Positions 1-64,000 of a DNA stretch of 64,000 nucleotides are shown piece by piece. This DNA comes from Alitabrizicola rongguiensis (lineage in GTDB: Bacteria; Pseudomonadota; Alphaproteobacteria; Rhodobacterales; Rhodobacteraceae), in NCBI RefSeq assembly GCF_021491355.1, contig NZ_JAKENF010000004.1, forward strand, positions 186,001-250,000. The letters are read 5' to 3'. Position numbers and translations under genes: made by a program. The first letter of the stretch is position 1, and every line of letters starts with the position of its first letter. The notes under the pieces were generated by a model. That model worked only from the letters and a program-made list of their open reading frames with translations. It made no database searches and was not told where the DNA came from.

Positions 1-43
1 GCTGGGTGAAGGACAGCTCTGAAACGGGAGCGGACTTCGCCAT
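1..43 (-). CDS. N-terminus of an unidentified gene, cut by the window edge
   Basis: An ATG on the minus strand at 43 opens a frame that runs off the left edge and reads MAKSAPVSELSFTQ. It is preceded by a good Shine-Dalgarno sequence (AGGAGA, about six bases before the ATG), which is the main reason to believe it. Fourteen residues are too few to name a family. It lies 94 bp downstream of the cyclotransferase gene in the same direction and may be co-transcribed. Confidence 0.5.
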   Translation of the reverse strand, partial: MAKSAPVSELSFTQ

Positions 44-137
44 GTGGTCTCCTGACCGCTGTTGGTTGCGGTTGATCATAAGTGCACCCACAAGTTATGC
101 CAACTGACAATCGGATGAGTGGTGCCGCTGCGAGGTC

Positions 138-662
138 TCAGCCGGCCAGTTTTCGCACCCGGACATCAAGCCAGGTCAGATCGTCATCAGCGATTCCAAG
201 CTCGGCCAGGTGATGGGCCGTACTGTAGAGGTAGTCGCGGTTTGATCCGCGCCCCCCCGCGGCCCGCAGGATGATCTGCGCCTGCTCTTCCAGCGGCAGT
301 CCGCCGCAATACTGCTCGTGATGCGGGTCGATGACGTAAACCAGCGCCTCGACTTGGCGCCCGTCGCGCAGGGTCACGGGAAGCGAAGTCTCGAGATAAG
401 CAGATGAAATCAGCTCGCGTTCGCGCAACGTCGCCAGCGTGCCGCCTTCCTCGCCCGGCGAGACCAGAAAGGCGACGCCGTCGCAATGTGCGCTTTCTGC
501 CCGGTCAAGCGCCAACACCAGCCCTGGGTCCTCGACGGTCCCGCGGTGGTGGATCGACCGCATGCAGAAGCTGCGATGCCAGCCGTCCAGCCGCGCCACC
601 TGGCGTTCAGCGACGGGAAAACCCGGGTTCCAGATCAGCGATCCATAGCCGAAGACCCACAT
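138..662 (-). CDS. gamma-glutamylcyclotransferase (ChaC family)
   Basis: 174-residue protein beginning MWVFGYGSLIWNPGF, the YGSL motif that opens ChaC/GGCT-fold proteins. ChaC enzymes release 5-oxoproline from glutathione in the cytosol. The family's catalytic glutamate usually sits in a stretch like GVAF...E; the matching region here is VAFLVSPGEEGGT around residues 63-76. An upstream in-frame ATG at 725 would add 21 cysteine- and glycine-rich residues unlike the family, so I start at 662. It is divergent from the DUF2125 gene. The family is clear; glutathione specificity is inferred. Confidence 0.88.
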   Translation of the reverse strand: MWVFGYGSLIWNPGFPVAERQVARLDGWHRSFCMRSIHHRGTVEDPGLVLALDRAESAHCDGVAFLVSPGEEGGTLATLRERELISSAYLETSLPVTLRDGRQVEALVYVIDPHHEQYCGGLPLEEQAQIILRAAGGRGSNRDYLYSTAHHLAELGIADDDLTWLDVRVRKLAG

Positions 663-740
663 AGCTTTGATCCCACCGCCCTGTTCGCGCCTGCCGCCTG
701 CCTGTAAACAGCAGCAGGAATGCATTGGAAAGGGGCAACG

Positions 741-1724
741 ATGCGGGTGGTCCTGTGGCTCGTGGCGGCGGTGGCGGTGCTATGGACGGGCTACTGGTTC
801 GTCGGCTCGCGCAGTGTCGAGAAAGGTATCGAGGCCTGGGCGGCGAGCCAATCGGACTCGGGTCTGGAGGCAGGATACGAGGGGCTTTCGGTCGGCGGCT
901 TCCCCGGCCGCTTCGACGTGGCGCTGACCGCCCCGCATCTGGCTGATCCAATGGCAGGGACGGGATGGAGCGCGCCAGATCTGCTGGTTACGGCGCTGGC
1001 CTACGCCCCCTGGCACCTGATCGCAATCTTTCCGCAGACGCAGACCGTGACCCTGCCCGACCAGACAGTCACCCTGACGGCCGAGAAACTGCTGGGCAGC
1101 GTGATCTTCGCGCCCGGAACCTCGATGGCGCTGCAGCGGACCCGCCTCTCGGGCAATGGCCTTGAGCTCGGATCGACGTTCGGCTGGCGGGCAGGTGCGG
1201 AGCAATTGAACTTTGCAACTGCAGTTCTGCAGGACGCCCGATCGCATGAGATCGGGCTAGAGATGCTGAAGGTCACACCCGACCCGGCGCTGAGCGCAGC
1301 CATGCCAGACCTGCCATCGCAGATCGACCGGCTGCACCTGGATGCGAGCGTGACCTTCGATCGACCGGTCGATGGGACGGCCGCCTCAACGCCGCTGCGG
1401 GTCACTGCGATCGAGGTCAAGGACCTGTCAGGCATCTGGGGGGACGCGGTTCTCGCCGGCAGCGGCAGGATCACCGCCGATGAGTTTGGTCGGGCCGAAG
1501 GGCAGATAGACCTGCGGTTGGACCACTGGCGCAAGCTGATGCCACTTCTGGTCGCCACGGGCACCGTCACCCCCGAAGTTGCCCCGACATGGGAGCGGAT
1601 GCTCGACTATCTCGCGCGGGATGGTGGAGGTGACCCAGACGTGCTGCAGCTTCCGCTGACCTATCGCGACGGTCGTGCGAGTCTGGGGCCGCTGCCGCTT
1701 GGACCGGCGCCGCAACTCAACTGA
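741..1724 (+). CDS. DUF2125 family protein
   Basis: 327 residues beginning MRVVLWLVAAVAVLW, a single N-terminal hydrophobic segment that is either an uncleaved anchor or a signal peptide. The rest is probably periplasmic and beta-rich, with repeated LPDQTVTLTAEKL- and LRLDHW-type strands. The composition and length match DUF2125, an alphaproteobacterial family without known function. The ATG at 741 follows a GGAAAGGGG ribosome-binding stretch and starts directly at the membrane segment; an ATG at 720 would add seven polar residues. It ends one base before the convergent extensin-like gene. Confidence 0.82.
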   Translation: MRVVLWLVAAVAVLWTGYWFVGSRSVEKGIEAWAASQSDSGLEAGYEGLSVGGFPGRFDVALTAPHLADPMAGTGWSAPDLLVTALAYAPWHLIAIFPQTQTVTLPDQTVTLTAEKLLGSVIFAPGTSMALQRTRLSGNGLELGSTFGWRAGAEQLNFATAVLQDARSHEIGLEMLKVTPDPALSAAMPDLPSQIDRLHLDASVTFDRPVDGTAASTPLRVTAIEVKDLSGIWGDAVLAGSGRITADEFGRAEGQIDLRLDHWRKLMPLLVATGTVTPEVAPTWERMLDYLARDGGGDPDVLQLPLTYRDGRASLGPLPLGPAPQLN

Positions 1725-2711
1725 TCAGTGGCAGTAGGGCCCGTTACGCTGATCAGCCGTGTCGAAATGCATGTGGTTCTTATGATAGCGGTCGCCATCG
1801 GGGCCAAGCGTGGTGCCGAAGATGCCGCAGGCGCCGCGATAAGCTGCCTTCATCGGCTTGCCGGCGCTCTTGCGCCAGTCGGATTCGACGCTGATGGTTT
1901 TGCCGCTTTCCAGCACGATTGCCCCGATGTCGACGGCGTTGCCCTTGCCATGTTCTGACAGTTTTGCGCCCTTGACGTTGTTACGCGGGCGGCAGGCATA
2001 GCTCGCGGCGATCCGCAATTCAGCCACCTTGTCGCGCTTGAAGGCCGGTTGCAGCGCCTGGTCAACCCACCGGTTCAGCGCAATCGCAGTTCCGCAGTCG
2101 ATCGTCGCGGCGGGGCTGAGTTGCACGCCATCAACGGACGTCACACGGACCGGATCCGCTATACCGCACCCGCGCACCCGCGAGGTGATGGGCGCGATTT
2201 CTTCCCCCTTGATGCCCGGCACGCCACAGACAGATCCCTTGCGGCCGAATACCCCCGTCTTGCCAGGCAAGATGCGGACGGCTGCAACCGTCTCGACCCG
2301 CTCGATCGCTCCGGTACCGGTCTCTGGGCGTTCTTCAGGCCGCGGCGACGACAGGACGGTCGGGCCGGCGGCCACCACGGACGTATCCGTTTCGGGTGCC
2401 GGATCGTCGCCCCCGATGAGAGGGGGCCGGACCTTTGGGCGGAAAGACGATTCGACCGTGGCGAGCGGCACAGCAACGGCCTGCGTCGACAGGGTGACCT
2501 TGACGGTGTCGGGACGTGGGCGAGGACGCTGAACCACTGCAGGGTCGCTGACGGCGATCATCACGACACCGGTTGTCGCCGGATCGGAGGCAGGAGTAAG
2601 CGCAAGGGTCGCGGGCGCTGCATGCGGGCGAATTGAACTGGCAGGCGCATCGGCGAAAGAAGGCATGCAAAAGCATGCCAGCAGTATCGCTGCCGCGACC
2701 GGTGCCTTCAT
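1725..2711 (-). CDS. extensin-like family exported protein
   Basis: 328 residues with a signal peptide (MKAPVAAAILLACFCMPSFA), a proline/arginine-rich variable stretch to about residue 150, and a C-terminal extensin-like domain. This domain contains several cysteines, SEHGKGNAVDIG and NHMHFD. The spaced His/Asp and HxH arrangement resembles the zinc site of LAS/M15-type peptidoglycan peptidases, so a cell-wall role is plausible but inferred. It lies 5 bp downstream of the TyrA-type gene and is probably the last gene of that operon. Confidence 0.85.
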   Translation of the reverse strand: MKAPVAAAILLACFCMPSFADAPASSIRPHAAPATLALTPASDPATTGVVMIAVSDPAVVQRPRPRPDTVKVTLSTQAVAVPLATVESSFRPKVRPPLIGGDDPAPETDTSVVAAGPTVLSSPRPEERPETGTGAIERVETVAAVRILPGKTGVFGRKGSVCGVPGIKGEEIAPITSRVRGCGIADPVRVTSVDGVQLSPAATIDCGTAIALNRWVDQALQPAFKRDKVAELRIAASYACRPRNNVKGAKLSEHGKGNAVDIGAIVLESGKTISVESDWRKSAGKPMKAAYRGACGIFGTTLGPDGDRYHKNHMHFDTADQRNGPYCH

Positions 2712-2716
2712 CCGCC

Positions 2717-3646
2717 TCAGTCCCCCGCTTTTACATCCGCTGCGCGCCCGAAGTCTGGCGCAGATGTATCCTGTCCAGCCTCAATAATACCTCGCCGGAT
2801 CGCGCGAGTCTTGGTGAAATAGGCATGCAGGTGCTCTCCGTCGCCAAGGCGGATTGCCCGTTGCAAAGCAAAGAGTTCTTCGGTGAACCTGCCCAGGATA
2901 TCCAGCGTGGCTTCCTTGTTGGTCAGGAACACGTCGCGCCACATCGTCGGATCGCTCGCGGCGATTCGGGTAAAGTCGCGGAAGCCCGAAGCGGAATACT
3001 TGATGACCTCGGAATTCGACACGCGGCGCAGATGGTCGGCGACTCCGACCATGGTATAGGCGATCAGGTGCGGCGTATGCGACACCACGGCCAGCACCAG
3101 GTCATGGTGCGGCGCGTCCATCTCGTCGACGTTCGAGCCCATCGCTTCCCAAAGGCTGCGCAACCGGGCCGTAGCTTCGAGCGTAGATTTTTCGCAGGGC
3201 GTGAGCAGGCACCAACGGTTCTTGAACAGTGTGGCAAATCCGGACCGTGGCCCCGAGTATTCGGTCCCGGCCAACGGGTGGCCCGGCACAAAGGCCACAC
3301 CTTCTGGGATATGGGGCGAAACCGCCTCGATCACCGCCTGCTTGACCGATCCGACATCGGTCACCGTCGCACCAGGTTTCAGATGCGGCGCGATCTCTTC
3401 GGCTAGCTCGCCCATCGCGCCCACCGGTACGGCGAGCACGACAAGATCGGCGCCCTCCACCGCTTCTGCCGCAGAGGTGCAGACGCGATCACAAATGCCG
3501 ATCTCAAGCGCGACCTTTCGGGTTTCCTCGGTCTTGGCATAGCCGACGATTTCACCCGCCAGACCGCCCGCCTTCATCGCATGGGCCATCGACGAGGCAA
3601 TCAGGCCCAGCCCGATCAGGGCGACGCGGTCATAGATCGGGGCCAT
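2717..3646 (-). CDS. prephenate/arogenate dehydrogenase family protein
   Basis: 309 residues with an N-terminal Rossmann motif GLGLIASSMAHAM (about residues 12-24) followed by the TyrA helical domain, including GHPLAGTEYSGPRSG and SHTPHLIAY. The family carries out the oxidative step of tyrosine synthesis, converting prephenate to 4-hydroxyphenylpyruvate or arogenate to tyrosine with NAD(P)+. There is no ACT domain or fused chorismate mutase. Its ATG shares one base with the hisC stop codon, so the two are translationally coupled. The HisC partner may act on both imidazole-acetol phosphate and aromatic keto acids. Substrate preference is not readable here. Confidence 0.92.
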   Translation of the reverse strand: MAPIYDRVALIGLGLIASSMAHAMKAGGLAGEIVGYAKTEETRKVALEIGICDRVCTSAAEAVEGADLVVLAVPVGAMGELAEEIAPHLKPGATVTDVGSVKQAVIEAVSPHIPEGVAFVPGHPLAGTEYSGPRSGFATLFKNRWCLLTPCEKSTLEATARLRSLWEAMGSNVDEMDAPHHDLVLAVVSHTPHLIAYTMVGVADHLRRVSNSEVIKYSASGFRDFTRIAASDPTMWRDVFLTNKEATLDILGRFTEELFALQRAIRLGDGEHLHAYFTKTRAIRRGIIEAGQDTSAPDFGRAADVKAGD

Positions 3647-4731
3647 CAGCGCTGTCCTTTGAATTGCCCGATAGCATGGACCACCCGGCGACAGGAGCTT
3701 TCATCACCCACGGTGATCCGGAGGCAATGCGGCAGTTTGTAACCCGCCACCTGGCGCACGATCAGACCCTGAGATTTCAGCCAGGCATCGCACGCCTCGG
3801 CCTCAGTCGGATCGGCGAAGCGGGCCAGCACGAAGTTCGCGGTCGAGGTGTCTGAGGGCACCCCCATCTCGGCCAGTTGCTCGGCCAGCCAGGCGCGCAT
3901 CCGGCTGTTCTCTGACCGGCACTTCACCACCCAGTCCTGATCGCGCACGGCGGCCTCGGCCACGTCAAGCTGCGTGGTCGACAGGTTGAACGGACCGCGG
4001 ATGCGGTTCAGCACGTCGATGATGTGCTTCGGGCCATAGCCCCAGCCGATCCGCAAGCCGCCAAGCCCGAAGATCTTCGAGAAGGTGCGGGTCATCACGA
4101 CATTTTCGCGCGCCTCGATCAGCCCCAGACCGGCGTCATACCCCTCGACGTATTCGGCATAGGCACCGTCCAGGACGAGGATTGCCTGTTTCGGCAGCCC
4201 GTCGGCCAGCCGCGCCAGTTCCGCCTGCGAGATCATCGTGCCGGTCGGGTTGTTCGGGTTGGCGATGAAGACAAGCTTCGTCCGCCGGTTGCAGGCCAGC
4301 AGGATCGCGTCCACGTCTGTCGTGCGTTCGCGTTCCTTCACCTCGACCGGAGTCGCGCCAGCCGCAAGAGCCGAGATGCGATACATCAGGAAGCCGTGCT
4401 CGGTATGGATCACCTCATCGCCGGGCCCGGCATAGGCCTGGCAGAGGAAGGTGATGATCTCGTCCGACCCGACCCCGCAGATCACCCGATCCGCATCCAG
4501 TCCGTACACCTCGGCGATGGCGGAGCGCAGCGGGGCGTGATCGGTCGACGGGTAGCGGTGCAGAGAATGCACGGTGCGTTGAAACGCCTCTTTCGCCTTG
4601 TCGGACGGGCCGAAGGGGTTCTCGTTCGAGCTGAGCTTGACCGCGTTCGACACGCCCGCGACATGCGCCTGCCCACCCTGATAGAGCGCGATGTCAAGAA
4701 TGCCGGGCTGGGGGCGAATGGCGTGTGTCAT
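3646..4731 (-). CDS. hisC: histidinol-phosphate aminotransferase
   Basis: 361 residues, fold type I PLP aminotransferase. [10 protein letters not shown] near the N-terminus and the PLP lysine in [20 protein letters not shown] (about residues 215-234) are HisC signatures. It transfers an amino group from glutamate to imidazole-acetol phosphate in histidine synthesis. It is coupled to the tyrosine-pathway dehydrogenase downstream by a one-base stop/start overlap, a pairing that suggests an additional aromatic aminotransferase role (inference). It begins [20 protein letters not shown], as usual for alphaproteobacterial HisC. Confidence 0.93.
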
Positions 4732-4744
4732 GATCTATCCCTTG

Positions 4745-4773
4745 CGATGCCGCCGGTTCTAGCGGCGGCATCG
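4745..4773 (-). terminator. perfect 11-bp hairpin between hss and hisC
   Basis: CGATGCCGCCG at 4745-4755 pairs exactly with CGGCGGCATCG at 4763-4773 across a 7-base loop. It lies just after the homospermidine synthase stop and before the hisC start. There is no T-run on either side, so it may be a weak terminator, an attenuating hairpin or an mRNA-stability element. Confidence 0.45.
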
Positions 4774-4813
4774 TGGGTTTGCCAGCACCAACTTGGCCCG
4801 GAAACTGTCGGTT

Positions 4814-6232
4814 TCAGACCGCGAGGAAGTTGGTGAACTGCCAAGGGTCGTCGTGATCGACATCCTCGGCAAAGCTGTTGATCCTATGGGCGACCGGTGT
4901 CCAGTCGGTGTAGTGCGCCTCGATCCGGCCCAGATAGGGGCGTTGAACCTCAAGACAGCGGACATGGTCCATCTCGTCAGCCTCGACAAAACCCGCGCGC
5001 GGGTTCTCGACCGCCCAGACCATCGCCGCCATGACCGCCGAGGTTACCTGCATCCCCGTGGCATTCTGATAGGGCGCAAGCCGGCGTGCCTCGTCGATCG
5101 ACAGGCGCGAGCCGTACCACATGCCACCCTTGGCGTGCCCATAAAGGAACACGCCAAGATCGTCGCCGCCCGATACGATCTCTTCCTGCGTCAGGATGTG
5201 CTTGTTGATCGGCAGTTGCCCGGCTCCGTTGATTTCGTGCAGGGAAAGGATCGCATCGTTGCAAGGATGATAGGCGTAATGGCAGGTCGGGCGGAACTCT
5301 GGCCGGGCCCCCTCGCCGACCGTGTAATAGTCCGAAATCGAGATCGCCTCGTTGTGGGTCACGACATAGCCGAACTGCGGACCCACGCCCGGACACCAGC
5401 TGCGAACACGGGTATCGGCGCCGGGGCGGTCGATCCAGATCGCACAGCGGCTGCCGAAGTCGAAGCCATGCCCGTTCGGCGGCAGCTTCTTCTCGTGGCT
5501 TCCCCATCCGAGTTCGGCGGGCTGGTAGCCCTCGGACAGAAGGCCATCGACCGACCAGGTGTTGACGAAGGTGCCGACCGGCTTCGGCCGGGCGGAAACC
5601 TGCGTGTCCCGCTCGGCCACGTGCACGCCCTTGACGCCAAGCGACTGCATCAGGCGCGCCCAGCCGTCGCGGGTCTTTGGCACCTCGACAGGGTGCCCCG
5701 TGTCATTGGCCAGCCGCAGAAGCGCCTCCTTCAGCAGCCACGAAACCATCCCCGGGTTGGCCCCGCAGCAGGTGATCGAGGTCGGACCGCCGGGGTAACG
5801 CTTGCCAAGATCGCGCACTTCTTCCCTCAGCGGATAGTTGGTGCGGTCCGCATTCGGGATCGACGAGCCGAAGTAGAAGCCCGGCCAGGGTTCGATCACC
5901 GTGTCGATGTAAAGAACGCCAAGTTCCTGGCAGAGGATCATCATGTCCACGCTGCCAACATCGACCGACAGGTTCACCACCATGCCGCGGCCATCGCGGA
6001 ACAGAGAAGACAGGACCGAACGATAGTTCTCTTTCGTCAGGCCAATCTGCACGTGGCGGATGCCACGGTCAGACAGAAGCGTGGCATATTCGTCGCTCGG
6101 CTCGATGACGGTAAAGCTCTCGCGGTCATAGTCGAAATGCCGTTCGATCAGCGGCAAAGTGCCCCGACCGATCGAACCGAAGCCGATCATAACCAGCGGC
6201 CCGTCGATGCGGGCGTGGACCTTATGCGTCAT
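4814..6232 (-). CDS. hss: homospermidine synthase
   Basis: 472 residues, the usual length for bacterial HSS. The N-terminal Rossmann segment is GPLVMIGFGSIGRGTLPLI. Family signatures further on include SVDMMILCQELGVLYIDTVI, ITCCGANPGMVSWLLKEALL and CHYAYHPCNDAILSLHEING. The enzyme makes sym-homospermidine from putrescine using NAD+ as a transient hydride carrier; homospermidine is a major polyamine in many alphaproteobacteria. It sits 15 bp downstream of the UPF0114 membrane protein gene. It is separated from hisC by 82 bp with a strong hairpin, so it may be a separate transcript. Confidence 0.95.
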   Translation of the reverse strand: MTHKVHARIDGPLVMIGFGSIGRGTLPLIERHFDYDRESFTVIEPSDEYATLLSDRGIRHVQIGLTKENYRSVLSSLFRDGRGMVVNLSVDVGSVDMMILCQELGVLYIDTVIEPWPGFYFGSSIPNADRTNYPLREEVRDLGKRYPGGPTSITCCGANPGMVSWLLKEALLRLANDTGHPVEVPKTRDGWARLMQSLGVKGVHVAERDTQVSARPKPVGTFVNTWSVDGLLSEGYQPAELGWGSHEKKLPPNGHGFDFGSRCAIWIDRPGADTRVRSWCPGVGPQFGYVVTHNEAISISDYYTVGEGARPEFRPTCHYAYHPCNDAILSLHEINGAGQLPINKHILTQEEIVSGGDDLGVFLYGHAKGGMWYGSRLSIDEARRLAPYQNATGMQVTSAVMAAMVWAVENPRAGFVEADEMDHVRCLEVQRPYLGRIEAHYTDWTPVAHRINSFAEDVDHDDPWQFTNFLAV

Positions 6233-6247
6233 CGTTCTACTCCGTGA

Positions 6248-6781
6248 CTACTTGCTCGACTTGGCCGTCAGCCAGTCCATGAGGGCCAGCATGACGCCCG
6301 TCACCACGAAGGACAGGTGGATGATAGTCAGCCAGTAAAGCTCGGTCTCGCCAAAGCGGGCATCGGCCACGCTTTCGCCGATCTCCATGAAGCGCTTCAG
6401 CAGATGGATACCGGAGATTGCCACGATCGAGGCGATCAGCTTCATCTTCAGACCGCCGAAATCGACCGTGCCCATCCATTCGGGGCGATCCACGTCGTCG
6501 CCGACCTCAAGCTTGGACACGAAGTTCTCGTAGCCCGAAAAGATCACGATGAGCAGCAGGTTCGCCGCCAGCGTCAGGTCAATGAAGGTCAGCGAGGCGA
6601 GGATGATGTCCTCGGGCGTCATGGTCAGTGTCTTCAGCGCATATTTCCAGAGGTCGCGCAGGAAGACGACCATCAGCATGCCAAGCGCAATGACAAGGCC
6701 GAGATACATCGGCGCCATCAGCCAGCGTGAAATGAAGAGAAGTCGCTCGAAGCGGTGTTCCACCGTAGTCTTGGGGGTCAT
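6248..6781 (-). CDS. UPF0114/YqhA family (TIGR00645) membrane protein
   Basis: 177 residues with four predicted membrane segments, opening with FERLLFISRWLMAPMYLGL. It matches the UPF0114 (YqhA) family by length and by motifs such as SGYENFVSKLE and LKMKLIASIVAISGIHLLK. Function is unknown; the protein is expected in the inner membrane. It lies directly upstream of hss in the same direction. Confidence 0.85.
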   Translation of the reverse strand: MTPKTTVEHRFERLLFISRWLMAPMYLGLVIALGMLMVVFLRDLWKYALKTLTMTPEDIILASLTFIDLTLAANLLLIVIFSGYENFVSKLEVGDDVDRPEWMGTVDFGGLKMKLIASIVAISGIHLLKRFMEIGESVADARFGETELYWLTIIHLSFVVTGVMLALMDWLTAKSSK

Positions 6782-6874
6782 CTGTTGGCCTCCTGTAACT
6801 TACAGCGGCCCATATAGGGCGCCGCGGCGCAGCATGCATCTGTTTTCGTATCGATTGCAGGCGCCATGAACGCG

Positions 6875-6906
6875 AAGGGCCGCCGCGGGTTCCCGCAGCG
6901 GCCCTT
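6875..6906 (-). terminator. GC-rich hairpin downstream of rpsD
   Basis: AAGGGCCGCCGCGGG and CCCGCAGCGGCCCTT form a long, nearly perfect stem about 22 bp beyond the rpsD stop. It has no clear T-run, so a terminator role is likely from position but not certain. Confidence 0.5.
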
Positions 6907-6928
6907 GCCAGCCCCAGAGGGGCCGAAA

Positions 6929-7549
6929 TCAGTTCTTGGCGTAGTATTCGACGACGAGGTTCGGTTCCATTTGCACCGGGTAGGGCACGTCGCCCAGCGA
7001 CGGGGTGCGCACGAACTTCACGGTCATCTTCGAGTGGTCGACTTCCAGGTAATCCGGAACGTCACGCTCGGTCAGAGCCACGGCTTCCAGCACGAGGGCC
7101 AGTTGCTTGGACTTCTGACGGACCTCGATCAGGTCGCCTTCCTTGACACGGTAGGACGCGATGTTGACGCGCTGACCGTTCACGGTGACGTGGCCATGGT
7201 TAACGAACTGGCGGGCGGCGAAGATGGTCGGCACCAGTTTGGCGCGGTAGACGACCGCGTCCAGACGGCGCTCGAGCAGGCCGACCAGCATCTCGCCGGT
7301 GTCACCCTTCACGCGTTCGGCTTCGGCATAGATCTTGCGGAACTGCTTTTCCGTCAGGTCGCCGTAGTAGCCCTTGAGTTTCTGCTTGGCGCGCAGCTGC
7401 GTACCGAAGTCCGACAGCTTGTTCTTGCGGCGCTGGCCATGCTGGCCGGGGCCGTATTCGCGCTTGTTCACCGGGGACTTCGGACGGCCCCAGATGTTTT
7501 CGCCCATGCGGCGGTCGATCTTGTACTTGGCAGAGGTGCGTTTGGTCAC
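6929..7549 (-). CDS. rpsD: 30S ribosomal protein S4
   Basis: 206 residues, the full length of bacterial S4. It starts [20 protein letters not shown], contains the S4 RNA-binding domain ([20 protein letters not shown] through [15 protein letters not shown]) and ends VVEYYAKN. It binds 16S rRNA and nucleates assembly of the small subunit. The start codon is GTG at 7549 with an AAGGAGAT Shine-Dalgarno sequence seven bases away. It stands alone rather than in the alpha operon, as is usual in alphaproteobacteria. Confidence 0.98.
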
Positions 7550-7640
7550 CGCTGATCTCCTTCATGTTGTCGAAGGGCGTTGTCCTTTGACCCGAGGGCC
7601 CGACAGGCATCCCCTTGCGGGGGCCACCAACACCAATGAA

Positions 7641-7664
7641 AAACCCCGGGCCTTCACCCGGGAT
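7641..7664 (-). terminator. intrinsic terminator of the Hint-domain gene
   Basis: On the minus strand CCCGGGTGAAGGCCCGGGG is followed directly by TTTTTC. The hairpin lies about 45 bp past the stop of the Hint-domain gene and upstream of rpsD, isolating the two transcripts. Confidence 0.7.
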
Positions 7665-7707
7665 CGGCGGGGCTTATACCGTCCCGCAAGGCAGAGTCAA
7701 CAGCCGC

Positions 7708-8769
7708 TCACTCCGCCAGTTCGTGCCGAAGGATCGCAGCCTCCGAGGCGGACACATTGCGCCGAGCAAAAGCTCCGTAGGCATCGCGATGGATTGCAAG
7801 ATCCGGGATCACGTCAAACAGGGCCTTGCGCTGACCGGGTTCGATCATCTCGAGCGACGTGTTCGATGGATGAAAGCTCTCCGCCTGGATACCGTTGGCC
7901 CAGACGATCTGATGGTGCTCCAGCAGGATGTGGACATAGGTCACCTCGCGTAACTGCCGGTCGACCGTCACCGAGAGATCGTTCATGAGATCCTCTGCCG
8001 CGACCAGCACCTCGGACGTGCCAAAGAGCGATTCCGCCGCCCGGCCGCAGATCAGCATCCGGTGGTGGGGCGAGACGATCAGGTCCGCATCCGGCTGACC
8101 CATACCGAAAGCGGCAGACCGGATCCTGATCGGGCGAAGATGTGGCATCACGTGAAGGCGGGCGCCGGACATCCTCCGATTCCCGGTCCACAGAATTTCC
8201 TGCGCGCCATTGTCACGGGTTTGAACCTTGTCGCCGGGGCGCAGATCCTCGATCCGGCGAAGTCCCTCGGGCGTCAGAAGACGCGTCCCCTGGGTGAAGC
8301 AGATCACACCGCCTTCGTTCGGCACCGGCTGCGGCACATGATCCAGCGAGGCACGCACGATCCAAAGATCGGTATCGGCAGGCGGAATCTCGTCGAAGAA
8401 CATCAAGAGCCGGGAATCTTGATGCGGCACGTCGATCAGAGTCACGGAATAGGCCTGCCGGCCGTCTGTCACGACGAAATCCTGCGTCGGGGCATCGTCC
8501 CCATCCACGCCCGCGTCGTCCGACGATCCGCTCGCGAACGCAGCTCCAACCAGCCGGCGCACCTTGCGCGCAGCCCTTCGACGCAGCTCCGCCGCGCCCA
8601 TTGCCCCGTCCAGCGTTAGAAGTCCTCCCGCACCGTCCACCCGCACCGCAGTGCCGGTCCAGCGCCAAGCGGCGCCTGTAACCAGCATTGCGACCGGAGC
8701 CGAAGCAAGTCCGTCTACTTCTGTCTGCGTCCAGGAAATGACAAACGTGCCGCCTGAGCCCGTCTTCAT
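7708..8769 (-). CDS. Hint-domain protein (Hint_2 type)
   Basis: 353 residues. The N-terminal ~150 residues are variable and not recognised. From about residue 152, CFTQGTRLLTPEGLRRIEDL begins a Hedgehog/intein (Hint) domain, continued by SPHHRMLICGRAA and ending with the conserved WANGIQAESFHPSN segment. Proteins of this kind are common and often multicopy in Rhodobacterales. The conserved Cys at the start of the domain suggests autoprocessing, but the target is unknown. No adhesin or protease gene is adjacent. It has its own terminator and a 302-bp upstream region. Confidence 0.85.
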   Translation of the reverse strand: MKTGSGGTFVISWTQTEVDGLASAPVAMLVTGAAWRWTGTAVRVDGAGGLLTLDGAMGAAELRRRAARKVRRLVGAAFASGSSDDAGVDGDDAPTQDFVVTDGRQAYSVTLIDVPHQDSRLLMFFDEIPPADTDLWIVRASLDHVPQPVPNEGGVICFTQGTRLLTPEGLRRIEDLRPGDKVQTRDNGAQEILWTGNRRMSGARLHVMPHLRPIRIRSAAFGMGQPDADLIVSPHHRMLICGRAAESLFGTSEVLVAAEDLMNDLSVTVDRQLREVTYVHILLEHHQIVWANGIQAESFHPSNTSLEMIEPGQRKALFDVIPDLAIHRDAYGAFARRNVSASEAAILRHELAE

Positions 8770-9071
8770 GCCTGTGTTGCCTGCTCGTTTTGTTATAATT
8801 GGCAGGACATTAGCAGCGGAAGTTGCAGCAGACTATGACCTCGGGGCAACATATTCGTTAATTGATGGCCTTGTCGGACCCACCCGACCCTTTCGGGGCA
8901 GCGGAGTGGCGAAGTCTGCGAACAGCCTGCCACTTTAATCGGCAGCCGTCGCCATGTAGGCTCTCGCCACCCGGTGGTAGGCCGGACCGTTATCCGTGAC
9001 CGGCGGGAGGCCGGTCGCCATTCGACGATGCCCGACGGGCCTGACGTCAGAAAGAAAAGGACAAAGGCGCC
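8770..9071. other. divergent intergenic region, Hint gene / transaminase
   Basis: 302 bp holding the promoters of both flanking genes. The part next to the Hint gene is AT-richer (around 8795-8865). Near the transaminase there are two compact inverted repeats: CCACC/GGTGG at about 8968-8978, and GACCGGC/GCCGGTC at 8998-9016 with a 5-base loop, the latter 55 bases before the ATG. I see no riboswitch that I can name and no gene. Confidence 0.5.
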
Positions 9072-10397
9072 ATGCCGCTTGACCGCAAAACCGCCCCGAA
9101 TGACCTGAATGCCTTCTGGATGCCCTTCACTGCAAACCGGCAGTTCAAGAAGTCACCACGCATGTTCGTGGCGGCAAAGGATATGCACTACACCACATCG
9201 GACGGCCGCCAGGTTCTGGACGGAACCGCAGGCCTGTGGTGCTGCAACGCCGGCCACTGCCGACCGAAAATCACCGAAGCCATCCAGAAGCAGGCCGCCG
9301 AGCTTGACTATGCGCCGGCCTTCCAGATGGGCCACCCGATCGCCTTCGAACTGGCGAACCGCGTCGTCGACATTGCACCCAAGGGGATCGAGCATGTGTT
9401 CTTCACCAACTCCGGCTCGGAGTCGGTAGAGACCGCACTCAAGATTGCCATCGCCTACCACCGTGCCCGCGGCGAGGGCTCGCGCACCCGCCTGATCGGA
9501 CGCGAGCGTGGCTATCACGGCGTGAATTTCGGCGGCATCTCGGTTGGCGGCATTGTCAACAACCGCCGGATGTTCGGCACGCTTCTTGGCGGTGTCGACC
9601 ATCTGCCGCACACTCACCTTCCGGCGCAGAACGCCTTCACCAAGGGCCAGCCGGAGCATGGTGCGACCCTTGCCGACGACCTGGAACGCATCGTCGCCCT
9701 GCATGGGGCCGAGACGATCGCGGCGGTGATCGTTGAGCCGATGGCGGGCTCGACCGGCGTGCTGTTGCCGCCGAAGGGGTACCTGGAAAAGCTGCGGGCG
9801 ATCACCAAGAAGCACGGCATCCTCCTGATCTTCGACGAGGTCATCACCGGCTTCGGTCGCCTCGGCTCGGCCTTTGCCGCCCAGCATTTCGACGTGCTTC
9901 CCGACATGATGACCACCGCCAAGGGGCTGACCAATGGGGTCATCCCGATGGGCGCCGTCCTGACCACCGCCGAGGTGCATGATGCCTTCATGACCGGCCC
10001 CGAGCACATGATCGAGCTGTTCCACGGCTATACCTATTCGGGCAACCCGATCGCCTCCGCCGCCGGCATCGCCACGCTTGACACCTACAAGGAAGAGGGC
10101 CTGTTCGAGCGTGCGGCCGAACTTTCGGGCTACTGGCAGGACGCGATCCACAGCCTGAAGGGCCTGCCGCACGTCATAGACATCCGGAACATGGGCCTGA
10201 TCGGCGCGGTCGAGCTGGAACCGATCCCGGGAGAGCCCACCAAGCGCGCCTTCGAAGCCTTCCTGCGCGCCTATGACAAGGGTATCCTGATCCGCACCAC
10301 CGGCGACATCATCGCCATGTCACCCCCGCTGATCATCTCCAAGACCGAGATCGACACGCTCATCGGCACGCTCGGCGATGTGCTGAAGTCGCTCTGA
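9072..10397 (+). CDS. class III omega-transaminase (beta-alanine:pyruvate type)
   Basis: 441 residues, full length for omega-amino acid:pyruvate aminotransferases. Landmarks are FWMPFTANRQFK, GLWCCNAGHCRPKI, TNSGSESVETALKIA (cofactor phosphate contact), FDEVITGFGRLG, and the PLP lysine in MTTAKGLTNGVIPMGAV (about residue 286). It likely moves amino groups from beta-alanine, other omega-amino acids or amines to pyruvate. The N-terminal pattern fits the beta-alanine branch; exact substrate is inferred. A GGACAAAGG ribosome-binding stretch precedes the ATG. It is a single-gene unit converging on nrdJ. Confidence 0.9.
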   Translation: MPLDRKTAPNDLNAFWMPFTANRQFKKSPRMFVAAKDMHYTTSDGRQVLDGTAGLWCCNAGHCRPKITEAIQKQAAELDYAPAFQMGHPIAFELANRVVDIAPKGIEHVFFTNSGSESVETALKIAIAYHRARGEGSRTRLIGRERGYHGVNFGGISVGGIVNNRRMFGTLLGGVDHLPHTHLPAQNAFTKGQPEHGATLADDLERIVALHGAETIAAVIVEPMAGSTGVLLPPKGYLEKLRAITKKHGILLIFDEVITGFGRLGSAFAAQHFDVLPDMMTTAKGLTNGVIPMGAVLTTAEVHDAFMTGPEHMIELFHGYTYSGNPIASAAGIATLDTYKEEGLFERAAELSGYWQDAIHSLKGLPHVIDIRNMGLIGAVELEPIPGEPTKRAFEAFLRAYDKGILIRTTGDIIAMSPPLIISKTEIDTLIGTLGDVLKSL

Positions 10398-10411
10398 GCT
10401 TAAGTCCTGAC

Positions 10412-10435
10412 CCGCGCCGGTGAAGACCGGCGCGG
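10412..10435. terminator. hairpin between convergent transaminase and nrdJ
   Basis: CCGCGCCGG and CCGGCGCGG enclose a 6-base loop in the 75-bp gap between two convergent genes. There is no T-run in either direction, so the terminator call rests on position. Confidence 0.4.
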
Positions 10436-10472
10436 CGCAGCCAGAGCGCGGATCAGGCCTGCCGCAGTCGTG

Positions 10473-12749
10473 TCAGCCGCACTTCGAAAAGCCGCAGCTT
10501 GCGCAGGTCATGCAACCCTCGACCATGCGCAAATCGTAGCTGCCGCAGCTGGAACAGGCCCGCGCCTTGGTGCCGATCACGGCGACCTCGGCCTTGGGAT
10601 CCGTCTTCAGCCCCATCCCCTCGCCCTCGATGAAACCGATCGAGATCAGGTGTTCCTCGATGACGCCGCCGATCGCTGCAAGGATCGACGGGATGTACTT
10701 GCCCTTCATCCACGCCCCGCCGCGCGGATCGAACACGGCCTTCAGTTCCTCCACGACGAAGGAAATGTCACCCCCCCTCCGGAACACCGCGCTGACCATC
10801 CGGGTCAGCGCCACGGTCCAGGCGAAATGCTCCATGTTCTTGGAGTTGATGAACACCTCGAAAGGCCGGCGGTGCCCGGCAATGATGATATCGTTGATGG
10901 TGATGTAAAGCGCGTGCTCGCTGCCTGGCCATTTCACCTTGTAGGTCTGCCCTTCCAGCGCCGCCGGACGGTCCAGCGGTTCGGAAAGGTAGACCACCTC
11001 GGCCCCGTTCCCCGTCGCCTGCTGCGGCGCCTCGGAGGGCGTCGCCTCGGCCTGCTCAGACACGGTCAGCACCGACCCAGTTACCGCATTGGGGCGGTAG
11101 GTCGTGCAGCCCTTGCAGCCCTGGTCCCAGGCCGCCATGTAGACGTCCTTGAAGTCCTCGAAGCTGATGTCTTCGGGGCAGTTGATGGTCTTCGAGATCG
11201 AGCTGTCGATCCATTTCTGTGCCGCCGCCTGCATCCGCACATGGTCGAGCGGCGGCAGGGTCTGGGCGTTGACGAAGTAGTCGGGCAGGTCCGCATCGCC
11301 GTTCTTCTCGCTCCACAGGCGCACGGCGTAATCCACCACCTCTTCCTCGGTGCGCGAGCCGTCCTTTTGCAGGACCTTCCGGGTATAGGCGTAGGCAAAA
11401 ACCGGTTCGATCCCCGACGAGACGTTGCCGGCATAAAGGCTGATCGTGCCGGTCGGCGCGATCGAGGTCAGCAGGGCATTGCGGATGCCATGCTGGCGGA
11501 TTGCCGCCTTCACATCGTCGTCCATGTGCCGGAGCGAGCCGGAGGCGAGGTATTTCTCGGCATCGAACAGCGGGAAGGCGCCCTTTTCCTTCGCCAGATC
11601 GACCGAGGCGAGATAGGCCGCACGCGCGATGGCGTGCATCCATTCCTCGGTCTTGGCCGCGGCCTCTTCCGAGCCGTAGCGCAGCCCCAGCATGAGAAGC
11701 GCATCGGCCAGACCGGTCACGCCCAGCCCGATCCGCCGCTTCGCCTGCGCCTCCTGCGCCTGTTCGGGCAGGGGGAAACGGCTTGCGTCGACGACGTTGT
11801 CCATCATTCGGACGGCCATGCGCACGAGGTCGTCCAGCGCCTTCAGGTCGATCTTCGCGCCCTTTTCAAAGGGTTTCGCGACCAGCGTCGGCAGGTTGAT
11901 CGACCCCAGAAGGCAGGCGCCATAGGGTGGCAGGGGCTGCTCGCCGCAGGGGTTCGTCGCGGCGATCGTCTCGCAATAGGCGAGGTTGTTCATCGCGTTG
12001 ATGCGGTCGATGAAGATCACGCCTGGCTCGGCCACGTCGAATGTCGAGCGCATGATCCGGTTCCACAGGTCCTGCGCCTGCAACGTCTTGTAGACCTTGC
12101 CGTCGAAGATCAGCTCCCACGGGCCATCGGCCTTGACCGCCGCCATGAATGCATCAGTCACCAGCACCGAGAGGTTGAACATCCGCAGCCGTGCCGGGTC
12201 CTTCTTGGCCTCGATGAAGGCCTCGATATCCGGATGGTCGCAGCGCATCGTCGCCATCATCGCGCCGCGCCTGCTGCCCGCCGACATGATCGTGCGGCAC
12301 ATGGCGTCCCAGACATCCATGAAGGACAAGGGACCTGAGGCATCGGCGGCCACGCTCTTCACCTCCGCCCCGCGCGGGCGGATGGTCGAGAAGTCGTAGC
12401 CGATCCCGCCGCCCTGCTGCATGGTCAGCGCCGCTTCCTTCAGCCCCTGGAAGATGCCTTCCATCGTGTCGGGAATCGTGCCCATGACGAAGCAGTTGAA
12501 CAGCGTCACGCTGCGGCCGGTTCCGGCGCCAGCGGTGATCCGACCCGCGGGCAGGTATTTGAAATCCTCCAGCGCGGCATAGAACCGGTCCTCCCACAGG
12601 GCCGGATCCTTTTCCTCCTGAGCCAGAGCGCGGGCGATCCGTCGCCAGGTATCCTCGACCGTGCCGTCGATCGGCGTGCCGTCCGCCTCTTTCAGGCGGT
12701 ACTTCATGTCCCAGATCTGCTCGGCAATGGGGGCGGAAAAACGAGACAT
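10473..12749 (-). CDS. nrdJ: adenosylcobalamin-dependent (class II) ribonucleotide reductase
   Basis: 758 residues. The start at 12749 (MSRFSAPIAEQIWDMKYR) is the family N-terminus; an ATG at 12848 would add 33 unrelated residues. The active-site segment NPCGEQPLPPYGACLLGSINLP lies at about residue 265. The C-terminus carries the CSSC...CMTCASC cysteine cluster expected for re-reduction or metal binding. The enzyme makes deoxyribonucleotides using B12, independent of oxygen. No cobalamin riboswitch is evident upstream; a small palindrome is. It is probably monocistronic. Confidence 0.96.
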   Translation of the reverse strand: MSRFSAPIAEQIWDMKYRLKEADGTPIDGTVEDTWRRIARALAQEEKDPALWEDRFYAALEDFKYLPAGRITAGAGTGRSVTLFNCFVMGTIPDTMEGIFQGLKEAALTMQQGGGIGYDFSTIRPRGAEVKSVAADASGPLSFMDVWDAMCRTIMSAGSRRGAMMATMRCDHPDIEAFIEAKKDPARLRMFNLSVLVTDAFMAAVKADGPWELIFDGKVYKTLQAQDLWNRIMRSTFDVAEPGVIFIDRINAMNNLAYCETIAATNPCGEQPLPPYGACLLGSINLPTLVAKPFEKGAKIDLKALDDLVRMAVRMMDNVVDASRFPLPEQAQEAQAKRRIGLGVTGLADALLMLGLRYGSEEAAAKTEEWMHAIARAAYLASVDLAKEKGAFPLFDAEKYLASGSLRHMDDDVKAAIRQHGIRNALLTSIAPTGTISLYAGNVSSGIEPVFAYAYTRKVLQKDGSRTEEEVVDYAVRLWSEKNGDADLPDYFVNAQTLPPLDHVRMQAAAQKWIDSSISKTINCPEDISFEDFKDVYMAAWDQGCKGCTTYRPNAVTGSVLTVSEQAEATPSEAPQQATGNGAEVVYLSEPLDRPAALEGQTYKVKWPGSEHALYITINDIIIAGHRRPFEVFINSKNMEHFAWTVALTRMVSAVFRRGGDISFVVEELKAVFDPRGGAWMKGKYIPSILAAIGGVIEEHLISIGFIEGEGMGLKTDPKAEVAVIGTKARACSSCGSYDLRMVEGCMTCASCGFSKCG

Positions 12750-12788
12750 CGAGCATCCTGCTTTTTGGAGAGGGTGCGGCGACACAAC

Positions 12789-12799
12789 TACTATTAGTA
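12789..12799. promoter_or_regulatory. 11-bp palindrome upstream of nrdJ
   Basis: TACTATTAGTA is a perfect palindrome 40 bp upstream of the nrdJ start, in an AT-rich patch. The position suits an operator (for example for an NrdR-like repressor), but the sequence does not clearly match the NrdR box I know, so the regulator is left open. Confidence 0.25.
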
Positions 12800-12914
12800 C
12801 CGCCCGCGCGCGAACCCGCAGGATAGTCCTACTGCCTGGATTGGTCAACGAGTCGGGGCTGCCTTGAAGCGACCGAGCAAAAGGTTAAGATTCCTGTCAA
12901 AGGGAAAGAGTCCG

Positions 12915-13346
12915 ATGGCCGACCATATCAACCTCGTCAAGCTCTGCGTCGGCTGCGACAGCGTTGAGGAGCTGATCGCCTGGCGCGACGAGAACCGCCG
13001 CAGGCTGGGTGAGAATGTGGATATCCACGTCACCCGCATGTGGCCCAAGCGCGCGGACGAGGTTGTGAACGGCGGATCGCTCTATTGGGTGTTCAAGGGG
13101 GTGATCCTGGCCCGCCAGCGCATCATCGGGCTGGAAGAGCGGGTCGGAACTGACGGCATCTCCCGCTGCGCCATCCGCATGGACCCGACCCTCGTGCGCA
13201 CCGAGGCAGCATCGCGCCGCCCCTTCCAGGGCTGGCGCTACCTGCCAGTCGCGGAAAGCCCGCGCGACCTGCCGCAGGCCCGCCCGCGCGAGGATGCGCT
13301 GCCGCATGACCTTGCTCGGGCGCTGGCCGATATCGGGCTTCGCTGA
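12915..13346 (+). CDS. DUF1489 family protein
   Basis: 143 residues beginning MADHINLVKLCVGCDSVEEL. DUF1489 is a conserved alphaproteobacterial family of unknown function; the stretches THVTRMWPKR-like (here HVTRMWPKRADEV), GGSLYWVFKGVI and FQGWRYL are characteristic. An ATG at 12864 would add 17 basic residues; the start at 12915 follows AAAGGGAAAGAG and matches the family. It is divergent from nrdJ and converges on the AHL synthase gene across a hairpin. Confidence 0.85.
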   Translation: MADHINLVKLCVGCDSVEELIAWRDENRRRLGENVDIHVTRMWPKRADEVVNGGSLYWVFKGVILARQRIIGLEERVGTDGISRCAIRMDPTLVRTEAASRRPFQGWRYLPVAESPRDLPQARPREDALPHDLARALADIGLR

Positions 13347-13369
13347 CCCCCGCCCGGGCCAGGCGGGGG
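13347..13369. terminator. hairpin between convergent DUF1489 gene and luxI
   Basis: CCCCCGCC at 13347-13354 pairs perfectly with GGCGGGGG at 13362-13369. It starts immediately after the DUF1489 stop codon, and luxI ends 14 bp beyond it, so it could serve both transcripts. No T-run. Confidence 0.5.
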
Positions 13370-13382
13370 CAAGCGGTGGCCG

Positions 13383-14024
13383 TCACTCCGCCGCGATGAG
13401 CATATCCTGTTCGGCGAAGACATCGTGATGGATGCCGGCATAGTCGCGGATCTTCGCGATCCGCTCTTCCGAGCAATCCATCAGCGCGGCCATCGCCACC
13501 ACCTTGCCCATCTGCTTCGGCGTGCCGACATAGCCGTGCGGCGCGTTGCCGCCGCGCTGCAGGACACGGTTCATCACCGGGTCGATCACGGCAATCGCAT
13601 CCGTGACGCCAGCCGCCATCGCGAATTCGAACGCGCCGATCATGACCTCGCTGGTGACATAGCCGATGGTGTTGCGCCCGCGGCCGGTCTTCAGGCGATT
13701 GGTGTCAACGCAGAAGCGCGTCGCCTCCCACAGGCTGGACGACCGCAGCGGCGGCTCGCCATCCATGATCGAGGAAAAGACATCGGCCAGCATGTGCGGA
13801 CCGGTCGTCTGAAGAAGGCGCATGCAGCCCACGACATGGCCTTCGTCATCGACGCTGATGACATGGGCAGGGTCCATGGCATCGAACTCGTCGATCTCCA
13901 TCCCGTCCGTAACCTTGACCTCCCAGCCGAGGCGGTCATGGAACACACGCGCCCGCAGGCGGTACATATCCTCGAGCAGCGACCGGTAGGATCCACTGTT
14001 CAGGGAATCGACAACATAGATCAT
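13383..14024 (-). CDS. acyl-homoserine-lactone synthase (LuxI family)
   Basis: 213 residues. All the invariant LuxI positions are present: R24, F28, W34, D45, D48, R69, E100 and R103. The enzyme makes an AHL signal from S-adenosylmethionine and an acyl-carrier-protein-bound chain; chain length cannot be read from sequence. It is the last of three leftward genes, after two luxR-type genes, but a 121-bp gap with a hairpin and a dyad suggests its own promoter. The ribosome-binding site is weak (GGGGG before CTAAAA-ATG). It shows no obvious truncation. Confidence 0.95.
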   Translation of the reverse strand: MIYVVDSLNSGSYRSLLEDMYRLRARVFHDRLGWEVKVTDGMEIDEFDAMDPAHVISVDDEGHVVGCMRLLQTTGPHMLADVFSSIMDGEPPLRSSSLWEATRFCVDTNRLKTGRGRNTIGYVTSEVMIGAFEFAMAAGVTDAIAVIDPVMNRVLQRGGNAPHGYVGTPKQMGKVVAMAALMDCSEERIAKIRDYAGIHHDVFAEQDMLIAAE

Positions 14025-14031
14025 TTTTAGC

Positions 14032-14077
14032 CCCCAATTTGTTCACCGACGAAACAATCGTGGGGCAACCCTAGGGT
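14032..14077 (-). promoter_or_regulatory. dyad element plus palindrome upstream of luxI
   Basis: On the plus strand CCCCAATTTGTTCAC and GAAACAATCGTGGGGC form an imperfect inverted repeat (14032-14066), followed at 14068-14077 by the palindrome ACCCTAGGGT. It ends 8 bp before the luxI start. A related element lies upstream of hspQ at 55037-55102. A regulator-binding role is inferred; the canonical CTG-N10-CAG lux box is not seen. Confidence 0.45.
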
Positions 14078-14091
14078 GAGCGCCATAAGGG

Positions 14092-14115
14092 AAAACCCGT
14101 AAATCCAAGGGTTTT
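14092..14115 (-). terminator. hairpin between the luxR gene and luxI
   Basis: AAAACCC at 14092-14098 pairs with GGGTTTT at 14109-14115, about 31 bp past the luxR stop. It is AT-flanked on both sides and could terminate the luxR transcript before luxI. Confidence 0.4.
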
Positions 14116-14145
14116 TTCGTTAACTTTTCGGAGGATAGGCTCGCT

Positions 14146-14850
14146 TCAAAGCGGATAGATCAGGCCCAGGCCGATCGCCCGCCCCACTGCCTGAACGGTT
14201 GTAAGTGCGCCCAGCTTCTCGCGCGCAGAGCGCAGATGCACCTCGACCGTCCGAGGTGAAATGCTCAGGATGTCGCCAACGTCCTGCTGGGATTTTCCGG
14301 CGGCGATCCACTGCAGAACTTCACGCTCGCGCGAAGACAGGATGGGGCGCAAGAGCGGGCCGGGAACCTCACCCCCGATTCGCAGGACCGCGTCATGCAA
14401 GTGAACCGCCGCCTTCTGCAGATCGACCATGATCTGCCGGCTCAGCTTGCGCCACTCGGCCGGCGGCATTCGCGCCGTTACGCTCAGCAAACCCCGCTCG
14501 CCAAAGGCGCCCCGTATCGGAACGGTCACGCCTTGATTCGAGATGCCAAAGTCATGCGCCGACCGGAACACCGCATGAAAATTGGAGTTCCGCTCGAACC
14601 GGCTCCAGTCGACGGGGGCAAGGCTCAGGATCGACCGATGAATGGTCGGATCGACATGGTGCATCCGGTGGCTGGTGTAATGCTCTTTCCACTCAGCTCG
14701 GTAGGTCGCGTAGCCCCGTACCGTCCCGGTTGCAGGATCCATCGAGGCATAAGAGCCGTATTCGACACCGAGACGACGGCAAAGCTGGTCGATGAAACCC
14801 TCGAAGTTCTCGGTCGTGCCAGGAAGTTTGCTGAGGTCGATCAGGTCCAT
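14146..14850 (-). CDS. LuxR-family AHL-responsive regulator
   Basis: 234 residues. The N-terminal autoinducer-binding domain keeps the key ligand residues (W54, Y58, D67, P68, W82, and a Gly near 107). The C-terminal GerE-type helix-turn-helix runs from about 170 (SSREREVLQWIAAGKSQQDV ... SPRTVEVHLRSAREKLGA). It is the likely cognate receptor of the adjacent AHL synthase. Its stop is 121 bp from luxI and its start 3 bp from the stop of the upstream luxR-like gene, so the two regulators are co-transcribed. Confidence 0.93.
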   Translation of the reverse strand: MDLIDLSKLPGTTENFEGFIDQLCRRLGVEYGSYASMDPATGTVRGYATYRAEWKEHYTSHRMHHVDPTIHRSILSLAPVDWSRFERNSNFHAVFRSAHDFGISNQGVTVPIRGAFGERGLLSVTARMPPAEWRKLSRQIMVDLQKAAVHLHDAVLRIGGEVPGPLLRPILSSREREVLQWIAAGKSQQDVGDILSISPRTVEVHLRSAREKLGALTTVQAVGRAIGLGLIYPL

Positions 14851-14853
14851 CGC

Positions 14854-15468
14854 CTATTTCAGCAGCCCCTTCTGGGCAGCCAGCGAGGCCGCCTGCACCG
14901 GAGTACGCGCATCCATGCGTGCCATGGCGCTTTTCAGCCGCGCCTTCACGGCGCTTTCCGAAATCCCCAGGGCATAGGCGATCTCCTTCAGCCGCATGCC
15001 CCGAGACAAGAGCTTCAGCGCGTCGGTCTGCGCCTTCGTCAACGGCTGGTCGCTGTCCGGCTCCTGGAAGTGCGCCGCCCGCAACGTCATCTCGAGTTCG
15101 CTCAACTCGCCCGAGGTCAGTTCTCGGTCTGACCGGGCGAAATAGCCGAAGGTACGGCGCGGTCGCTCTTCGTCGGCGGTCACGCAGACCACGGCACCAT
15201 AGCGCATCCCGAACGCCGCATAGGCAGACAAGACGCCCAGCGGGTCTGGGATCGACAGCTCGCTCCACCTGCAGGCACCGTTGCGCGAGTAGATCCAGCG
15301 CATCAGCGGATCATGCAAGGCAAGGCCGTTGACCGTGTAGTGGTCGATCCATTCCTCGGAAAAGGTCGTCAGTTCTTCCTCGGGCGAGAAAAAACCCAGA
15401 CGCAATGCCGCGTAATGGCCTGCAGGGGCGATCCTACCGAAGGTATCCTTGCAATCACCGAGTCTCAT
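14854..15468 (-). CDS. LuxR-family regulator, second copy
   Basis: 204 residues, slightly short. The autoinducer domain keeps W40, Y44, D53, P54 and W68. The HTH (LTKAQTDALKLLSRGMRLKE to VQAASLAAQKGLLK) occupies residues 142-204. Its sensor domain resembles the HTH-less protein encoded divergently at 15579 more than the cognate LuxR downstream (WIDHYTVNGL...DPLMRW versus WVEFYAQNGL...DPTVRW). Whether it binds an AHL is not known. It precedes the cognate luxR by 3 bp. Confidence 0.9.
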   Translation of the reverse strand: MRLGDCKDTFGRIAPAGHYAALRLGFFSPEEELTTFSEEWIDHYTVNGLALHDPLMRWIYSRNGACRWSELSIPDPLGVLSAYAAFGMRYGAVVCVTADEERPRRTFGYFARSDRELTSGELSELEMTLRAAHFQEPDSDQPLTKAQTDALKLLSRGMRLKEIAYALGISESAVKARLKSAMARMDARTPVQAASLAAQKGLLK

Positions 15469-15495
15469 AATGGACAGGTGTTCCAGTCTGAAGTA

Positions 15496-15509
15496 TCACC
15501 GTCCGGTGA
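15496..15509. promoter_or_regulatory. inverted repeat between divergent luxR genes
   Basis: TCACCG and CGGTGA flank a 2-bp centre. The 110-bp divergent region between the two related LuxR-type genes contains this as its clearest dyad, 27 bp from one start. It is a candidate operator for a LuxR-type dimer. Confidence 0.4.
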
Positions 15510-15578
15510 GGGGTGGTCTGTTCCGTGCCGTTGCGTCTGATCCATGCGCAGTCTCAAGCCCTGTGGTTCACTTCTTAC

Positions 15579-16070
15579 ATGATCAAATCGGAAAAGATAA
15601 ATCACCAACTGCAACGTCTGGTTGAAACGTGCGACTGGCGCTTTGCCGTCGGCCTTCGCGTAAGATTCAATCACCCCACTTTGCTCTATCAGACCTATCC
15701 CGCTGCATGGGTCGAATTCTATGCGCAGAACGGCCTGCTGTTCTTCGATCCGACGGTCCGGTGGGCGATGACGCATACGGGCACGATCACCTGGGCAGAG
15801 CTCGAGCCCGGTGATACTGCGGGCGTCTTCCGCCAGGCGCGGGAGTATGGCTTGGCACACGGCATCGCCGTTTCGGTGGGCGATGGACCGATGCGGTCGA
15901 TGGGCTTCTTCACCCATGCCAATCGACCTATCACCAAGGAAGAGACTGCCGTCGCGCTTGATGTCGTGAAGACCCTTCATGACCTGACCGACGGCGTACC
16001 GGATCTCCCGGCGGAGCGGATCGCCGCGCTTCAGGCGCTTGGCGACGGTCTGAGCCAAGATAGCGCCTGA
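15579..16070 (+). CDS. LuxR-like autoinducer-binding protein lacking the HTH domain
   Basis: 163 residues from ATG 15579 (MIKSEKINHQLQRLVETCDW); an upstream in-frame start at 15513 would add 22 residues and lacks a good ribosome site. The autoinducer domain is intact (W44, Y48, D57, P58, W72). The protein stops at QALGDGLSQDSA, where LuxR proteins continue through the first HTH helix (compare E-V-L-x-x-x-A-x-G-L-S-x-x-E-I-A). Neither the same frame nor a shifted frame restores an HTH downstream. It could heterodimerise with the divergent paralogue and block it, as HTH-less TraR-like antiactivators do; that is inference. Confidence 0.8.
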   Translation: MIKSEKINHQLQRLVETCDWRFAVGLRVRFNHPTLLYQTYPAAWVEFYAQNGLLFFDPTVRWAMTHTGTITWAELEPGDTAGVFRQAREYGLAHGIAVSVGDGPMRSMGFFTHANRPITKEETAVALDVVKTLHDLTDGVPDLPAERIAALQALGDGLSQDSA

Positions 16071-16248
16071 CGCCATTCGGGCGCTCGAACCCTGATCGAC
16101 ACACAGCCGACTTTTATCCCGGCGCGCCAAGGCCGGGTTGAAGGACGGACCGTCTTTATTGTGCAGGGCCTCTCCCATGTCACAAAAACACAGCATTCCG
16201 ACCGACAAAAAACAATCCCCGGCGCTGCATTTGACGTGACGGAATGCG

Positions 16249-16449
16249 CTACCAGTGCGGCGGCCGCTCGTCCGCCAGCGGAAGCGTCCCACCGGTTGCC
16301 TCGCGTTCGGCTTCGCGCTCCATCAGCATCTGCACCCGGCGATTGAGCCGGTCGATCTCGACCGCTTGCCTTGCGACCACCTCGGACAGGTCGTCGACCG
16401 AGCGGATCAGATGGGCGATGCGTTCCTCGAACTGGGTAATGTCGGTCAT
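16249..16449 (-). CDS. slyX: SlyX family protein
   Basis: 66 residues beginning MTDITQFEERIAHLIRSVDD, a short coiled-coil protein with the SlyX pattern (EERIAHL...LSEVVARQ..EIDRLNRRVQ) and a polar C-terminus ending ERPPHW. The function is not established. The start at 16449 has an AGGAGATC ribosome site; an ATG at 16494 would add 15 unrelated residues. It is divergent from hisS. Confidence 0.85.
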   Translation of the reverse strand: MTDITQFEERIAHLIRSVDDLSEVVARQAVEIDRLNRRVQMLMEREAEREATGGTLPLADERPPHW

Positions 16450-16567
16450 GGCGATCTCCTGACTCACCCTCGCACAGGCCCGGACTGCCTTCAACGGCAG
16501 GCGCTTAGCTTGCTCCGCCGCGCCCTATCGGCTAAGGCAGCGCCGGACCAAGCCAGAGGAAAAGATC

Positions 16568-18205
16568 ATGGCGGACGGAAAATCCCCGCGCCGGCCACGG
16601 GCCGAGACGCCGAAGGGCTTCCGCGACTATTTCGGCGCCGAGGTGACCGAGCGGAAGGCGATGCTGGACAGGATCGCCGCCGTCTATCACCGCCACGGCT
16701 TCGATCCGCTGGAAACCTCCGCCGTCGAGACGGTCGAGGCGCTTGGCAAGTTCCTGCCCGACGTGGATCGCCCGAACGAGGGCGTCTTCGCCTGGCAGGA
16801 TGAGGACCAGGACTGGCTCGCGCTGCGCTACGACCTGACGGCGCCCCTGGCCCGCGTCGCCGCCCAGTTCCGCAACGACCTGCCCTCACCCTATCGCCGC
16901 TACGCCATGGGTCCGGTCTGGCGCAACGAAAAGCCGGGGCCGGGCCGGTTCCGCCAGTTTTATCAATGCGATGCCGATACGGTGGGCGCCCCCTCGGTCG
17001 CCGCCGATGCCGAGATCTGCGCGATGCTGGCCGATGCACTGGAAGAGGTCGGGCTTAGAGGCGACTACGTTATAAGGATCAATAACCGCAAGGTCTTGAA
17101 CGGGGTGATGGAGGTCGCGGGCATCCTCGACCCGGCCGATCCCGAAAAGTTCGCCCATGAACGCGGCATCGTGCTCCGCGCCATCGACAAGCTCGATCGG
17201 CTGGGCCCGGACGGCGTGCGCGCGCTGTTGGGGGCGGGCCGCAAGGATGAAAGCGGAGACTTCACCAAAGGCGCCGGGCTTTCAGAAAGCCAGGTCGCGC
17301 GCATTATGCTTTTTGTGGATGCACCCGCTACCATCGACAACAAGCTCGATAGGCTCGGCGAAAAGTTTGCGGCAGACGAGACTATGACGACCGAGGAAAT
17401 GCTTTCTTTCGTTGGCATTGTAGCAGCTGCGGCCGGGCGAACTGCAGTATCTCGCGCGCACCAATCGAGATCCCCGGGTGCACTTAGGAATGCTGCCACC
17501 GTTAGTGTCCTGCGCGACATCGTGTCTGGCTCGGCAGCGGGAAACGAGGGCGTCGACGAACTCATCCAGATTGCGCTCCTTCTTGAAGACATGGGCTACA
17601 TGTCTGATCGCATTCGGGTCGACCCTTCAGTCGTCCGGGGCCTCGGCTACTACACCGGCCCCGTCTTCGAGGCGGAGCTGACTTTCGAGATCCTCGACGA
17701 GAAAGGTCGCAAGCGGCAATTCGGTTCGGTCGCGGGCGGCGGGCGCTACGATGATCTGGTCAAGCGCTTCACCGGCCAGTCGGTGCCGGCGACCGGCGTT
17801 TCCATCGGCGTCGATCGCCTGCTTGCCGCGCTGCGCGCGAAGGGGCGCACCAGCGCCGATACGACCGGCCCCGTCGTCGTGACCGTGATGGACCGCGACC
17901 GGATGGCCGACTACATGGCGATGGTGAACGACCTGCGCCGTGCCGGCATCCGGGCCGAGGTCTATCTCGGCAACCCGAAGAACTTCGGCAACCAGCTCAA
18001 ATACGCCGACAAGCGCGCCGCGCCGGTCGCCGTCATCCAGGGCGGCAACGAGGCCGAGAAGGGCACCGTGATCCTCAAGGACCTGATCCTCGGCGCGAAG
18101 CTGGCCGAGGAAGCGACGCTCGAGGAATGGAAGGCCCGCCCCGCGCAGGTCGAAGTGCCGCGCGACCAGCTGGTCGCGGCGGTGCGCGAGATGATCGGTC
18201 CATGA
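16568..18205 (+). CDS. hisS: histidyl-tRNA synthetase, with atypical central segment
   Basis: 545 residues, longer than the ~500 I expect for relatives. Class II motifs are present: PKGFRDYF at the N-terminus, [11 protein letters not shown] and [29 protein letters not shown] (motif 2 region), [13 protein letters not shown] and GGGRYDDLV, then a C-terminal anticodon domain (VVVTVMDRD...). Residues about 236-357, between motif 2 and the histidine-A motif, read differently from relatives I remember. Their DNA (17270-17640) is poorer in GC with codons such as AGG, AGA and ATA that are rare nearby. The enzyme should still be functional. It leads into hisZ. Confidence 0.95.
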
Positions 18206-18356
18206 CCCGCACCGGTCTGGCAGCGCGACGCGCGACCGGCCCGCGGGGTGGGTGCGTCGCAAGACGCGCCCGCCCCGGGGGGGCGGGTCGGGCGCGTGTC
18301 GCGCGTTCCGCGCTCCGGCGCCACACCTCCACGGTCAGGCTCGACGGGGCTGCATC

Positions 18357-19466
18357 ATGACCGCCCCCCGCGCCACCGAGCGCGCCGAGGCAGAGCGCCT
18401 GTTCACCGCCTTCCTCGACGCGGGCGCCGAGCCGGTCGAGACCGACATCCTTCAGCCCGCCGACATCCTGCTCGACCTCTACGGCGAGGACATCCGCGCC
18501 CGCGCCTATGTCACGCAGGACCCGCTGCGTGGTGAGATGATGCTGCGTCCCGATTTCACCGTGCCCGTCGTGCAGATGCACATGGCGCAGAACCGGGAAC
18601 CCGCGCGCTACGCCTATCGCGGCGAGGTCTTCCGAAAGCAGGACACGCCCACCGAGGCACGGGCGAGCGAATACCTTCAGGTCGGGTTCGAGCTTTTCGC
18701 CAGACAGAACCCGGTCGAGGCCGATGCCGAGGTCTTCGCCCTGTTTGCCCGGCTGCTGGCGCCGCTGGATCTTCGCCCGGTTACTGGCGACCTGGGCATC
18801 ATCCTTGCCGCGATCCGCGGACTGAAGACATCTGACCGCCGCAAGGCGGCGCTGACCCGCCATGTCTGGCGCCCCCGCCGTTTCCGCGCGCTGCTCGACC
18901 GCTTCTCGGGCCGCACGCCCCTGCCGGAGGCCCGCGCCCGCCTGCTTGACCGGCTCGCCTCGGACAGCCCCGAGGCGCTGATCGATGCCGCCGGCCCCTT
19001 CGTCGGCCTGCGCGCGCCCGAGGAAGTCGCGGCTCGCGCCCGGGCACTGATCGAGGATGCAGACACGCCCCCGATCTCGGCCACCGAAGCTGGCATTCTC
19101 GACGATCTCCTGTCGCTGGAAGGTTCGGCCCCGGTCGCCCTCTCCCATTTGCGCGACATCACCGTGGATCTGCCCGCGATCGGCCCAGCCGTGGACCGGT
19201 TTGCAGACCGCCTCGTCGCGCTTGAAAGACAGGGGGTCGCGACCGGCAGCTTGCCCTTCGAGGCCAGCCACGGCCGTACGACGCTGGAATACTACGACGG
19301 CTTCGTCTTCAGCTTCCTTGCCGACCTGCCCGGCTGGCCCCCCGTCGCCTCGGGCGGCCGCTACGATGCGCTGACCTCGGTTCTGGGACAGGGGCGCGAG
19401 ATTCCGGCAGTGGGCGGCGTGATCCGCCCCGCCCTCGTCGCCGCGCTGAAAGGGGGCAAGCCTTGA
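18357..19466 (+). CDS. hisZ: ATP phosphoribosyltransferase regulatory subunit
   Basis: 369 residues, a HisRS-like catalytic core without an anticodon domain (RPDFTVPVVQMHMA, RYAYRGEVFRKQ, GGRYDAL). HisZ pairs with short-form HisG to give a histidine-regulated ATP-phosphoribosyltransferase. An upstream in-frame ATG at 18252 would add 35 arginine-rich residues, so ATG 18357 is chosen. Its last four bases overlap the hisG start. It follows hisS by 151 bp, a common alphaproteobacterial arrangement. Confidence 0.93.
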   Translation: MTAPRATERAEAERLFTAFLDAGAEPVETDILQPADILLDLYGEDIRARAYVTQDPLRGEMMLRPDFTVPVVQMHMAQNREPARYAYRGEVFRKQDTPTEARASEYLQVGFELFARQNPVEADAEVFALFARLLAPLDLRPVTGDLGIILAAIRGLKTSDRRKAALTRHVWRPRRFRALLDRFSGRTPLPEARARLLDRLASDSPEALIDAAGPFVGLRAPEEVAARARALIEDADTPPISATEAGILDDLLSLEGSAPVALSHLRDITVDLPAIGPAVDRFADRLVALERQGVATGSLPFEASHGRTTLEYYDGFVFSFLADLPGWPPVASGGRYDALTSVLGQGREIPAVGGVIRPALVAALKGGKP

Positions 19467-20173
19467 CGCTCAAGATAGGCGTGCCCTCGAAGGGCCGGCT
19501 CATGGACAAGACCTTCGACTGGTTCGGCACGCGGGGGCTGATCATGCGTCGCGCCGGCACCGAGCGGGAGTATTCCGGCGCCGTCGATGGCATCGAAGGC
19601 GTCGACCTCGTGCTTTTGTCCGCCGGCGAGATTCCCCGCGAGCTGGCCGCCGGGCGCATCCATCTCGGCGTCACCGGATCGGACCTGATCCGCGACAAGC
19701 TTGCCGACTGGCCATCACAGGTTGCCGAACTGGCCCGGCTCGGCTTCGGCCATGCCGACCTCATCATTGCCGTTCCAATGGCCTGGATCGACGTCGACAC
19801 GCTTGATGACCTCGACGCCGCGGCGGCGGCCTTCCGCGCTACCCATGGCCATCGCCTGCGGATCGCGACCAAGTATCACCGCCTCGTCCGCGATTTTCTG
19901 ACCGAGCAGGGCATAGCCGACTATCAGCTCGTCGACAGCCAGGGGGCGACCGAGGGGACCGTCAAGAATCTGACTGCCGAGGCAATCGCCGACATCACCT
20001 CGACCGGCGAGACGCTGCGGGCCAACCACCTCAAGATCCTGTCCGACGGCCTGGTCCACAGTTCCGAGGCGACTCTCTATGCCGCCCGCCATGCCGAATG
20101 GCTTGTTGCGGAGCGGCAGGCGCTGGAACGTATTGCCAGCTGCCTTGGGCTTGAGGTTCCCGTTGGTCTCTGA
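19463..20173 (+). CDS. hisG: ATP phosphoribosyltransferase, short form
   Basis: 236 residues, lacking the C-terminal ACT-like regulatory domain of long HisG, which agrees with the HisZ gene upstream. Signatures are KIGVPSKGRLMDKT, the DLVLLSAGEIPRELAAGRIH region, and the PRPP loop around SQGATEGTVKN. It carries out the first step of histidine synthesis. It overlaps hisZ by 4 bp (ATGA), so the subunits are translationally coupled. Confidence 0.95.
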   Translation: MTLKIGVPSKGRLMDKTFDWFGTRGLIMRRAGTEREYSGAVDGIEGVDLVLLSAGEIPRELAAGRIHLGVTGSDLIRDKLADWPSQVAELARLGFGHADLIIAVPMAWIDVDTLDDLDAAAAAFRATHGHRLRIATKYHRLVRDFLTEQGIADYQLVDSQGATEGTVKNLTAEAIADITSTGETLRANHLKILSDGLVHSSEATLYAARHAEWLVAERQALERIASCLGLEVPVGL

Positions 20174-20329
20174 CCAATCAGCCTGGCGCCAGGCGACGCT
20201 TTCGCTCGGCAGGATCGTGACTGGACCAGCACCATGCCAACAGCGAGCCAGACGGCAGCCCCTTTCTTGACTATTCCAGTCGGATTAGCCAGAAGGGTCG
20301 GCAGGCTCTCGGCCGTGAGGACTGCACCC

Positions 20330-20629
20330 ATGAACACCCCGGCACATCCGGATCGCCATGCCGGCCACGGCTCCGAGGCGCCTCGTCCGCTCGGGAATCT
20401 TGATCGGGGGTTCACTGGCCATGTTCACCACATCAGCGCGAACCATGACACAGGTGCCCTGCCCCCCGAGGAGCTGGAGCGCAGACTGATCGAACTCGGC
20501 TTCGTCGAAGGGGCCAGGGTGCGCATCCTGCACGAAGGTCTGTTCGGACGAGACCCGATCGCGGTGCAGGTCAACGGGGCGACCGTTGCGTTGCGGCGGC
20601 GAGAGGCGATGGCGATCCTCGTCTCCTGA
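20330..20629 (+). CDS. feoA: FeoA family protein with histidine-rich N-terminal extension
   Basis: 99 residues. The SH3-like FeoA fold begins near residue 25 (GFTGHVHHI) and continues through LERRLIELGFVEGARVRILH and VALRRREAMAILV. FeoA supports FeoB in ferrous iron uptake. The first ~24 residues (PAHPDRHAGHGSE...) are histidine-rich and not part of the usual fold. The ATG at 20330 is chosen over one at 20234, which has no family support, but a still later start cannot be excluded. It ends 6 bp before feoB. Confidence 0.85.
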   Translation: MNTPAHPDRHAGHGSEAPRPLGNLDRGFTGHVHHISANHDTGALPPEELERRLIELGFVEGARVRILHEGLFGRDPIAVQVNGATVALRRREAMAILVS

Positions 20630-20635
20630 TCCGAC

Positions 20636-22504
20636 ATGACCCTGCCCGCCTCCCGCCCGCGCTTTGCCATTGCCGGCCCACCCAACTGCGGCAAGACGGC
20701 ACTTTTCAACGCGCTGACTGGCAGCCGCCAGAAGGTCGCGAATTATTCGGGCGTGACGGTCGAACGGAAGACCGGCATCGCCCGCCTGGCTTCCGGCGCC
20801 GAGATCAACCTTGTCGACCTGCCTGGCACGCATTCGCTTCGGGCCCGCAGCCCGGATGAAGAAGTCACCCGCGACGTGATCCTTGGCCGGCGCCCGGGCG
20901 AGCCCGTGCCGGACCTGCTGATCGCGGTCGTCGATGCCTCATCGCCCAAGACCGGGCTTCGGCTGGCGATGGAACTGGTCACGGTCGGGCTGCCGATGAT
21001 CGTCGTCTTCAACATGATCGACATCGCCCGCCATCGCGGGATCGAGATCGATACAGCGGCAATGCAGGACAAGCTCGGTGTGCCGGTGGTTACCGCCAAT
21101 TCCGTTCGCAAGGGCGGACTCGATGCCCTGCTGGCGCAATTGCAGGCGACGCTGGACGAAGGGGTTCCGCCCGCAAGTGAGAACTTGTGGAGTCCACCCT
21201 CGGCCTCGGACCTGCGCCAAAGCCACCGCGAGGCGGACCGGCTGATCGCCCGCGCCATCACGCTGCCGCCCGAACCCGACACGCTGACCCACCGCATCGA
21301 CAAGGTGCTGCTGCATCCCGTGCTCGGCCTTGTCTGTCTGCTGGTGATCCTGTTCCTGATGTTCCAGGCGGTGTTCAGCTGGGCGCAACCCGCGATGGAC
21401 CTGATCGACACCGCCTTTGCCGCGCTTGGCAGCGCAATCTCCACCCATCTTCCCGACGGTATCCTGCGCTCGTTCCTGCTGGATGCGGTGATCGCCGGCG
21501 TCGGCGGGGTGATCATCTTCCTGCCGCAAATCCTTGTGCTGTTCCTGTTCATCCTGCTTCTGGAAGACCTCGGCTACATGGCCCGCGCGGCCTTCCTGAT
21601 GGACCGCATCATGGGCGGGGCCGGGCTGCATGGCCGCGCCTTCATCCCGCTCCTGTCGTCCTTTGCCTGCGCCGTACCGGGGATCATGTCGGCCAGGGTC
21701 ATCGAGAACCGACGCGATCGGCTGACAACGATCCTTGTGGCACCGCTGATGACCTGTTCGGCGCGGATCCCGGTCTATACGCTCATCATCGCCGCCTTCA
21801 TTCCTGCGCGACCGGTCTTCGGGGTGCTGAACCTCCAGGGTCTGGTGATGTTCGCGCTGTACGTCGCCGGAATTGCCTCGGCACTGGCAGTCTCTTTCGC
21901 CGCCAAGATGCTGGTCTGGCGCCATACGCCAAGCCCGCCCTTCATGCTCGATCTCCCGGACTACAAGATGCCGCGGCCGAAATCGGTGGCGATCGGCCTC
22001 TGGCAGCGGGCGCGCGCCTTCCTGCGGCGTGCAGGCACGACGATCTTCGCAATGACCGTATTGATCTGGGTGCTGGCAACACTGCCCGGTGCACCTCCCG
22101 ACGCGACCGAGCCTGCAATCTACTATTCTTTCGCCGCGAAACTCGGTCACCTGATCGAACCGATCCTCTCCCCGATCGGCTTCAACTGGCAGATCTCGGT
22201 AGCGCTGATCCCCGGCATGGCGGCGCGCGAAATCGCCGTCTCGGGCCTGGCAACGGTCTATGCGGTGGGAGGGGATGGCGCCAATCTCGGCTCTGTCCTT
22301 GCCCATAACTGGAGCCTCGCGACCGCGCTGTCGCTGCTGGTCTGGTACATCTTCGCCCCGCAATGCATCTCGACCCTCGCCGTTATCCGGCGAGAGACCG
22401 GTGGCCAGCGCTGGATGTGGGCCACCTTCGCCTACATGTTCGCGCTCGCCTGGATCGGGTCGTTCCTGATCTACAACGGCGCCGTTGCCATGGGTTGGGG
22501 TTGA
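20636..22504 (+). CDS. feoB: ferrous iron transporter B
   Basis: 622 residues, the compact alphaproteobacterial form. The N-terminal G-domain has G1 GPPNCGKTALFNALTG, G2 region NYSGVTVE, G3 DLPGTHSL and G4 FNMID. It is followed by the helical domain and a polytopic membrane domain with two Gate repeats (SSFACAVPGIMSAR and GMAAREIAVSGLATVYAV). It imports Fe(II) across the inner membrane. It is co-transcribed with feoA. It converges on dnaE across a long inverted repeat. Confidence 0.95.
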   Translation: MTLPASRPRFAIAGPPNCGKTALFNALTGSRQKVANYSGVTVERKTGIARLASGAEINLVDLPGTHSLRARSPDEEVTRDVILGRRPGEPVPDLLIAVVDASSPKTGLRLAMELVTVGLPMIVVFNMIDIARHRGIEIDTAAMQDKLGVPVVTANSVRKGGLDALLAQLQATLDEGVPPASENLWSPPSASDLRQSHREADRLIARAITLPPEPDTLTHRIDKVLLHPVLGLVCLLVILFLMFQAVFSWAQPAMDLIDTAFAALGSAISTHLPDGILRSFLLDAVIAGVGGVIIFLPQILVLFLFILLLEDLGYMARAAFLMDRIMGGAGLHGRAFIPLLSSFACAVPGIMSARVIENRRDRLTTILVAPLMTCSARIPVYTLIIAAFIPARPVFGVLNLQGLVMFALYVAGIASALAVSFAAKMLVWRHTPSPPFMLDLPDYKMPRPKSVAIGLWQRARAFLRRAGTTIFAMTVLIWVLATLPGAPPDATEPAIYYSFAAKLGHLIEPILSPIGFNWQISVALIPGMAAREIAVSGLATVYAVGGDGANLGSVLAHNWSLATALSLLVWYIFAPQCISTLAVIRRETGGQRWMWATFAYMFALAWIGSFLIYNGAVAMGWG

Positions 22505-22507
22505 ACC

Positions 22508-22576
22508 GACGATTTTTCTGCGAGAAATCAGGCTCTGCCCCAGCCAGCATGCCAGATTTTTCGCAGAAAAATCGTC
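22508..22576. terminator. 22-bp inverted repeat between feoB and dnaE
   Basis: Arms at 22508-22529 and 22555-22576 are reverse complements with one mismatch, separated by 25 bp. Each arm is itself a small hairpin (core ATTTTTCTGCGAGAAAT), so the region can fold as one long stem or two short ones with T-runs on each strand. It lies between convergent genes and probably serves as a bidirectional terminator. Confidence 0.65.
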
Positions 22577-22588
22577 TCCGCGCCGAAT

Positions 22589-25500
22589 CTAGATCTCTTC
22601 GACTGCCCGCACACCCGAGATCGCCCTGAGCGCCCCCCGCACCTGCGGCGTGACCGGCAGGCCCTGCGGCAGTTCCAGGTCGATCTCCTCACCGGTATCG
22701 GGATCGGCGACACAGATCATGACGGTGCCGCGCGCGCGAGCGGAGTCGGTCTTGACCCGTTCGAACAGCGCCGCGACCGAGGCCGCCGCCTCGACCCGGT
22801 CCAGATGGATGCGCAGGCCGGCCGCACCGCCCGCCTCGGCCGCCACCTGATCGATCGGCTGCACCGCGCGGGCCAGTAGCTTCAGAGTCTCGCCCTCCAG
22901 CGTTGCCTCGACCGTCAGCACCACATTCCGCCCGGGCTCCAGGTGATCGCGCGCCGCCTCAAGCACGTCGGAAAAGATCGTGACTTCGTAAAGCCCGGTC
23001 GGATCGGACAGTTGCGCGAAGGCAAAGCGGTTGCCCTTGGCCGACTTCCGCTCCTGCCGGCCCGAGACTGATCCGGCGATCTTGGCAACCAGCGGCCCGC
23101 GCTCGGCAGCAGCCGCAACCTCGGTCAGCGTCCGCACATCTCGGCGCTTCAGGCTCGACAAGTAGTCGTCCAGCGGATGGCCTGACAGGTAGAAGCCGAT
23201 CGCCTTGTGTTCCTCGGCCAGCCGCTCGACCGGCAGCCAGTCGTCCCGGTTCGCCAGCCGCGGCTCGGGCAGGTCAGCGCCGGCCTCGCCGAAGAGCGAC
23301 ACCTGCGCCGAACCCTGCGCCTCGTGGATCGCCGCCGAATAGGCCACCAGCGCATCCAGCGCCTCGAAGACCCGCGCCCGGTTTCGGTCGAGCACGTCGA
23401 ACGCCCCCGCCCGCGCCAGCATTTCCAGCGACCGCTTGCCCACCCGTTTCAGATCCACACGCCGCGCCACGTCAAAGAGATTGACGAAGGGTTTGTCCCC
23501 GCGCGCCTCGACGATCATCCGCATCGCCTCGACGCCAACGTTCTTCAGCGCCCCGAGCGCATAGACCACTGCCCCGTCCTTGACCGAGAAGGTCGCCTGC
23601 GAGGCGTTGACGCAGGGCGCGACGGTGCGGATGCCCAGCTTGTCGATCTCGCGTTTGTACACGGCCAGCTTGTCGGTCAGGTGGATATCGCAGTTCATGA
23701 CCGCCGCCATGAACTCGACCGGGTGGTTCGCCTTCAGCCAGGCGGTCTGGTAGCTGACCACGGCATAGGCCGCCGCGTGCGACTTGTTGAAGCCATAGTT
23801 GGCGAACTTCTCGAGCAGGTCGAAGACCTCACCCGATTTCTTCGCATCGATGCCGTGGGTTTTCGTGCAACCCTCGATGAACTTCGGGCGCTCCTTGGCC
23901 ATTTCCTCGGCGATCTTCTTGCCCATGGCGCGGCGCAGCAGGTCGGCACCGCCGAGCGAATAGCCCGCCATGACCTGCGCGATCTGCATCACCTGTTCCT
24001 GGTAGACGATGATGCCCTGCGTTTCGGCCAGGATGTGGTCGATCGTCGGATGGATCGACTCGATCTCCCTGAGCCCGTTCTTCACCTCGCAATAGGTCGG
24101 GATGTTCTCCATCGGGCCGGGGCGGTACAGCGCCACCAGCGCCACGATGTCCTCGATGCAAGTTGGCTTCATGCGCCGCAGCGCATCCATCATCCCCGAG
24201 CTTTCGACCTGGAATACCGCCACCGTCTTGGCCGCCGCGTAAAGCTCGTAGCTTGGCTTGTCGTCGAGCGGGATATGCCCGATGTCATCGACCGCCTCGG
24301 GCTTCGGGTCATAGAGCCGACGCCCATCCGCCGCCTCGTGCAGATGCCGCCCCCCGGCCTTGATGAGGTCAATGGCGTTCTGGATCACGGTCAGTGTCTT
24401 GAGCCCAAGGAAGTCGAACTTCACCAGCCCCGCCGCCTCGACCCATTTCATGTTGAACTGCGTCGCGGGCATGTCCGAGCGCGGATCCTGGTACAGCGGC
24501 ACCAGTTCGTCCAGCGGCCGGTCGCCGATCACCACCCCCGCGGCGTGGGTCGAGGCATTGCGCAAAAGCCCCTCGATCTGCTCGGCATAGGTCAGAAGGC
24601 GGCCCACGACCTCTTCCTTTGCCGCCTCGCGCAGGCGCGGCTCGTCGGCCAAAGCCTTGGTGATCGAGACGGGCTTCACTCCCTCGACAGGGATCAGCTT
24701 CGACAGCCGGTCGACCTGCCCGTAGGACATCTGGAGCACCCGACCGACGTCGCGCACCGCCGCCTTCGACAGAAGCGCGCCGAAGGTGATGATCTGCCCG
24801 ACCTTCTCGCGCCCGTAGCGCTCCTGCACATAGCGGATCACCTCTTCCCGCCGGTCCATGCAGAAGTCGATGTCGAAGTCCGGCATGCTGACCCGCTCGG
24901 GGTTCAGGAAGCGTTCGAACAGCAGCGAATAGCGCAGGGGGTCAAGATCAGTGATGGTCAAGGCATAGGCCACCAGACTGCCGGCGCCCGACCCCCGGCC
25001 GGGGCCGACCGGGATGCCGTGCGCCTTGGCCCATTTGATGAAGTCGGCCACGATCAGGAAGTAGCCGGGGAACCCCATCTGCTCGATGATGCCCAGCTCG
25101 AAGGCCAGCCGGTCCTCGTACTCCTGAACACTGACCGCATGGGGGATGACCGCCAGCCGTGCCCGAAGCCCTTCCCAGGCTTGGCGGCGCAATTCCTCCA
25201 CCTCGTCATCGGCGAATTTCGGCAGGATCGGCTTGCGTTTCTTCGCGGCATAGGCGCAGCGCCGGGCGATCTCGACGGTATTCTCAAGCGCCTCGGGCAG
25301 GTCGGCGAAGAGCGCGCACATTTCGGCTTCGGACTTGAAGTAGTGCTGCGGCGTCAGCCGCCGGCGCGGCGCCTGCTGGTCGACATAGGCGCCCTCGGCG
25401 ATGCAGATCATCGCGTCATGCGCCTCGAACATTTCCGATTTCGGGAAATAGACGTCGTTCGTCGCCACCAGCGGCAGGCCCAGCTCATAGGCCAGCGTCA

Positions 25501-26089
25501 CCAGCCCCGGCTCAGTCGCCCGCTCGGCCTCGGTCGTCAGCCCGCCCTCGCCCGGATGGCGCTGCAACTCGACATAGAGCCGGTCCGGCCAGATCGCCGC
25601 CATGCGTTGCAGCAGCGCCCGCGCCTTCGCCTCCTGCCCGGCCTGCAGAAACCGCCCGACCGGCCCCTCTGCCCCGCCTGTCAGGCAGATCAGCCCGTCG
25701 GCATGCGCCTGCAACTCGTCAATCGTCACCTGAGGAAGCTGCCCACCCTTGTCGATGTAGAGGCAGGAGTTCAGCTTCATCAGGTTCATGTAGCCCGCCT
25801 CGGACTGGGCGAGCAGCACGATCGGCGCCGGCGGGCGCGGCTTTTCCCCCGGCGCTTGCGCCTCGTAGGCGACCGAGACCTGGCAGCCGACGATCGGCTG
25901 CACCCCGGCCCCCGTCGCGGTCACCGAGAATTCCAGCGCGGCGAACATGTTGTTGGTGTCGGTCACCGCAACCGCCGGCATCGACGCCGCCTCGCAGAGC
26001 TTGACCAGCTTCTTCACCGGCACCGCGCCTTCCAGCAGCGAATACTCGGTATGGACCCTCAGATGGATGAATCGCGGCGCGTCGGTCAT
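22589..26089 (-). CDS. dnaE: DNA polymerase III alpha subunit
   Basis: 1166 residues, normal for DnaE1. It has an N-terminal PHP domain (FIHLRVHTEYSLLEGAVP), the PolIIIalpha catalytic core with SMPDFDIDFCMDRR near residue 400 carrying the catalytic aspartates, tandem HhH, and an OB-fold near the C-terminus (VAKIAGSVSGRQERKSAKG). It is the replicative polymerase. ATG 26089 (MTDAPRF) is chosen; an ATG at 26146 would add 19 unrelated residues. It is divergent from xdhA. Confidence 0.97.
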   Translation of the reverse strand: MTDAPRFIHLRVHTEYSLLEGAVPVKKLVKLCEAASMPAVAVTDTNNMFAALEFSVTATGAGVQPIVGCQVSVAYEAQAPGEKPRPPAPIVLLAQSEAGYMNLMKLNSCLYIDKGGQLPQVTIDELQAHADGLICLTGGAEGPVGRFLQAGQEAKARALLQRMAAIWPDRLYVELQRHPGEGGLTTEAERATEPGLVTLAYELGLPLVATNDVYFPKSEMFEAHDAMICIAEGAYVDQQAPRRRLTPQHYFKSEAEMCALFADLPEALENTVEIARRCAYAAKKRKPILPKFADDEVEELRRQAWEGLRARLAVIPHAVSVQEYEDRLAFELGIIEQMGFPGYFLIVADFIKWAKAHGIPVGPGRGSGAGSLVAYALTITDLDPLRYSLLFERFLNPERVSMPDFDIDFCMDRREEVIRYVQERYGREKVGQIITFGALLSKAAVRDVGRVLQMSYGQVDRLSKLIPVEGVKPVSITKALADEPRLREAAKEEVVGRLLTYAEQIEGLLRNASTHAAGVVIGDRPLDELVPLYQDPRSDMPATQFNMKWVEAAGLVKFDFLGLKTLTVIQNAIDLIKAGGRHLHEAADGRRLYDPKPEAVDDIGHIPLDDKPSYELYAAAKTVAVFQVESSGMMDALRRMKPTCIEDIVALVALYRPGPMENIPTYCEVKNGLREIESIHPTIDHILAETQGIIVYQEQVMQIAQVMAGYSLGGADLLRRAMGKKIAEEMAKERPKFIEGCTKTHGIDAKKSGEVFDLLEKFANYGFNKSHAAAYAVVSYQTAWLKANHPVEFMAAVMNCDIHLTDKLAVYKREIDKLGIRTVAPCVNASQATFSVKDGAVVYALGALKNVGVEAMRMIVEARGDKPFVNLFDVARRVDLKRVGKRSLEMLARAGAFDVLDRNRARVFEALDALVAYSAAIHEAQGSAQVSLFGEAGADLPEPRLANRDDWLPVERLAEEHKAIGFYLSGHPLDDYLSSLKRRDVRTLTEVAAAAERGPLVAKIAGSVSGRQERKSAKGNRFAFAQLSDPTGLYEVTIFSDVLEAARDHLEPGRNVVLTVEATLEGETLKLLARAVQPIDQVAAEAGGAAGLRIHLDRVEAAASVAALFERVKTDSARARGTVMICVADPDTGEEIDLELPQGLPVTPQVRGALRAISGVRAVEEI

Positions 26090-26309
26090 GGCGCACAGCC
26101 TAACGACCGGGCATGGCACCGCAAGGCCCGCTCCGCTTTTCGGCAAAAGGCGAAAGTGACATTGGCAAAGCCGGAAAGGTTCCGCTTGCGTTGTGGGCAG
26201 GGCGCGGCATTTGATGAAGATATGGGCATCAAGGGCGCGCGCCCCGCTTTACGCCGCATCGGGCGGGCGCGCATCGGCCCCGGGCGAAGAGAAGGCGGCA
26301 GGTTTGCAC

Positions 26310-27752
26310 ATGGCTGAGACAGCGTTTCTCTTGAACGGAACGCCGGTTCGCATCGCGGATGAACCCTCGACGCGCACCCTCCTCGACTGGCTGCGCGAAA
26401 CACGCGGCCTGACGGGCACCAAGGAAGGCTGCAACGAGGGCGACTGCGGCGCCTGTACCGTCATGGTCAGCGACGAAGCGGGAACGCGAGCGCTCAACGC
26501 CTGCATCCTGTTCCTCCCCCAGCTGCACGGCAAGGCCGTCCGCACGGTCGAGGGGCTGACGGCCCCCGATGGCACGCTCCACCCCGTCCAGCAGGCGATG
26601 GTTGACCATCACGGCTCGCAATGCGGTTTCTGCACTCCGGGCTTCGTCATGGCGATGGCGACCGGCCACCTGAACCACCGCACCGACCATGACGACGTGC
26701 TCGCCGGGAACCTCTGCCGCTGCACCGGCTACGCCCCGATCATCCGTGCGGCCGAGGCCGCCGCTGATGTGCCCGTCCCGGACTGGCTCAAACAGGAAAC
26801 CGACCCCGGCTTCTTCTTGGCCAAAATACCCTCGGGGGAAGCGGCCGGAATGGCCGCGCGGGGGGCAGACAGCTCCACGTCCGACGCCTTCCGCCCCTCA
26901 ACGACCGACGAACTGGCGCGCTGGTACGCAGCCAACCCGAATGCGACCCTGATCGCCGGGGCGACCGATGTCGGCCTCTGGGTGACCAAGGCGCTGATGG
27001 ACCTCGCCCCTGTCGCCTTCCTGAACGGGATCACTGAGCTGAAGCGGATCGAGACGACCGGGACCGAGATCCGGATCGGCGCAGGCGTCACGGTCAGCGA
27101 CCTGCTTGAGGCGATGAAAGGCCCGCATCCCGACTTCGCCGAGCTTCTCCGCCGCTATGCCTCGGTGCAGGTCCGCAACGCCGCGACCATAGGCGGCAAC
27201 ATCGCCAATGGCTCGCCGATCGGCGACGGCCCGCCCGCGCTGATCGCGCTCGGCGCCACGCTCCACCTCCGCAAGGGCGACAGCCGCCGCTCGATCCCGC
27301 TGGAGGATTTCTTCCTCGACTACCGCAAGCAGGACCGCCAGCCGGGCGAATTCGTCGAGGCCGTCAGCATCCCGGCCACGGCCCCCGCCCTGCGCTGCTA
27401 CAAGCTGTCCAAGCGCTTCGACCAGGACATCTCGGCTGTGTGCGGCTGCTTCAACGTCACGACCGAAGCCGGTCTCGTTTCGTCTGCGCGCATCGCTTTC
27501 GGCGGCATGGCAGGCATCCCGAAGCGGGCGACAACGGTCGAGCAGGCGCTGATCGGCAAGCCGCTCGACCGCAGCACAGCCGAGGCGGTAAAGCCGCTCT
27601 TTGCACAGGACTTCACGCCGATGACCGACATGCGCGCATCGGCCGGCTATCGGCTGGAGGCGGCAGGGAACATGCTTGTCCGCTACGCCCTCGAGCTTTC
27701 CCACCAGACGCCCCGGATCCTTGACCTCGACCCGCTGGAGGTGCGCGCATGA
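26310..27752 (+). CDS. xdhA: xanthine dehydrogenase small subunit (2Fe-2S and FAD)
   Basis: 480 residues. N-terminal 2Fe-2S domain with CNEGDCGAC, then the second cluster (CGFCTPGF and CRCTGY), then a FAD domain (LIAGATDVGLWV, ATIGGNIANGSPIGD) and the CO-dehydrogenase flavoprotein C-terminal domain. It passes electrons from the molybdenum subunit to NAD+ during oxidation of hypoxanthine and xanthine. A linker near residues 167-185 is encoded by a TTGGCCAA-containing repeat-like stretch. ATG 26310 fits the family start. It overlaps xdhB by 4 bp. Confidence 0.95.
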   Translation: MAETAFLLNGTPVRIADEPSTRTLLDWLRETRGLTGTKEGCNEGDCGACTVMVSDEAGTRALNACILFLPQLHGKAVRTVEGLTAPDGTLHPVQQAMVDHHGSQCGFCTPGFVMAMATGHLNHRTDHDDVLAGNLCRCTGYAPIIRAAEAAADVPVPDWLKQETDPGFFLAKIPSGEAAGMAARGADSSTSDAFRPSTTDELARWYAANPNATLIAGATDVGLWVTKALMDLAPVAFLNGITELKRIETTGTEIRIGAGVTVSDLLEAMKGPHPDFAELLRRYASVQVRNAATIGGNIANGSPIGDGPPALIALGATLHLRKGDSRRSIPLEDFFLDYRKQDRQPGEFVEAVSIPATAPALRCYKLSKRFDQDISAVCGCFNVTTEAGLVSSARIAFGGMAGIPKRATTVEQALIGKPLDRSTAEAVKPLFAQDFTPMTDMRASAGYRLEAAGNMLVRYALELSHQTPRILDLDPLEVRA

Positions 27753-30106
27753 GCCTGGGCAAACCCCTTCCGCATGATTCCGGGCCGCTGCATGTCACCG
27801 GGACCGCGCGCTATGTCGATGACATCCCGACGCCAGCCGGCACGCTGCACCTCGCCTTCGGCCTCTCGCCGGTGGCGCATGGCCGCATCCGCGCGCTCGA
27901 CCTGTCCGCCGTCCGCTCTTCGCCCGGCGTCGTCGGCGTCTGGTCGGCCGAGGATTTCGATCCTATGCCCGACTGCTCGCCCTCGGCCGAGGATGAGCCG
28001 CTACTCGCCACCGGCACGGTGCACTACGTCGGCCAGCAGGTGTTCCTCGTCGCCGCCGAAAGCCACCTTGCCGCCCGCAAGGCGGTGAAGAAGGCGAAGT
28101 ATGACATCGAGGAACTTCCGGCCCTTCTGACCGTGGATCAGGCGCTCGCTGCGAACAGCCGCTTCGAATCCGGGCCCAGCATCTGGACCCGCGGCGATGC
28201 CGCCGGGGCGCTTGCAAAATCCCCGCATGTCGTCGAAGGCCGGATGGAGGTTGGCGGGCAGGAGCATTTCTACCTCGAAGGCCAGGTCGCCCTCGCCCTG
28301 CCACTCGAGAATGGCGACATGCTCGTCCATGCCTCGTCGCAGCACCCGACCGAGATCCAGCACAAGGTCGCCCACGCGCTGCATCTGCCGATGAGCGCGG
28401 TGCGGGTCGAGGTGCGCCGCATGGGCGGCGGCTTCGGCGGCAAGGAAAGCCAGGGCAACGCGCTGGCCGTTGCCTGCGCGATTGCCGCCGCGCGCACCGG
28501 GCGGCCCTGCAAGCTGCGCTACGACCGCGATGACGACATGGTCATCACCGGCAAACGCCACGACCTCGCCATCGGTTACAAGGCGGGCTTCGACGATACC
28601 GGCAAGCTGACCGGGATCGAGTTCCTGCATCTCTTCCGCTGCGGCTGGAGCCAGGACCTGTCGCTGCCCGTCGCCGACCGGGCGATGCTGCATGCCGACA
28701 ACGCCTACTGGCTGCCGCATGTCCGGATCGAAAGCCACCGGCTGAAAACCAACACCCAGTCCGCCACCGCCTATCGCGGCTTCGGCGGGCCGCAGGGGAT
28801 CATCGGCATCGAGCGGGTGATGGACCACATCGCCCATGCGCTGAAGAAGGATCCGCTCGAGGTCCGCCGGGTGAACTTCTACCGCGAGAACGACGTCGTT
28901 GAGGGCCCCGGTCACGGCCACCGCTATGGCGGCCCGCATTCGCCGAAAGCCGAAGAGCTCCAGCCGCAGACGACGCCCTACCTGATGCCGATCGAGGATT
29001 TCATCGGCCATGCCATGACGGCGAAGCTTGCCGAGACCTCGGGCTACACTGCGCGCCGCGAGGCGATCCGGGAGTGGAACAAGACCAGCCCGGTTCTCAA
29101 GCGTGGCATCTCGATGGTGCCGGTGAAGTTCGGCATTTCCTTCACGCTGACATGGCTCAACCAGGCGGGTGCCTTGGTGCATGTCTATCAGGACGGCTCG
29201 ATCCGCATGAACCACGGCGGGACCGAGATGGGACAGGGCCTGTTCCAGAAGATCGCGCAGGTAGCGGCCGGCGTCTTCGGCGTCGATGCCGGGATGGTCA
29301 AGATCACCGCGACCGATACGGCGCTGGTGCCCAATACCTCGGCCACCGCGGCCTCGTCGGGCGCCGACATGAACGGCATGGCGATCAAGATCGCCTGCGA
29401 GACGATCAAGGAGCGAATGGCCGCGCATCTGGCGGAGAAGCACCAGGCCGATCCTACGCAGGTCCGCTTCGCAGATGGCCGGGTGCAGGTGGGCGGTGCC
29501 GATTACAGCTTTGCCGAGGTCGCGGCGATGGCCTACCAGTCGCGCATCTCGCTCTCCTCGACCGGCTACTACAAGACACCGAAGATCACCTGGGACCGGG
29601 TCAAGGGGCAGGGTCGCCCCTTCCTGTACTTCGCCTATGGTGCGGCGGTGACCGAGGTGGTGATCGACACGCTGACCGGCGAGAACCGCATTCTGCGGAC
29701 CGACATCCTGCATGACACCGGCCACAGCCTGAACCCGGCCATCGACATTGGCCAGGTCGAGGGCGCCTATGTGCAGGGCGCGGGCTGGCTCACAACCGAG
29801 GAACTGGTCTGGGATGACAAGGGGCGGCTCCGCACCCATGCGCCGTCAACCTACAAGATCCCGGCCTGTTCCGACCGACCGCGCGTCTTCAACGTCGCGC
29901 TCTGGGACCGCCCGAACCGCGAGGATACCGTCGGCCGTTCCAAGGCCGTAGGCGAGCCGCCCTTCAACCTTGGCATCTCAGCGTTCCTCGCCCTGTCCGA
30001 CGCGGTTGCGGCCTGCGGCGACGGGTCGATCTATCCCGATCTCGATGCCCCGGCGACGGCCGAGCGCATCCTGATGGCGGTCAAGCGGCAGCGCGGCGAT
30101 GTTTGA
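27749..30106 (+). CDS. xdhB: xanthine dehydrogenase molybdenum-binding subunit
   Basis: 785 residues. It has an aldehyde oxidase/XDH a/b-hammerhead domain then the molybdopterin-binding domain: GGGFGGKESQG at about residue 227, AYRGFGGPQG, NHGGTEMGQG, and the catalytic-glutamate motif KAVGEPPFNLG near residue 733. It oxidises hypoxanthine to xanthine to urate in the cytoplasm as an (AB)2 complex with XdhA. Start overlaps xdhA (ATGA); its end overlaps xdhC by 8 bp. Confidence 0.96.
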   Translation: MSLGKPLPHDSGPLHVTGTARYVDDIPTPAGTLHLAFGLSPVAHGRIRALDLSAVRSSPGVVGVWSAEDFDPMPDCSPSAEDEPLLATGTVHYVGQQVFLVAAESHLAARKAVKKAKYDIEELPALLTVDQALAANSRFESGPSIWTRGDAAGALAKSPHVVEGRMEVGGQEHFYLEGQVALALPLENGDMLVHASSQHPTEIQHKVAHALHLPMSAVRVEVRRMGGGFGGKESQGNALAVACAIAAARTGRPCKLRYDRDDDMVITGKRHDLAIGYKAGFDDTGKLTGIEFLHLFRCGWSQDLSLPVADRAMLHADNAYWLPHVRIESHRLKTNTQSATAYRGFGGPQGIIGIERVMDHIAHALKKDPLEVRRVNFYRENDVVEGPGHGHRYGGPHSPKAEELQPQTTPYLMPIEDFIGHAMTAKLAETSGYTARREAIREWNKTSPVLKRGISMVPVKFGISFTLTWLNQAGALVHVYQDGSIRMNHGGTEMGQGLFQKIAQVAAGVFGVDAGMVKITATDTALVPNTSATAASSGADMNGMAIKIACETIKERMAAHLAEKHQADPTQVRFADGRVQVGGADYSFAEVAAMAYQSRISLSSTGYYKTPKITWDRVKGQGRPFLYFAYGAAVTEVVIDTLTGENRILRTDILHDTGHSLNPAIDIGQVEGAYVQGAGWLTTEELVWDDKGRLRTHAPSTYKIPACSDRPRVFNVALWDRPNREDTVGRSKAVGEPPFNLGISAFLALSDAVAACGDGSIYPDLDAPATAERILMAVKRQRGDV

Positions 30107-31046
30107 CCTGGTTGCCCTTCGCGCCGCCGTTGCGGCCCATGGCCGCGTGGTGCGGGTGGTGATCGCCGCGGTGCTGGGCTCCTCCCCGCGCGAAGTCGGC
30201 GCCTCGATGCTGGTTTGGCCGGGCGGTAGCGCAGGCACCATCGGTGGCGGTGCGCTGGAATGGGAGGCGACTCAGCGCGCGCTGGCGATGCTGCCGGAGG
30301 GCGGTCATCGCCTTGACCATGAGGCGCTCGGGCCGCGGCTCGGTCAGTGCTGTGGCGGCTCCGTCACGGTGTTGACGGAGGTCCATGACGCCACGACGCT
30401 TCCCGCGCTGGAGGGCGAGACGGTGATCGCACGTGCCGTGGATGGCCGGCCGATGCCGCTGGCCGTCAAGCGCCTGCTGGCCAAGGCCAGGGGCGAAGGC
30501 GTTGCACCCGAGCCCGCGCTTGTTCAGGGCTGGATGATCGAACCGGTTGCGCAGCCCACCCGCCAGCTCTGGATCTGGGGGGCCGGCCATGTCGGGCGAG
30601 CGCTGGTGTCCGTCTTCACGCCGCTGCCGGACTTCGCCGTCACCTGGATCGACGTCGCCGCCGATCGTTTTCCACCTCTGGTCCCTGAAGGTGTCCGGGC
30701 CATTCCGGCAGCCGATCCGGCCGTTCTGGCCGATCATGCCCCTCGCGAGGCTGAGCACCTGATCCTCACCTATTCCCATGCCCTGGATCTGGAACTCTGC
30801 CACCGCCTGCTTCTTCGTGGCTTCGCTGGCTGCGGGCTGATCGGCTCGGCCACGAAATGGGCGCGGTTCCGAGGCCGTCTTGCCGCGCTTGGACATTCGC
30901 CGCAGGCGATCTCGCAGATTGTATGTCCGATCGGCGACCGCACCCTTGGCAAACATCCGCAGGCTATTGCCCTGGGCGTTGGAGTGGCCCTGATCAAGGG
31001 TGGTTTGCAGCGCCGCTCGGAGACCGAGACGCGCGACGCGGTTTAG
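30099..31046 (+). CDS. xdhC: xanthine dehydrogenase accessory protein
   Basis: 315 residues of the XdhC/CoxI family: an N-terminal XdhC domain (VIAAVLGSSPREVGASMLVW, GGGALEW) and a C-terminal Rossmann domain (LWIWGAGHVGRALV). It binds and sulfurates the molybdenum cofactor before insertion into XdhB; known from Rhodobacter capsulatus XdhC. It overlaps the end of xdhB by 8 bp, closing an xdhABC operon. No guanine deaminase gene follows. Confidence 0.93.
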   Translation: MFDLVALRAAVAAHGRVVRVVIAAVLGSSPREVGASMLVWPGGSAGTIGGGALEWEATQRALAMLPEGGHRLDHEALGPRLGQCCGGSVTVLTEVHDATTLPALEGETVIARAVDGRPMPLAVKRLLAKARGEGVAPEPALVQGWMIEPVAQPTRQLWIWGAGHVGRALVSVFTPLPDFAVTWIDVAADRFPPLVPEGVRAIPAADPAVLADHAPREAEHLILTYSHALDLELCHRLLLRGFAGCGLIGSATKWARFRGRLAALGHSPQAISQIVCPIGDRTLGKHPQAIALGVGVALIKGGLQRRSETETRDAV

Positions 31047-31497
31047 CCCTTCGTAGCCGAATCAGACCACACGGTGCGCGACCGCAGATTCATCAATCCG
31101 CGACAGTTCCGCCGATTGGTTCCTGCCTGTATCCGGCCATAGCTTTGCCGCATTGCCGCCCCAATCCCGCCCCGGAAACACCCTGTTTCGTGTTCGTGGC
31201 CGGTTCGGGGCGGCAGCCTTGACCGTGCCACGAGCCAAATTGCGCGCGACTGTCCTCACCAGCAGGACAGTGCAAGGCAAACCCGAGGATTGATTGGACT
31301 GCAGCACCATTTGGCAAGATCGCCGCTCCAAAACGCGAGAATCGGATGCAAGCCCGCTCCCCCCTTGGTTGTAGGCGGGATCTGGGCGTTCACGAAGCTC
31401 GCAATCACTTGAACTTACGGCGTTTGACCTTCCCGCCCGGCGATGCAACCTCGAATTTGCGCGGGGGCGATTTGGGCGAAAGTAAGGAAGTTTCGAG
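31047..31497. other. 451-bp non-coding gap
   Basis: Between xdhC and the next rightward gene I find no gene with family support on either strand. The region is less GC-biased than the flanks and contains several short open frames without ribosome sites. The last 15 bp hold a clear ribosome-binding site (AAGGAAG) for the gene at 31498, so its promoter must lie in this gap. Confidence 0.5.
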
Positions 31498-32307
31498 ATG
31501 AAATTCGTAAAGGTTCTGGCAATTGCTGCCACCCTGGCCACGCCGTTTTCGGCCCATGCCGCGACCGTCACCCAGCAGACAAGTGACATCTTCACGGGCG
31601 ACGCCGGCAAACTCGGCGGCACCAGGGTAATGATCTTCAACACCACGACCCCCGACCCGCATGATTACATGACGGGACTGGCGGGCGCGTTCCAGCTGCA
31701 AAGCCACCTCGACATCGATGGCAATGGCACAATCGGCGATGGCACCAAGGGAGCCTTCGAGAAGTTCATTGGCTTCTGCATCACCCCTTTCACCTATCTG
31801 AAGCGCAGCGGCACCTCGCTTGTCGGCGATTACACCCTGCATGATGAAATCACCTCCGGCATCAAGTCGCTCAGCCTCGAACGGCTCAAGATGCTCGGTG
31901 CGTTGGCCAAGGGCGCGTGGGACCTGATGGATGACAGCATCGAGAATGCCGTCGCCTTCCAGTTGGCCGCCTGGGAAATCGTCGCCGAGACCAGACCACA
32001 TCTGAGCGTCTACGAGGTAGGTCCCGCCGACAAGAACTTCCGCGTTCGCGCGCCGAGCAAGTATCTGCAGGCCACCTCGATCGCGACTGCGAATGACTGG
32101 CTGTCGAAACTCGGCACAAAGGGGTGGGAGCTGTCGACGGCTGGGCTGAAGATCCTCACCGTTCCGGTCGATACCGCCGGACGAGACACGACGCAGGACC
32201 TCATGACCTATGTTCCGCCGGCGCCAGTTCCGCTGCCGGGCGCGCTCGGGATGCTTGCTGCAGGTTTGGCGGCTTTTGCCGCAATAGGGCGGGCGCGGCG
32301 GGCCTGA
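31498..32307 (+). CDS. secreted protein with VPLPG C-terminal sorting-type signal
   Basis: 269 residues. Signal peptide MKFVKVLAIAATLATPFSAHA, a central domain I do not recognise (FCITPFTYLKRSGTSLVG, AVAFQLAAWEIVAE), and a C-terminal tripartite tail: APVPLPGALGMLAAGLAAF followed by RARRA. That arrangement is the VPLPA-CTERM pattern used in alphaproteobacteria for exosortase-linked sorting. No exosortase gene is in the window. A strong terminator follows, so the gene is monocistronic. Confidence 0.75.
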   Translation: MKFVKVLAIAATLATPFSAHAATVTQQTSDIFTGDAGKLGGTRVMIFNTTTPDPHDYMTGLAGAFQLQSHLDIDGNGTIGDGTKGAFEKFIGFCITPFTYLKRSGTSLVGDYTLHDEITSGIKSLSLERLKMLGALAKGAWDLMDDSIENAVAFQLAAWEIVAETRPHLSVYEVGPADKNFRVRAPSKYLQATSIATANDWLSKLGTKGWELSTAGLKILTVPVDTAGRDTTQDLMTYVPPAPVPLPGALGMLAAGLAAFAAIGRARRA

Positions 32308-32337
32308 TACCCCGAGCCCGATTTCAGACCTGATGAA

Positions 32338-32364
32338 GGCCCGGCCAAGCCGGGCCTTTTTTCT
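32338..32364 (+). terminator. intrinsic terminator
   Basis: GGCCCGGC-CAA-GCCGGGCC followed by TTTTTTC, 30 bp past the stop of the VPLPG protein gene. This is the clearest classical terminator in the window. Confidence 0.85.
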
Positions 32365-32414
32365 TGCATCAACTCCCTCTTGAAATCTTTCTTGCCGCCG
32401 GGCAGCTTGCTGCA

Positions 32415-33488
32415 ATGATCGACTTCCTCATCATTGGCGGCGGGATCGCCGGCGTTTCGGCGGCAGCGCGCCTGTCGCATCTGGGCAGTGTCGTCTTGCT
32501 CGAAGCAGAGCCGGGACTCGCCTATCACACCTCCGGCCGGTCGGCGGCTCTGTATGAACCATGCTATGGCTCTGGAGCTGTTGTCGAACTGACGGTGGCA
32601 AGCGGGGAGTATTTCCGGTCCGTGCCAGGACTTCTCTCTCCGCGGGGGATGATGGTTCTCGCACGACCAGACCAGGCGGAGACGTTCCGGAAGGATGTCA
32701 GATCCTACAGCCTCGATGTGATCGATGTTCAAGTGGCTGCCGAGCGCGTTCCGGTGATCAACACCGAAGTTGTTTCGCATGCCGCCTGGGCCGACCATGC
32801 CTGGGACATAGATACCGACCGTCTGATCCAGAATTTTGCCAGCGAAGCCCGTGCCAATGGCGGGGTCATTGAAACCTCCGCGCCCGTCACGGCCATCCGG
32901 CGCGACTCATCTGGTTGGGTGGTCATTACATCAAAAGGCGAGTTTCGCACCCGGCTGCTCGTGAACGCCGCCGGCGCCTGGGCGGACGATCTGGCAAAGA
33001 TGGCAGGGGTCCCCCCCTTGGGACTTCAGCCGATGCGACGTTCGATCGCCCGCATACCGGCCCCCGGCGGAAATGACCTGCGTTCCTGGCCTATGATGTT
33101 CGGGGCGGGCGAGAGCTGGTATGCCAAGCCCGATGCGGGCGCGCTGATCGTCTCGCCTGCCGAAGAGCACCCGATGGATCCGCATGACGCTTGGGCCGAC
33201 GACATGGTCCTGGCCGAGGGTCTGGCGCGCTACGAAGAGATGGTGACGGAACCGGTGACGCGACTGATCTCGAGCTGGGCCGGCCTGCGCACCTTTTCGC
33301 CGGATCGTGTGCTGGTGATCGGACGCGACAAGAGAGAACCGGATTTCTTCTGGTTGGCGGGTCAGGGCGGCTATGGGTTCCAGTCTTCGGCCGCCGCAAG
33401 CCAGCTTACGGCAGACCTGATCGGCGGACGGACCTCAGACCTGTCGGCCGCCCTGGTCGATGCGCTCGATCCCGCCCGGTTTGGCTAA
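32415..33488 (+). CDS. FAD-dependent D-amino-acid oxidase/dehydrogenase family (DAO)
   Basis: 357 residues starting MIDFLIIGGGIAGVSAAARL, the dinucleotide-binding GxGxxG. The DAO-family C-terminus WAGLRTFSPDRVLVIGRD and AGQGGYGFQSSAAASQL, and the HTSGRSAALYEPCYG stretch, resemble D-arginine/D-amino-acid dehydrogenases. Likely reaction: oxidative deamination of a D- or N-substituted amino acid. Substrate unknown. An ATG at 32364 would overlap the terminator and add 17 residues, so 32415 is preferred. Confidence 0.85.
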   Translation: MIDFLIIGGGIAGVSAAARLSHLGSVVLLEAEPGLAYHTSGRSAALYEPCYGSGAVVELTVASGEYFRSVPGLLSPRGMMVLARPDQAETFRKDVRSYSLDVIDVQVAAERVPVINTEVVSHAAWADHAWDIDTDRLIQNFASEARANGGVIETSAPVTAIRRDSSGWVVITSKGEFRTRLLVNAAGAWADDLAKMAGVPPLGLQPMRRSIARIPAPGGNDLRSWPMMFGAGESWYAKPDAGALIVSPAEEHPMDPHDAWADDMVLAEGLARYEEMVTEPVTRLISSWAGLRTFSPDRVLVIGRDKREPDFFWLAGQGGYGFQSSAAASQLTADLIGGRTSDLSAALVDALDPARFG

Positions 33489-33513
33489 CACATTCTTTTT
33501 TATGCATCCGAAT

Positions 33514-33527
33514 TGATCGAGGTCAAT
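33514..33527. promoter_or_regulatory. FNR/CRP-type box
   Basis: TTGATCGAGGTCAA matches the TTGAT-N4-ATCAA consensus of FNR, FnrL and DNR-type regulators at nine of ten fixed positions, and sits inside a longer perfect repeat (GAATTGA...TCAATTC, 33511-33530). It is 50 bp upstream of the AhpD-like gene, a suitable position for activation. Confidence 0.65.
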
Positions 33528-33577
33528 TCAACCCGCGTCGCCTTTCGCTACCTCGGGGCAAAGGAAAGGACGCGACC

Positions 33578-33916
33578 ATGAGCTACAAGCAGAAGATTTC
33601 GGAGATGCGCAGCGAACTGCGCGCCATGAACAAGCTGATTCCCGAAGTCGCCAAGGGATTTGCACAGCTCTCGGCGGCGGCCAAGGACAACGGCCCGCTC
33701 GGCGTTAAGGAAAAGGAATATGTTGCCCTCGGCATCGCCATCGCCATGCGCTGCGAGCCCTGCATCAATTTCCATGTCGAGGCACTGATGAAATCCGGTG
33801 CCACGCGCGAGGAACTTGGCGACATCCTTGCCATGTCGATCCAGATGGGGGGCGGACCGTCGCTGATGTATGCCGCCCATGCGCTGGCCTGCTGGGATGA
33901 ACTTTCTGCCGCCTGA
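33578..33916 (+). CDS. carboxymuconolactone decarboxylase / AhpD-like protein
   Basis: 112 residues with the CMD-family core. RCEPCINFHVEALMKSGATREE contains the CxxC-x3-H motif typical of AhpD-type alkylhydroperoxidases, where the two cysteines carry redox activity. A peroxidase or redox role is plausible; substrate unknown. The ATG at 33578 follows AAGGAAAGGA. An FNR-type box 50 bp upstream suggests expression under low oxygen or nitric oxide (inference). Confidence 0.88.
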   Translation: MSYKQKISEMRSELRAMNKLIPEVAKGFAQLSAAAKDNGPLGVKEKEYVALGIAIAMRCEPCINFHVEALMKSGATREELGDILAMSIQMGGGPSLMYAAHALACWDELSAA

Positions 33917-33987
33917 CCCTTCGATCCCCCCGTGACAACCCGCCCCGGTCACGCCAGAAAGCAACCGGACAGACGGGGAATGCGGAC

Positions 33988-34764
33988 ATGGCTTGGTTGG
34001 GGCGCAAGGCGCTGGTGGCGGCTCTGCTTGTGGTGCTGGCGGGATGCGGTGGCGGCCATCCCACGGGAATCCCCAAGGGATTTGACGACGTTGACCCGAC
34101 CGAATGGCACGGGCGGAACAAGCCCAGCAACTACGACATCCATGGCATCGACGCCTCGCGCTTCCAGGGCGCCATCGACTTTGACGAGGCAGCCCGCGGC
34201 GGCGTGGGCTTCGCCTTCCTAAAGGCCACCGAGGGCGGCGATTTCGCCGATCCGATGTTCCAGACCAACCGCGAGGCTGCTCGGCGTGCTGGCGTGCCGG
34301 TTGGCGCCTATCACTTCTACTACTACTGCCGCACAGCTCAGGAGCAGGCCCAGTGGTTCATAGACCATGTTCCGGCAGAACCGGGCGACCTGCCGCCCGT
34401 GCTCGACATGGAATGGAACGGCTATTCCCCCTCCTGCCGCCTGCGCCCGCCTCCCGAGACCGTGCGATCCGAAGCGAAGATCTTCCTCGACATGCTGACG
34501 GCGCATTACGGCCGCAAGCCGATCATCTACACCTCGATAGACTTCTGGGAAGAGAACGAGATGTGGAAGCTCGGCGATTACCACTTCTGGCTCCGTGCCG
34601 TTGCAGGTCATCCGGCAGATGTCTATGGCGGCCACCACCGCTGGACCTTCTGGCAGTATACCGGGACCGGCCGCGCGCCGGGCGTGGACGGGCCGGTTGA
34701 TCTGAATACCTTCAACGGATCGTCGCGCCAGTGGCGCAAGTGGCTGGAGGCCCATGCGCAGTAG
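33988..34764 (+). CDS. glycoside hydrolase family 25 lysozyme-like lipoprotein
   Basis: 258 residues. Lipoprotein signal with lipobox VVLAGCGG (Cys about residue 20). The GH25 domain has GIDASRFQGAIDF, FLKATEGG, GAYHFYYY, and the catalytic VLDMEWNG (DxE) near residue 142, ending FWQYTGTG...VDLNTFNG. GH25 enzymes cut the muramic-acid-glucosamine bond of peptidoglycan. Likely anchored in the periplasmic face of a membrane. Confidence 0.92.
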   Translation: MAWLGRKALVAALLVVLAGCGGGHPTGIPKGFDDVDPTEWHGRNKPSNYDIHGIDASRFQGAIDFDEAARGGVGFAFLKATEGGDFADPMFQTNREAARRAGVPVGAYHFYYYCRTAQEQAQWFIDHVPAEPGDLPPVLDMEWNGYSPSCRLRPPPETVRSEAKIFLDMLTAHYGRKPIIYTSIDFWEENEMWKLGDYHFWLRAVAGHPADVYGGHHRWTFWQYTGTGRAPGVDGPVDLNTFNGSSRQWRKWLEAHAQ

Positions 34765-34780
34765 TCAAGGGAGGTGAGCG

Positions 34781-35251
34781 ATGGAATTCGACTCGCAAAC
34801 CGGCATCTGCCGCTGTGGTCGGCTGGTGATCGAGGTTTCAGCGCCGCCGCTGATGACCGCCGCCTGCCACTGCCGGGGCTGCCAGCGGATGAGCTCCAGT
34901 GCCTTTTCCCTAACCGCGATCTTTCCCGCGGCCGCCTTCCATGTGGTGGCCGGAACTCCGGTCAAGGGCGGAGCGCAGGGGCCCGAGCTTGACCACTACT
35001 TCTGCCCGGACTGCAAGACCTGGATGTTCACCCGTATCGTCGGGATGGACGACATCGTCAATGTCCGGCCGACCATGTTCGATCGCCCCGACTGGTGCGA
35101 CCCGTTCATCGAGACGATGACCTCGGCCCGCCTGCCCTGGGCCAGCACCCCGGCCCGCCACAGTTACGCGGCCTTCCCCGAAATGGCGGACTTCCCGGCG
35201 CTGTTGCAGGAGTTCGCCAACGAACGCGGCACGCAGGACCCATCCACCTGA
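34781..35251 (+). CDS. GFA (CENP-V/GFA) family zinc protein
   Basis: 156 residues with the GFA cysteines: ICRCGRLV, ACHCRGCQRMSSSAFS and FCPDCKTWMF. The family includes glutathione-dependent formaldehyde-activating enzyme, but most members have no proven activity. The ATG follows GGGAGGTGAGCG and is 16 bp from the lysozyme stop, so the two may be co-transcribed. A second, double-domain GFA protein lies at 50681. Confidence 0.87.
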   Translation: MEFDSQTGICRCGRLVIEVSAPPLMTAACHCRGCQRMSSSAFSLTAIFPAAAFHVVAGTPVKGGAQGPELDHYFCPDCKTWMFTRIVGMDDIVNVRPTMFDRPDWCDPFIETMTSARLPWASTPARHSYAAFPEMADFPALLQEFANERGTQDPST

Positions 35252-35388
35252 GGGCTTTGGGCGCGCCGCTGTCCTTGCCCGCACGAGCGGGTTGCGGCGC
35301 GCAGACCAGCTGCCTGCGCAAAGTGGATAGACAGAAGCGCAAGCCGATGTGCCTATGGCGCCGTTGGCCCGTTGCGATTGGAAAAGAC

Positions 35389-37458
35389 ATGTTTTGTCTC
35401 CGGCATGCTGCCCCGCTGTTCTTGCCTCTGCTGCTTGGGACCACTGCGCTGGCGCAGAGCGCGGCTGAGATCCCGCCTCCAGGTCCGGACGAGCTCTCGT
35501 TCTCGATCACCAACATGGACCCGTCGGTCAGCCCCGGAACCGACTTCTATCGCTACGCCTCGGGGGCGTGGCAGGACCGTGTGCAGCGTCCCGAGACGCT
35601 GGCAAGCTATGGCATGCTCGACATCATGGGCGAACGGCAGAAGGCGCAGATGAAGGTCGTCCTCGCCCAGGCGGGCGCTGAGGCTGCAACAGCACCCAAG
35701 GGCAGCCCTGTCCAGCAGGTCGGCACGCTCTACAACGCCTTCCTTGACACCGCCGCCCGCGACGCCGCCGGCATGAAACCGCTCCAGCCCCAGCTTGACG
35801 CCATCGCCGCCATCCAGTCGAACGACGATCTGGTGCGTTACCTGGCGACGTCCTGGATCAACACATCCGCCCCTCCGGCCCTGATCGAACTGAAGCCGGA
35901 TATCGGTTTCGCGGACAGTTCGCAGTACGTCATGATGGTCTATGCGGGAGCATTCGGCGTTCCCTTCGACGATGTTCTGGCCGAACCGCCGGACGGTCCC
36001 CGCCGCTCTGCCTACAAGACCTACCTGACGCAGGTGCTGCAGGTGGCGGGCTATGACCCGACCGAGGCCGCGCGCATGGCGGACCTTGCCACGTCGATCG
36101 AATCCGCACTGCAGCCCGGCAAGCTGAACCCGATCGAGGCCAACGAGCCGGTGATGGTCAACAACCCGATCACAGTCGAGGCGATGCAGGCACAGATCCC
36201 CGAACTGGACTTGCAACTCTATCTCGACACGATCGGCATTCCTAAGCCCGGCGAGATGAACCTGATGGAGCCGCGCTACTTCGCCGGCCTGTCCAAGGTT
36301 CTGCGTGAGCACAGCCTGCAGGACATCAAGGACTACATCACGGTCCTGACCATCGCCGGATATTCGGGTGTCCTGTCTACCGCCTTCGACGAGCCGACGC
36401 GCGCTTGGTCTGCCGCTTTGTCGGGCGTGCCCGTCCTGCCCTCGATGGAAGAGCGCGGCCTGGCCCTCGCCGTCGGCGCGCTCGGCCATCCGGTCAGCCA
36501 GATCTACGTCAAGGATTTCTTCACCGACGAACAGAAGGCCGGCGCGACCGAATTGATCGGGCAGATTGTTGGGGCCTTCAAGGCGCGCATTCCCACGCGC
36601 AACTGGCTGACCGAGGCCACCCGCAGCCAGGCGATGGCCAAGGTCGATGCCCTGACCGTGCGCGTCGGATACCCCGACACCTGGATCGACTTTTCAGGTG
36701 TCGAGATCGGCCCCGACCTTGTGACGAACCTCAACGCGACCGCCGCCTTCCAGAACCGCCGGATGCTGGCGAAGTTCGGCAAGCCCGTGGTGCTGGACCA
36801 GTTCTCGACCAAGAACACCTATGCCGTCGCCCAGAACGCCGCCTACAATCCGCAATTGAACGGCTTCGAAATTCCCGCCGCGATCCTGCAGGCGCCGATG
36901 TACGACCCGGACAAGGACTTCGCCGTGAACGTCTGCCGGATCGGCGCGGTCATCGGCCATGAACTGACCCACGGCTTCGACAGCATGGGGCGCCAGTTCG
37001 ACGCGCAGGGCAACATCCGTGACTGGTGGACGCCGGCCGATGCAGAGGCCTTTAACCGGCAGGCGCAGAAGCTGATCGATCAGGCCAATGCCTATGAGGT
37101 CCTTCCCGGCCTGATGGGCAATGGCACGATCGAGGTCGGCGAGAACATGGCCGATGTCGGCGGCCTGACCCTGGCGATGGATGTCCTGCATCAGCACCTT
37201 GCCCAGCATCCGGACCAGAACGTCAAGATCGACGGCCTGACCCCCGAGCAGCGCTGCTTTCTGTCATGGGCGCAGCTGTGGACGACCAAGAGCTCTGACG
37301 AGTTCCTGCGCCTCATCATCGCCAACGATCCGCACCCGCCGGGGCCCTACCGGGCAGTCGCCGCACCCCAGAACCTCGACGCCTTCTATCAGGCCTTCGG
37401 GATCAAGGACGGCGATCCGATGTGGCTGCAACCCGAGAAACGGGTTCAGGCCTGGTGA
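35389..37458 (+). CDS. M13 family zinc metallopeptidase (neprilysin-like)
   Basis: 689 residues from ATG 35389, chosen because it begins a signal peptide (MFCLRHAAPLFLPLLLGTTA); an earlier in-frame ATG at 35347 adds basic residues. M13 N-terminal domain (TDFYRYASGAW) and C-terminal catalytic domain with IGHELTHGFDSMGRQFD (HExxH) and ENMADVGGLTLAMD (ExxxD). It should be a periplasmic or exported oligopeptidase. Length matches M13 peptidases. A hairpin follows the stop. Confidence 0.93.
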   Translation: MFCLRHAAPLFLPLLLGTTALAQSAAEIPPPGPDELSFSITNMDPSVSPGTDFYRYASGAWQDRVQRPETLASYGMLDIMGERQKAQMKVVLAQAGAEAATAPKGSPVQQVGTLYNAFLDTAARDAAGMKPLQPQLDAIAAIQSNDDLVRYLATSWINTSAPPALIELKPDIGFADSSQYVMMVYAGAFGVPFDDVLAEPPDGPRRSAYKTYLTQVLQVAGYDPTEAARMADLATSIESALQPGKLNPIEANEPVMVNNPITVEAMQAQIPELDLQLYLDTIGIPKPGEMNLMEPRYFAGLSKVLREHSLQDIKDYITVLTIAGYSGVLSTAFDEPTRAWSAALSGVPVLPSMEERGLALAVGALGHPVSQIYVKDFFTDEQKAGATELIGQIVGAFKARIPTRNWLTEATRSQAMAKVDALTVRVGYPDTWIDFSGVEIGPDLVTNLNATAAFQNRRMLAKFGKPVVLDQFSTKNTYAVAQNAAYNPQLNGFEIPAAILQAPMYDPDKDFAVNVCRIGAVIGHELTHGFDSMGRQFDAQGNIRDWWTPADAEAFNRQAQKLIDQANAYEVLPGLMGNGTIEVGENMADVGGLTLAMDVLHQHLAQHPDQNVKIDGLTPEQRCFLSWAQLWTTKSSDEFLRLIIANDPHPPGPYRAVAAPQNLDAFYQAFGIKDGDPMWLQPEKRVQAW

Positions 37459-37467
37459 AAGGCAAAA

Positions 37468-37488
37468 GCCGGGGCGACTGACCCCGGC
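37468..37488 (+). terminator. hairpin after the M13 peptidase gene
   Basis: GCCGGGG at 37468-37474 and CCCCGGC at 37482-37488 around a 7-base loop, 10 bp past the stop. No T-run. Confidence 0.45.
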
Positions 37489-37667
37489 ATTCCCGGGCAA
37501 TGGCCTCAATGCTGTTCAACTTTGATCGCTATTGGGGCAGGTCCAATCCAGAGCCGTCAATGGCCTGTTGTGCCGCAGCAATGGGACCGAATTTGCAGCG
37601 ATGAAAGTCCACGGCGGCATGCGCATCGCTTCAGAGCGACGTCGCACCACGCCGCAAAAGTGCCATC

Positions 37668-38435
37668 GTGTCCAGTCAGAATAGCGACATGCAAACCGAC
37701 ACGCGCAGCGCGCTTCGAATTCAGGACATCACGCTCTCGCCGCTAAAGCGCGCCGCCGAATGGCTTCTGTTACTCGGCGTCCTGTCGATTTTGATTGCCA
37801 TCCTTTTGGCGTTCCCGGCGATCTTCTATGCAGGGGGCGCCAAGTCACGGGTAGGCGCGTTCATGGATCGTGCCGACTACACCGGGCTAAGCATCGTGTT
37901 GCTCGGCACGTTCTGGTGGCTGACCACCGCCGTCCTTTCCGAAAGGCAGGCCCATGATCCTGCCCAGCCGGAAAGCGCTCGCGCCGTGAACCAGAGAATC
38001 GGCCGAGTCTTCATTTTGGTCCCGGTGACCACGTACATGATTGCCTACGCAACCGTTGCTTTGATCTTTCCTGCAGCCGAAATGGCCTTTCTCGGACGCA
38101 CGATCCATCTCCCGATGAAGGTCGAGTCTGTCTGGTGGGCCAGGGATCGCGATTGCCATTACAAAGCACGGGTTCATATCCCGGGGTTCCCGGATATGAC
38201 GGAGTTCTGTCTCTCCCCCACTCTGTTCCGAGCATACCATCCCGCGGACACGTTGGTGGCAAGCATCCGCGTTCATGACACGCTCTACGTGATCCGGGGG
38301 ATGAATTGGGCGGCCGATGCAAGCACAGGAGCCGGTGCCGACGAGACTCTCCCGCCGGAATTCGCCGCCTTCGTCCTTCACCGCGCATTGGCCAAAGCGG
38401 CCACGGCTCACTCGGCCCGTGATCCGGAAAAATGA
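37668..38435 (+). CDS. hypothetical membrane protein
   Basis: Up to 255 residues; GTG at 37668 or ATG at 37689 could be the start and neither has a strong ribosome site. Three hydrophobic segments (LLLLGVLSILIAILLAFPAI near 34-53, YTGLSIVLLGTFWWLTTAVL near 71-90, and VFILVPVTTYMIAYATVALIF near 114-134) are followed by a soluble C-terminal region with two cysteines (RDCHYK, EFCLSP). No family recognised. Codon use and base composition are less GC-biased than the neighbours, which may mean recent arrival. Confidence 0.6.
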   Translation: MSSQNSDMQTDTRSALRIQDITLSPLKRAAEWLLLLGVLSILIAILLAFPAIFYAGGAKSRVGAFMDRADYTGLSIVLLGTFWWLTTAVLSERQAHDPAQPESARAVNQRIGRVFILVPVTTYMIAYATVALIFPAAEMAFLGRTIHLPMKVESVWWARDRDCHYKARVHIPGFPDMTEFCLSPTLFRAYHPADTLVASIRVHDTLYVIRGMNWAADASTGAGADETLPPEFAAFVLHRALAKAATAHSARDPEK

Positions 38436-38438
38436 AAA

Positions 38439-38459
38439 GGGGCCGCGAGGCCCCAATTT
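38439..38459 (+). terminator. terminator after the hypothetical membrane protein gene
   Basis: GGGGCC-GCGA-GGCCCC followed by AATTTCTT, directly after the stop codon at 38435. Confidence 0.65.
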
Positions 38460-38469
38460 CTTGACTCTA

Positions 38470-38508
38470 CATACGGAATGCATACGGAAATCATACGATT
38501 TTCATATG
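38470..38508. repeat. four 11-bp-spaced CATACG-type repeats
   Basis: CATACG, CATACG, CATACG and CATATG begin at 38470, 38481, 38492 and 38503, exactly 11 bp apart. The first two units share CATACGGAA. They lie in a short AT-rich gap between a terminator and the 3' end of the leftward oxidoreductase gene. The one-helical-turn spacing puts all copies on one face of the DNA. Confidence 0.6.
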
Positions 38509-38516
38509 CCCGTCTG

Positions 38517-41006
38517 TCAGCCATCCACCCGGATGCGGGCGTTCGTCGGGTCGAAGGGGCTGTCCTCGACCACCTCGGCATTCCACAGCTCGCGCAGCAT
38601 CCTGACCTGCAGCTTCTGCCCCACCTGCGCCAGGTCCGGGCGGACATAGCCCATGCCGATCTGCTTGCCGAACGCCACCGAATAGCCGCCCGACGTGAGG
38701 CGCCCGATCTTCTCGCCGTTCAGCACCAGCGCCTCCTTGCCCCAAGGGTCGGCATCAGCCGGGCCGTCGATCAGCACCGTCACGCATTTGGCGCGGATGC
38801 CGGTATCGATCATCGCCTGCTTGCCGGTGAAATCCTTGGAAAGATCGATGAATCTGTCCAGGCCCCCTTCCAGCGGCGTCGCATCCCGGCCCAGTTCGTT
38901 GCCGAAGGCGCGGTAGGATTTCTCCTGCCGCAGCCAGTTCTGCGCCCGTGCTCCGACCAGCTTCAGCCCGTGCTTCTCGCCCGCCGCCATCAACTGGTCC
39001 CAGAGGTAGTTCTGCATCTCGATCGGGTGATGGAGTTCCCAGCCCAACTCGCCCGTATAGGCCACGCGGATCGCGTTGACCGGGCACATGCCCAGCTCGA
39101 TCTTGCGCGCCGACAGCCACGGAAAGCGCTTGTTGCCCAGCACCGTCTCGGGATCGGCGTCCTTGACGATCTCCTTCAGGATCGCGCGCGAAGTCGGCCC
39201 GGCGATGGCGTAAACGCCCCACTGGGTGGTGACATCGTGGATGTCGATGTAACCGCCACCCGCCGCCATGAAGTCATCGGCTGATTTCTGGAGGAAATCA
39301 TAGTCATAGGCCGTCCAGGCTCCAGCAGAGACGAGGTAGTATTCGTTCTCCTTCAGCCGGACGATGGTGTACTCCGTGCGCACCGTGCCGTGTTCGGTCA
39401 GAGCATAGGTCAGGTTGATACGGCCCACGCCCGGCAGCTTGTTGCAGGTGAACTTGTCGAGGAAAGCCGTCGCCCCCGGGCCACGCAGCAGGTGCTTGGT
39501 GAAGGCCGAAGCGTTGATGAGTCCGGCGGTCTTGCGGATCGCCTGCGCTTCCAGCACCGCGTATTCCCACCAGCCACCGCGGCGGAAGGACCGCGAGTTG
39601 TGGTCGTCGAACCCGATCGGCGCGTAGTAGTTCGGCCGTTCCCAGCCGTTCACCTGCCCGAACTGCGCGCCCGCCGCCTTTTCGCGGTCATAGGAGGGCG
39701 AGGTGCGCAGCGGCCGGCAGGCCTCACGCTCTTCGTCCGGGTGGTGCAGGATGAAGACGTGGTCGTAGCATTCCTCGTTCTTGCGCGCGGCATACTCGGT
39801 CGTCATCCAGTTGCCGTAGCGCTTGGGGTCGAGCGAAGCCATGTCGATCTCGGCCTCGCCCTGCGTCATCAGCTGGGCAAGGTAATAGCCGGTACCGCCC
39901 GCCGCGGTGATGCCGAAGCTGAAGCCTTCTGCCAGCCACATGTTGCGCAAACCCGGCGCCGGGCCGACCAGCGGGTTGCCATCGGGGGTGTAGCAGATCG
40001 GGCCGTTGAAATCGTCCTTCAGACCGGCGGTCTCGGACGACGGGATACGGTGGATCATGCTCATGTATTCCGCCTCGATCCGTTCCAGATCGAGCGGGAA
40101 GAGGTCGGCGCGGAACGACTCCGGCACGTCGTAGAGGAAGCGCGCAGGCGCGCCCTTCTCATAGGGGCCAAGGATCCAGCCGCCACGTTCCTCGCGGACA
40201 TACCACTTGGCGTCGGCGTCGCGCAGGACAGGGTGCTGCGGGTTGGTCTTGCGCCATTCGACCAGCGCCGGATCGGGCTCGGTCACGATGTACTGGTGCT
40301 CGACCGGGATCGCCGGGATCTTGATGCCGAGGAGCCGCGCCGTGCGCTGCGCGTGGTTGCCGGTGGCGGTCACGACATGCTCGGCGGTGATGTCGAAGGT
40401 CTCCTCGCCCGGAACCAGCATGCCGCCCTTCTCGACCATCCGCGAGCAGGACACGATCCATTCCGACCCGGTCCAGCGATAGCCGTTGACCTGAACCTTC
40501 CGTTCGATCGTCGCGCCAAGCTGGCGCGCACCCTTGGCCATCGCCTGAGTGACGTCGGCCGGGTTGATGTAGCCGTCCTGCGGATGGAACAGCGCGCCCT
40601 TCAGGTCCTCGGTCCGCACCAGCGGCCAGCGGTCCTTGATCTCCTTGGGCGACAGGAACTCGTGATAGACGCCCGCAGTCTCGGCCACGCTCGAATAGAG
40701 CATGTATTCGTCCATCCGCGCATCGGTCTGGGCCATGCGCAGGTTGCCCACGACGTAGAAGCCGGGGTTCAGGCCCGTCTCGGCCTCGAGTCCCTTGTAG
40801 AAGTCCACCGAGTACTTGTGGATGTGGGTCGTGGCGTAGCTCATGTTGAACAGCGGCAGAAGGCCCGCCGCATGCCAGGTCGAGCCGGACGTCAGTTCGT
40901 CCCGCTCGATCAGCATCGTGTCCCAGCCCGCCTTCGCGAGGTGGTAGGCGATGCCGGTTCCGACCGCACCGCCGCCGACGACCAGTGCTTTGACATGGGT
41001 TTTCAT
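38517..41006 (-). CDS. FAD-dependent dimethylglycine/sarcosine dehydrogenase-type enzyme (GcvT family)
   Basis: 829 residues. N-terminal DAO-type FAD domain (ALVVGGGAVGTGIAYHLAKAG; SGSTWHAAGLLPLFN with the His used for covalent flavin in relatives). C-terminal GcvT-like folate-binding domains (from about residue 440: REACRPLRTSPSYDREKA, then GELGWELHHP, ending FDPTNARIRVDG). Such proteins demethylate N-methylglycines, passing one-carbon units to tetrahydrofolate. Which substrate is used is not clear. It is monocistronic. Confidence 0.9.
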   Translation of the reverse strand: MKTHVKALVVGGGAVGTGIAYHLAKAGWDTMLIERDELTSGSTWHAAGLLPLFNMSYATTHIHKYSVDFYKGLEAETGLNPGFYVVGNLRMAQTDARMDEYMLYSSVAETAGVYHEFLSPKEIKDRWPLVRTEDLKGALFHPQDGYINPADVTQAMAKGARQLGATIERKVQVNGYRWTGSEWIVSCSRMVEKGGMLVPGEETFDITAEHVVTATGNHAQRTARLLGIKIPAIPVEHQYIVTEPDPALVEWRKTNPQHPVLRDADAKWYVREERGGWILGPYEKGAPARFLYDVPESFRADLFPLDLERIEAEYMSMIHRIPSSETAGLKDDFNGPICYTPDGNPLVGPAPGLRNMWLAEGFSFGITAAGGTGYYLAQLMTQGEAEIDMASLDPKRYGNWMTTEYAARKNEECYDHVFILHHPDEEREACRPLRTSPSYDREKAAGAQFGQVNGWERPNYYAPIGFDDHNSRSFRRGGWWEYAVLEAQAIRKTAGLINASAFTKHLLRGPGATAFLDKFTCNKLPGVGRINLTYALTEHGTVRTEYTIVRLKENEYYLVSAGAWTAYDYDFLQKSADDFMAAGGGYIDIHDVTTQWGVYAIAGPTSRAILKEIVKDADPETVLGNKRFPWLSARKIELGMCPVNAIRVAYTGELGWELHHPIEMQNYLWDQLMAAGEKHGLKLVGARAQNWLRQEKSYRAFGNELGRDATPLEGGLDRFIDLSKDFTGKQAMIDTGIRAKCVTVLIDGPADADPWGKEALVLNGEKIGRLTSGGYSVAFGKQIGMGYVRPDLAQVGQKLQVRMLRELWNAEVVEDSPFDPTNARIRVDG

Positions 41007-41158
41007 GGGCAGACTCCGTCCCGAAAGATTTGGCCCATAGATGCCCGATCGTGCCGCCAGCGGGCAAGGTGCGCCGACCTTTGGCGTCCGAAAACGACAT
41101 GTGCGACATGTCGCAGCCGGAGCTTGACCGGTTAGCTCGCGGCGGATAGCCCAACGGA

Positions 41159-41551
41159 ATGACGCTGCGCCGATCCCCGCCTGATTTGCTCAACCGCCTC
41201 GTTCTGGCGGCGATGATGGCCATGATGACGGCTGCAGCGCTTCTGCCCGCCGGCTGGATGCCGCACCGCTCATCGGCCGAGATGCTGACACTGGTCCTCT
41301 GCACGCCGGATGGCCCAGAGGAAGTGCAGATGCCGCTTTCGGGCGACACGGCACCTTCCGAGGATCAATCGTCACCGCAGACCTGCGTCTGGGCTCTCGC
41401 TCAAGCTTTGGCGCTAGTGCCCGACCTGCCCGCGGTTCCTGCGGCGCCCGAAGTCATCGCACCTGCGCCGACTGACACCGCATGGCATGATCTCGTGCCG
41501 AATGCCCCTCCGGAAACACCTACGGCCAGAGGCCCCCCGTTCGTCGCCTGA
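41159..41551 (+). CDS. DUF2946-like small membrane/periplasmic protein
   Basis: 130 residues with one N-terminal hydrophobic segment (LVLAAMMAMMTAAALLPAGW), then MLTLVLCTPDG and a proline/alanine-rich tail ending TPTARGPPFVA. The layout resembles DUF2946 proteins that often precede metal-uptake or PepSY genes. It is 38 bp upstream of the PepSY gene and likely in one operon. Function unknown. Confidence 0.65.
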   Translation: MTLRRSPPDLLNRLVLAAMMAMMTAAALLPAGWMPHRSSAEMLTLVLCTPDGPEEVQMPLSGDTAPSEDQSSPQTCVWALAQALALVPDLPAVPAAPEVIAPAPTDTAWHDLVPNAPPETPTARGPPFVA

Positions 41552-41589
41552 TTTCGACCCTTTTCACGAAATCTCGCAGGAGACCTCTG

Positions 41590-42978
41590 ATGGACAACGT
41601 CCAATCCCAGGCCGCCAATCTGGCGCGCCCCAATCGTCATTACTTCACTGCCTGGCGCTGGCACTTCTATGCCGGGCTCTACGTCATCCCGTTCCTGCTG
41701 GTGCTGGCCACGACCGGCCTTGTCATGCTGTGGATCAGTGCAACGACAGAACTGAATGGCGAACGCGGTTTTGTCACCCCGAAGGGCAGCCCGCTTGCGG
41801 TCTCTGCCCAGCAGGCCGTGGCCGAGGCTGCCATCCCCGGTGGCGCGGCCAGCCAGTACATCGAACCGCTTGGCCCAGATCGCGTTGCCGTCTTCAAGGT
41901 CGATGCGGGCGAGGAATCAATGACAGTCGTGATCGACCCCTATAGCGGCGCGGTCGTCGAGACCTTCCCTTGGCGCGCCGGCTGGTACGACTTCGCCAAC
42001 GACATCCACGGCAGCCTTTTGATCGGAGACTTCGGTGATCGTCTGATCGAGACGGCCGCCAGCCTCGGTGTGCTCCTTGTGGTCACCGGCATCTATCTGC
42101 ACTGGCCACGCAACGGCTCGGGCAACCCCTTCGCTCCCAGGCTTGCGGCGCGGGGGCGTGCCTGGTGGAAATCACTGCACGGTGTCGTCGGCTGGTGGAT
42201 GTCACTGGTGATGCTCGTCTTCTTCGTGTCCGGCCTCAGTTGGGCCGGCATCTGGGGCGACAAGTTCGTTCAGGCCTGGAGCACCTTCCCGGCCGAGAAG
42301 TGGGATGCCGTGCCGCTGTCGGACAAGACCCATGCCGACATGAACCACGGTGCGTCAAAGGAAGTGCCATGGGCATTGGAAAAGACGCCGATGCCCGAGT
42401 CCGGCTCTCTGGCCGGTCAACCGGCGGTGGCCGCCCCCGCGACTTTCGATGATGTCGTCGGTTTTGCCCGGGCACTTGGCTTCGCCGGACGCTTCCAGGT
42501 CAACATGCCGGCGGGCGAGGAAGGGGTCTGGACCATCAGCCATGACTCCATGTCGAACGATGGTCACGATCCGTGGGGTGACCGGACGATCCATATCGAC
42601 CAGTACACTGGCAACATTCTGGCCGACGTGCGTTATGCCGACTACTCGACCTATGCCAAGATGATGGCCTGGGGCGTGGCCTTCCACGAAGGCGACATGG
42701 GGATCTGGAACCTTGCACTGAACACGCTGTTCTGCCTGTCGATGATCTTCCTGCCGATCTCTGGCGTGGTCCTGTGGTGGAAGCGGCGCCCTGAAGGCGC
42801 GGCGCGCATTGGCGCCCCGCCTCGCCCGCAAGACATGACGCTTTGGAAAGGCGCATTGGTGATCGTTCTGGCGGTCGGCGCCATGTTTCCGCTGGCGGGC
42901 ATCGCCATGCTGGCTGTGGTTGCCATCGATGCGCTTATGCTGCGGTTTGCTCCAGGGCTGCGCCGCGCCCTGAATTGA
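41590..42978 (+). CDS. PepSY-associated transmembrane protein (PiuB-like)
   Basis: 462 residues: a first membrane segment (WHFYAGLYVIPFLLVLATTGLV), periplasmic PepSY domain, a second pair around LGVLLVVTGIYLHWPR and LHGVVGWWMSLVMLVFFVSG, another PepSY region (DQYTGNILADVRYADYS) and C-terminal membrane segments. Such proteins are often iron-regulated reductase-like components of siderophore or copper uptake. It follows the DUF2946-like gene and ends at a strong bidirectional terminator. Confidence 0.88.
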   Translation: MDNVQSQAANLARPNRHYFTAWRWHFYAGLYVIPFLLVLATTGLVMLWISATTELNGERGFVTPKGSPLAVSAQQAVAEAAIPGGAASQYIEPLGPDRVAVFKVDAGEESMTVVIDPYSGAVVETFPWRAGWYDFANDIHGSLLIGDFGDRLIETAASLGVLLVVTGIYLHWPRNGSGNPFAPRLAARGRAWWKSLHGVVGWWMSLVMLVFFVSGLSWAGIWGDKFVQAWSTFPAEKWDAVPLSDKTHADMNHGASKEVPWALEKTPMPESGSLAGQPAVAAPATFDDVVGFARALGFAGRFQVNMPAGEEGVWTISHDSMSNDGHDPWGDRTIHIDQYTGNILADVRYADYSTYAKMMAWGVAFHEGDMGIWNLALNTLFCLSMIFLPISGVVLWWKRRPEGAARIGAPPRPQDMTLWKGALVIVLAVGAMFPLAGIAMLAVVAIDALMLRFAPGLRRALN

Positions 42979-42981
42979 AAG

Positions 42982-43014
42982 CGAAAGGCGCGGCGATTGA
43001 CGCCGCGCCTTTCG
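42982..43014. terminator. strong bidirectional terminator
   Basis: CGAAAGGCGCGGCG at 42982-42995 is the exact complement of CGCCGCGCCTTTCG at 43001-43014, giving a perfect 14-bp stem, with a T-rich tract (CTCTTTTTCTC) a few bases later on the plus strand. It separates the convergent PepSY and chrR genes. Confidence 0.75.
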
Positions 43015-43043
43015 ATCTCTTTTTCTCTGTCGACGTCCTGACT

Positions 43044-43682
43044 TTAGATCCGCAGGAAGGGCTGCGCCAAACGCGGTATCAGGCTGCGGAACCGCAGCGG
43101 CGCGTCGGTGGCCGCCAGGCAGATGCAGGCCTCGCCCACCTCGGCCACCGGCGTGTGATCAACCTCCTCGGTCGCTATCTCGACATCGCCGGGACCGAAG
43201 CGATCGGTCTCGTCGCGGAACGCACCCTGAAGCACCAGCGTCAGTTCCATACCGCGATGGCCGTGATCGGGCACCGACTGGCCAGCGGGAATGTACAGAA
43301 GCCGGGCCGATGCTCCCTTTCCCGTGCGCAGGATCGCTTGCCGAACCCCCATGCCGACGGGGCGCCAGCGGACGGACTCAAGGTCGCCGCCGACATAATC
43401 AGTCAGTGGCGCGGGCAGTACCGACCGACGGCGCGAGGTTATGGCCTCTGCGCGAGACTGGGGCAATGCGAGGATACGGGCCAGCATATCGTCCATCTCG
43501 CCCGACGGTGCCGATGCCGTTTCGACGAGGGCGCCGCCCACCGCGTCAAACGCGGCGGCGCGGGCGCGACATTCGTCGCACATCGAAACGTGAGTCGCGA
43601 CAATAAGGCTGAAGGCCTCGGGCAGCTCGCCGGCCGAGTAGGCCATCAAGAGTTGATCTGACAGGTGGTGGCGGATCGTCAT
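43044..43682 (-). CDS. chrR: ChrR-family zinc anti-sigma factor
   Basis: 212 residues, the length of Rhodobacter sphaeroides ChrR. The N-terminal zinc-binding anti-sigma domain has H6, H31, C35 and C38 (HVSMCDECRA). The C-terminal cupin domain has VPDHGHRGMELTLVLQG and EVDHTPV with its metal-type histidines and glutamate. In R. sphaeroides, ChrR holds sigma-E until singlet oxygen triggers release and degradation. The gene follows rpoE by 9 bp in the same transcript. Confidence 0.95.
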   Translation of the reverse strand: MTIRHHLSDQLLMAYSAGELPEAFSLIVATHVSMCDECRARAAAFDAVGGALVETASAPSGEMDDMLARILALPQSRAEAITSRRRSVLPAPLTDYVGGDLESVRWRPVGMGVRQAILRTGKGASARLLYIPAGQSVPDHGHRGMELTLVLQGAFRDETDRFGPGDVEIATEEVDHTPVAEVGEACICLAATDAPLRFRSLIPRLAQPFLRI

Positions 43683-43691
43683 GGTCGTCTT

Positions 43692-44228
43692 TCAGCTCAT
43701 GTTCCGGCGCAAGCGATCCAGCGCCAGACGAATACGGGATTTGATCGTGCCGAGGGGCAGGCCCGTCTCGGCGGCGATTTCGGAATGGGACAGCTCGCCA
43801 AAATAAGCGCGCTGGATCAGGACACGCTGATTTTCAGGCAGGTCGGCCAGAGCTTCGACCAGCCGACGGCTTTCCTGCTGCAGTTCGAAGACGTCGGCCT
43901 GATCGGGCTCGTCCTCTGGACCCCACGGCAGATCCTCTGGCTCCGGACGACGCGACTTGCGCAGCAAGTCGATACGCCGGTTGCGGGCGATGGTGAATAT
44001 CCACGTCGAGACACTGGCGCGGGCGGGATCATACAGATGCGCCTTCTGCCAGAGAATCGACATGACATCCTGAGTGCATTCCTCGGCCTGAGCATCCGAT
44101 GCCCCTGCCTTGCGCAGGAAGGCCCGGACACGCGGCGCGTAATAGGCGAAGATCGCAGAAAACGCCTGTTCATCTGCATGGTCGCGCACCCTCAGCACCA
44201 GTGCCGGCCAGTCAGCCTCGTCCTCCAT
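43692..44228 (-). CDS. rpoE: ECF sigma factor, RpoE/sigma-E of the singlet-oxygen response
   Basis: 178 residues. Sigma-70 region 2 (FSAIFAYYAPRVRAFLRKAG, AEECTQDVMSILWQKAHLYD, ARASVSTWIFTIARNRRIDL) and region 4 (LPENQRVLIQRAYFGELSHS, GLPLGTIKSRIRLALDRLRR). I recall near-identical blocks in R. sphaeroides RpoE. ATG 44228 gives the family length; a more upstream ATG at 44378 would run through its own promoter. It is autoregulated through the TGATCC promoter upstream. Confidence 0.94.
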   Translation of the reverse strand: MEDEADWPALVLRVRDHADEQAFSAIFAYYAPRVRAFLRKAGASDAQAEECTQDVMSILWQKAHLYDPARASVSTWIFTIARNRRIDLLRKSRRPEPEDLPWGPEDEPDQADVFELQQESRRLVEALADLPENQRVLIQRAYFGELSHSEIAAETGLPLGTIKSRIRLALDRLRRNMS

Positions 44229-44347
44229 CCGCTTCACTGCTTTTCCCGACCTCTGCGGATGAAAACTCCGAACACGCACAGGATAGCCGGGCTGATCCAG
44301 TGGCGCATCCGCTTTCTCGCAAGGGGACATGTCGAAGCTCATGTGCA

Positions 44348-44377
44348 AGTTTACGTGGATTGCACGCAACCGGATCA
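44348..44377 (-). promoter_or_regulatory. sigma-E-type promoter for rpoE-chrR
   Basis: On the minus strand TGATCC (44377-44372), an 18-bp spacer and TAAACT (44353-44348). TGATCC is the -35 hexamer of R. sphaeroides sigma-E promoters. It is 120 bp upstream of the rpoE start and implies autoactivation. Confidence 0.75.
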
Positions 44378-44418
44378 CTGCTATCGCACGAGCACTGCAA
44401 GAGGTAGCTGCCCATTAA

Positions 44419-44448
44419 TGATCCACGGGCGGAAAGCCCGCGTAGAAA
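44419..44448 (+). promoter_or_regulatory. sigma-E-type promoter for the five-gene stress operon
   Basis: TGATCC (44419-44424), an 18-bp spacer and TAGAAA (44443-44448), 28 bp before the GTG of the FAD oxidoreductase gene. It has the same -35 hexamer and spacing as the divergent rpoE promoter 41 bp away. Confidence 0.75.
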
Positions 44449-44476
44449 TAACTGACCTCGCAAAGAAAAGGCCCAA

Positions 44477-45829
44477 GTGAACATGCCCTTCGAACGTCTA
44501 GCCCAAGTCCCGCGCAGGATCGCCGTCATCGGAGGGGGCATTTCCGGCATGGCCGCCGCGCACCTTCTGGCGCAGGATCACGCTGTCGTGCTGTTCGAGG
44601 CCGAACACCGTCTGGGCGGCCATGCGCGCACCGTGGTCGCCGGCAAACGTGGCGACCAGCCCGTCGATACGGGGTTCATCGTCTTCAACCGGGTGAACTA
44701 TCCGCATCTTGTCGGATTGTTTGAACGTCTCGGCGTACCCTTGGTCGAAAGCAACATGAGCTTTGGCGCGTCCTTCGGCGGCGGCCGGCTCGAATACGGT
44801 CTGGCAAGCTGCTCTGCCCTGTTCGCGCAGCGGCGCAACGCGATCGATCCGCGGTTCCTTGGCATGCTGCGCGACATACTGCGTTTCAATTCCAAGGCCG
44901 TGGAACTGGCAAAGGACGAGTCGACGTCGCTTGGCGAATTCCTGCGCGAGCTCCGGACCGGGGACTGGTTCCGCGATCATTACCTGCTGCCGTTCTCGGG
45001 CGCGATCTGGTCCACACCCACAGAGGGCATGCTGTCCTTCCCGGCGCGGGCGCTTGTGCAGTTCTTCCGCAATCACAACCTTCTTGGCGTGACCGGCCAG
45101 CACCAGTGGTACACGGTCAAGGGCGGCTCGGTCGAATATGTCCGCCGGCTCCAGTCGGCAATGCAATCGCAGGGGGTCGACCTGCGACTTGGTGCCGAGG
45201 TAGCCGGGGTCCGCCGGTCGGCTATGGGCGTGTCCGTGCGGGTCACGGGCGGCGAATGGGAACCCTTCGACGAGGTGGTCTTCGCCACCCATTCCGACCA
45301 GACCCTGCGGCTTCTGTCGGACGCCACGCCAACGGAGGCAGCGGCGCTCTCGGCAATCCGCTACCAGCCAAACGAGGCGGTCCTTCATTCGGATCCTTCG
45401 GTCATGCCGCAGCGCAAGGCAGTGTGGTCATCCTGGTGCTACGTCGAGCCGGCAGGCAAACGGCCCGAAAAGATCGCCCTGAGTTACTGGATGAACCTGC
45501 TGCAATCCATCCCGCAGGACGATCCGCTGTTCGTGACGCTGAACGGCCAGACACCGATCCGCGACGAGCTGGTTCACGATGTCACGACCTTCTGGCATCC
45601 AGTCTTCGACCGGGGCACCCTGGCTGCGCAACAGTCGTTGCGTGAGATGAACGGCAGCCGCGGAACGTGGTTCTGCGGGGCCTGGATGCGGAACGGCTTC
45701 CACGAAGACGGCTGTGCAAGCGCGGTCGATGTGGTCGAAGCCATGCGCAGCGCCACGCGGAGTTCGGGTCAGACCCTTGGCGAAAATGCCGGGCATCCCA
45801 AGGAACTCGGCAGGAGGATGCTTGCATGA
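44477..45829 (+). CDS. FAD/NAD-binding amine-oxidase-type oxidoreductase
   Basis: 450 residues; GTG 44477 (ATG 44483 two codons later is equally possible) after an AAGAAAAGG ribosome site. FAD motif RIAVIGGGISGMAAAHLL, then HRLGGHARTV and a C-terminal FCGAWMRNGFHEDGCASAVD. It belongs to the COG2907-like group of predicted NAD/FAD proteins commonly found beside DUF1365 and cyclopropane-fatty-acid synthase genes, so lipid modification is a likely theme. First gene of the sigma-E-linked operon; overlaps the DUF1365 gene by 4 bp. Confidence 0.88.
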   Translation: MNMPFERLAQVPRRIAVIGGGISGMAAAHLLAQDHAVVLFEAEHRLGGHARTVVAGKRGDQPVDTGFIVFNRVNYPHLVGLFERLGVPLVESNMSFGASFGGGRLEYGLASCSALFAQRRNAIDPRFLGMLRDILRFNSKAVELAKDESTSLGEFLRELRTGDWFRDHYLLPFSGAIWSTPTEGMLSFPARALVQFFRNHNLLGVTGQHQWYTVKGGSVEYVRRLQSAMQSQGVDLRLGAEVAGVRRSAMGVSVRVTGGEWEPFDEVVFATHSDQTLRLLSDATPTEAAALSAIRYQPNEAVLHSDPSVMPQRKAVWSSWCYVEPAGKRPEKIALSYWMNLLQSIPQDDPLFVTLNGQTPIRDELVHDVTTFWHPVFDRGTLAAQQSLREMNGSRGTWFCGAWMRNGFHEDGCASAVDVVEAMRSATRSSGQTLGENAGHPKELGRRMLA

Positions 45830-46578
45830 CGGGCATCCGGCATCTTCAAGGCGAGACCTTTCACGGGCGAAAGGGCGGGCCGGCGAACAACTTTCGCTAT
45901 GGCGTGGATTACGTCCTGCTAGACCCCGACCGCGATCGGGGGCCGGCGCTCTTTGCTCGCAACCGGGCCGGGCTAGTTTCCCTGCATGACACCGACCATG
46001 GCGGCGCGCCGACGCAGGGTCGCAGCACCGACTGGGTCCGGGAGGTTCTGGCCGAGCGTGGTTTGCCCGGCGAAAAGCGCATCCTGCTCTTGGCGCAGCC
46101 GCGCGTACTGGGCCATGTATTCAATCCTGTCTCCTTCTGGCTGTGCCACGATGAGACCGGTGCGCTGCGCGTCGTGATCGCCGAAGTCTCCAACACCTAT
46201 GGCGACCGTCATTCCTATCTTTGCCACCGGGATGACCTTGCCCCGATGACGGCGACGGACGAAGTGAAGGCAACGAAGATCTTCTACGTCTCGCCTTTCC
46301 AGCCGGTCGAGGGCGAATACGCGTTCCGCTTCGACATCACCGAGGACCGGATCGCTATCCGGATCGATTACACGGCCAAAGGCCACGGTCTTGTGGCGAC
46401 GCTTGCCGGTCCCGTGGTCCCGCTAACCAATTCCGGTATCATCGCGGCCTGTCTCCGGCGCCCGCTCGGCTCGCGCCGGGTCTTGGCACTGATCCATTGG
46501 CAGGCCCTGAAGCTCTGGTGGAAGGGCGTCGCCTTCCGCAACCGTCCCCTGCCTCCGGCGGACGAGGTGACTCGGTGA
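45826..46578 (+). CDS. DUF1365 family protein
   Basis: 250 residues with the DUF1365 signatures NNFRYGVDYVLLD, LLAQPRVLGHVFNPVSFWLC and EVSNTYGDRHSYL. The function is unproven; in R. sphaeroides a neighbour of rpoE in this region takes part in the singlet-oxygen response (recalled, not checked). Start ATG 45826 overlaps the upstream stop (ATGA), and its end overlaps the next gene. Confidence 0.88.
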   Translation: MTGIRHLQGETFHGRKGGPANNFRYGVDYVLLDPDRDRGPALFARNRAGLVSLHDTDHGGAPTQGRSTDWVREVLAERGLPGEKRILLLAQPRVLGHVFNPVSFWLCHDETGALRVVIAEVSNTYGDRHSYLCHRDDLAPMTATDEVKATKIFYVSPFQPVEGEYAFRFDITEDRIAIRIDYTAKGHGLVATLAGPVVPLTNSGIIAACLRRPLGSRRVLALIHWQALKLWWKGVAFRNRPLPPADEVTR

Positions 46579-47840
46579 CCGCAATGGCCGCGAAGATCCA
46601 ACTGCGCGGTGCGGGCCTTTGGCCTTGGGCGCTTTTCTCGGGTCTGATCGCCGCGGCCGGGTTGCCGATCTACATCCATGCCCCAAAGTTCTATGTCGAC
46701 AATTATGGCATCGGCCTGGGCGCGCTTGGGGCGGCGCTGTTTGTCCTGCGGCTGATTGACGTGGTGCAGGACCCTCTGCTGGGCTGGCTTTCAGACCGCC
46801 AGGCCAACCGCCGGGGCGTGATGGTGGCAGTTGCGCTGGTGCTGATGGCAGGGGCGATGATCGCGCTTTTCGCTGTCGCGCCCCCGTTCGCGCCACTGCT
46901 GTGGTTTTCGGTCACGCTGATCGTGCTGTTCTCTGCCTACAGCTTCCTTACCATCAGCTTCTATGCCGAAGGTGTCCGGAAGGCCGGAACCCTTTCGGGT
47001 CAGGGCCACCTCCGGCTTGCAGGCTGGCGCGAGGCGGGTGGCCTCGTCGGCGTCTCGCTGGCGGCGGTCGCGCCTGCGCTGTTGGGCCAGATCATGCCTG
47101 ACCCATTTACCGGCTTCGCAATCGGGTTCGCGGTGCTTGCGTTGGCGGCCGGATGGGCCATGCGGCGTGACTGGATCGGAATGCGATCAGAGGCAACATC
47201 GCCCCTGGCTTCGATCGGCCCCATCCTTTCCGATCCGATCACTCGGCGGCTTCTGCTGATCGCATTGGTGAATGCCATGCCGGTCGCCGTGACATCGACC
47301 CTGTTCCTGTTTTTCGTCGAAAGCCGGCTGGACGCACCAGATGCGGCTGGACCGCTGCTCTTGCTGTTCTTTCTTTCCGCCGCGATCGCCGCACCTCTGT
47401 GGAGCCATCTGGCGCGACGGGTCGGGGCGCGACGGGCACTTGTTGCAGGCATGTCCCTGGCGATACTGGCGTTCCTTTCAGCGGCGGGTCTTGGCGCGGG
47501 CGATGCCTGGCCATTCGCTCTTATCTGCATGCTCTCGGGCGCGGCGCTCGGTGCTGACCTGACCCTTCTGCCAGCCGTTTTTTCGCGACGACTAGCGGCT
47601 GTCGCGCCGCAGGCGGGCATGGGATTTGGGCTTTGGAACTTTGTCTCGAAGCTGACGCTTGCCCTCGCGGCAGCGGGAACCCTGCCGCTTCTTGAACGCG
47701 CCGGCTTCGTGTCCGGCGGCGAAAACCCACCTGAAGCTCTACTCTGGCTCACGCTGCTCTATGCGGTCCTGCCCTGCGCCCTGAAGGTCGCGGCGATCGG
47801 TCTGGTCCTGACTGCACGGTTCGAGGAGGACATGCGATGA
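46575..47840 (+). CDS. MFS transporter of the GPH (MelB-like) type
   Basis: 421 residues from GTG 46575 (overlapping the DUF1365 stop; ATG 46584 is an alternative). About twelve membrane segments. IDVVQDPLLGWLSDRQANRR is the GPH/MelB-type cytoplasmic loop; LPAVFSRRLAAVAPQAG also fits. Usually labelled sugar:cation symporters, but its place in a lipid-stress operon makes a lipid or other substrate possible (inference). Confidence 0.85.
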   Translation: MTAMAAKIQLRGAGLWPWALFSGLIAAAGLPIYIHAPKFYVDNYGIGLGALGAALFVLRLIDVVQDPLLGWLSDRQANRRGVMVAVALVLMAGAMIALFAVAPPFAPLLWFSVTLIVLFSAYSFLTISFYAEGVRKAGTLSGQGHLRLAGWREAGGLVGVSLAAVAPALLGQIMPDPFTGFAIGFAVLALAAGWAMRRDWIGMRSEATSPLASIGPILSDPITRRLLLIALVNAMPVAVTSTLFLFFVESRLDAPDAAGPLLLLFFLSAAIAAPLWSHLARRVGARRALVAGMSLAILAFLSAAGLGAGDAWPFALICMLSGAALGADLTLLPAVFSRRLAAVAPQAGMGFGLWNFVSKLTLALAAAGTLPLLERAGFVSGGENPPEALLWLTLLYAVLPCALKVAAIGLVLTARFEEDMR

Positions 47841-48403
47841 CCCCTGCGCTTTTCACTGGCCTGTTCCTTGGTCTTGCCTTCGTGCTTCTGCTCGGCTGGG
47901 TCATCTCGCGCCGGATGGGATTTGAGGCGCAGACGCCGCGTGACTATGCAGCGACCGGACCCGCGTTTGATTTGCGCGCGCATCTCGACGGGCCCTTGCT
48001 ATGCGAAGGTGTCATCTACGGCCCCCTGGGGCGGGTCAGCTCGCGCTTCGTCGCGCGGATGGAAGGCAAATGGATCGGTGCGCAAGGAAGACTGACGGAG
48101 CGCTTCCACTACGACAGCGGTACGGTTCAGGACCGGGTCTGGTCCCTGACGCTCGGCAATGACGGTTCAATCCAGGCCGAGGCACCGGATGTTCTGGGCG
48201 TAGGAGAGGGGCAGGCACAAGGCTCGGCGGTTTGCCTGAAATATCGGATTCGTTTGCCCGACGACGCAGGCGGGCATGTCCTTTCGGTGACCGACTGGAT
48301 GTACCTGCTGGAGAACGGCACGATCATGAACCGCAGCCAGTTTCGCAAATTCGGAATCAAGGTCGCCGAACTGGTCGCAACGATGCGCAAGGTCCCGGCA
48401 TGA
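47837..48403 (+). CDS. DUF3833 family protein
   Basis: 188 residues: an N-terminal membrane segment (ALFTGLFLGLAFVLLLGWVI), then a beta-rich domain with GPLGRVSSRFVARMEGKW, LTERFHYDSG and a C-terminal YLLENGTIMNRSQFRKFGIK, matching DUF3833. Function unknown. It overlaps both neighbours by 4 bp. Confidence 0.85.
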   Translation: MTPALFTGLFLGLAFVLLLGWVISRRMGFEAQTPRDYAATGPAFDLRAHLDGPLLCEGVIYGPLGRVSSRFVARMEGKWIGAQGRLTERFHYDSGTVQDRVWSLTLGNDGSIQAEAPDVLGVGEGQAQGSAVCLKYRIRLPDDAGGHVLSVTDWMYLLENGTIMNRSQFRKFGIKVAELVATMRKVPA

Positions 48404-49143
48404 GAGACTTCCGGGGCCAGCGTTACTGGCTGGTCGGGGCAAGCGAAGGACTCGGCGCCGCACTTGCGCGACGGCTGAGTGCAGCGGGGGTGGACCTTGT
48501 CCTGTCCGCTCGGAACGCGTCCAGATTGGCCGAAGTTGCCGCAGAACTTCCCGGCAAGGCCGAGACCTGGGCGCTGGACGTGTCGGACGCCGCTGCGGTC
48601 CGGGATGCCGCCCAAAAAATCGGACCGGTCGACGGTGTGGTCTGGCTGGCGGCGCTCTACTGGCCGATGCGGGCACAGGACTGGGACGCTGACCAGGTCG
48701 AAGTGATGTGCGATGTCAACTTCACCGGATGCGCTAGGGTGATCGGCGCGGTTCTGCCCGGAATGGTGGCGCGCGACAGGGGGCATGTGCTGATCGTCGG
48801 CAGCCTGTCCGGCTTCAGGGGATTGCCCGGCGCAATCGGCTACGGTCCAAGCAAGGCTGGAGTCATGGCATTGGCCGAGTCGCTCCATGCCGACCTTCGC
48901 GGCAGCGGCGTTACGGTTCAACTGGCCAATCCCGGCTTCATCAAGACACGGCTAACTGATAAAAACGACTTCAGCATGCCCTTTCTGATGACACCGGAGG
49001 AAGCGGCAGATCATGTCTTCCGCCTGATGTCGGGGCGGCGTTTTTCATCGAGCTTCCCCATTCCCTTTGCCTGGCTGTTCCGGGTTTCGCAATTCCTGCC
49101 AGACTGGCTTTACTATCGGCTCTTTGCTCCCCGACCGCGCTGA
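48400..49143 (+). CDS. short-chain dehydrogenase/reductase
   Basis: 247 residues. Cofactor motif GASEGLGAALARRL near residue 13, catalytic SLSG...YGPSKAG (Ser, Tyr, Lys) near residues 131-150. The C-terminus is hydrophobic (FPIPFAWLFRVSQFLPDWLY), suggesting membrane association. Last gene of the sigma-E-linked operon; ATG 48400 overlaps the DUF3833 stop. Substrate unknown, perhaps a lipid. Confidence 0.9.
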   Translation: MRDFRGQRYWLVGASEGLGAALARRLSAAGVDLVLSARNASRLAEVAAELPGKAETWALDVSDAAAVRDAAQKIGPVDGVVWLAALYWPMRAQDWDADQVEVMCDVNFTGCARVIGAVLPGMVARDRGHVLIVGSLSGFRGLPGAIGYGPSKAGVMALAESLHADLRGSGVTVQLANPGFIKTRLTDKNDFSMPFLMTPEEAADHVFRLMSGRRFSSSFPIPFAWLFRVSQFLPDWLYYRLFAPRPR

Positions 49144-49241
49144 CAGGATTTCGTGATCCGCCGCGTTCGGCAATTGCAACTGGCGGGAATCAGGATCAAA
49201 CCGACAGCCGGGGCAGGATAGAGGCGAGCAGGAGGTCCGTC

Positions 49242-50684
49242 GTGACGACGGCTCAGATCGATAGCGTCCAGACTTCGGTCTGGCGGAACCGGATCACTCC
49301 GCTGATCGTGGCAACTGCCTTGCTGATGGAGAACATCGACAGCACGGTCATATCGACCTCGCTGCCCCAGATCGCGCGCGACCTGAATGCCGATCCCATC
49401 CATTTGAAGCTGGCTCTGACATCGTATCTGCTTGCGCTGGCGATCTTCATTCCCGCTTCTGGCTGGGCGGCCGACCGTTTTGGCGCGCGCAAGGTATTCC
49501 GGTTGGCGATCCTGGTTTTCACGCTCGGATCCATCGCTTGTGCCCAGTCCGACACTCTGCCGGAACTGATCGCCGCGCGCGTTCTGCAAGGGATCGGCGG
49601 GTCGATGATGACGCCGGTGGGCCGGCTTATCGTTCTCCGTTCCACCCCGAAGAGTCAGCTCGTCAACGCCTTGGCCTGGCTCACGGTGCCAGCACTGATC
49701 GGGCCGGTCATCGGCCCGCCGCTTGGGGGTTTCATCACCACCTATTTCGACTGGCGCTGGATTTTCTGGATCAACGTCCCTGTTGCCGTGCTCGGGCTGA
49801 TCCTGGTCACGCTTCATATCCGCGACATCCGCATGGAGGATGTGGCGGAGTTCGACTTCCGTGGCTTCTTCCTCGTCGGGCCCGGCATCGCCGCCTTTCT
49901 GACCGGCATCACTCTGTCGGGCCTGACGCTCGCCCCGCCCATTGCTGTCTGGTCCCTCACTCTGTCGGGGATAGCGCTGCTGATCGCCTATGTCTGGCAC
50001 GCGCTCCGCGTACCGGACCCGATCATGGACTTGCGGCTGCTGAAGTTGTCGACCTTTCGCATCAGCGTGACCGGCGGCACACTGTTCCGCATCGCAACTG
50101 GCGCCCTGCCGTTCCTGTTGCCGCTCATGCTCCAGTTCGGCTTCGGACTGTCGGCCTTCCACTCGGGGCTTCTGACGTTCGCCACCGGCGTCGGCGCGCT
50201 GACGATGAAGTTCCTGGCGCAGCCAATCCTCCAGCGGTTTGGCTTCCGCCGGGTGATGGTTGCCAATACCGTGATCGCCGCGCTCTTCCTGATGGCTCCG
50301 GGGGCGTTCCAGCCGGGCATGTCTTGGCTCCTGATGATAACGGTGCTGTTCGTCGGCGGCATTTCCCGCTCGCTGCAATTCACCAGCATCAATGCCGTCG
50401 CCTATGCCGATGTCCCACCTGAGCGGCTCAGCAGCGCGACCTCGTTCAACTCTGTCTTGCAGCAGTTGTCCGGCTCGGTCGGCATTACGGTCGCGGCCTT
50501 CGGGATCGAGGTCGCGCGGGGATGGAATGGCTCGGCAGAGTTGACGGCCGCGATCTTCCCACCTGTCTTCGTGATGATCGGCTGCCTGTCGCTGCTCGCG
50601 ATCGTCCCGTTCGCCCGCCTCTCGCAGAGGGCAGGATCCGGCCTTCTGGGCGAGGCAGAGATGCCGCGGCGTGATCGGGACTAA
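49242..50684 (+). CDS. MFS drug:proton antiporter, DHA2 (EmrB-like) type
   Basis: 480 residues, about fourteen membrane segments. ATALLMENIDSTVISTSLPQ is the DHA2 first-helix pattern; GWAADRFGARKVFRLAI is the MFS loop; ARVLQGIGGSMMTPVGRLIV is motif C-like. Likely exports hydrophobic compounds. GTG start with GGAGG six bases upstream. It follows the SDR by 98 bp and may have its own promoter. Its last four bases overlap the convergent double-GFA gene. Confidence 0.88.
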   Translation: MTTAQIDSVQTSVWRNRITPLIVATALLMENIDSTVISTSLPQIARDLNADPIHLKLALTSYLLALAIFIPASGWAADRFGARKVFRLAILVFTLGSIACAQSDTLPELIAARVLQGIGGSMMTPVGRLIVLRSTPKSQLVNALAWLTVPALIGPVIGPPLGGFITTYFDWRWIFWINVPVAVLGLILVTLHIRDIRMEDVAEFDFRGFFLVGPGIAAFLTGITLSGLTLAPPIAVWSLTLSGIALLIAYVWHALRVPDPIMDLRLLKLSTFRISVTGGTLFRIATGALPFLLPLMLQFGFGLSAFHSGLLTFATGVGALTMKFLAQPILQRFGFRRVMVANTVIAALFLMAPGAFQPGMSWLLMITVLFVGGISRSLQFTSINAVAYADVPPERLSSATSFNSVLQQLSGSVGITVAAFGIEVARGWNGSAELTAAIFPPVFVMIGCLSLLAIVPFARLSQRAGSGLLGEAEMPRRDRD

Positions 50685-51451
50685 TCCCAGCCTTGGAGTT
50701 GCGGCAGCCCGTCGGTGATCCGGTAGTAGTCGCCTTTGTTTGCCACGAAGATGTGGCTGTCCAGCGATGTGCCGGTCGGGCCGTCAACCGCCCCTGCTTC
50801 GACCGAGAAATCCCCCGATGCATTTCGGAAGTAGAGGCTCGATCCGCAGGAGGTGCAGAAGCCCCTTTGTCCACCGCCGGGAGTGACGAATTCGGCGATC
50901 GTCGTGCGGCTTTGCCACTCGACCTGATCCTCCGGCGCATCGAAAGAGGCCGTGTAGTGGCCTGACAGCTTGCGGCACTGATTGCAGTGGCACGCTCCGA
51001 CGCCGCCAATCGGGCGTGGCAGGGTGAAGGCGCAGGCGCCACACAGGCAGGACGCCCGAACGCGCTCCGGGGCCTGCACCTTGGACGGTGGCGGTCCTTC
51101 AGGTGCGTAGTAATCGCCAGCATCCTCGGTGAAGATATGCTCGGCCATCGCAAGCTCCGTTGGGCCGTCCAGCGCTCCGGGGGCGAAGGAGATCCGTGCC
51201 TCGCCAGCAGGCTGCCAGAAGAGAGAGGCTCCGCAGCCCCTGCAGAATCCACGCCGGGCGGACGGCGAGGAGTCGTACCAGGCAAGCGTGGTATCACGGA
51301 TCAGGCGGAAACGTTCATGGGGAACCGAAGTCGCGGCCCAGTAGTGGCCCGACGTCTTGCGGCATTGGCTGCAGTGGCAGGCGATCACGTCGCGAAGCGG
51401 CGGGTCTGCCTCGAAAACTACTCCACCGCAAAGACAGCTTCCGCGCATCAT
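50681..51451 (-). CDS. double-domain GFA family protein
   Basis: 256 residues with two complete GFA units in tandem. First: GSCLCGG, ACHCSQCRKTSGHYWA, FCRGCGASLFW (residues about 4-80). Second: ASCLCGAC, ACHCNQCRKLSGHYTA, FCTSCGSSLYF (about 133-210). Each has the zinc-cysteine set. GFA proteins are usually a single unit of 120-160 residues, so this is a duplication-fusion. Activity unproven. It converges on the drug antiporter with a 4-bp overlap. Confidence 0.88.
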   Translation of the reverse strand: MMRGSCLCGGVVFEADPPLRDVIACHCSQCRKTSGHYWAATSVPHERFRLIRDTTLAWYDSSPSARRGFCRGCGASLFWQPAGEARISFAPGALDGPTELAMAEHIFTEDAGDYYAPEGPPPSKVQAPERVRASCLCGACAFTLPRPIGGVGACHCNQCRKLSGHYTASFDAPEDQVEWQSRTTIAEFVTPGGGQRGFCTSCGSSLYFRNASGDFSVEAGAVDGPTGTSLDSHIFVANKGDYYRITDGLPQLQGWD

Positions 51452-51513
51452 CTCGGCTCCTGATCGACGGTATCAGCCTAACCCGTGGCATCGGCTGGAA
51501 AGGGGCGAAATCG

Positions 51514-51966
51514 TCACTCTGCGTCCTGGAACGTCTCTGCGAGGATGCGGGTCAGATGCCGCGCATCGTTCTCGCTGAAGGCGGCAGGCGTATCGCTGTC
51601 GATGTCGAGCACCCCCAGCAGCCGCCCCTTGCCGTTCCAGACCGGCAAGACGATCTCGGACCGCGTCGAAGAGGAACAGGCAATGTGGCCCGGGAAGGCG
51701 TCGACATCGGGCACGAGCTGAACCTCGCCAGTCCGGGCTGCGGCGCCGCAAACCCCGCGCGAGAACGGGATGACAAGGCATCCGTGGCCACCCTGATAGG
51801 GCCCGATCTTCAGAAGCTCGGGCGCGACGACCCGGTAGAAGCCGGTCCAGTCCGCCATTGGATGGGCAGCGTGAAGCTCGCAGACCACGGTCGCCATCAG
51901 CGCGACCGCATCCGTTTCGCCATGACAGAGAGCCCGAAGGCTCGTTTCAAACGCCGCGTAATCCAT
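51514..51966 (-). CDS. msrC: free methionine-(R)-sulfoxide reductase (GAF domain)
   Basis: 150 residues, a single GAF domain. Cysteines C63, C73 and C97 have the same 10- and 24-residue spacing as the catalytic set of fRMsr (YebR/MsrC), in GGHGCLVIPFSRGVCGAAAR and FPGHIAC. It reduces free methionine-R-sulfoxide with thioredoxin. ATG 51966 (MDYAAFE) is the family start; an ATG at 52086 would add 40 unrelated residues. It is divergent from the STAS gene. Confidence 0.93.
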   Translation of the reverse strand: MDYAAFETSLRALCHGETDAVALMATVVCELHAAHPMADWTGFYRVVAPELLKIGPYQGGHGCLVIPFSRGVCGAAARTGEVQLVPDVDAFPGHIACSSSTRSEIVLPVWNGKGRLLGVLDIDSDTPAAFSENDARHLTRILAETFQDAE

Positions 51967-52097
51967 GACCCTGCCCAAGCCGCCAATCCCCGCCAACCTA
52001 GGGTCGTCGCTGAAAAAGGAAAAGGGTGGTGCAGACTTACCTTTGGATAACTTCAAGGGGGCTAGACTGCGACGGCAAGGGATCAAGGGAGAGATGG

Positions 52098-52433
52098 ATG
52101 CGACTTCTGCCCAATGTCTGCTCGGACAGTCTGGTGATCGAGGTGGCCGAACCGCGGATCGACGCAGCCGTGGCGATCGAGTTCAAGGAGAAGATGCGCG
52201 ACCTCATCAAGGATGCGCCTTCGCGCGTCGTTCTGGATCTGTCGCAGGTGACCTTTCTGGATTCGAGCGGTCTTGGCGCCGTGGTTGCCGTGATGAAGCT
52301 ACTGGCACCAGAGCGGCGCCTGGAACTCGCCGCACTGACACCGACGGTCGAGAAGGTGTTCCGTCTGACGCGGATGGACAGCGTTTTCGTCATTCACACG
52401 GCGGTGTCCGATGTGCAGCGCACTGCGATCTGA
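52098..52433 (+). CDS. STAS-domain anti-sigma-factor antagonist (RsbV-like)
   Basis: 111 residues. The phosphorylatable serine motif is VTFLDSSGLGAVV (about residues 51-63), the SpoIIAA/RsbV signature. It should bind or release the kinase encoded by the next gene according to phosphorylation. ATG 52098 has GGGAGAG upstream. It overlaps the kinase gene by 23 bp. No PP2C phosphatase gene is adjacent. Confidence 0.9.
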   Translation: MRLLPNVCSDSLVIEVAEPRIDAAVAIEFKEKMRDLIKDAPSRVVLDLSQVTFLDSSGLGAVVAVMKLLAPERRLELAALTPTVEKVFRLTRMDSVFVIHTAVSDVQRTAI

Positions 52434-52863
52434 TCGACGTGACGATGCCGGGCTGAGACTGACCATTGCCGGGACTGCCAATGCGATCAGGCGGGCATTG
52501 GCCGAAATGGTGACCCGGCCACCTCTGGCCAGTCTTTGCCCTGCCGACCGGGGCACCGCCGAGATCGTGCTTGCGGAGATCCTGAACAACATCTCCGAGC
52601 ATGCCTATGGGGGCCGCGGCGGACCGATCGAGATCTGCCTTCTTTGGGAAGAGATGGGCATCGCCTGCACTGTCATCGACACCGGTGCAGGCATGCCGCA
52701 TGGTCAGCTGCCGCGCGGCGATCTGCGCGTGCACCCCGATGCCGCTGACCTGTCGGAAGGCGGCTATGGCTGGTTCCTGATTCGAAGTCTCACGTCCGAC
52801 CTGCGCTACCTTCGCCAGCACAACCGGAACGAATTGAGCTTTCGGATCGTTCTCGGACAATAG
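52411..52863 (+). CDS. RsbW/SpoIIAB-like anti-sigma ATP-binding protein
   Basis: 150 residues with a GHKL ATPase fold: N-box AEIVLAEILNNISEHAYGG, G1 VIDTGAGMP, G2 GGYGWFLIRSL. As a partner-switch kinase it would phosphorylate the STAS protein and sequester a sigma factor or other target. No cognate sigma factor gene is adjacent. ATG 52411 lies inside the STAS gene end (23-bp overlap); a slightly later start cannot be ruled out. Confidence 0.87.
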   Translation: MCSALRSDRRDDAGLRLTIAGTANAIRRALAEMVTRPPLASLCPADRGTAEIVLAEILNNISEHAYGGRGGPIEICLLWEEMGIACTVIDTGAGMPHGQLPRGDLRVHPDAADLSEGGYGWFLIRSLTSDLRYLRQHNRNELSFRIVLGQ

Positions 52864-52980
52864 GCGGGAAATGGCCCTTTGGTTCCCTCAGCGGAAACAC
52901 CGCCAAATTCTTGCCGCATTTTGCCCGCGGCTTCGCCACAAGCTGAGTCAAGAGTCTGTCCTGTAGCTGCCAAAAGCTTC

Positions 52981-53026
52981 CCTCGGCATCGCGGTAACAG
53001 CCCCCACCCAGTCCGCGATGCCGAGG
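52981..53026. repeat. perfect 14-bp inverted repeat
   Basis: CCTCGGCATCGCGG (52981-52994) is exactly repeated in reverse complement at 53013-53026, with an 18-bp loop. It lies 118 bp past the RsbW-like gene and 60 bp before the gamma-glutamyltransferase start. No T-run follows, so it could be a terminator, an mRNA leader structure or an operator. Confidence 0.6.
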
Positions 53027-53086
53027 CCCTTCGGCTTGGAACCGGTGCATTCTGGCACTAGTGTCACGCCAAGCAGAGGGGACCAC

Positions 53087-54667
53087 ATGCGCGATTTTGA
53101 AACTCCTGGCCGGTCAGTCGTTCTGGCACTGAACGGCATGTGTGCAACGTCGCATCCCTTGGCGGCACAGACCGCCATCGGGATGCTCCAGGCGGGCGGC
53201 AATGCCGTAGACGCAGCAATTGCAGCAGCGGTGCTGCTTGGCATTTGCGAGCCGCAGATGACAGGCATCGGCGGTGATTGCTTCGTGCTGATGAAGCCAG
53301 CTGGCGATGAGCGCGTGATCGCTCTGAACGGTTCCGGCCGCGCCCCGGCCGGTCTGCACTCGGAAGACCTGCGCGCCCGCGGGCTTGCGGCCATGCCGCT
53401 GCATTCCGCCGATGCGGTGACGATTCCAGGCGCAATCGACGCCTTCTGCCGGCTGTCGACGGATTGGGGGCGGCTGGGCCTTGACGAGGTGCTCGCGCCG
53501 GCAATCCGCTATGCCGAGGAAGGGGTGCCGGTCGCGCCAAGAACGGCACTTGACTGGGCTGAGGCCACACCCGACCTGCAGGGCGCAGCCCGGCAGCATT
53601 ACCTGTTCGGTGGTGCCCCGCCGCGGGTGGGCCAGATCTTCCGGGCGCCTGGACAAGCCGAAGTGCTGCGCCGGATCGCGGCCGAAGGTCGAAAGGGCTT
53701 CTACGAAGGCGAGGTGGCTGAGGACATGGTCGCCTCTCTTCAGGCCCTTGGCGGGGCCCACACGCTTGAAGATTTCGCCTCCAACTCATGCACTTACGGC
53801 GATCCCGTATCTGGCAGCTACAAGGGAGTGGAGTTGCTGGAGCATCCGCCGAACGGCCAGGGGGCGACGGCGATCCTGATGCTGAACATCCTGTCGCATT
53901 TCGATCTGGCGCCGCTTGACCCCTTCGGGGCCGAGCGTGCCCATCTCGAGGCAGAGGCGGCCAAACTCGCTTACGACGCCCGCAACCGGTTCATCGCCGA
54001 CCCCGACCACATGGTTCGCGCAATCGATTACATGCTTGCACCCGAGACTGCGAGGCGGCTTGCAGCCCTGATCGACCCGAAGCGGGCGATGCCCGACCCG
54101 GCGCCGCTCTCCGAGGCAGTGCATCGCGATACCGTCTACCTCACGGTCGTCGACCGGGATCGGATGGCCGTTTCGCTGATCTACTCGGTCTACCACGCCT
54201 TTGGGTCCGGGCTTGCATCGAACCGGTTCGGCATCAACTTCCAGAACCGAGGGGCGGGGTTCACGCTTCAGGCCGGCCATCCGAACGAAGCGGCGGGGGG
54301 CAAGCGCCCGATGCACACGATCATTCCGGGAATGCTGCGGAAAAATAGCAATGTAATCATGCCCTTCGGCGTCATGGGCGGCGCCTATCAGCCCACCGGC
54401 CACGTGCGGTTCGTCACCAACATGCTCGATTACGGCTTGCATCCCCAGGCGGCAATCGATGGACCGCGCTGTTTTGCCGGCGCAACTGGGCTGGAGGTCG
54501 AGCGCGGCTATTCCGAGCGCGTGAAAAACCAACTGGCTGCCTTGGGCCACAGGGTCATCCCTGCAGACGGCCCGCTTGGCGGGGCGCAGGCGATCGGGAT
54601 CGGCGAAGATGGCGTGCTCACAGGGGGATCGGACCCGCGCAAGGACGGGTGCGCCCTGGGTTACTGA
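53087..54667 (+). CDS. gamma-glutamyltransferase family protein
   Basis: 526 residues from ATG 53087 (MRDFETPGRSVVLALNGMCA). GGT-fold signatures: AGGNAVDAAIAAAVLLGICEPQMTGIGGD, ALNGSGRAP and GGKRPMHTIIPGM. The autoprocessing nucleophile is probably T349 in DTVYLTVVDRDRMAVS; the second Thr of classical GGT is Val here, as in YwrD-like members. It has no signal peptide, so it may be cytoplasmic and act on a gamma-glutamyl or cephalosporin-like amide; substrate unknown. Confidence 0.9.
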   Translation: MRDFETPGRSVVLALNGMCATSHPLAAQTAIGMLQAGGNAVDAAIAAAVLLGICEPQMTGIGGDCFVLMKPAGDERVIALNGSGRAPAGLHSEDLRARGLAAMPLHSADAVTIPGAIDAFCRLSTDWGRLGLDEVLAPAIRYAEEGVPVAPRTALDWAEATPDLQGAARQHYLFGGAPPRVGQIFRAPGQAEVLRRIAAEGRKGFYEGEVAEDMVASLQALGGAHTLEDFASNSCTYGDPVSGSYKGVELLEHPPNGQGATAILMLNILSHFDLAPLDPFGAERAHLEAEAAKLAYDARNRFIADPDHMVRAIDYMLAPETARRLAALIDPKRAMPDPAPLSEAVHRDTVYLTVVDRDRMAVSLIYSVYHAFGSGLASNRFGINFQNRGAGFTLQAGHPNEAAGGKRPMHTIIPGMLRKNSNVIMPFGVMGGAYQPTGHVRFVTNMLDYGLHPQAAIDGPRCFAGATGLEVERGYSERVKNQLAALGHRVIPADGPLGGAQAIGIGEDGVLTGGSDPRKDGCALGY

Positions 54668-54673
54668 TGCGGT

Positions 54674-55000
54674 TCAGTTCAACTGGAACTGCAGCGGGTA
54701 ACGACCATCTTCGAAATCGCCGAAAAGATCGGGCAGGTCGGGGTGATCCACCGGCTCGCCCGTTTCGTCGGGAACGAGGTTCTGTTCGGACACATAGGCA
54801 ACGTAATAGCTCTGATCGTTTTCGGCGAGCAGATGATAGAACGGCTGATCCTTGTCCGGACGGCTTTCCTCGGGAATGGCGTCATACCATTCCTCGGTAT
54901 TCGAAAACATCGCATCCACATCAAAAACCACGCCCCGGAACGGATGCTTCCGATGGCGCAGTATCTGGCCCAGATGATATTTGGCCTGCGTTTTCAACAT
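54674..55000 (-). CDS. hspQ: heat shock protein HspQ
   Basis: 108 residues beginning MLKTQAKYHLGQILRHRKHP; FRGVVFDVDAMFSNTEEWYD, PFYHLLAEND and YVAYVSEQNL are HspQ signatures. HspQ is a hemimethylated-DNA-binding-like protein, known in E. coli as a Lon substrate and specificity enhancer. The ATG at 55000 gives the family start; upstream in-frame ATGs add more than 100 unrelated residues. Its upstream region carries an element similar to the one before luxI. Confidence 0.9.
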   Translation of the reverse strand: MLKTQAKYHLGQILRHRKHPFRGVVFDVDAMFSNTEEWYDAIPEESRPDKDQPFYHLLAENDQSYYVAYVSEQNLVPDETGEPVDHPDLPDLFGDFEDGRYPLQFQLN

Positions 55001-55036
55001 ATCAAAACAACCCCCATAAAAGGTGTAACTCCGCCC

Positions 55037-55102
55037 CCCCCAATTTGTCCACATCACCGAGTCGTGAATTGAGGAAACAATCTGTGGGGCTGTCCCCGAC
55101 AG
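55037..55102 (-). promoter_or_regulatory. element upstream of hspQ related to the luxI upstream element
   Basis: Contains CCCCAATTTGTCCAC and, after extra sequence, GAAACAATCTGTGGGGC, followed directly by the palindrome CTGTC-CCC-GACAG (55090-55102). The same two blocks plus a palindrome occur at 14032-14077 before luxI. It lies 37-102 bp upstream of hspQ and also upstream of the divergent lipoprotein gene. Confidence 0.45.
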
Positions 55103-55235
55103 TCGGTCGCGGCTGTGCCGAAGCGTTGCGCTTGAGCGGCAGTGACGACGACATTGCAAGGGCGTGGGCAACAGCCATTTGCAATGCGGATGAATTGGCT
55201 TATCCTTTCGCAAAACAAAAGACTTCGAGAGGCAA

Positions 55236-55817
55236 ATGAGCAGGCTACTCCGCGCAACACTCGTGTTGCTGCTGCTGGCGTCGTGCGGCGGCGGCCGGCA
55301 GTCTGCGCCGCGCAATCTTGATGACGCTTGCGCCTTCATCGACGAAAAGCCGCAATACTACTCGGCCATGCGCGCGGCCGAGCGCAAATGGGGCGTGCCG
55401 ATCTATGTCCAGATGGCGGCGATCCATCAGGAGTCGAAATTCATTGGCAACGCCAAGACTCCCCATCAATTCGCGCTCGGGGTCATTCCGATGGGCCGGC
55501 AAAGCTCTGCCTATGGCTACAGCCAGGCGCTGGACGGAACCTGGGACGAGTATCGCGAGGATCAGGGTCGCCGGAACGCCAAGCGCGACCGGATCGGAGA
55601 TGCGACCGATTTCATGGGCTGGTACATGACCGGTACCTACGCCAAGCTCGGCATTCCCATGGATGACGCGCGCAACCAGTACCTCGCCTATCACGAAGGC
55701 CGGTCAGGCTATGCCCGGGGAAGCTATCGCGACAAGCCGTGGCTGATGGATGTCGCCGACCGGGTGCAAAGCCGCGCCGACATGTATCAGACGCAGCTCA
55801 TCCTCTGCGACCGCTAG
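55236..55817 (+). CDS. lytic-transglycosylase-type (SLT) lipoprotein
   Basis: 193 residues. Lipobox in LLLLASCGG (Cys about 17). The SLT-like domain has PIYVQMAAIHQESKFIGNAK, with the ES catalytic glutamate, and SAYGYSQALDGTWDEYR. It likely cleaves peptidoglycan in the periplasm. A plausible ribosome site (GAGAGG) precedes the ATG. It converges on lolA with a 4-bp overlap. Confidence 0.88.
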   Translation: MSRLLRATLVLLLLASCGGGRQSAPRNLDDACAFIDEKPQYYSAMRAAERKWGVPIYVQMAAIHQESKFIGNAKTPHQFALGVIPMGRQSSAYGYSQALDGTWDEYREDQGRRNAKRDRIGDATDFMGWYMTGTYAKLGIPMDDARNQYLAYHEGRSGYARGSYRDKPWLMDVADRVQSRADMYQTQLILCDR

Positions 55818-56410
55818 CGCTTGGGCTTCTGCAGGTTGATATCGAACAGCGACATCGGGAAGCTTTCGGCCTGAACCAGGGGACCAAGCGTAATCTCGGT
55901 TTCGTTGCCCGCCTCATCTGTGATGATCCAGGCCTTGAGCGTCGTGGGGTTCGGCGAAAAGACAAGCTCGATCGTGCCATATTCCGGGTGTTCGGGGTCC
56001 TGCGCCAGAACGCGCGTGGTACCCCCTACCTCCCGCTGGCCGATGACCATCTTGGCTTTTCCAAGATCGACCTTGGGAGCAAGCACCAGATTCAGAGGTG
56101 TCCGACGAAGCGGATACTGCTCTGGCGGCAGGTTTGACTTGCCGTCGAAGATCGCGACCTGACCGCCGCCGGCGATGACCACGGTCTTCTCGGGAGGCGC
56201 ATATTCAAACCGCGCCCGGCCTGGCCGGCTGATATAGAGCGTGCCCTTCGACTTTGACCCGTCGCCATTGACCTGAACAAAGTCGGTCTGGGCCTTGGTC
56301 AGGCTGTTGATGTAGCGCGACAGCTCGGAAAGAGGGATGGGAGCGGCAAGAGCCGGGAAACTTGCGACCACAAAGGCCGCTACGGCGATGGAAGTGCGAA
56401 GCAGTTTCAT
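55814..56410 (-). CDS. lolA: outer-membrane lipoprotein carrier protein LolA
   Basis: 198 residues: signal peptide (MKLLRTSIAVAAFVVASFPALA) then the LolA fold (LSRYINSLTKAQTDFVQVNG, GTLYISRPGRARFEYAPPEK). It ferries lipoproteins across the periplasm. It follows ftsK by 83 bp, a usual alphaproteobacterial order. Confidence 0.92.
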   Translation of the reverse strand: MKLLRTSIAVAAFVVASFPALAAPIPLSELSRYINSLTKAQTDFVQVNGDGSKSKGTLYISRPGRARFEYAPPEKTVVIAGGGQVAIFDGKSNLPPEQYPLRRTPLNLVLAPKVDLGKAKMVIGQREVGGTTRVLAQDPEHPEYGTIELVFSPNPTTLKAWIITDEAGNETEITLGPLVQAESFPMSLFDINLQKPKR

Positions 56411-56493
56411 GCCGCCAATCTAGTGGGCTTTGCGCCGCTCTGCACCCCCGCGCATCTCACGATGCGATGAGCGGGGGCGGCCTTCCGCCGGAT

Positions 56494-59400
56494 TTACTGC
56501 TCCGGCAGCAGGATCTCGCGCTTGCCGACATGGTTGGCCGGGGTGACGACGCCCTGCTCTTCCATCTGCTCGACGAGGCGCGCGGCCTTGTTGTAGCCGA
56601 TGCCGAGCTTGCGCTGGATATAGGAGGTCGAGCACTTCCGGTCCTTGGCGACGATCGCCACTGCCTGATCATAGAGCGCGTCGTCTCCCCCTTCCCCGCC
56701 GCCGAGACCAAGGACGAGGTCGATGTCGTCGGCCTTGTCATCCTCCGGCCCCTCGACCACGCCGGACATGTAGACGGGCGGGCCGAAGCTCTTCAGGTGG
56801 TTGACGATTTCCTCGACTTCCTCGTCGGACACGAAGGGCCCGTGGATGCGGGTGATACGCGCACCACCGGCCATGTAGAGCATGTCGCCCATTCCAAGCA
56901 GCTGCTCCGCCCCCTGCTCGCCCAGGATGGTGCGGCTGTCGATCTTGGAGGTGACCTGGAAGCTGATCCGGGTGGGGAAGTTCGCCTTGATCGTGCCGGT
57001 GATGACATCGACCGAGGGGCGCTGCGTCGCCATGATGAGGTGGATGCCCGAGGCACGAGCCATCTGGGCGAGGCGCTGGATGCAGGCCTCGATCTCTTTC
57101 CCCGCCACCATCATCAGGTCCGCCATCTCGTCGACGATGACGACGATATAGGGCAGTGCGACAGGCGCGAATTCCTCGGTCTCGAAGACCGGATCACCCG
57201 TCAGGTCGTCAAAGCCGGTCTGGATGGTGCGCTTGAACATCTCGCCCTTGGCCAGCGCCTCGCGGACGCGGCCGTTGTAGCCCTCGATGTTCCGTACGCC
57301 CATCCGCGACATCTTGCGGTAGCGTTCCTCCATCTCGCCCACGACCCATTTCAACGCGACGACCGCCTTCTTCGGGTCGGTGACGACCGGCGAAAGCAGA
57401 TGCGGGATGCCGTCATAGACGGAGAGTTCCAGCATCTTCGGGTCGATCATGATGAGCCGGCATTCCTCGGGCGTCAGCTTGTAGAGGAGCGACAGGATCA
57501 TCGTGTTGATGGCGACCGACTTGCCCGAACCCGTGGTCCCCGCGATCAGCAGATGGGGCATCTTCGCAAGGTTGGCCACGATCGGGTCGCCGCCGATATC
57601 CTTACCGAGTGCAAGCGGCAGGCGCATGTTCGAGTCGCCAAAGTCGCGGGCGGCAAGGATCTCGCGCAGAACGACCTTCTCGCGATGCGCATTCGGCAGT
57701 TCGATCCCGATCACCGAGCGGCCCGGCACGGTCGACACGCGGGCCGAGAGAGCGGACATGGAACGGGCAATGTCGTCGGCCAGACCGATGACGCGGCTCG
57801 CCTTCAGACCCGGCGCGGGTTCGAGTTCGTACATCGTCACGACCGGGCCAGGCCGGACCGAGACAATCTCGCCCTTCACACCATAGTCGTCGAGCACGGA
57901 TTCGAGCATCCGGGCGTTTTCCTCCAATGCCTCTTCGCTGAGGTGACTGCGGCTGGAGGCCTGCGCCTGCGTCAGAAGCGACAGAGGCGGTGGCTCATAG
58001 GCCGTCACCTGTTCTTCGAACTTCAGCCGCGGCTGGGACTCCTGCACGGCCTGGCGCGAAGGTTGCGGTTTCCTGACTGCCGGCTGAACGACCCGCCGGG
58101 GCTCTTGCAATTGCAGCGGCGACCCGAGGCGGGGCGAAGCCGGCGGCACGTCCGCCAGGTAGTCCTCTTCGTCGAATTCCTCGTCGTCGAAGCTGTCGTC
58201 CTGCACGAAGGCAGTCGCAGCCTGCTGGTGCGGCGCGGTCATTGCGTCGTCTTGCCCGGCTTCCAGGATTTCGTCCTCGTCAAAGAACTCTTCGCCGTCC
58301 CATTCCTCGACTGCCGGCGCACGGGTTTGGATCGCGGGGCTCACCTGTTGGGCGGGGGTGCGGCTGAGATCGGCGATCAGCGGCTGCGGCCCGCGTGCCC
58401 TGGCCACCGGCGGTTCTGCGCGGGGGGCCGAGATCACGGGCTCGGTCACGGGGCGACCGGTCGCGCGGGTGCGGATCGCGTCGCTGATCCTGGCGCGAAT
58501 ACGATCCTCGGTCGGGGCGTCCGCATAGTCTTCGCCAAGGGTCAGGCGCGGTTCGACCAGCTCCGGTTCGATCGAGCGGCGCAGGATGTTCGGCATGCGC
58601 GACAACAGTCCGCCTTTCGGCCGTATCGCCGCGATGGCGCGCACGGGCGCCGCAAGCGTGGACGCCGAGGCGGCCATTCCGATCGCAGCGGCGGGCACGG
58701 CAGTGGCAGCGGCGCGCATCACGACTGGTTCGGCCACGGTTTCGCGGGGATAGCGGACATCTGCGCGCAAGCGAGACGGGTTACCCGGCATCGTGCGACC
58801 GGACGCAGCCAGCGGTTCGGGCGCGTAATCAGGCTCAGGCTCCACCACCTGTGCGGAGCGAATGCGCGACGACCAGGCAGGGCGAGCCGCTACGGGCTGT
58901 GCCACGTGCATGCCAGGCTCTGCAACGGCCCTCGCCTCGCGGCGGGCCTGCTGCCGGTCACGCATGTCGCGCGCAGCGCGGGCTGTTCCGGCGGCCCCCT
59001 GCCCTGCCCAGGTCACGAGACGGGCATAGGTCATGATCACGCCGACATAGAGGAAACGCAGAACCGAGCGGACCTCTTCCTTGTCGAAGCCGGTCACATA
59101 GAGAAGCATGAGGATCAGTGCGATGCCCGAAAGCACCGACAGGACCTTCAAGCCGATGGCCGCGCCGAAGGGCAGGATGCCCAGCAGCGCACCGACGATC
59201 GTGTCGCCGAACAGCCCGCCAAGACCAAAGGAATGCGTCCACGACGCACCCGGCACATGGGTCGAGGCAAAAATCGAGGCCAGTGCAACGCAGATGACCG
59301 CAAAGATGGTGCGGCCCATGGCGCGATCCTCGCCCCGGTGCAGCATGAAACGAAGCCCCCAGGACAAGAGGATCAGCGGCACCGTCCAGGCACCCTTGCC

Positions 59401-59643
59401 GCAGATGATGACGAGGGTCGAAGCTGCCGCCGCGCCGAAGCGGCCCATCAGGTTCTTGGCCGGCTCGGTCGTGGCGACCATCCAGCCCGGATCCTCGGGC
59501 GTGTAAGTCCAGAGCATCAGCGTCACGGCCAAAGCCGCGATGATCAGCACGAGGCCCAGCAGTTCTTTCCCCCGACGCTCCAGCATCGCCTGGACGTTCT
59601 GGTCCAGAAGGGGGTCACGCTGCCTAGACTGATACGAAGCCAT
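56494..59643 (-). CDS. ftsK: DNA translocase FtsK
   Basis: 1049 residues. N-terminal membrane domain (about four segments to residue ~210), a long Pro/Glu/Arg-rich linker (~220-560), then the RecA-like motor: Walker [14 protein letters not shown] near residue 700, Walker [12 protein letters not shown] near 838. The C-terminal winged-helix gamma domain ([20 protein letters not shown]) reads KOPS and activates XerCD. Acts at the division septum. The linker is unusually rich in acidic runs ([14 protein letters not shown]). It is upstream of lolA. Confidence 0.96.
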
Positions 59644-59655
59644 GCCCTGTCGTCC

Positions 59656-60834
59656 TCACACGTAGAGGCAGTCGCGAAGCCGCTCGAGCCCGCGCTGCGT
59701 TTCTTGCCTTGGGGCCACCAAAGCGACCCTGATGTATTCCTTGCCGGGGTTCTGCCCGTTCACGTCGCGCGAAAGGTACGCCCCCGGCAGCACGCGAACG
59801 CCGGTCTGCTGCCAGACCTTCAGCGAGGCGGCCTCGCCATCCTCGACAGGCAGCCAAAGGAAGAAGCCACCCTCGGGCAGCTGGAACCCCTGCACGCCCG
59901 CGAAGATCACGGCGGCATCGGCGAACTTCTCCTGATAGAGGGCGCGGTTCGCCTCGACATGGTCCTCATCCTGCCAGCACCGTTCCGAGACACGCTGGAT
60001 CGGCAGGGGCAGCGGCGCTCCGGCAAAGGCTCGCAGCTTGCGGATGCGGGCGATCCCCTGACGCCCTCCGGCCACGAAGCCGGAGCGCAGGCCCGGCAGG
60101 TTCGACCGCTTCGACAGCGAATGGAAGGTGAAAACTCGCTCGGGATCAGTATTGGTCGCCGCTGCGACATGAAGCACCCCGGGCGGCGGCGCCGACCGCC
60201 AGATCTCGGAATAGCATTCGTCGGCCAGTACGGTGAAATCGTGCTTCTCCGCGAGCGCAAGCAGGCTCGCCCAATACTCGCGCGAGGCGACGGCGCCCTG
60301 CGGGTTGGCGGGCGAGCAAATATAGGCCAGCGCCACGCGGTCGAGCAGCTTCGGATCGAGCCCGGCATAGTCAGGCAGGAACCCGTTGGCGGACGTCGCT
60401 GGCACATAGACGGGCTCTGCCCCAGCAGCGAGCGCGGCCACGGCGTAAACCTGATAGAAGGGGTTCGGCATCAGGACGACCGGGCGCTGGCCGTTCTTCG
60501 TCTCGGGGCACAGGGCAAGCCCCGCGTTGAACAGCCCCTCGCGCGTGCCGTTCAGCACCATCAGCCGCTCCGGCCCGACCTGAACGTGATAGCGGCGCTG
60601 GATCCAGCCCGAGATCGCCGAAAGGAGCTCAGGCGTGCCGTCGTTCGGAGGATAGACGCCGAAACCTTCGAGATTGGCCGCCAGCACTTCGCCCACAAAG
60701 GCAGGCATAGCATGGGTCGGCTCGCCAATGGACATGGCAAGGGGTTCGCCGCCGGGAGCGTGCGAATCCAGAAGGGCCCGCAGACGCGGGAATGCGTATT
60801 CTGGCAGGTTCGAAAACCGCTCGGGAAACGCCAT
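59656..60834 (-). CDS. class I/II aminotransferase (DapC-like)
   Basis: 392 residues from ATG 60834 (MAFPERFSNLPEYAFPRLRA); longer in-frame openings upstream lack support. PLP fold type I: SIGEPTHAMPAF, PNPFYQVYAVAAL, ADECYSEIW and the PLP lysine in FHSLSKRSNLPGLRSGF (about residue 236). Similar to DapC-type succinyldiaminopimelate aminotransferases, which act in lysine and peptidoglycan synthesis; a different amino acid is possible. It is 12 bp upstream of ftsK. Confidence 0.87.
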   Translation of the reverse strand: MAFPERFSNLPEYAFPRLRALLDSHAPGGEPLAMSIGEPTHAMPAFVGEVLAANLEGFGVYPPNDGTPELLSAISGWIQRRYHVQVGPERLMVLNGTREGLFNAGLALCPETKNGQRPVVLMPNPFYQVYAVAALAAGAEPVYVPATSANGFLPDYAGLDPKLLDRVALAYICSPANPQGAVASREYWASLLALAEKHDFTVLADECYSEIWRSAPPPGVLHVAAATNTDPERVFTFHSLSKRSNLPGLRSGFVAGGRQGIARIRKLRAFAGAPLPLPIQRVSERCWQDEDHVEANRALYQEKFADAAVIFAGVQGFQLPEGGFFLWLPVEDGEAASLKVWQQTGVRVLPGAYLSRDVNGQNPGKEYIRVALVAPRQETQRGLERLRDCLYV

Positions 60835-60968
60835 CACTGCCTCATTTCCGGGGTCGTTTCGCCCCGTTTGCGGAAAGGATACCGGCAGTTTGCGGCGCGG
60901 TCCAGAAAAAGGCCGCGAGAAAACGCTCCGATCGGGATTCCTTGTTGCTTTTTCGCCGGTTCGCCGCG

Positions 60969-62288
60969 CTAACGCAGCGCCGCTTCCACCGCCGCGCCCA
61001 AGCGCAGAAGGCGCGCCTCGGCAAAGGCGGGGGCCATCAGGCTGATCCCGCAGGACGGTTCGCCGGCCGGAAGGGTCAGAACACAGGAGCCCATCAGATT
61101 TCCGATGCGGGTGTTGCGCAGGGCCAGAAGATTCTCGGTTACGAAATAGGCGTCGTCGGTCATCAGCCGGTTGGCATTGGGCGGCAGGATCGGCGAAGTC
61201 GGCAGGATCACGGCATCGGCCGTGGCAACGCGCGCCGCCCAGATCCGGCGAAGCTCTTCCAACCGACGCCACGCCGCGACATAATCTGCGGCCGTGAAGC
61301 TGGCTCCGGAGCGAAAGCGTTCGAGGATGCGCGGGAACATCTTCTCTGGCGCCGCCTCGATCTTGTCGCGCCAGATGGCATAGGCTTCTGCGGTAAACAG
61401 GATGCCTGCCAACGACATCGCCTCGGCCACCTCGGGCGCGACAAGGCGTTCGACGGTCGCACCCGCAGCGATCAGGCGGGCCACCGAGTGGTCGAAGGCC
61501 ATCTCGGGCGCGGGCCGAAGATCGTCAAGCGCCACGGTCTCGAGCACCATCAGCCGAGCTCCGGCCAGTGCCACACCGCCCAGGTCGGGCGGCGCGGCGC
61601 CCTGCAACTGGCCAAGCAGCAGCGCGCAATCCTCGACGCTGCGCGCGATCGGGCCAATCGTGTCGAAGCGCTCGCAGAGCGGAACCACACCATCCAGCGG
61701 CAAGAGTCCCGATGTCGTCTTGAGCCCGACGAGATCATTCCAGGCGGCGGGAATGCGAACTGATCCTCCGGTGTCAGAGCCAATGGCAGCGGGTGCCAAC
61801 CCGAACGCCACCGAAGCCGCGGCACCGGATGACGATCCGCCCGGCGCGGCCCCGGGATCATTGATGCAGGGCGGAGAGGCCGTCACCGGATTGATCCCGA
61901 GACCCGAGAAGGCAAGCTCGGTCATGTGCGTCTTGCCAAGGCAAACAAGTCCTTGAAATGTCGCGCGTTCCAGGACAAGCGCATCCCGCTCGGGGACGCG
62001 ACGACGCAGCAAGGCGGTCCCGGCTTCGGTCGCGACGCCAGCGGTGTCGAAGAGATCCTTCCAGCTGACAGGAACCCCATCGAGCAGACCCCTGCGCAAC
62101 CCCGCCTTTACCCGGCCCGCTGCGGCCATCGCCTCGGCCCGTGCCCGCTTCGGCGTCAGACGGGCATAGATCCGACCGGCAAGCGGATGCTTGTCGATCG
62201 CGTCCAACTGCGCTTCGACAAGCTCGACCGGGTGGATCCGGCCTTTGTCAATTGCGCGCCCAAGCTCCGCCGCCGTCTGCCCCAGCAT
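60969..62288 (-). CDS. amidase (amidase signature family)
   Basis: 439 residues. Amidase-signature Ser-cisSer-Lys triad: the Lys in VSWKDLFDTAG (about residue 77), GGSSSGAAASVAFGLAP and SDTGGSVRIPAAWNDLVGLK (about 150-185). It hydrolyses an amide; related proteins include GatA-like and aryl-amidases, but genuine GatA is longer. GGAG lies six bases before ATG 62288; an ATG at 62294 abuts the GGAG and is less likely. Substrate unknown. Confidence 0.9.
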   Translation of the reverse strand: MLGQTAAELGRAIDKGRIHPVELVEAQLDAIDKHPLAGRIYARLTPKRARAEAMAAAGRVKAGLRRGLLDGVPVSWKDLFDTAGVATEAGTALLRRRVPERDALVLERATFQGLVCLGKTHMTELAFSGLGINPVTASPPCINDPGAAPGGSSSGAAASVAFGLAPAAIGSDTGGSVRIPAAWNDLVGLKTTSGLLPLDGVVPLCERFDTIGPIARSVEDCALLLGQLQGAAPPDLGGVALAGARLMVLETVALDDLRPAPEMAFDHSVARLIAAGATVERLVAPEVAEAMSLAGILFTAEAYAIWRDKIEAAPEKMFPRILERFRSGASFTAADYVAAWRRLEELRRIWAARVATADAVILPTSPILPPNANRLMTDDAYFVTENLLALRNTRIGNLMGSCVLTLPAGEPSCGISLMAPAFAEARLLRLGAAVEAALR

Positions 62289-62371
62289 CGTCATCTCCGA
62301 TCCGACTGTGGCGAACGGTAGCGGCAGAGCAGCGCATGGACAATCCCGCCATCGGGCGCATATTGCGGGAC

Positions 62372-63598
62372 ATGGCATATGACAGCGATATTCTGATCGT
62401 GGGCGGCGGGCTGAACGGCCCGGCTCTTGCGCTTGCCCTGGCCCAAGGCGGGCTGACTGTCACGGTGATCGACGCACGTCCGGCCCCGACCCGTGCCGAA
62501 AAAGGCTTTGACGGGCGCGCCTATGCGCTCGCCATCGCCTCGAAACGGTTGCTCACGGTTCTTGGCGTCTGGCCTCAGGTCGCCGCGTACAGCCAGCCGA
62601 TCCTGAAGATCAAGGCGAGCGACGGTCTGGCGGGACAAGGCGCCGCGCCTTTCTTCCTGACCTTCGATGCGGCCGAAATCGAGGAAGGCCCCATGGGCTT
62701 CATGCTGGAGGACAGGTTCCTCTACTCGGCCTTCCTGGACGCCATGACCACGACACCGGGGATCACGCTGCTATCCGGGGAAACGGTCACGCAACAGGAG
62801 ACCACTTCGAACGGCGCCAGCGTGACCCTGGCCTCGGGTCGGCGGATGTCCGGCCGCCTGATCGTCGGCTGCGACGGACGCGGCAGTGGGACGGCCACGC
62901 GCGCGGGCATCCGTCGCCATGGCTGGGGCTATGGTCAGACGGCGCTGGTCACGGCGATCGCCCATGACCTGCCGCACCACGGCATAGCACATCAGTTTTT
63001 CATGCCGGAGGGGCCGCTGGCCATCCTGCCGCTGCCCGGCAATGTCTCTTCCATCGTATGGAGCGAGCGTGACGATATTGCGCGGCAAATCCAGGCCTTG
63101 TCAGACGATGAATACCTTGCCGCGCTGCGCCCGCGTTTCGGTGATTTCCTCGGCGAGATCCGACTGGCAGGCGAACGCTTCACCTATCCCCTTTCGCTGA
63201 GCCTAGCCGAGAAGTTCGTACTGCCGCGGCTGGCCTTGGTGGGAGATGCGGCACATGGTGTGCATCCAATCGCCGGCCAGGGCCTCAACCTTGGCCTGCG
63301 CGATGTCGCCGCCCTTGCCGAAGTTCTGGTCGAGGCCTCCCGCCGGGGCGAAGACATCGGAGCAATCGATGTGCTGGAGCGCTACCAAGTCTGGCGGCGA
63401 TTTGATTCAACCATTCTTGCGCTCGGCATGGATACGGTCAACCGACTGTTTTCGAACGACAATCCATTCTTGCGGGCAGGCCGGGACATCGGGCTTGGCC
63501 TAGTGAATGCAATGCCGTCCCTTCGGCGCGGCTTCATCCGCCAGGCGGCCGGGCTTGCGGGCGATCTGCCGCGCCTCCTTGCGGGTCAGGCGATCTGA
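62372..63598 (+). CDS. UbiH/UbiF/VisC/COQ6-family FAD monooxygenase
   Basis: 408 residues from ATG 62372 (MAYDSDILIVGGGLNGPALA); ATG 62336 is possible and adds 12 residues. FAD motif GGGLNG, DG motif GCDGRGSGTATRAG, and GDAAHGVHPIAGQGLNLGLRD. Likely hydroxylates the ubiquinone ring in the membrane-associated Ubi complex; which ring position is not readable. Divergent from the amidase and convergent with Trm112. Confidence 0.92.
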   Translation: MAYDSDILIVGGGLNGPALALALAQGGLTVTVIDARPAPTRAEKGFDGRAYALAIASKRLLTVLGVWPQVAAYSQPILKIKASDGLAGQGAAPFFLTFDAAEIEEGPMGFMLEDRFLYSAFLDAMTTTPGITLLSGETVTQQETTSNGASVTLASGRRMSGRLIVGCDGRGSGTATRAGIRRHGWGYGQTALVTAIAHDLPHHGIAHQFFMPEGPLAILPLPGNVSSIVWSERDDIARQIQALSDDEYLAALRPRFGDFLGEIRLAGERFTYPLSLSLAEKFVLPRLALVGDAAHGVHPIAGQGLNLGLRDVAALAEVLVEASRRGEDIGAIDVLERYQVWRRFDSTILALGMDTVNRLFSNDNPFLRAGRDIGLGLVNAMPSLRRGFIRQAAGLAGDLPRLLAGQAI

Positions 63599-63606
63599 CC
63601 CGAGGC

Positions 63607-63798
63607 TCAGTCGAGCGTGCGCGCTTCGCTGACAAGCATGATCGGTATGCCGTCCCGGATCGGGAAAGCCAGCGCCGCAGCACGAGAGACGAGTTCCTGC
63701 TTCTCGGCGTCGTAGGTCAGAACCGCCTGCGTCAAGGGACATACCAGCGCCTCGAGCATATGGCGGTCAAACAGTGGGGCGGTTTCGTGTTCGGTCAT
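63607..63798 (-). CDS. Trm112 family protein
   Basis: 63 residues: [20 protein letters not shown] then [16 protein letters not shown], the Trm112/UPF0434 core. In place of the zinc cysteines of some members it has a single CPL. Small helper protein that in other systems activates methyltransferases. It overlaps the upstream gene by 4 bp (ATGA). Confidence 0.9.
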
Positions 63799-64000
63799 TG
63801 CAAAGTCTCGTCAGTCGAGCCGCCGCGCAGCGTAAACTCGATCAGGGTTACGAGGGTTTCGCGCCGCGTCGGCAGCGACGGGGCTTCCAGAAGCGCCTGT
63901 TTGTCCTCGGGTGCAAAGGGGCAAAGCATCGACAGCGAATTGATCAGCAGTTCGTCCTCGGCCTCGTTCAGGCTGCTCCAGTCGGTAGAGAGGTGCATGG
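63795..64000 (-). CDS. C-terminal part of a LON substrate-binding-domain protein, cut by the window edge
   Basis: The frame is open to the right edge; the visible part ends with [29 protein letters not shown] and the tail [14 protein letters not shown]. This is the C-terminus typical of stand-alone LON N-terminal-domain proteins that sit upstream of Trm112 in this group. The internal ATG at 63998 is not the true start. It overlaps the Trm112 gene by 4 bp. Confidence 0.8.

Follow-up and report, generated by a model that had tools for sequence, protein, structure and literature searches.

CerN of Cereibacter sphaeroides (RSWS8N_05815), a LuxR homologue lacking the HTH and adjoining cerM, cerR and cerI, was described in December 2024 (PMC11655674, cited here, like the other papers, from the portions of its text available). 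In this bacterium CerM occupies DNA when AHL is absent and reduces ctrA and motility by an indirect route; it was pulled down by GST-CerN only with AHL, and CerN together with AHL weakened CerM DNA binding in EMSA and relieved CerM in an E. coli reporter (PMC11655674). CerM is not itself blind to AHL, which on its own weakened CerM DNA binding in vitro, neither CerN nor CerM was required for AHL synthesis, and synteny with other species is, among these genes, given only for gtaR in the available portion of that paper (PMC11655674). TrlR of Agrobacterium, grouped with TraS in the preliminary description, also consists of an AHL-binding domain without a DNA-binding domain and forms a heteromer with a full-length LuxR protein (PMC11655674, PMC13043044). 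Our search of the literature on CerN/CerM quorum sensing found PMC11655674, its correction and one unrelated paper, and others may exist. In their available portions, no truncated luxR was found in the reviews of Roseobacter quorum sensing (PMC3907830, PMC3824088), a 2026 review of LuxR protein interactions mentions TrlR and not CerN (PMC13043044), nothing on HTH-less LuxR proteins was found in PMC13345283, and PMC9654057 only repeats pocket contacts.

The stretch of DNA analysed here, called the window, is 64,000 nucleotides long and contains a four-gene quorum-sensing cluster in which a synthase gene and two full-length luxR genes, each with Pfam Autoind_bind and GerE domains, are transcribed divergently from an HTH-less gene (Table 1). 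The preliminary description of this DNA had placed a complete AHL synthase in the cluster, and its Pfam match bears this out. A second autoinducer-synthase match in the window genome (G000:C7:654797-655078) is weak, at 26.5 bits against a Pfam cut-off of 24. The window shares the order cerN-cerM-cerR-cerI with the C. sphaeroides-like locus L105 (genome G057), whose CerN is 43-44% identical to that of the window. L105 is taken for C. sphaeroides 2.4.1 from its gene order and from its CerM, the sole one of 70 with F at W57, which has Q at residue 189 when counted from a 200-residue start; C. sphaeroides CerM has F at W57 (Table 2 of PMC11655674), and its Q189amb mutant needs a Q at 189 (PMC11655674). 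As both order and sequence match cerN-cerM-cerR-cerI, the window gene is read as a cerN orthologue, the product of which is, with a probability of roughly 0.8, the AHL-receiving half of a two-protein switch that takes CerM off DNA.

Table 1. Coordinates of the quorum-sensing features in the window.
Feature	Position	Strand	Basis
cerN-type gene encoding 163 aa (AHL-binding domain, HTH absent)	15579..16070	+	ORF, Pfam, alignment, AlphaFold model
CerN C-terminal tail, residues 145-163, matching HTH helix 1, then stop	16011..16067	+	model, alignment
cerM-type short full-length luxR, divergent neighbour, probable target	14854..15468	-	Pfam, alignment, profile search
cerR-type full-length luxR	14146..14850	-	Autoind_bind + GerE
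cerI-type AHL synthase	13383..14024	-	Autoind_synth 7.2e-71
cerM/cerN divergent intergenic region	15469..15578	.	motif scan

The length of the cerN product is counted from the ATG at 15579; initiation at a GTG in the same frame at 15513 would lengthen it to 185 aa, and the family alignment favours the ATG. The product matches Pfam Autoind_bind at 1.1e-15 with no further domain up to E 1, and unlike full-length LuxR regulators it has no C-terminal GerE HTH. Its pocket holds W44, Y48, D57, P58, W72 and G95, the complete set numbered W57, Y61, D70, P71, W85 and G113 in TraR, and also Y40 of the YxxxW motif. The end of the protein had been read as a first HTH helix cut short, and this reading holds, since the profile-profile alignment of CerN with the neighbouring luxR product extends through LPAERIAALQALGDGL against LTKAQTDALKLLSRGM of HTH helix 1. 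The AlphaFold model (72-row alignment, pLDDT 94.6) has the LuxR-type ligand-domain fold with a long helix at residues 120-136 and a final helix at 145-158. The best solved structures found with this model by Foldseek are LuxR-type receptors, 5l09 being first (TM 0.68), with SdiA, RhlR, CviR, QscR and TraR further among the best 50 matches. The gene was rightly described as divergently oriented to a full-length luxR, cerM; CerN and CerM have 31% identity over 102 aligned residues and 39/159 identical positions in the family alignment. No second close cerN copy was found in the window genome, where the best match beyond the two luxR neighbours has E 0.09. A frameshift or an HTH remnant downstream of cerN was rejected, as had already been claimed for the window: no HTH was found in the three same-strand frames within as much as 700 nt beyond the gene, in the window and 71 other loci, the single reported match having a non-significant E of 0.71.

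The distribution of the gene was investigated in a sample of 394 Rhodobacteraceae genomes of 393 genera, of which 184 match the CerN protein at 1e-12; these matches include full-length relatives, and the loci were therefore fetched and sorted. The short loci L002-L015 (those from cerN clusters being represented by L001 and L110-L113) and six marker stretches of G057 (L114-L119) were set aside first; of the 104 loci with a hit, 13 short ones from genomes also having a longer one were then dropped, and 91 were kept for sorting. An HTH-less CerN orthologue was present in 72 of the 91 kept loci, from 72 genomes. Pfam finds Autoind_bind in all 72 and GerE in none (E up to 0.01), and an HTH HMM built from the full-length luxR products of the fetched loci likewise detected none among them (best E 0.078). 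The autoinducer domain had been called intact on the strength of W44, Y48, D57, P58 and W72, and all five are invariant in the 72 orthologues, G95 being kept in 71. The orthologues end shortly past the segment matching HTH helix 1, in a few cases within or before it, and many end as LRxxSIxxTH. Within the genus of the window, the gene is present in 4/6 other genomes, stop-free, with 50 to 88% identity and always beside the same luxR. The two remaining genomes (87 and 99% complete) gave no match to the CerN query at E 1e-3; this query elsewhere also finds the CerM partner, and they gave neither. Beyond the family, 2/385 genomes of the class match the profile at 1e-20, and both belong to Rhodobacteraceae.

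The preliminary description had suggested asking whether orthologues in other genomes keep the same place as well as the missing domain, and 70 of the 72 do lie head-to-head with a full-length luxR. One exception, L106, is located where its contig ends, and a second contig of this genome ends with a similar luxR; the other, L061, has cerN at 2938-3441 with no cerM in the fetched stretch, its neighbours being presumably ilvH and ilvI. Inversely, a CerM partner profile (50 rows) run on the 394 family genomes gave 81 CerM-type loci in 78 genomes at 238 bits or more and next matches at 230 bits or less, the boundary being set by the gap in the listed bit scores (238.9 against 230.4). Already among the loci known with cerN were 67 of the 81, and the HTH-less gene was found in 11 of the remaining 14 and was missing in three (L172, L179, L180), so that in the fetched stretches cerN is present in 78/81 CerM-type loci from 75 genomes and 74 genera. 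None of the loci of 21 GtaR-like rows, a sample of many taken among the best matches listed, had an HTH-less gene. An AHL synthase lies on the CerM side in 59/72 cerN loci, or 60 with the window added, where the synthase falls outside the short locus L001.

Three of these 78 loci, L173, L174 and L175, have a rearranged module in which cerN and cerM share a strand, with cerN about 1 kb downstream of cerM in the first two and directly after it in the third. L111 and L112 (G004:C24 and G005:C57, same genus) have cerN-cerM-cerR without cerI in the fetched stretch, and the AHL synthase of G004 and G005 is located on another contig.

The HTH-less proteins form one side of a branch (SH-aLRT 96) in a tree of the ligand domains (163 rows), with the CerM partners on another (99); the GtaR-like rows need two changes. 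The window CerN falls on the branch of the L105 protein, apart from CerM and GtaR-like proteins, and CerR is distant from CerN. When a tree of 94 rows was given the distant CerR as outgroup the root came to lie inside the HTH-less set, which leaves a single rooted loss of the HTH unproven. CerN and CerM, which share between roughly one quarter and one third of their residues, diverge in parallel (Mantel r 0.73, none of 2000 permutations as high), a correlation that shared ancestry alone could produce.

These results bear on the nature of the partner. The preliminary description had proposed an antiactivator of the TrlR/TraS kind and a built-in brake on the quorum circuit. One form of a TrlR-like brake would have the HTH-less protein poison CerR, the canonical AHL-requiring activator, through inactive heterodimers, as TrlR does with TraR (PMC13043044). 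CerN does lie in the cluster of CerR with its pocket complete, but in the fetched stretches cerN is linked to CerM (70 rows) and not to CerR (10 rows, one of them, L110, cut by a contig end). CerR is moreover far from CerN in the tree, and among double mutants of cerN with other luxR genes in C. sphaeroides swimming was regained only with cerM (PMC11655674), all of which makes a brake on CerR unlikely. The preliminary choice of the cerM product as partner is, by analogy, probably right, as C. sphaeroides CerN binds CerM in an AHL-dependent manner and takes it off DNA (PMC11655674). The proposed mechanism is thus roughly retained, with CerN as a signal-receiving arm that would switch CerM off; the brake is not, because C. 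sphaeroides CerM works without signal (PMC11655674), and the HTH-less protein there accordingly delivers the quorum signal rather than blocks it. Still less probable is that CerN merely binds AHL as a sponge, raising the threshold with no protein partner. A complete pocket without an effector domain would suit such a role, as would L061 with its cerN lacking cerM in the fetched stretch; the presence of cerN in nearly all CerM-type loci argues against it, and so does the parallel divergence of CerN and CerM, with the same reservation about ancestry.

Selection on cerN was estimated by the method of Nei-Gojobori, giving a dN/dS of 0.127 between the window and its nearest relative and of 0.28-0.43 in three further comparisons among close relatives. 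For the nearest relative the values of CerM and CerR are 0.018 and 0.015, both are below CerN in the remaining comparisons too, and over the same four comparisons CerN has about 2 to 8 times their values; the last 24 codons of cerN are loosely conserved when the window is compared with its nearest relative. Selection on cerN is therefore clear but weaker than on its neighbours, in agreement with the earlier view of a functional receptor kept by selection. A dN/dS near 1 or a stop restricted to this strain had been named as the mark of a pseudogene, and neither was found. The idea of a decaying luxR shortened by a recent stop codon, to which the missing HTH and the faster evolution of cerN might point, is rejected in view of the 72/72 HTH-less relatives, the invariant pocket, dN/dS values of 0.13-0.43 and the lack of downstream HTH debris. 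The HTH-less feature is real and, judged by its conservation, functional.

A W57F exchange was proposed as the reason for the weaker response of CerM to AHL (PMC11655674). W57 (RhlR W68) is kept in 69/70 CerM proteins and W57F fits only 1/70, so it cannot be the general explanation and was rejected as such. The tyrosine of the YxxxW motif is described as universally conserved and as holding the lactone head group (PMC13192270). In CerM (n=70) this site is L in 52, F in 14, Y in 2, M in 1 and W in 1, and in CerN (n=72) Y in 68 and F in 4; the tyrosine is also kept in 20/21 GtaR-like and 10/10 CerR proteins. CerM without this tyrosine and CerN with it is as expected if CerN is the receptor. Two further sites, RhlR A44 and V133, were placed via alignment with RhlR. 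At the first, CerN has A in 70/72 and CerM has Y, F or H in 70/70; at the second, CerN has I, V or L in 60/72, M in 7 and F in 5, and CerM has F, Y or W in 69/70. Eleven pairs fetched later have the tyrosine in 10/11 CerN and 1/11 CerM, A at the A44 site in 11/11 CerN against Y or H in 11/11 CerM, and F or Y at the V133 site in 10/11 CerM. The eight CerM-like proteins with no cerN beside their gene in the stretch fetched, one of which (L185) is the split-contig partner of L106, all lack the tyrosine and have the same pocket, which speaks against a strict tie of this pocket to CerN. The pocket changes of CerM may have arisen once in an ancestor of all rows, and the residue counts are therefore not independent.

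An engineered RhlR, Y64F/W68F/V133F, is active without ligand, and C4-HSL fails to activate the RhlR variants A44M and A44W (PMC13192270). At the sites RhlR Y64/W68/V133 the C. sphaeroides CerM (L105) has F, F and F, with Y at A44, and the window CerM has Y/F/W/F at A44/Y64/W68/V133. CerM is thus like the triple mutant in its site Y64, mostly L or F, and its site V133, F, Y or W, and C. sphaeroides CerM also in F at W68 and in its ligand-free activity; it differs in being natural, in being bulky at A44 too and in keeping W68 in 69/70, and a causal role of these residues is putative. A bulky A44 site is not special to CerM, being F or Y in 9/21 GtaR-like rows. The site of LasR A127 is, we assume, that of RhlR V133. 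SdiA has Phe at the site matching LasR A127 (PMC13192270). RhlR A44M still bound C6-HSL (PMC13192270), so a bulky residue at A44 need not block binding. Taken together, the residues at these sites suggest a CerM whose pocket keeps it bound to DNA with no ligand present, and a sensing role that has passed to CerN.

Motifs were scanned in the 64 of 70 cerN-cerM intergenic regions that are longer than 40 nt. The published CerM site TNT(N5)AAGACA(N2)T occurs in 0/64 (shuffled mean 0.03) and the published TwTm(N6)GAC in 5/64 (shuffled mean 2.9); neither is enriched, which gives no support for autoregulation. The hexamer CAACCT, on either strand, occurs in 27 of these 64 regions, where shuffling gives a mean of 4.4, and is possibly a candidate leader or operator element. 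It starts 21-34 nt before the cerN start codon, often inside GCAACCTnAAAGCGAG, in 18/70 loci (L026, L040, L043, L044, L045, L046, L054, L062, L063, L066, L069, L075, L086, L096, L100, L103, L105 and L122), the window locus not being among them.

In the two-protein switch proposed here, CerM would sit on DNA in the absence of AHL; as AHL made by CerI accumulates, it would be bound by CerN, which would then associate with CerM, presumably through the ligand-binding domains, and remove it from the DNA of the genes it is presumed to control. The AHL-dependent interaction of CerN and CerM and the loss of DNA binding have been demonstrated in C. sphaeroides (PMC11655674), and we infer by analogy that the switch operates in the window organism too. 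Points that count against it are the faster evolution of cerN than of its neighbours with its loosely conserved tail, the lack of enrichment of the published CerM site between cerN and cerM, the two genomes of the genus with no match, the CerM-like proteins that have the same pocket and no adjacent cerN, and the effect of AHL alone on C. sphaeroides CerM. For the broader proposal we see an even chance: CerM/CerN, encountered here in 74 genera of a single family, would be a split quorum receptor of wide occurrence, in which CerM is locked in DNA binding by its remodelled pocket and sensing is handed to the HTH-less CerN, the paralogues dividing the two jobs of an ancestral protein. An apparently broken gene, of a type easily passed over as a truncated luxR, then becomes a working part, and the mechanism described for a single species becomes a common arrangement of quorum sensing in Rhodobacteraceae. 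In place of W57F, the pocket signature offers a candidate explanation, applicable across the family and directly testable, of how CerM could act in the absence of signal, and CerM/CerN would illustrate in nature how a receptor made of one protein may divide into sensor and effector.

Compared with the known systems, the window gene stands closest to CerN of C. sphaeroides, being HTH-less with a complete WYDPWG pocket, next to cerM-cerR-cerI and on the same branch; C. sphaeroides CerN is also as distant from its own CerM, with 31% identity (PMC11655674), as the window pair. The two systems differ at W57, retained in the window CerM and replaced by F in that of C. sphaeroides, and in that the function in the window is inferred. 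The label TrlR/TraS given in the preliminary description does not fit. TrlR is 88% identical to its own target, which needs AHL for DNA binding, whereas C. sphaeroides CerM is active without AHL (PMC11655674), and the window CerN, divergent from CerM and on a separate branch, is not the near-identical copy of a full-length target by which TrlR/TraS are recognised. As an orthologue of CerN the window gene belongs to a kind known since 2024 from one bacterium, and what is new is its breadth, its near-constant pairing with CerM and the pocket signature of CerM.
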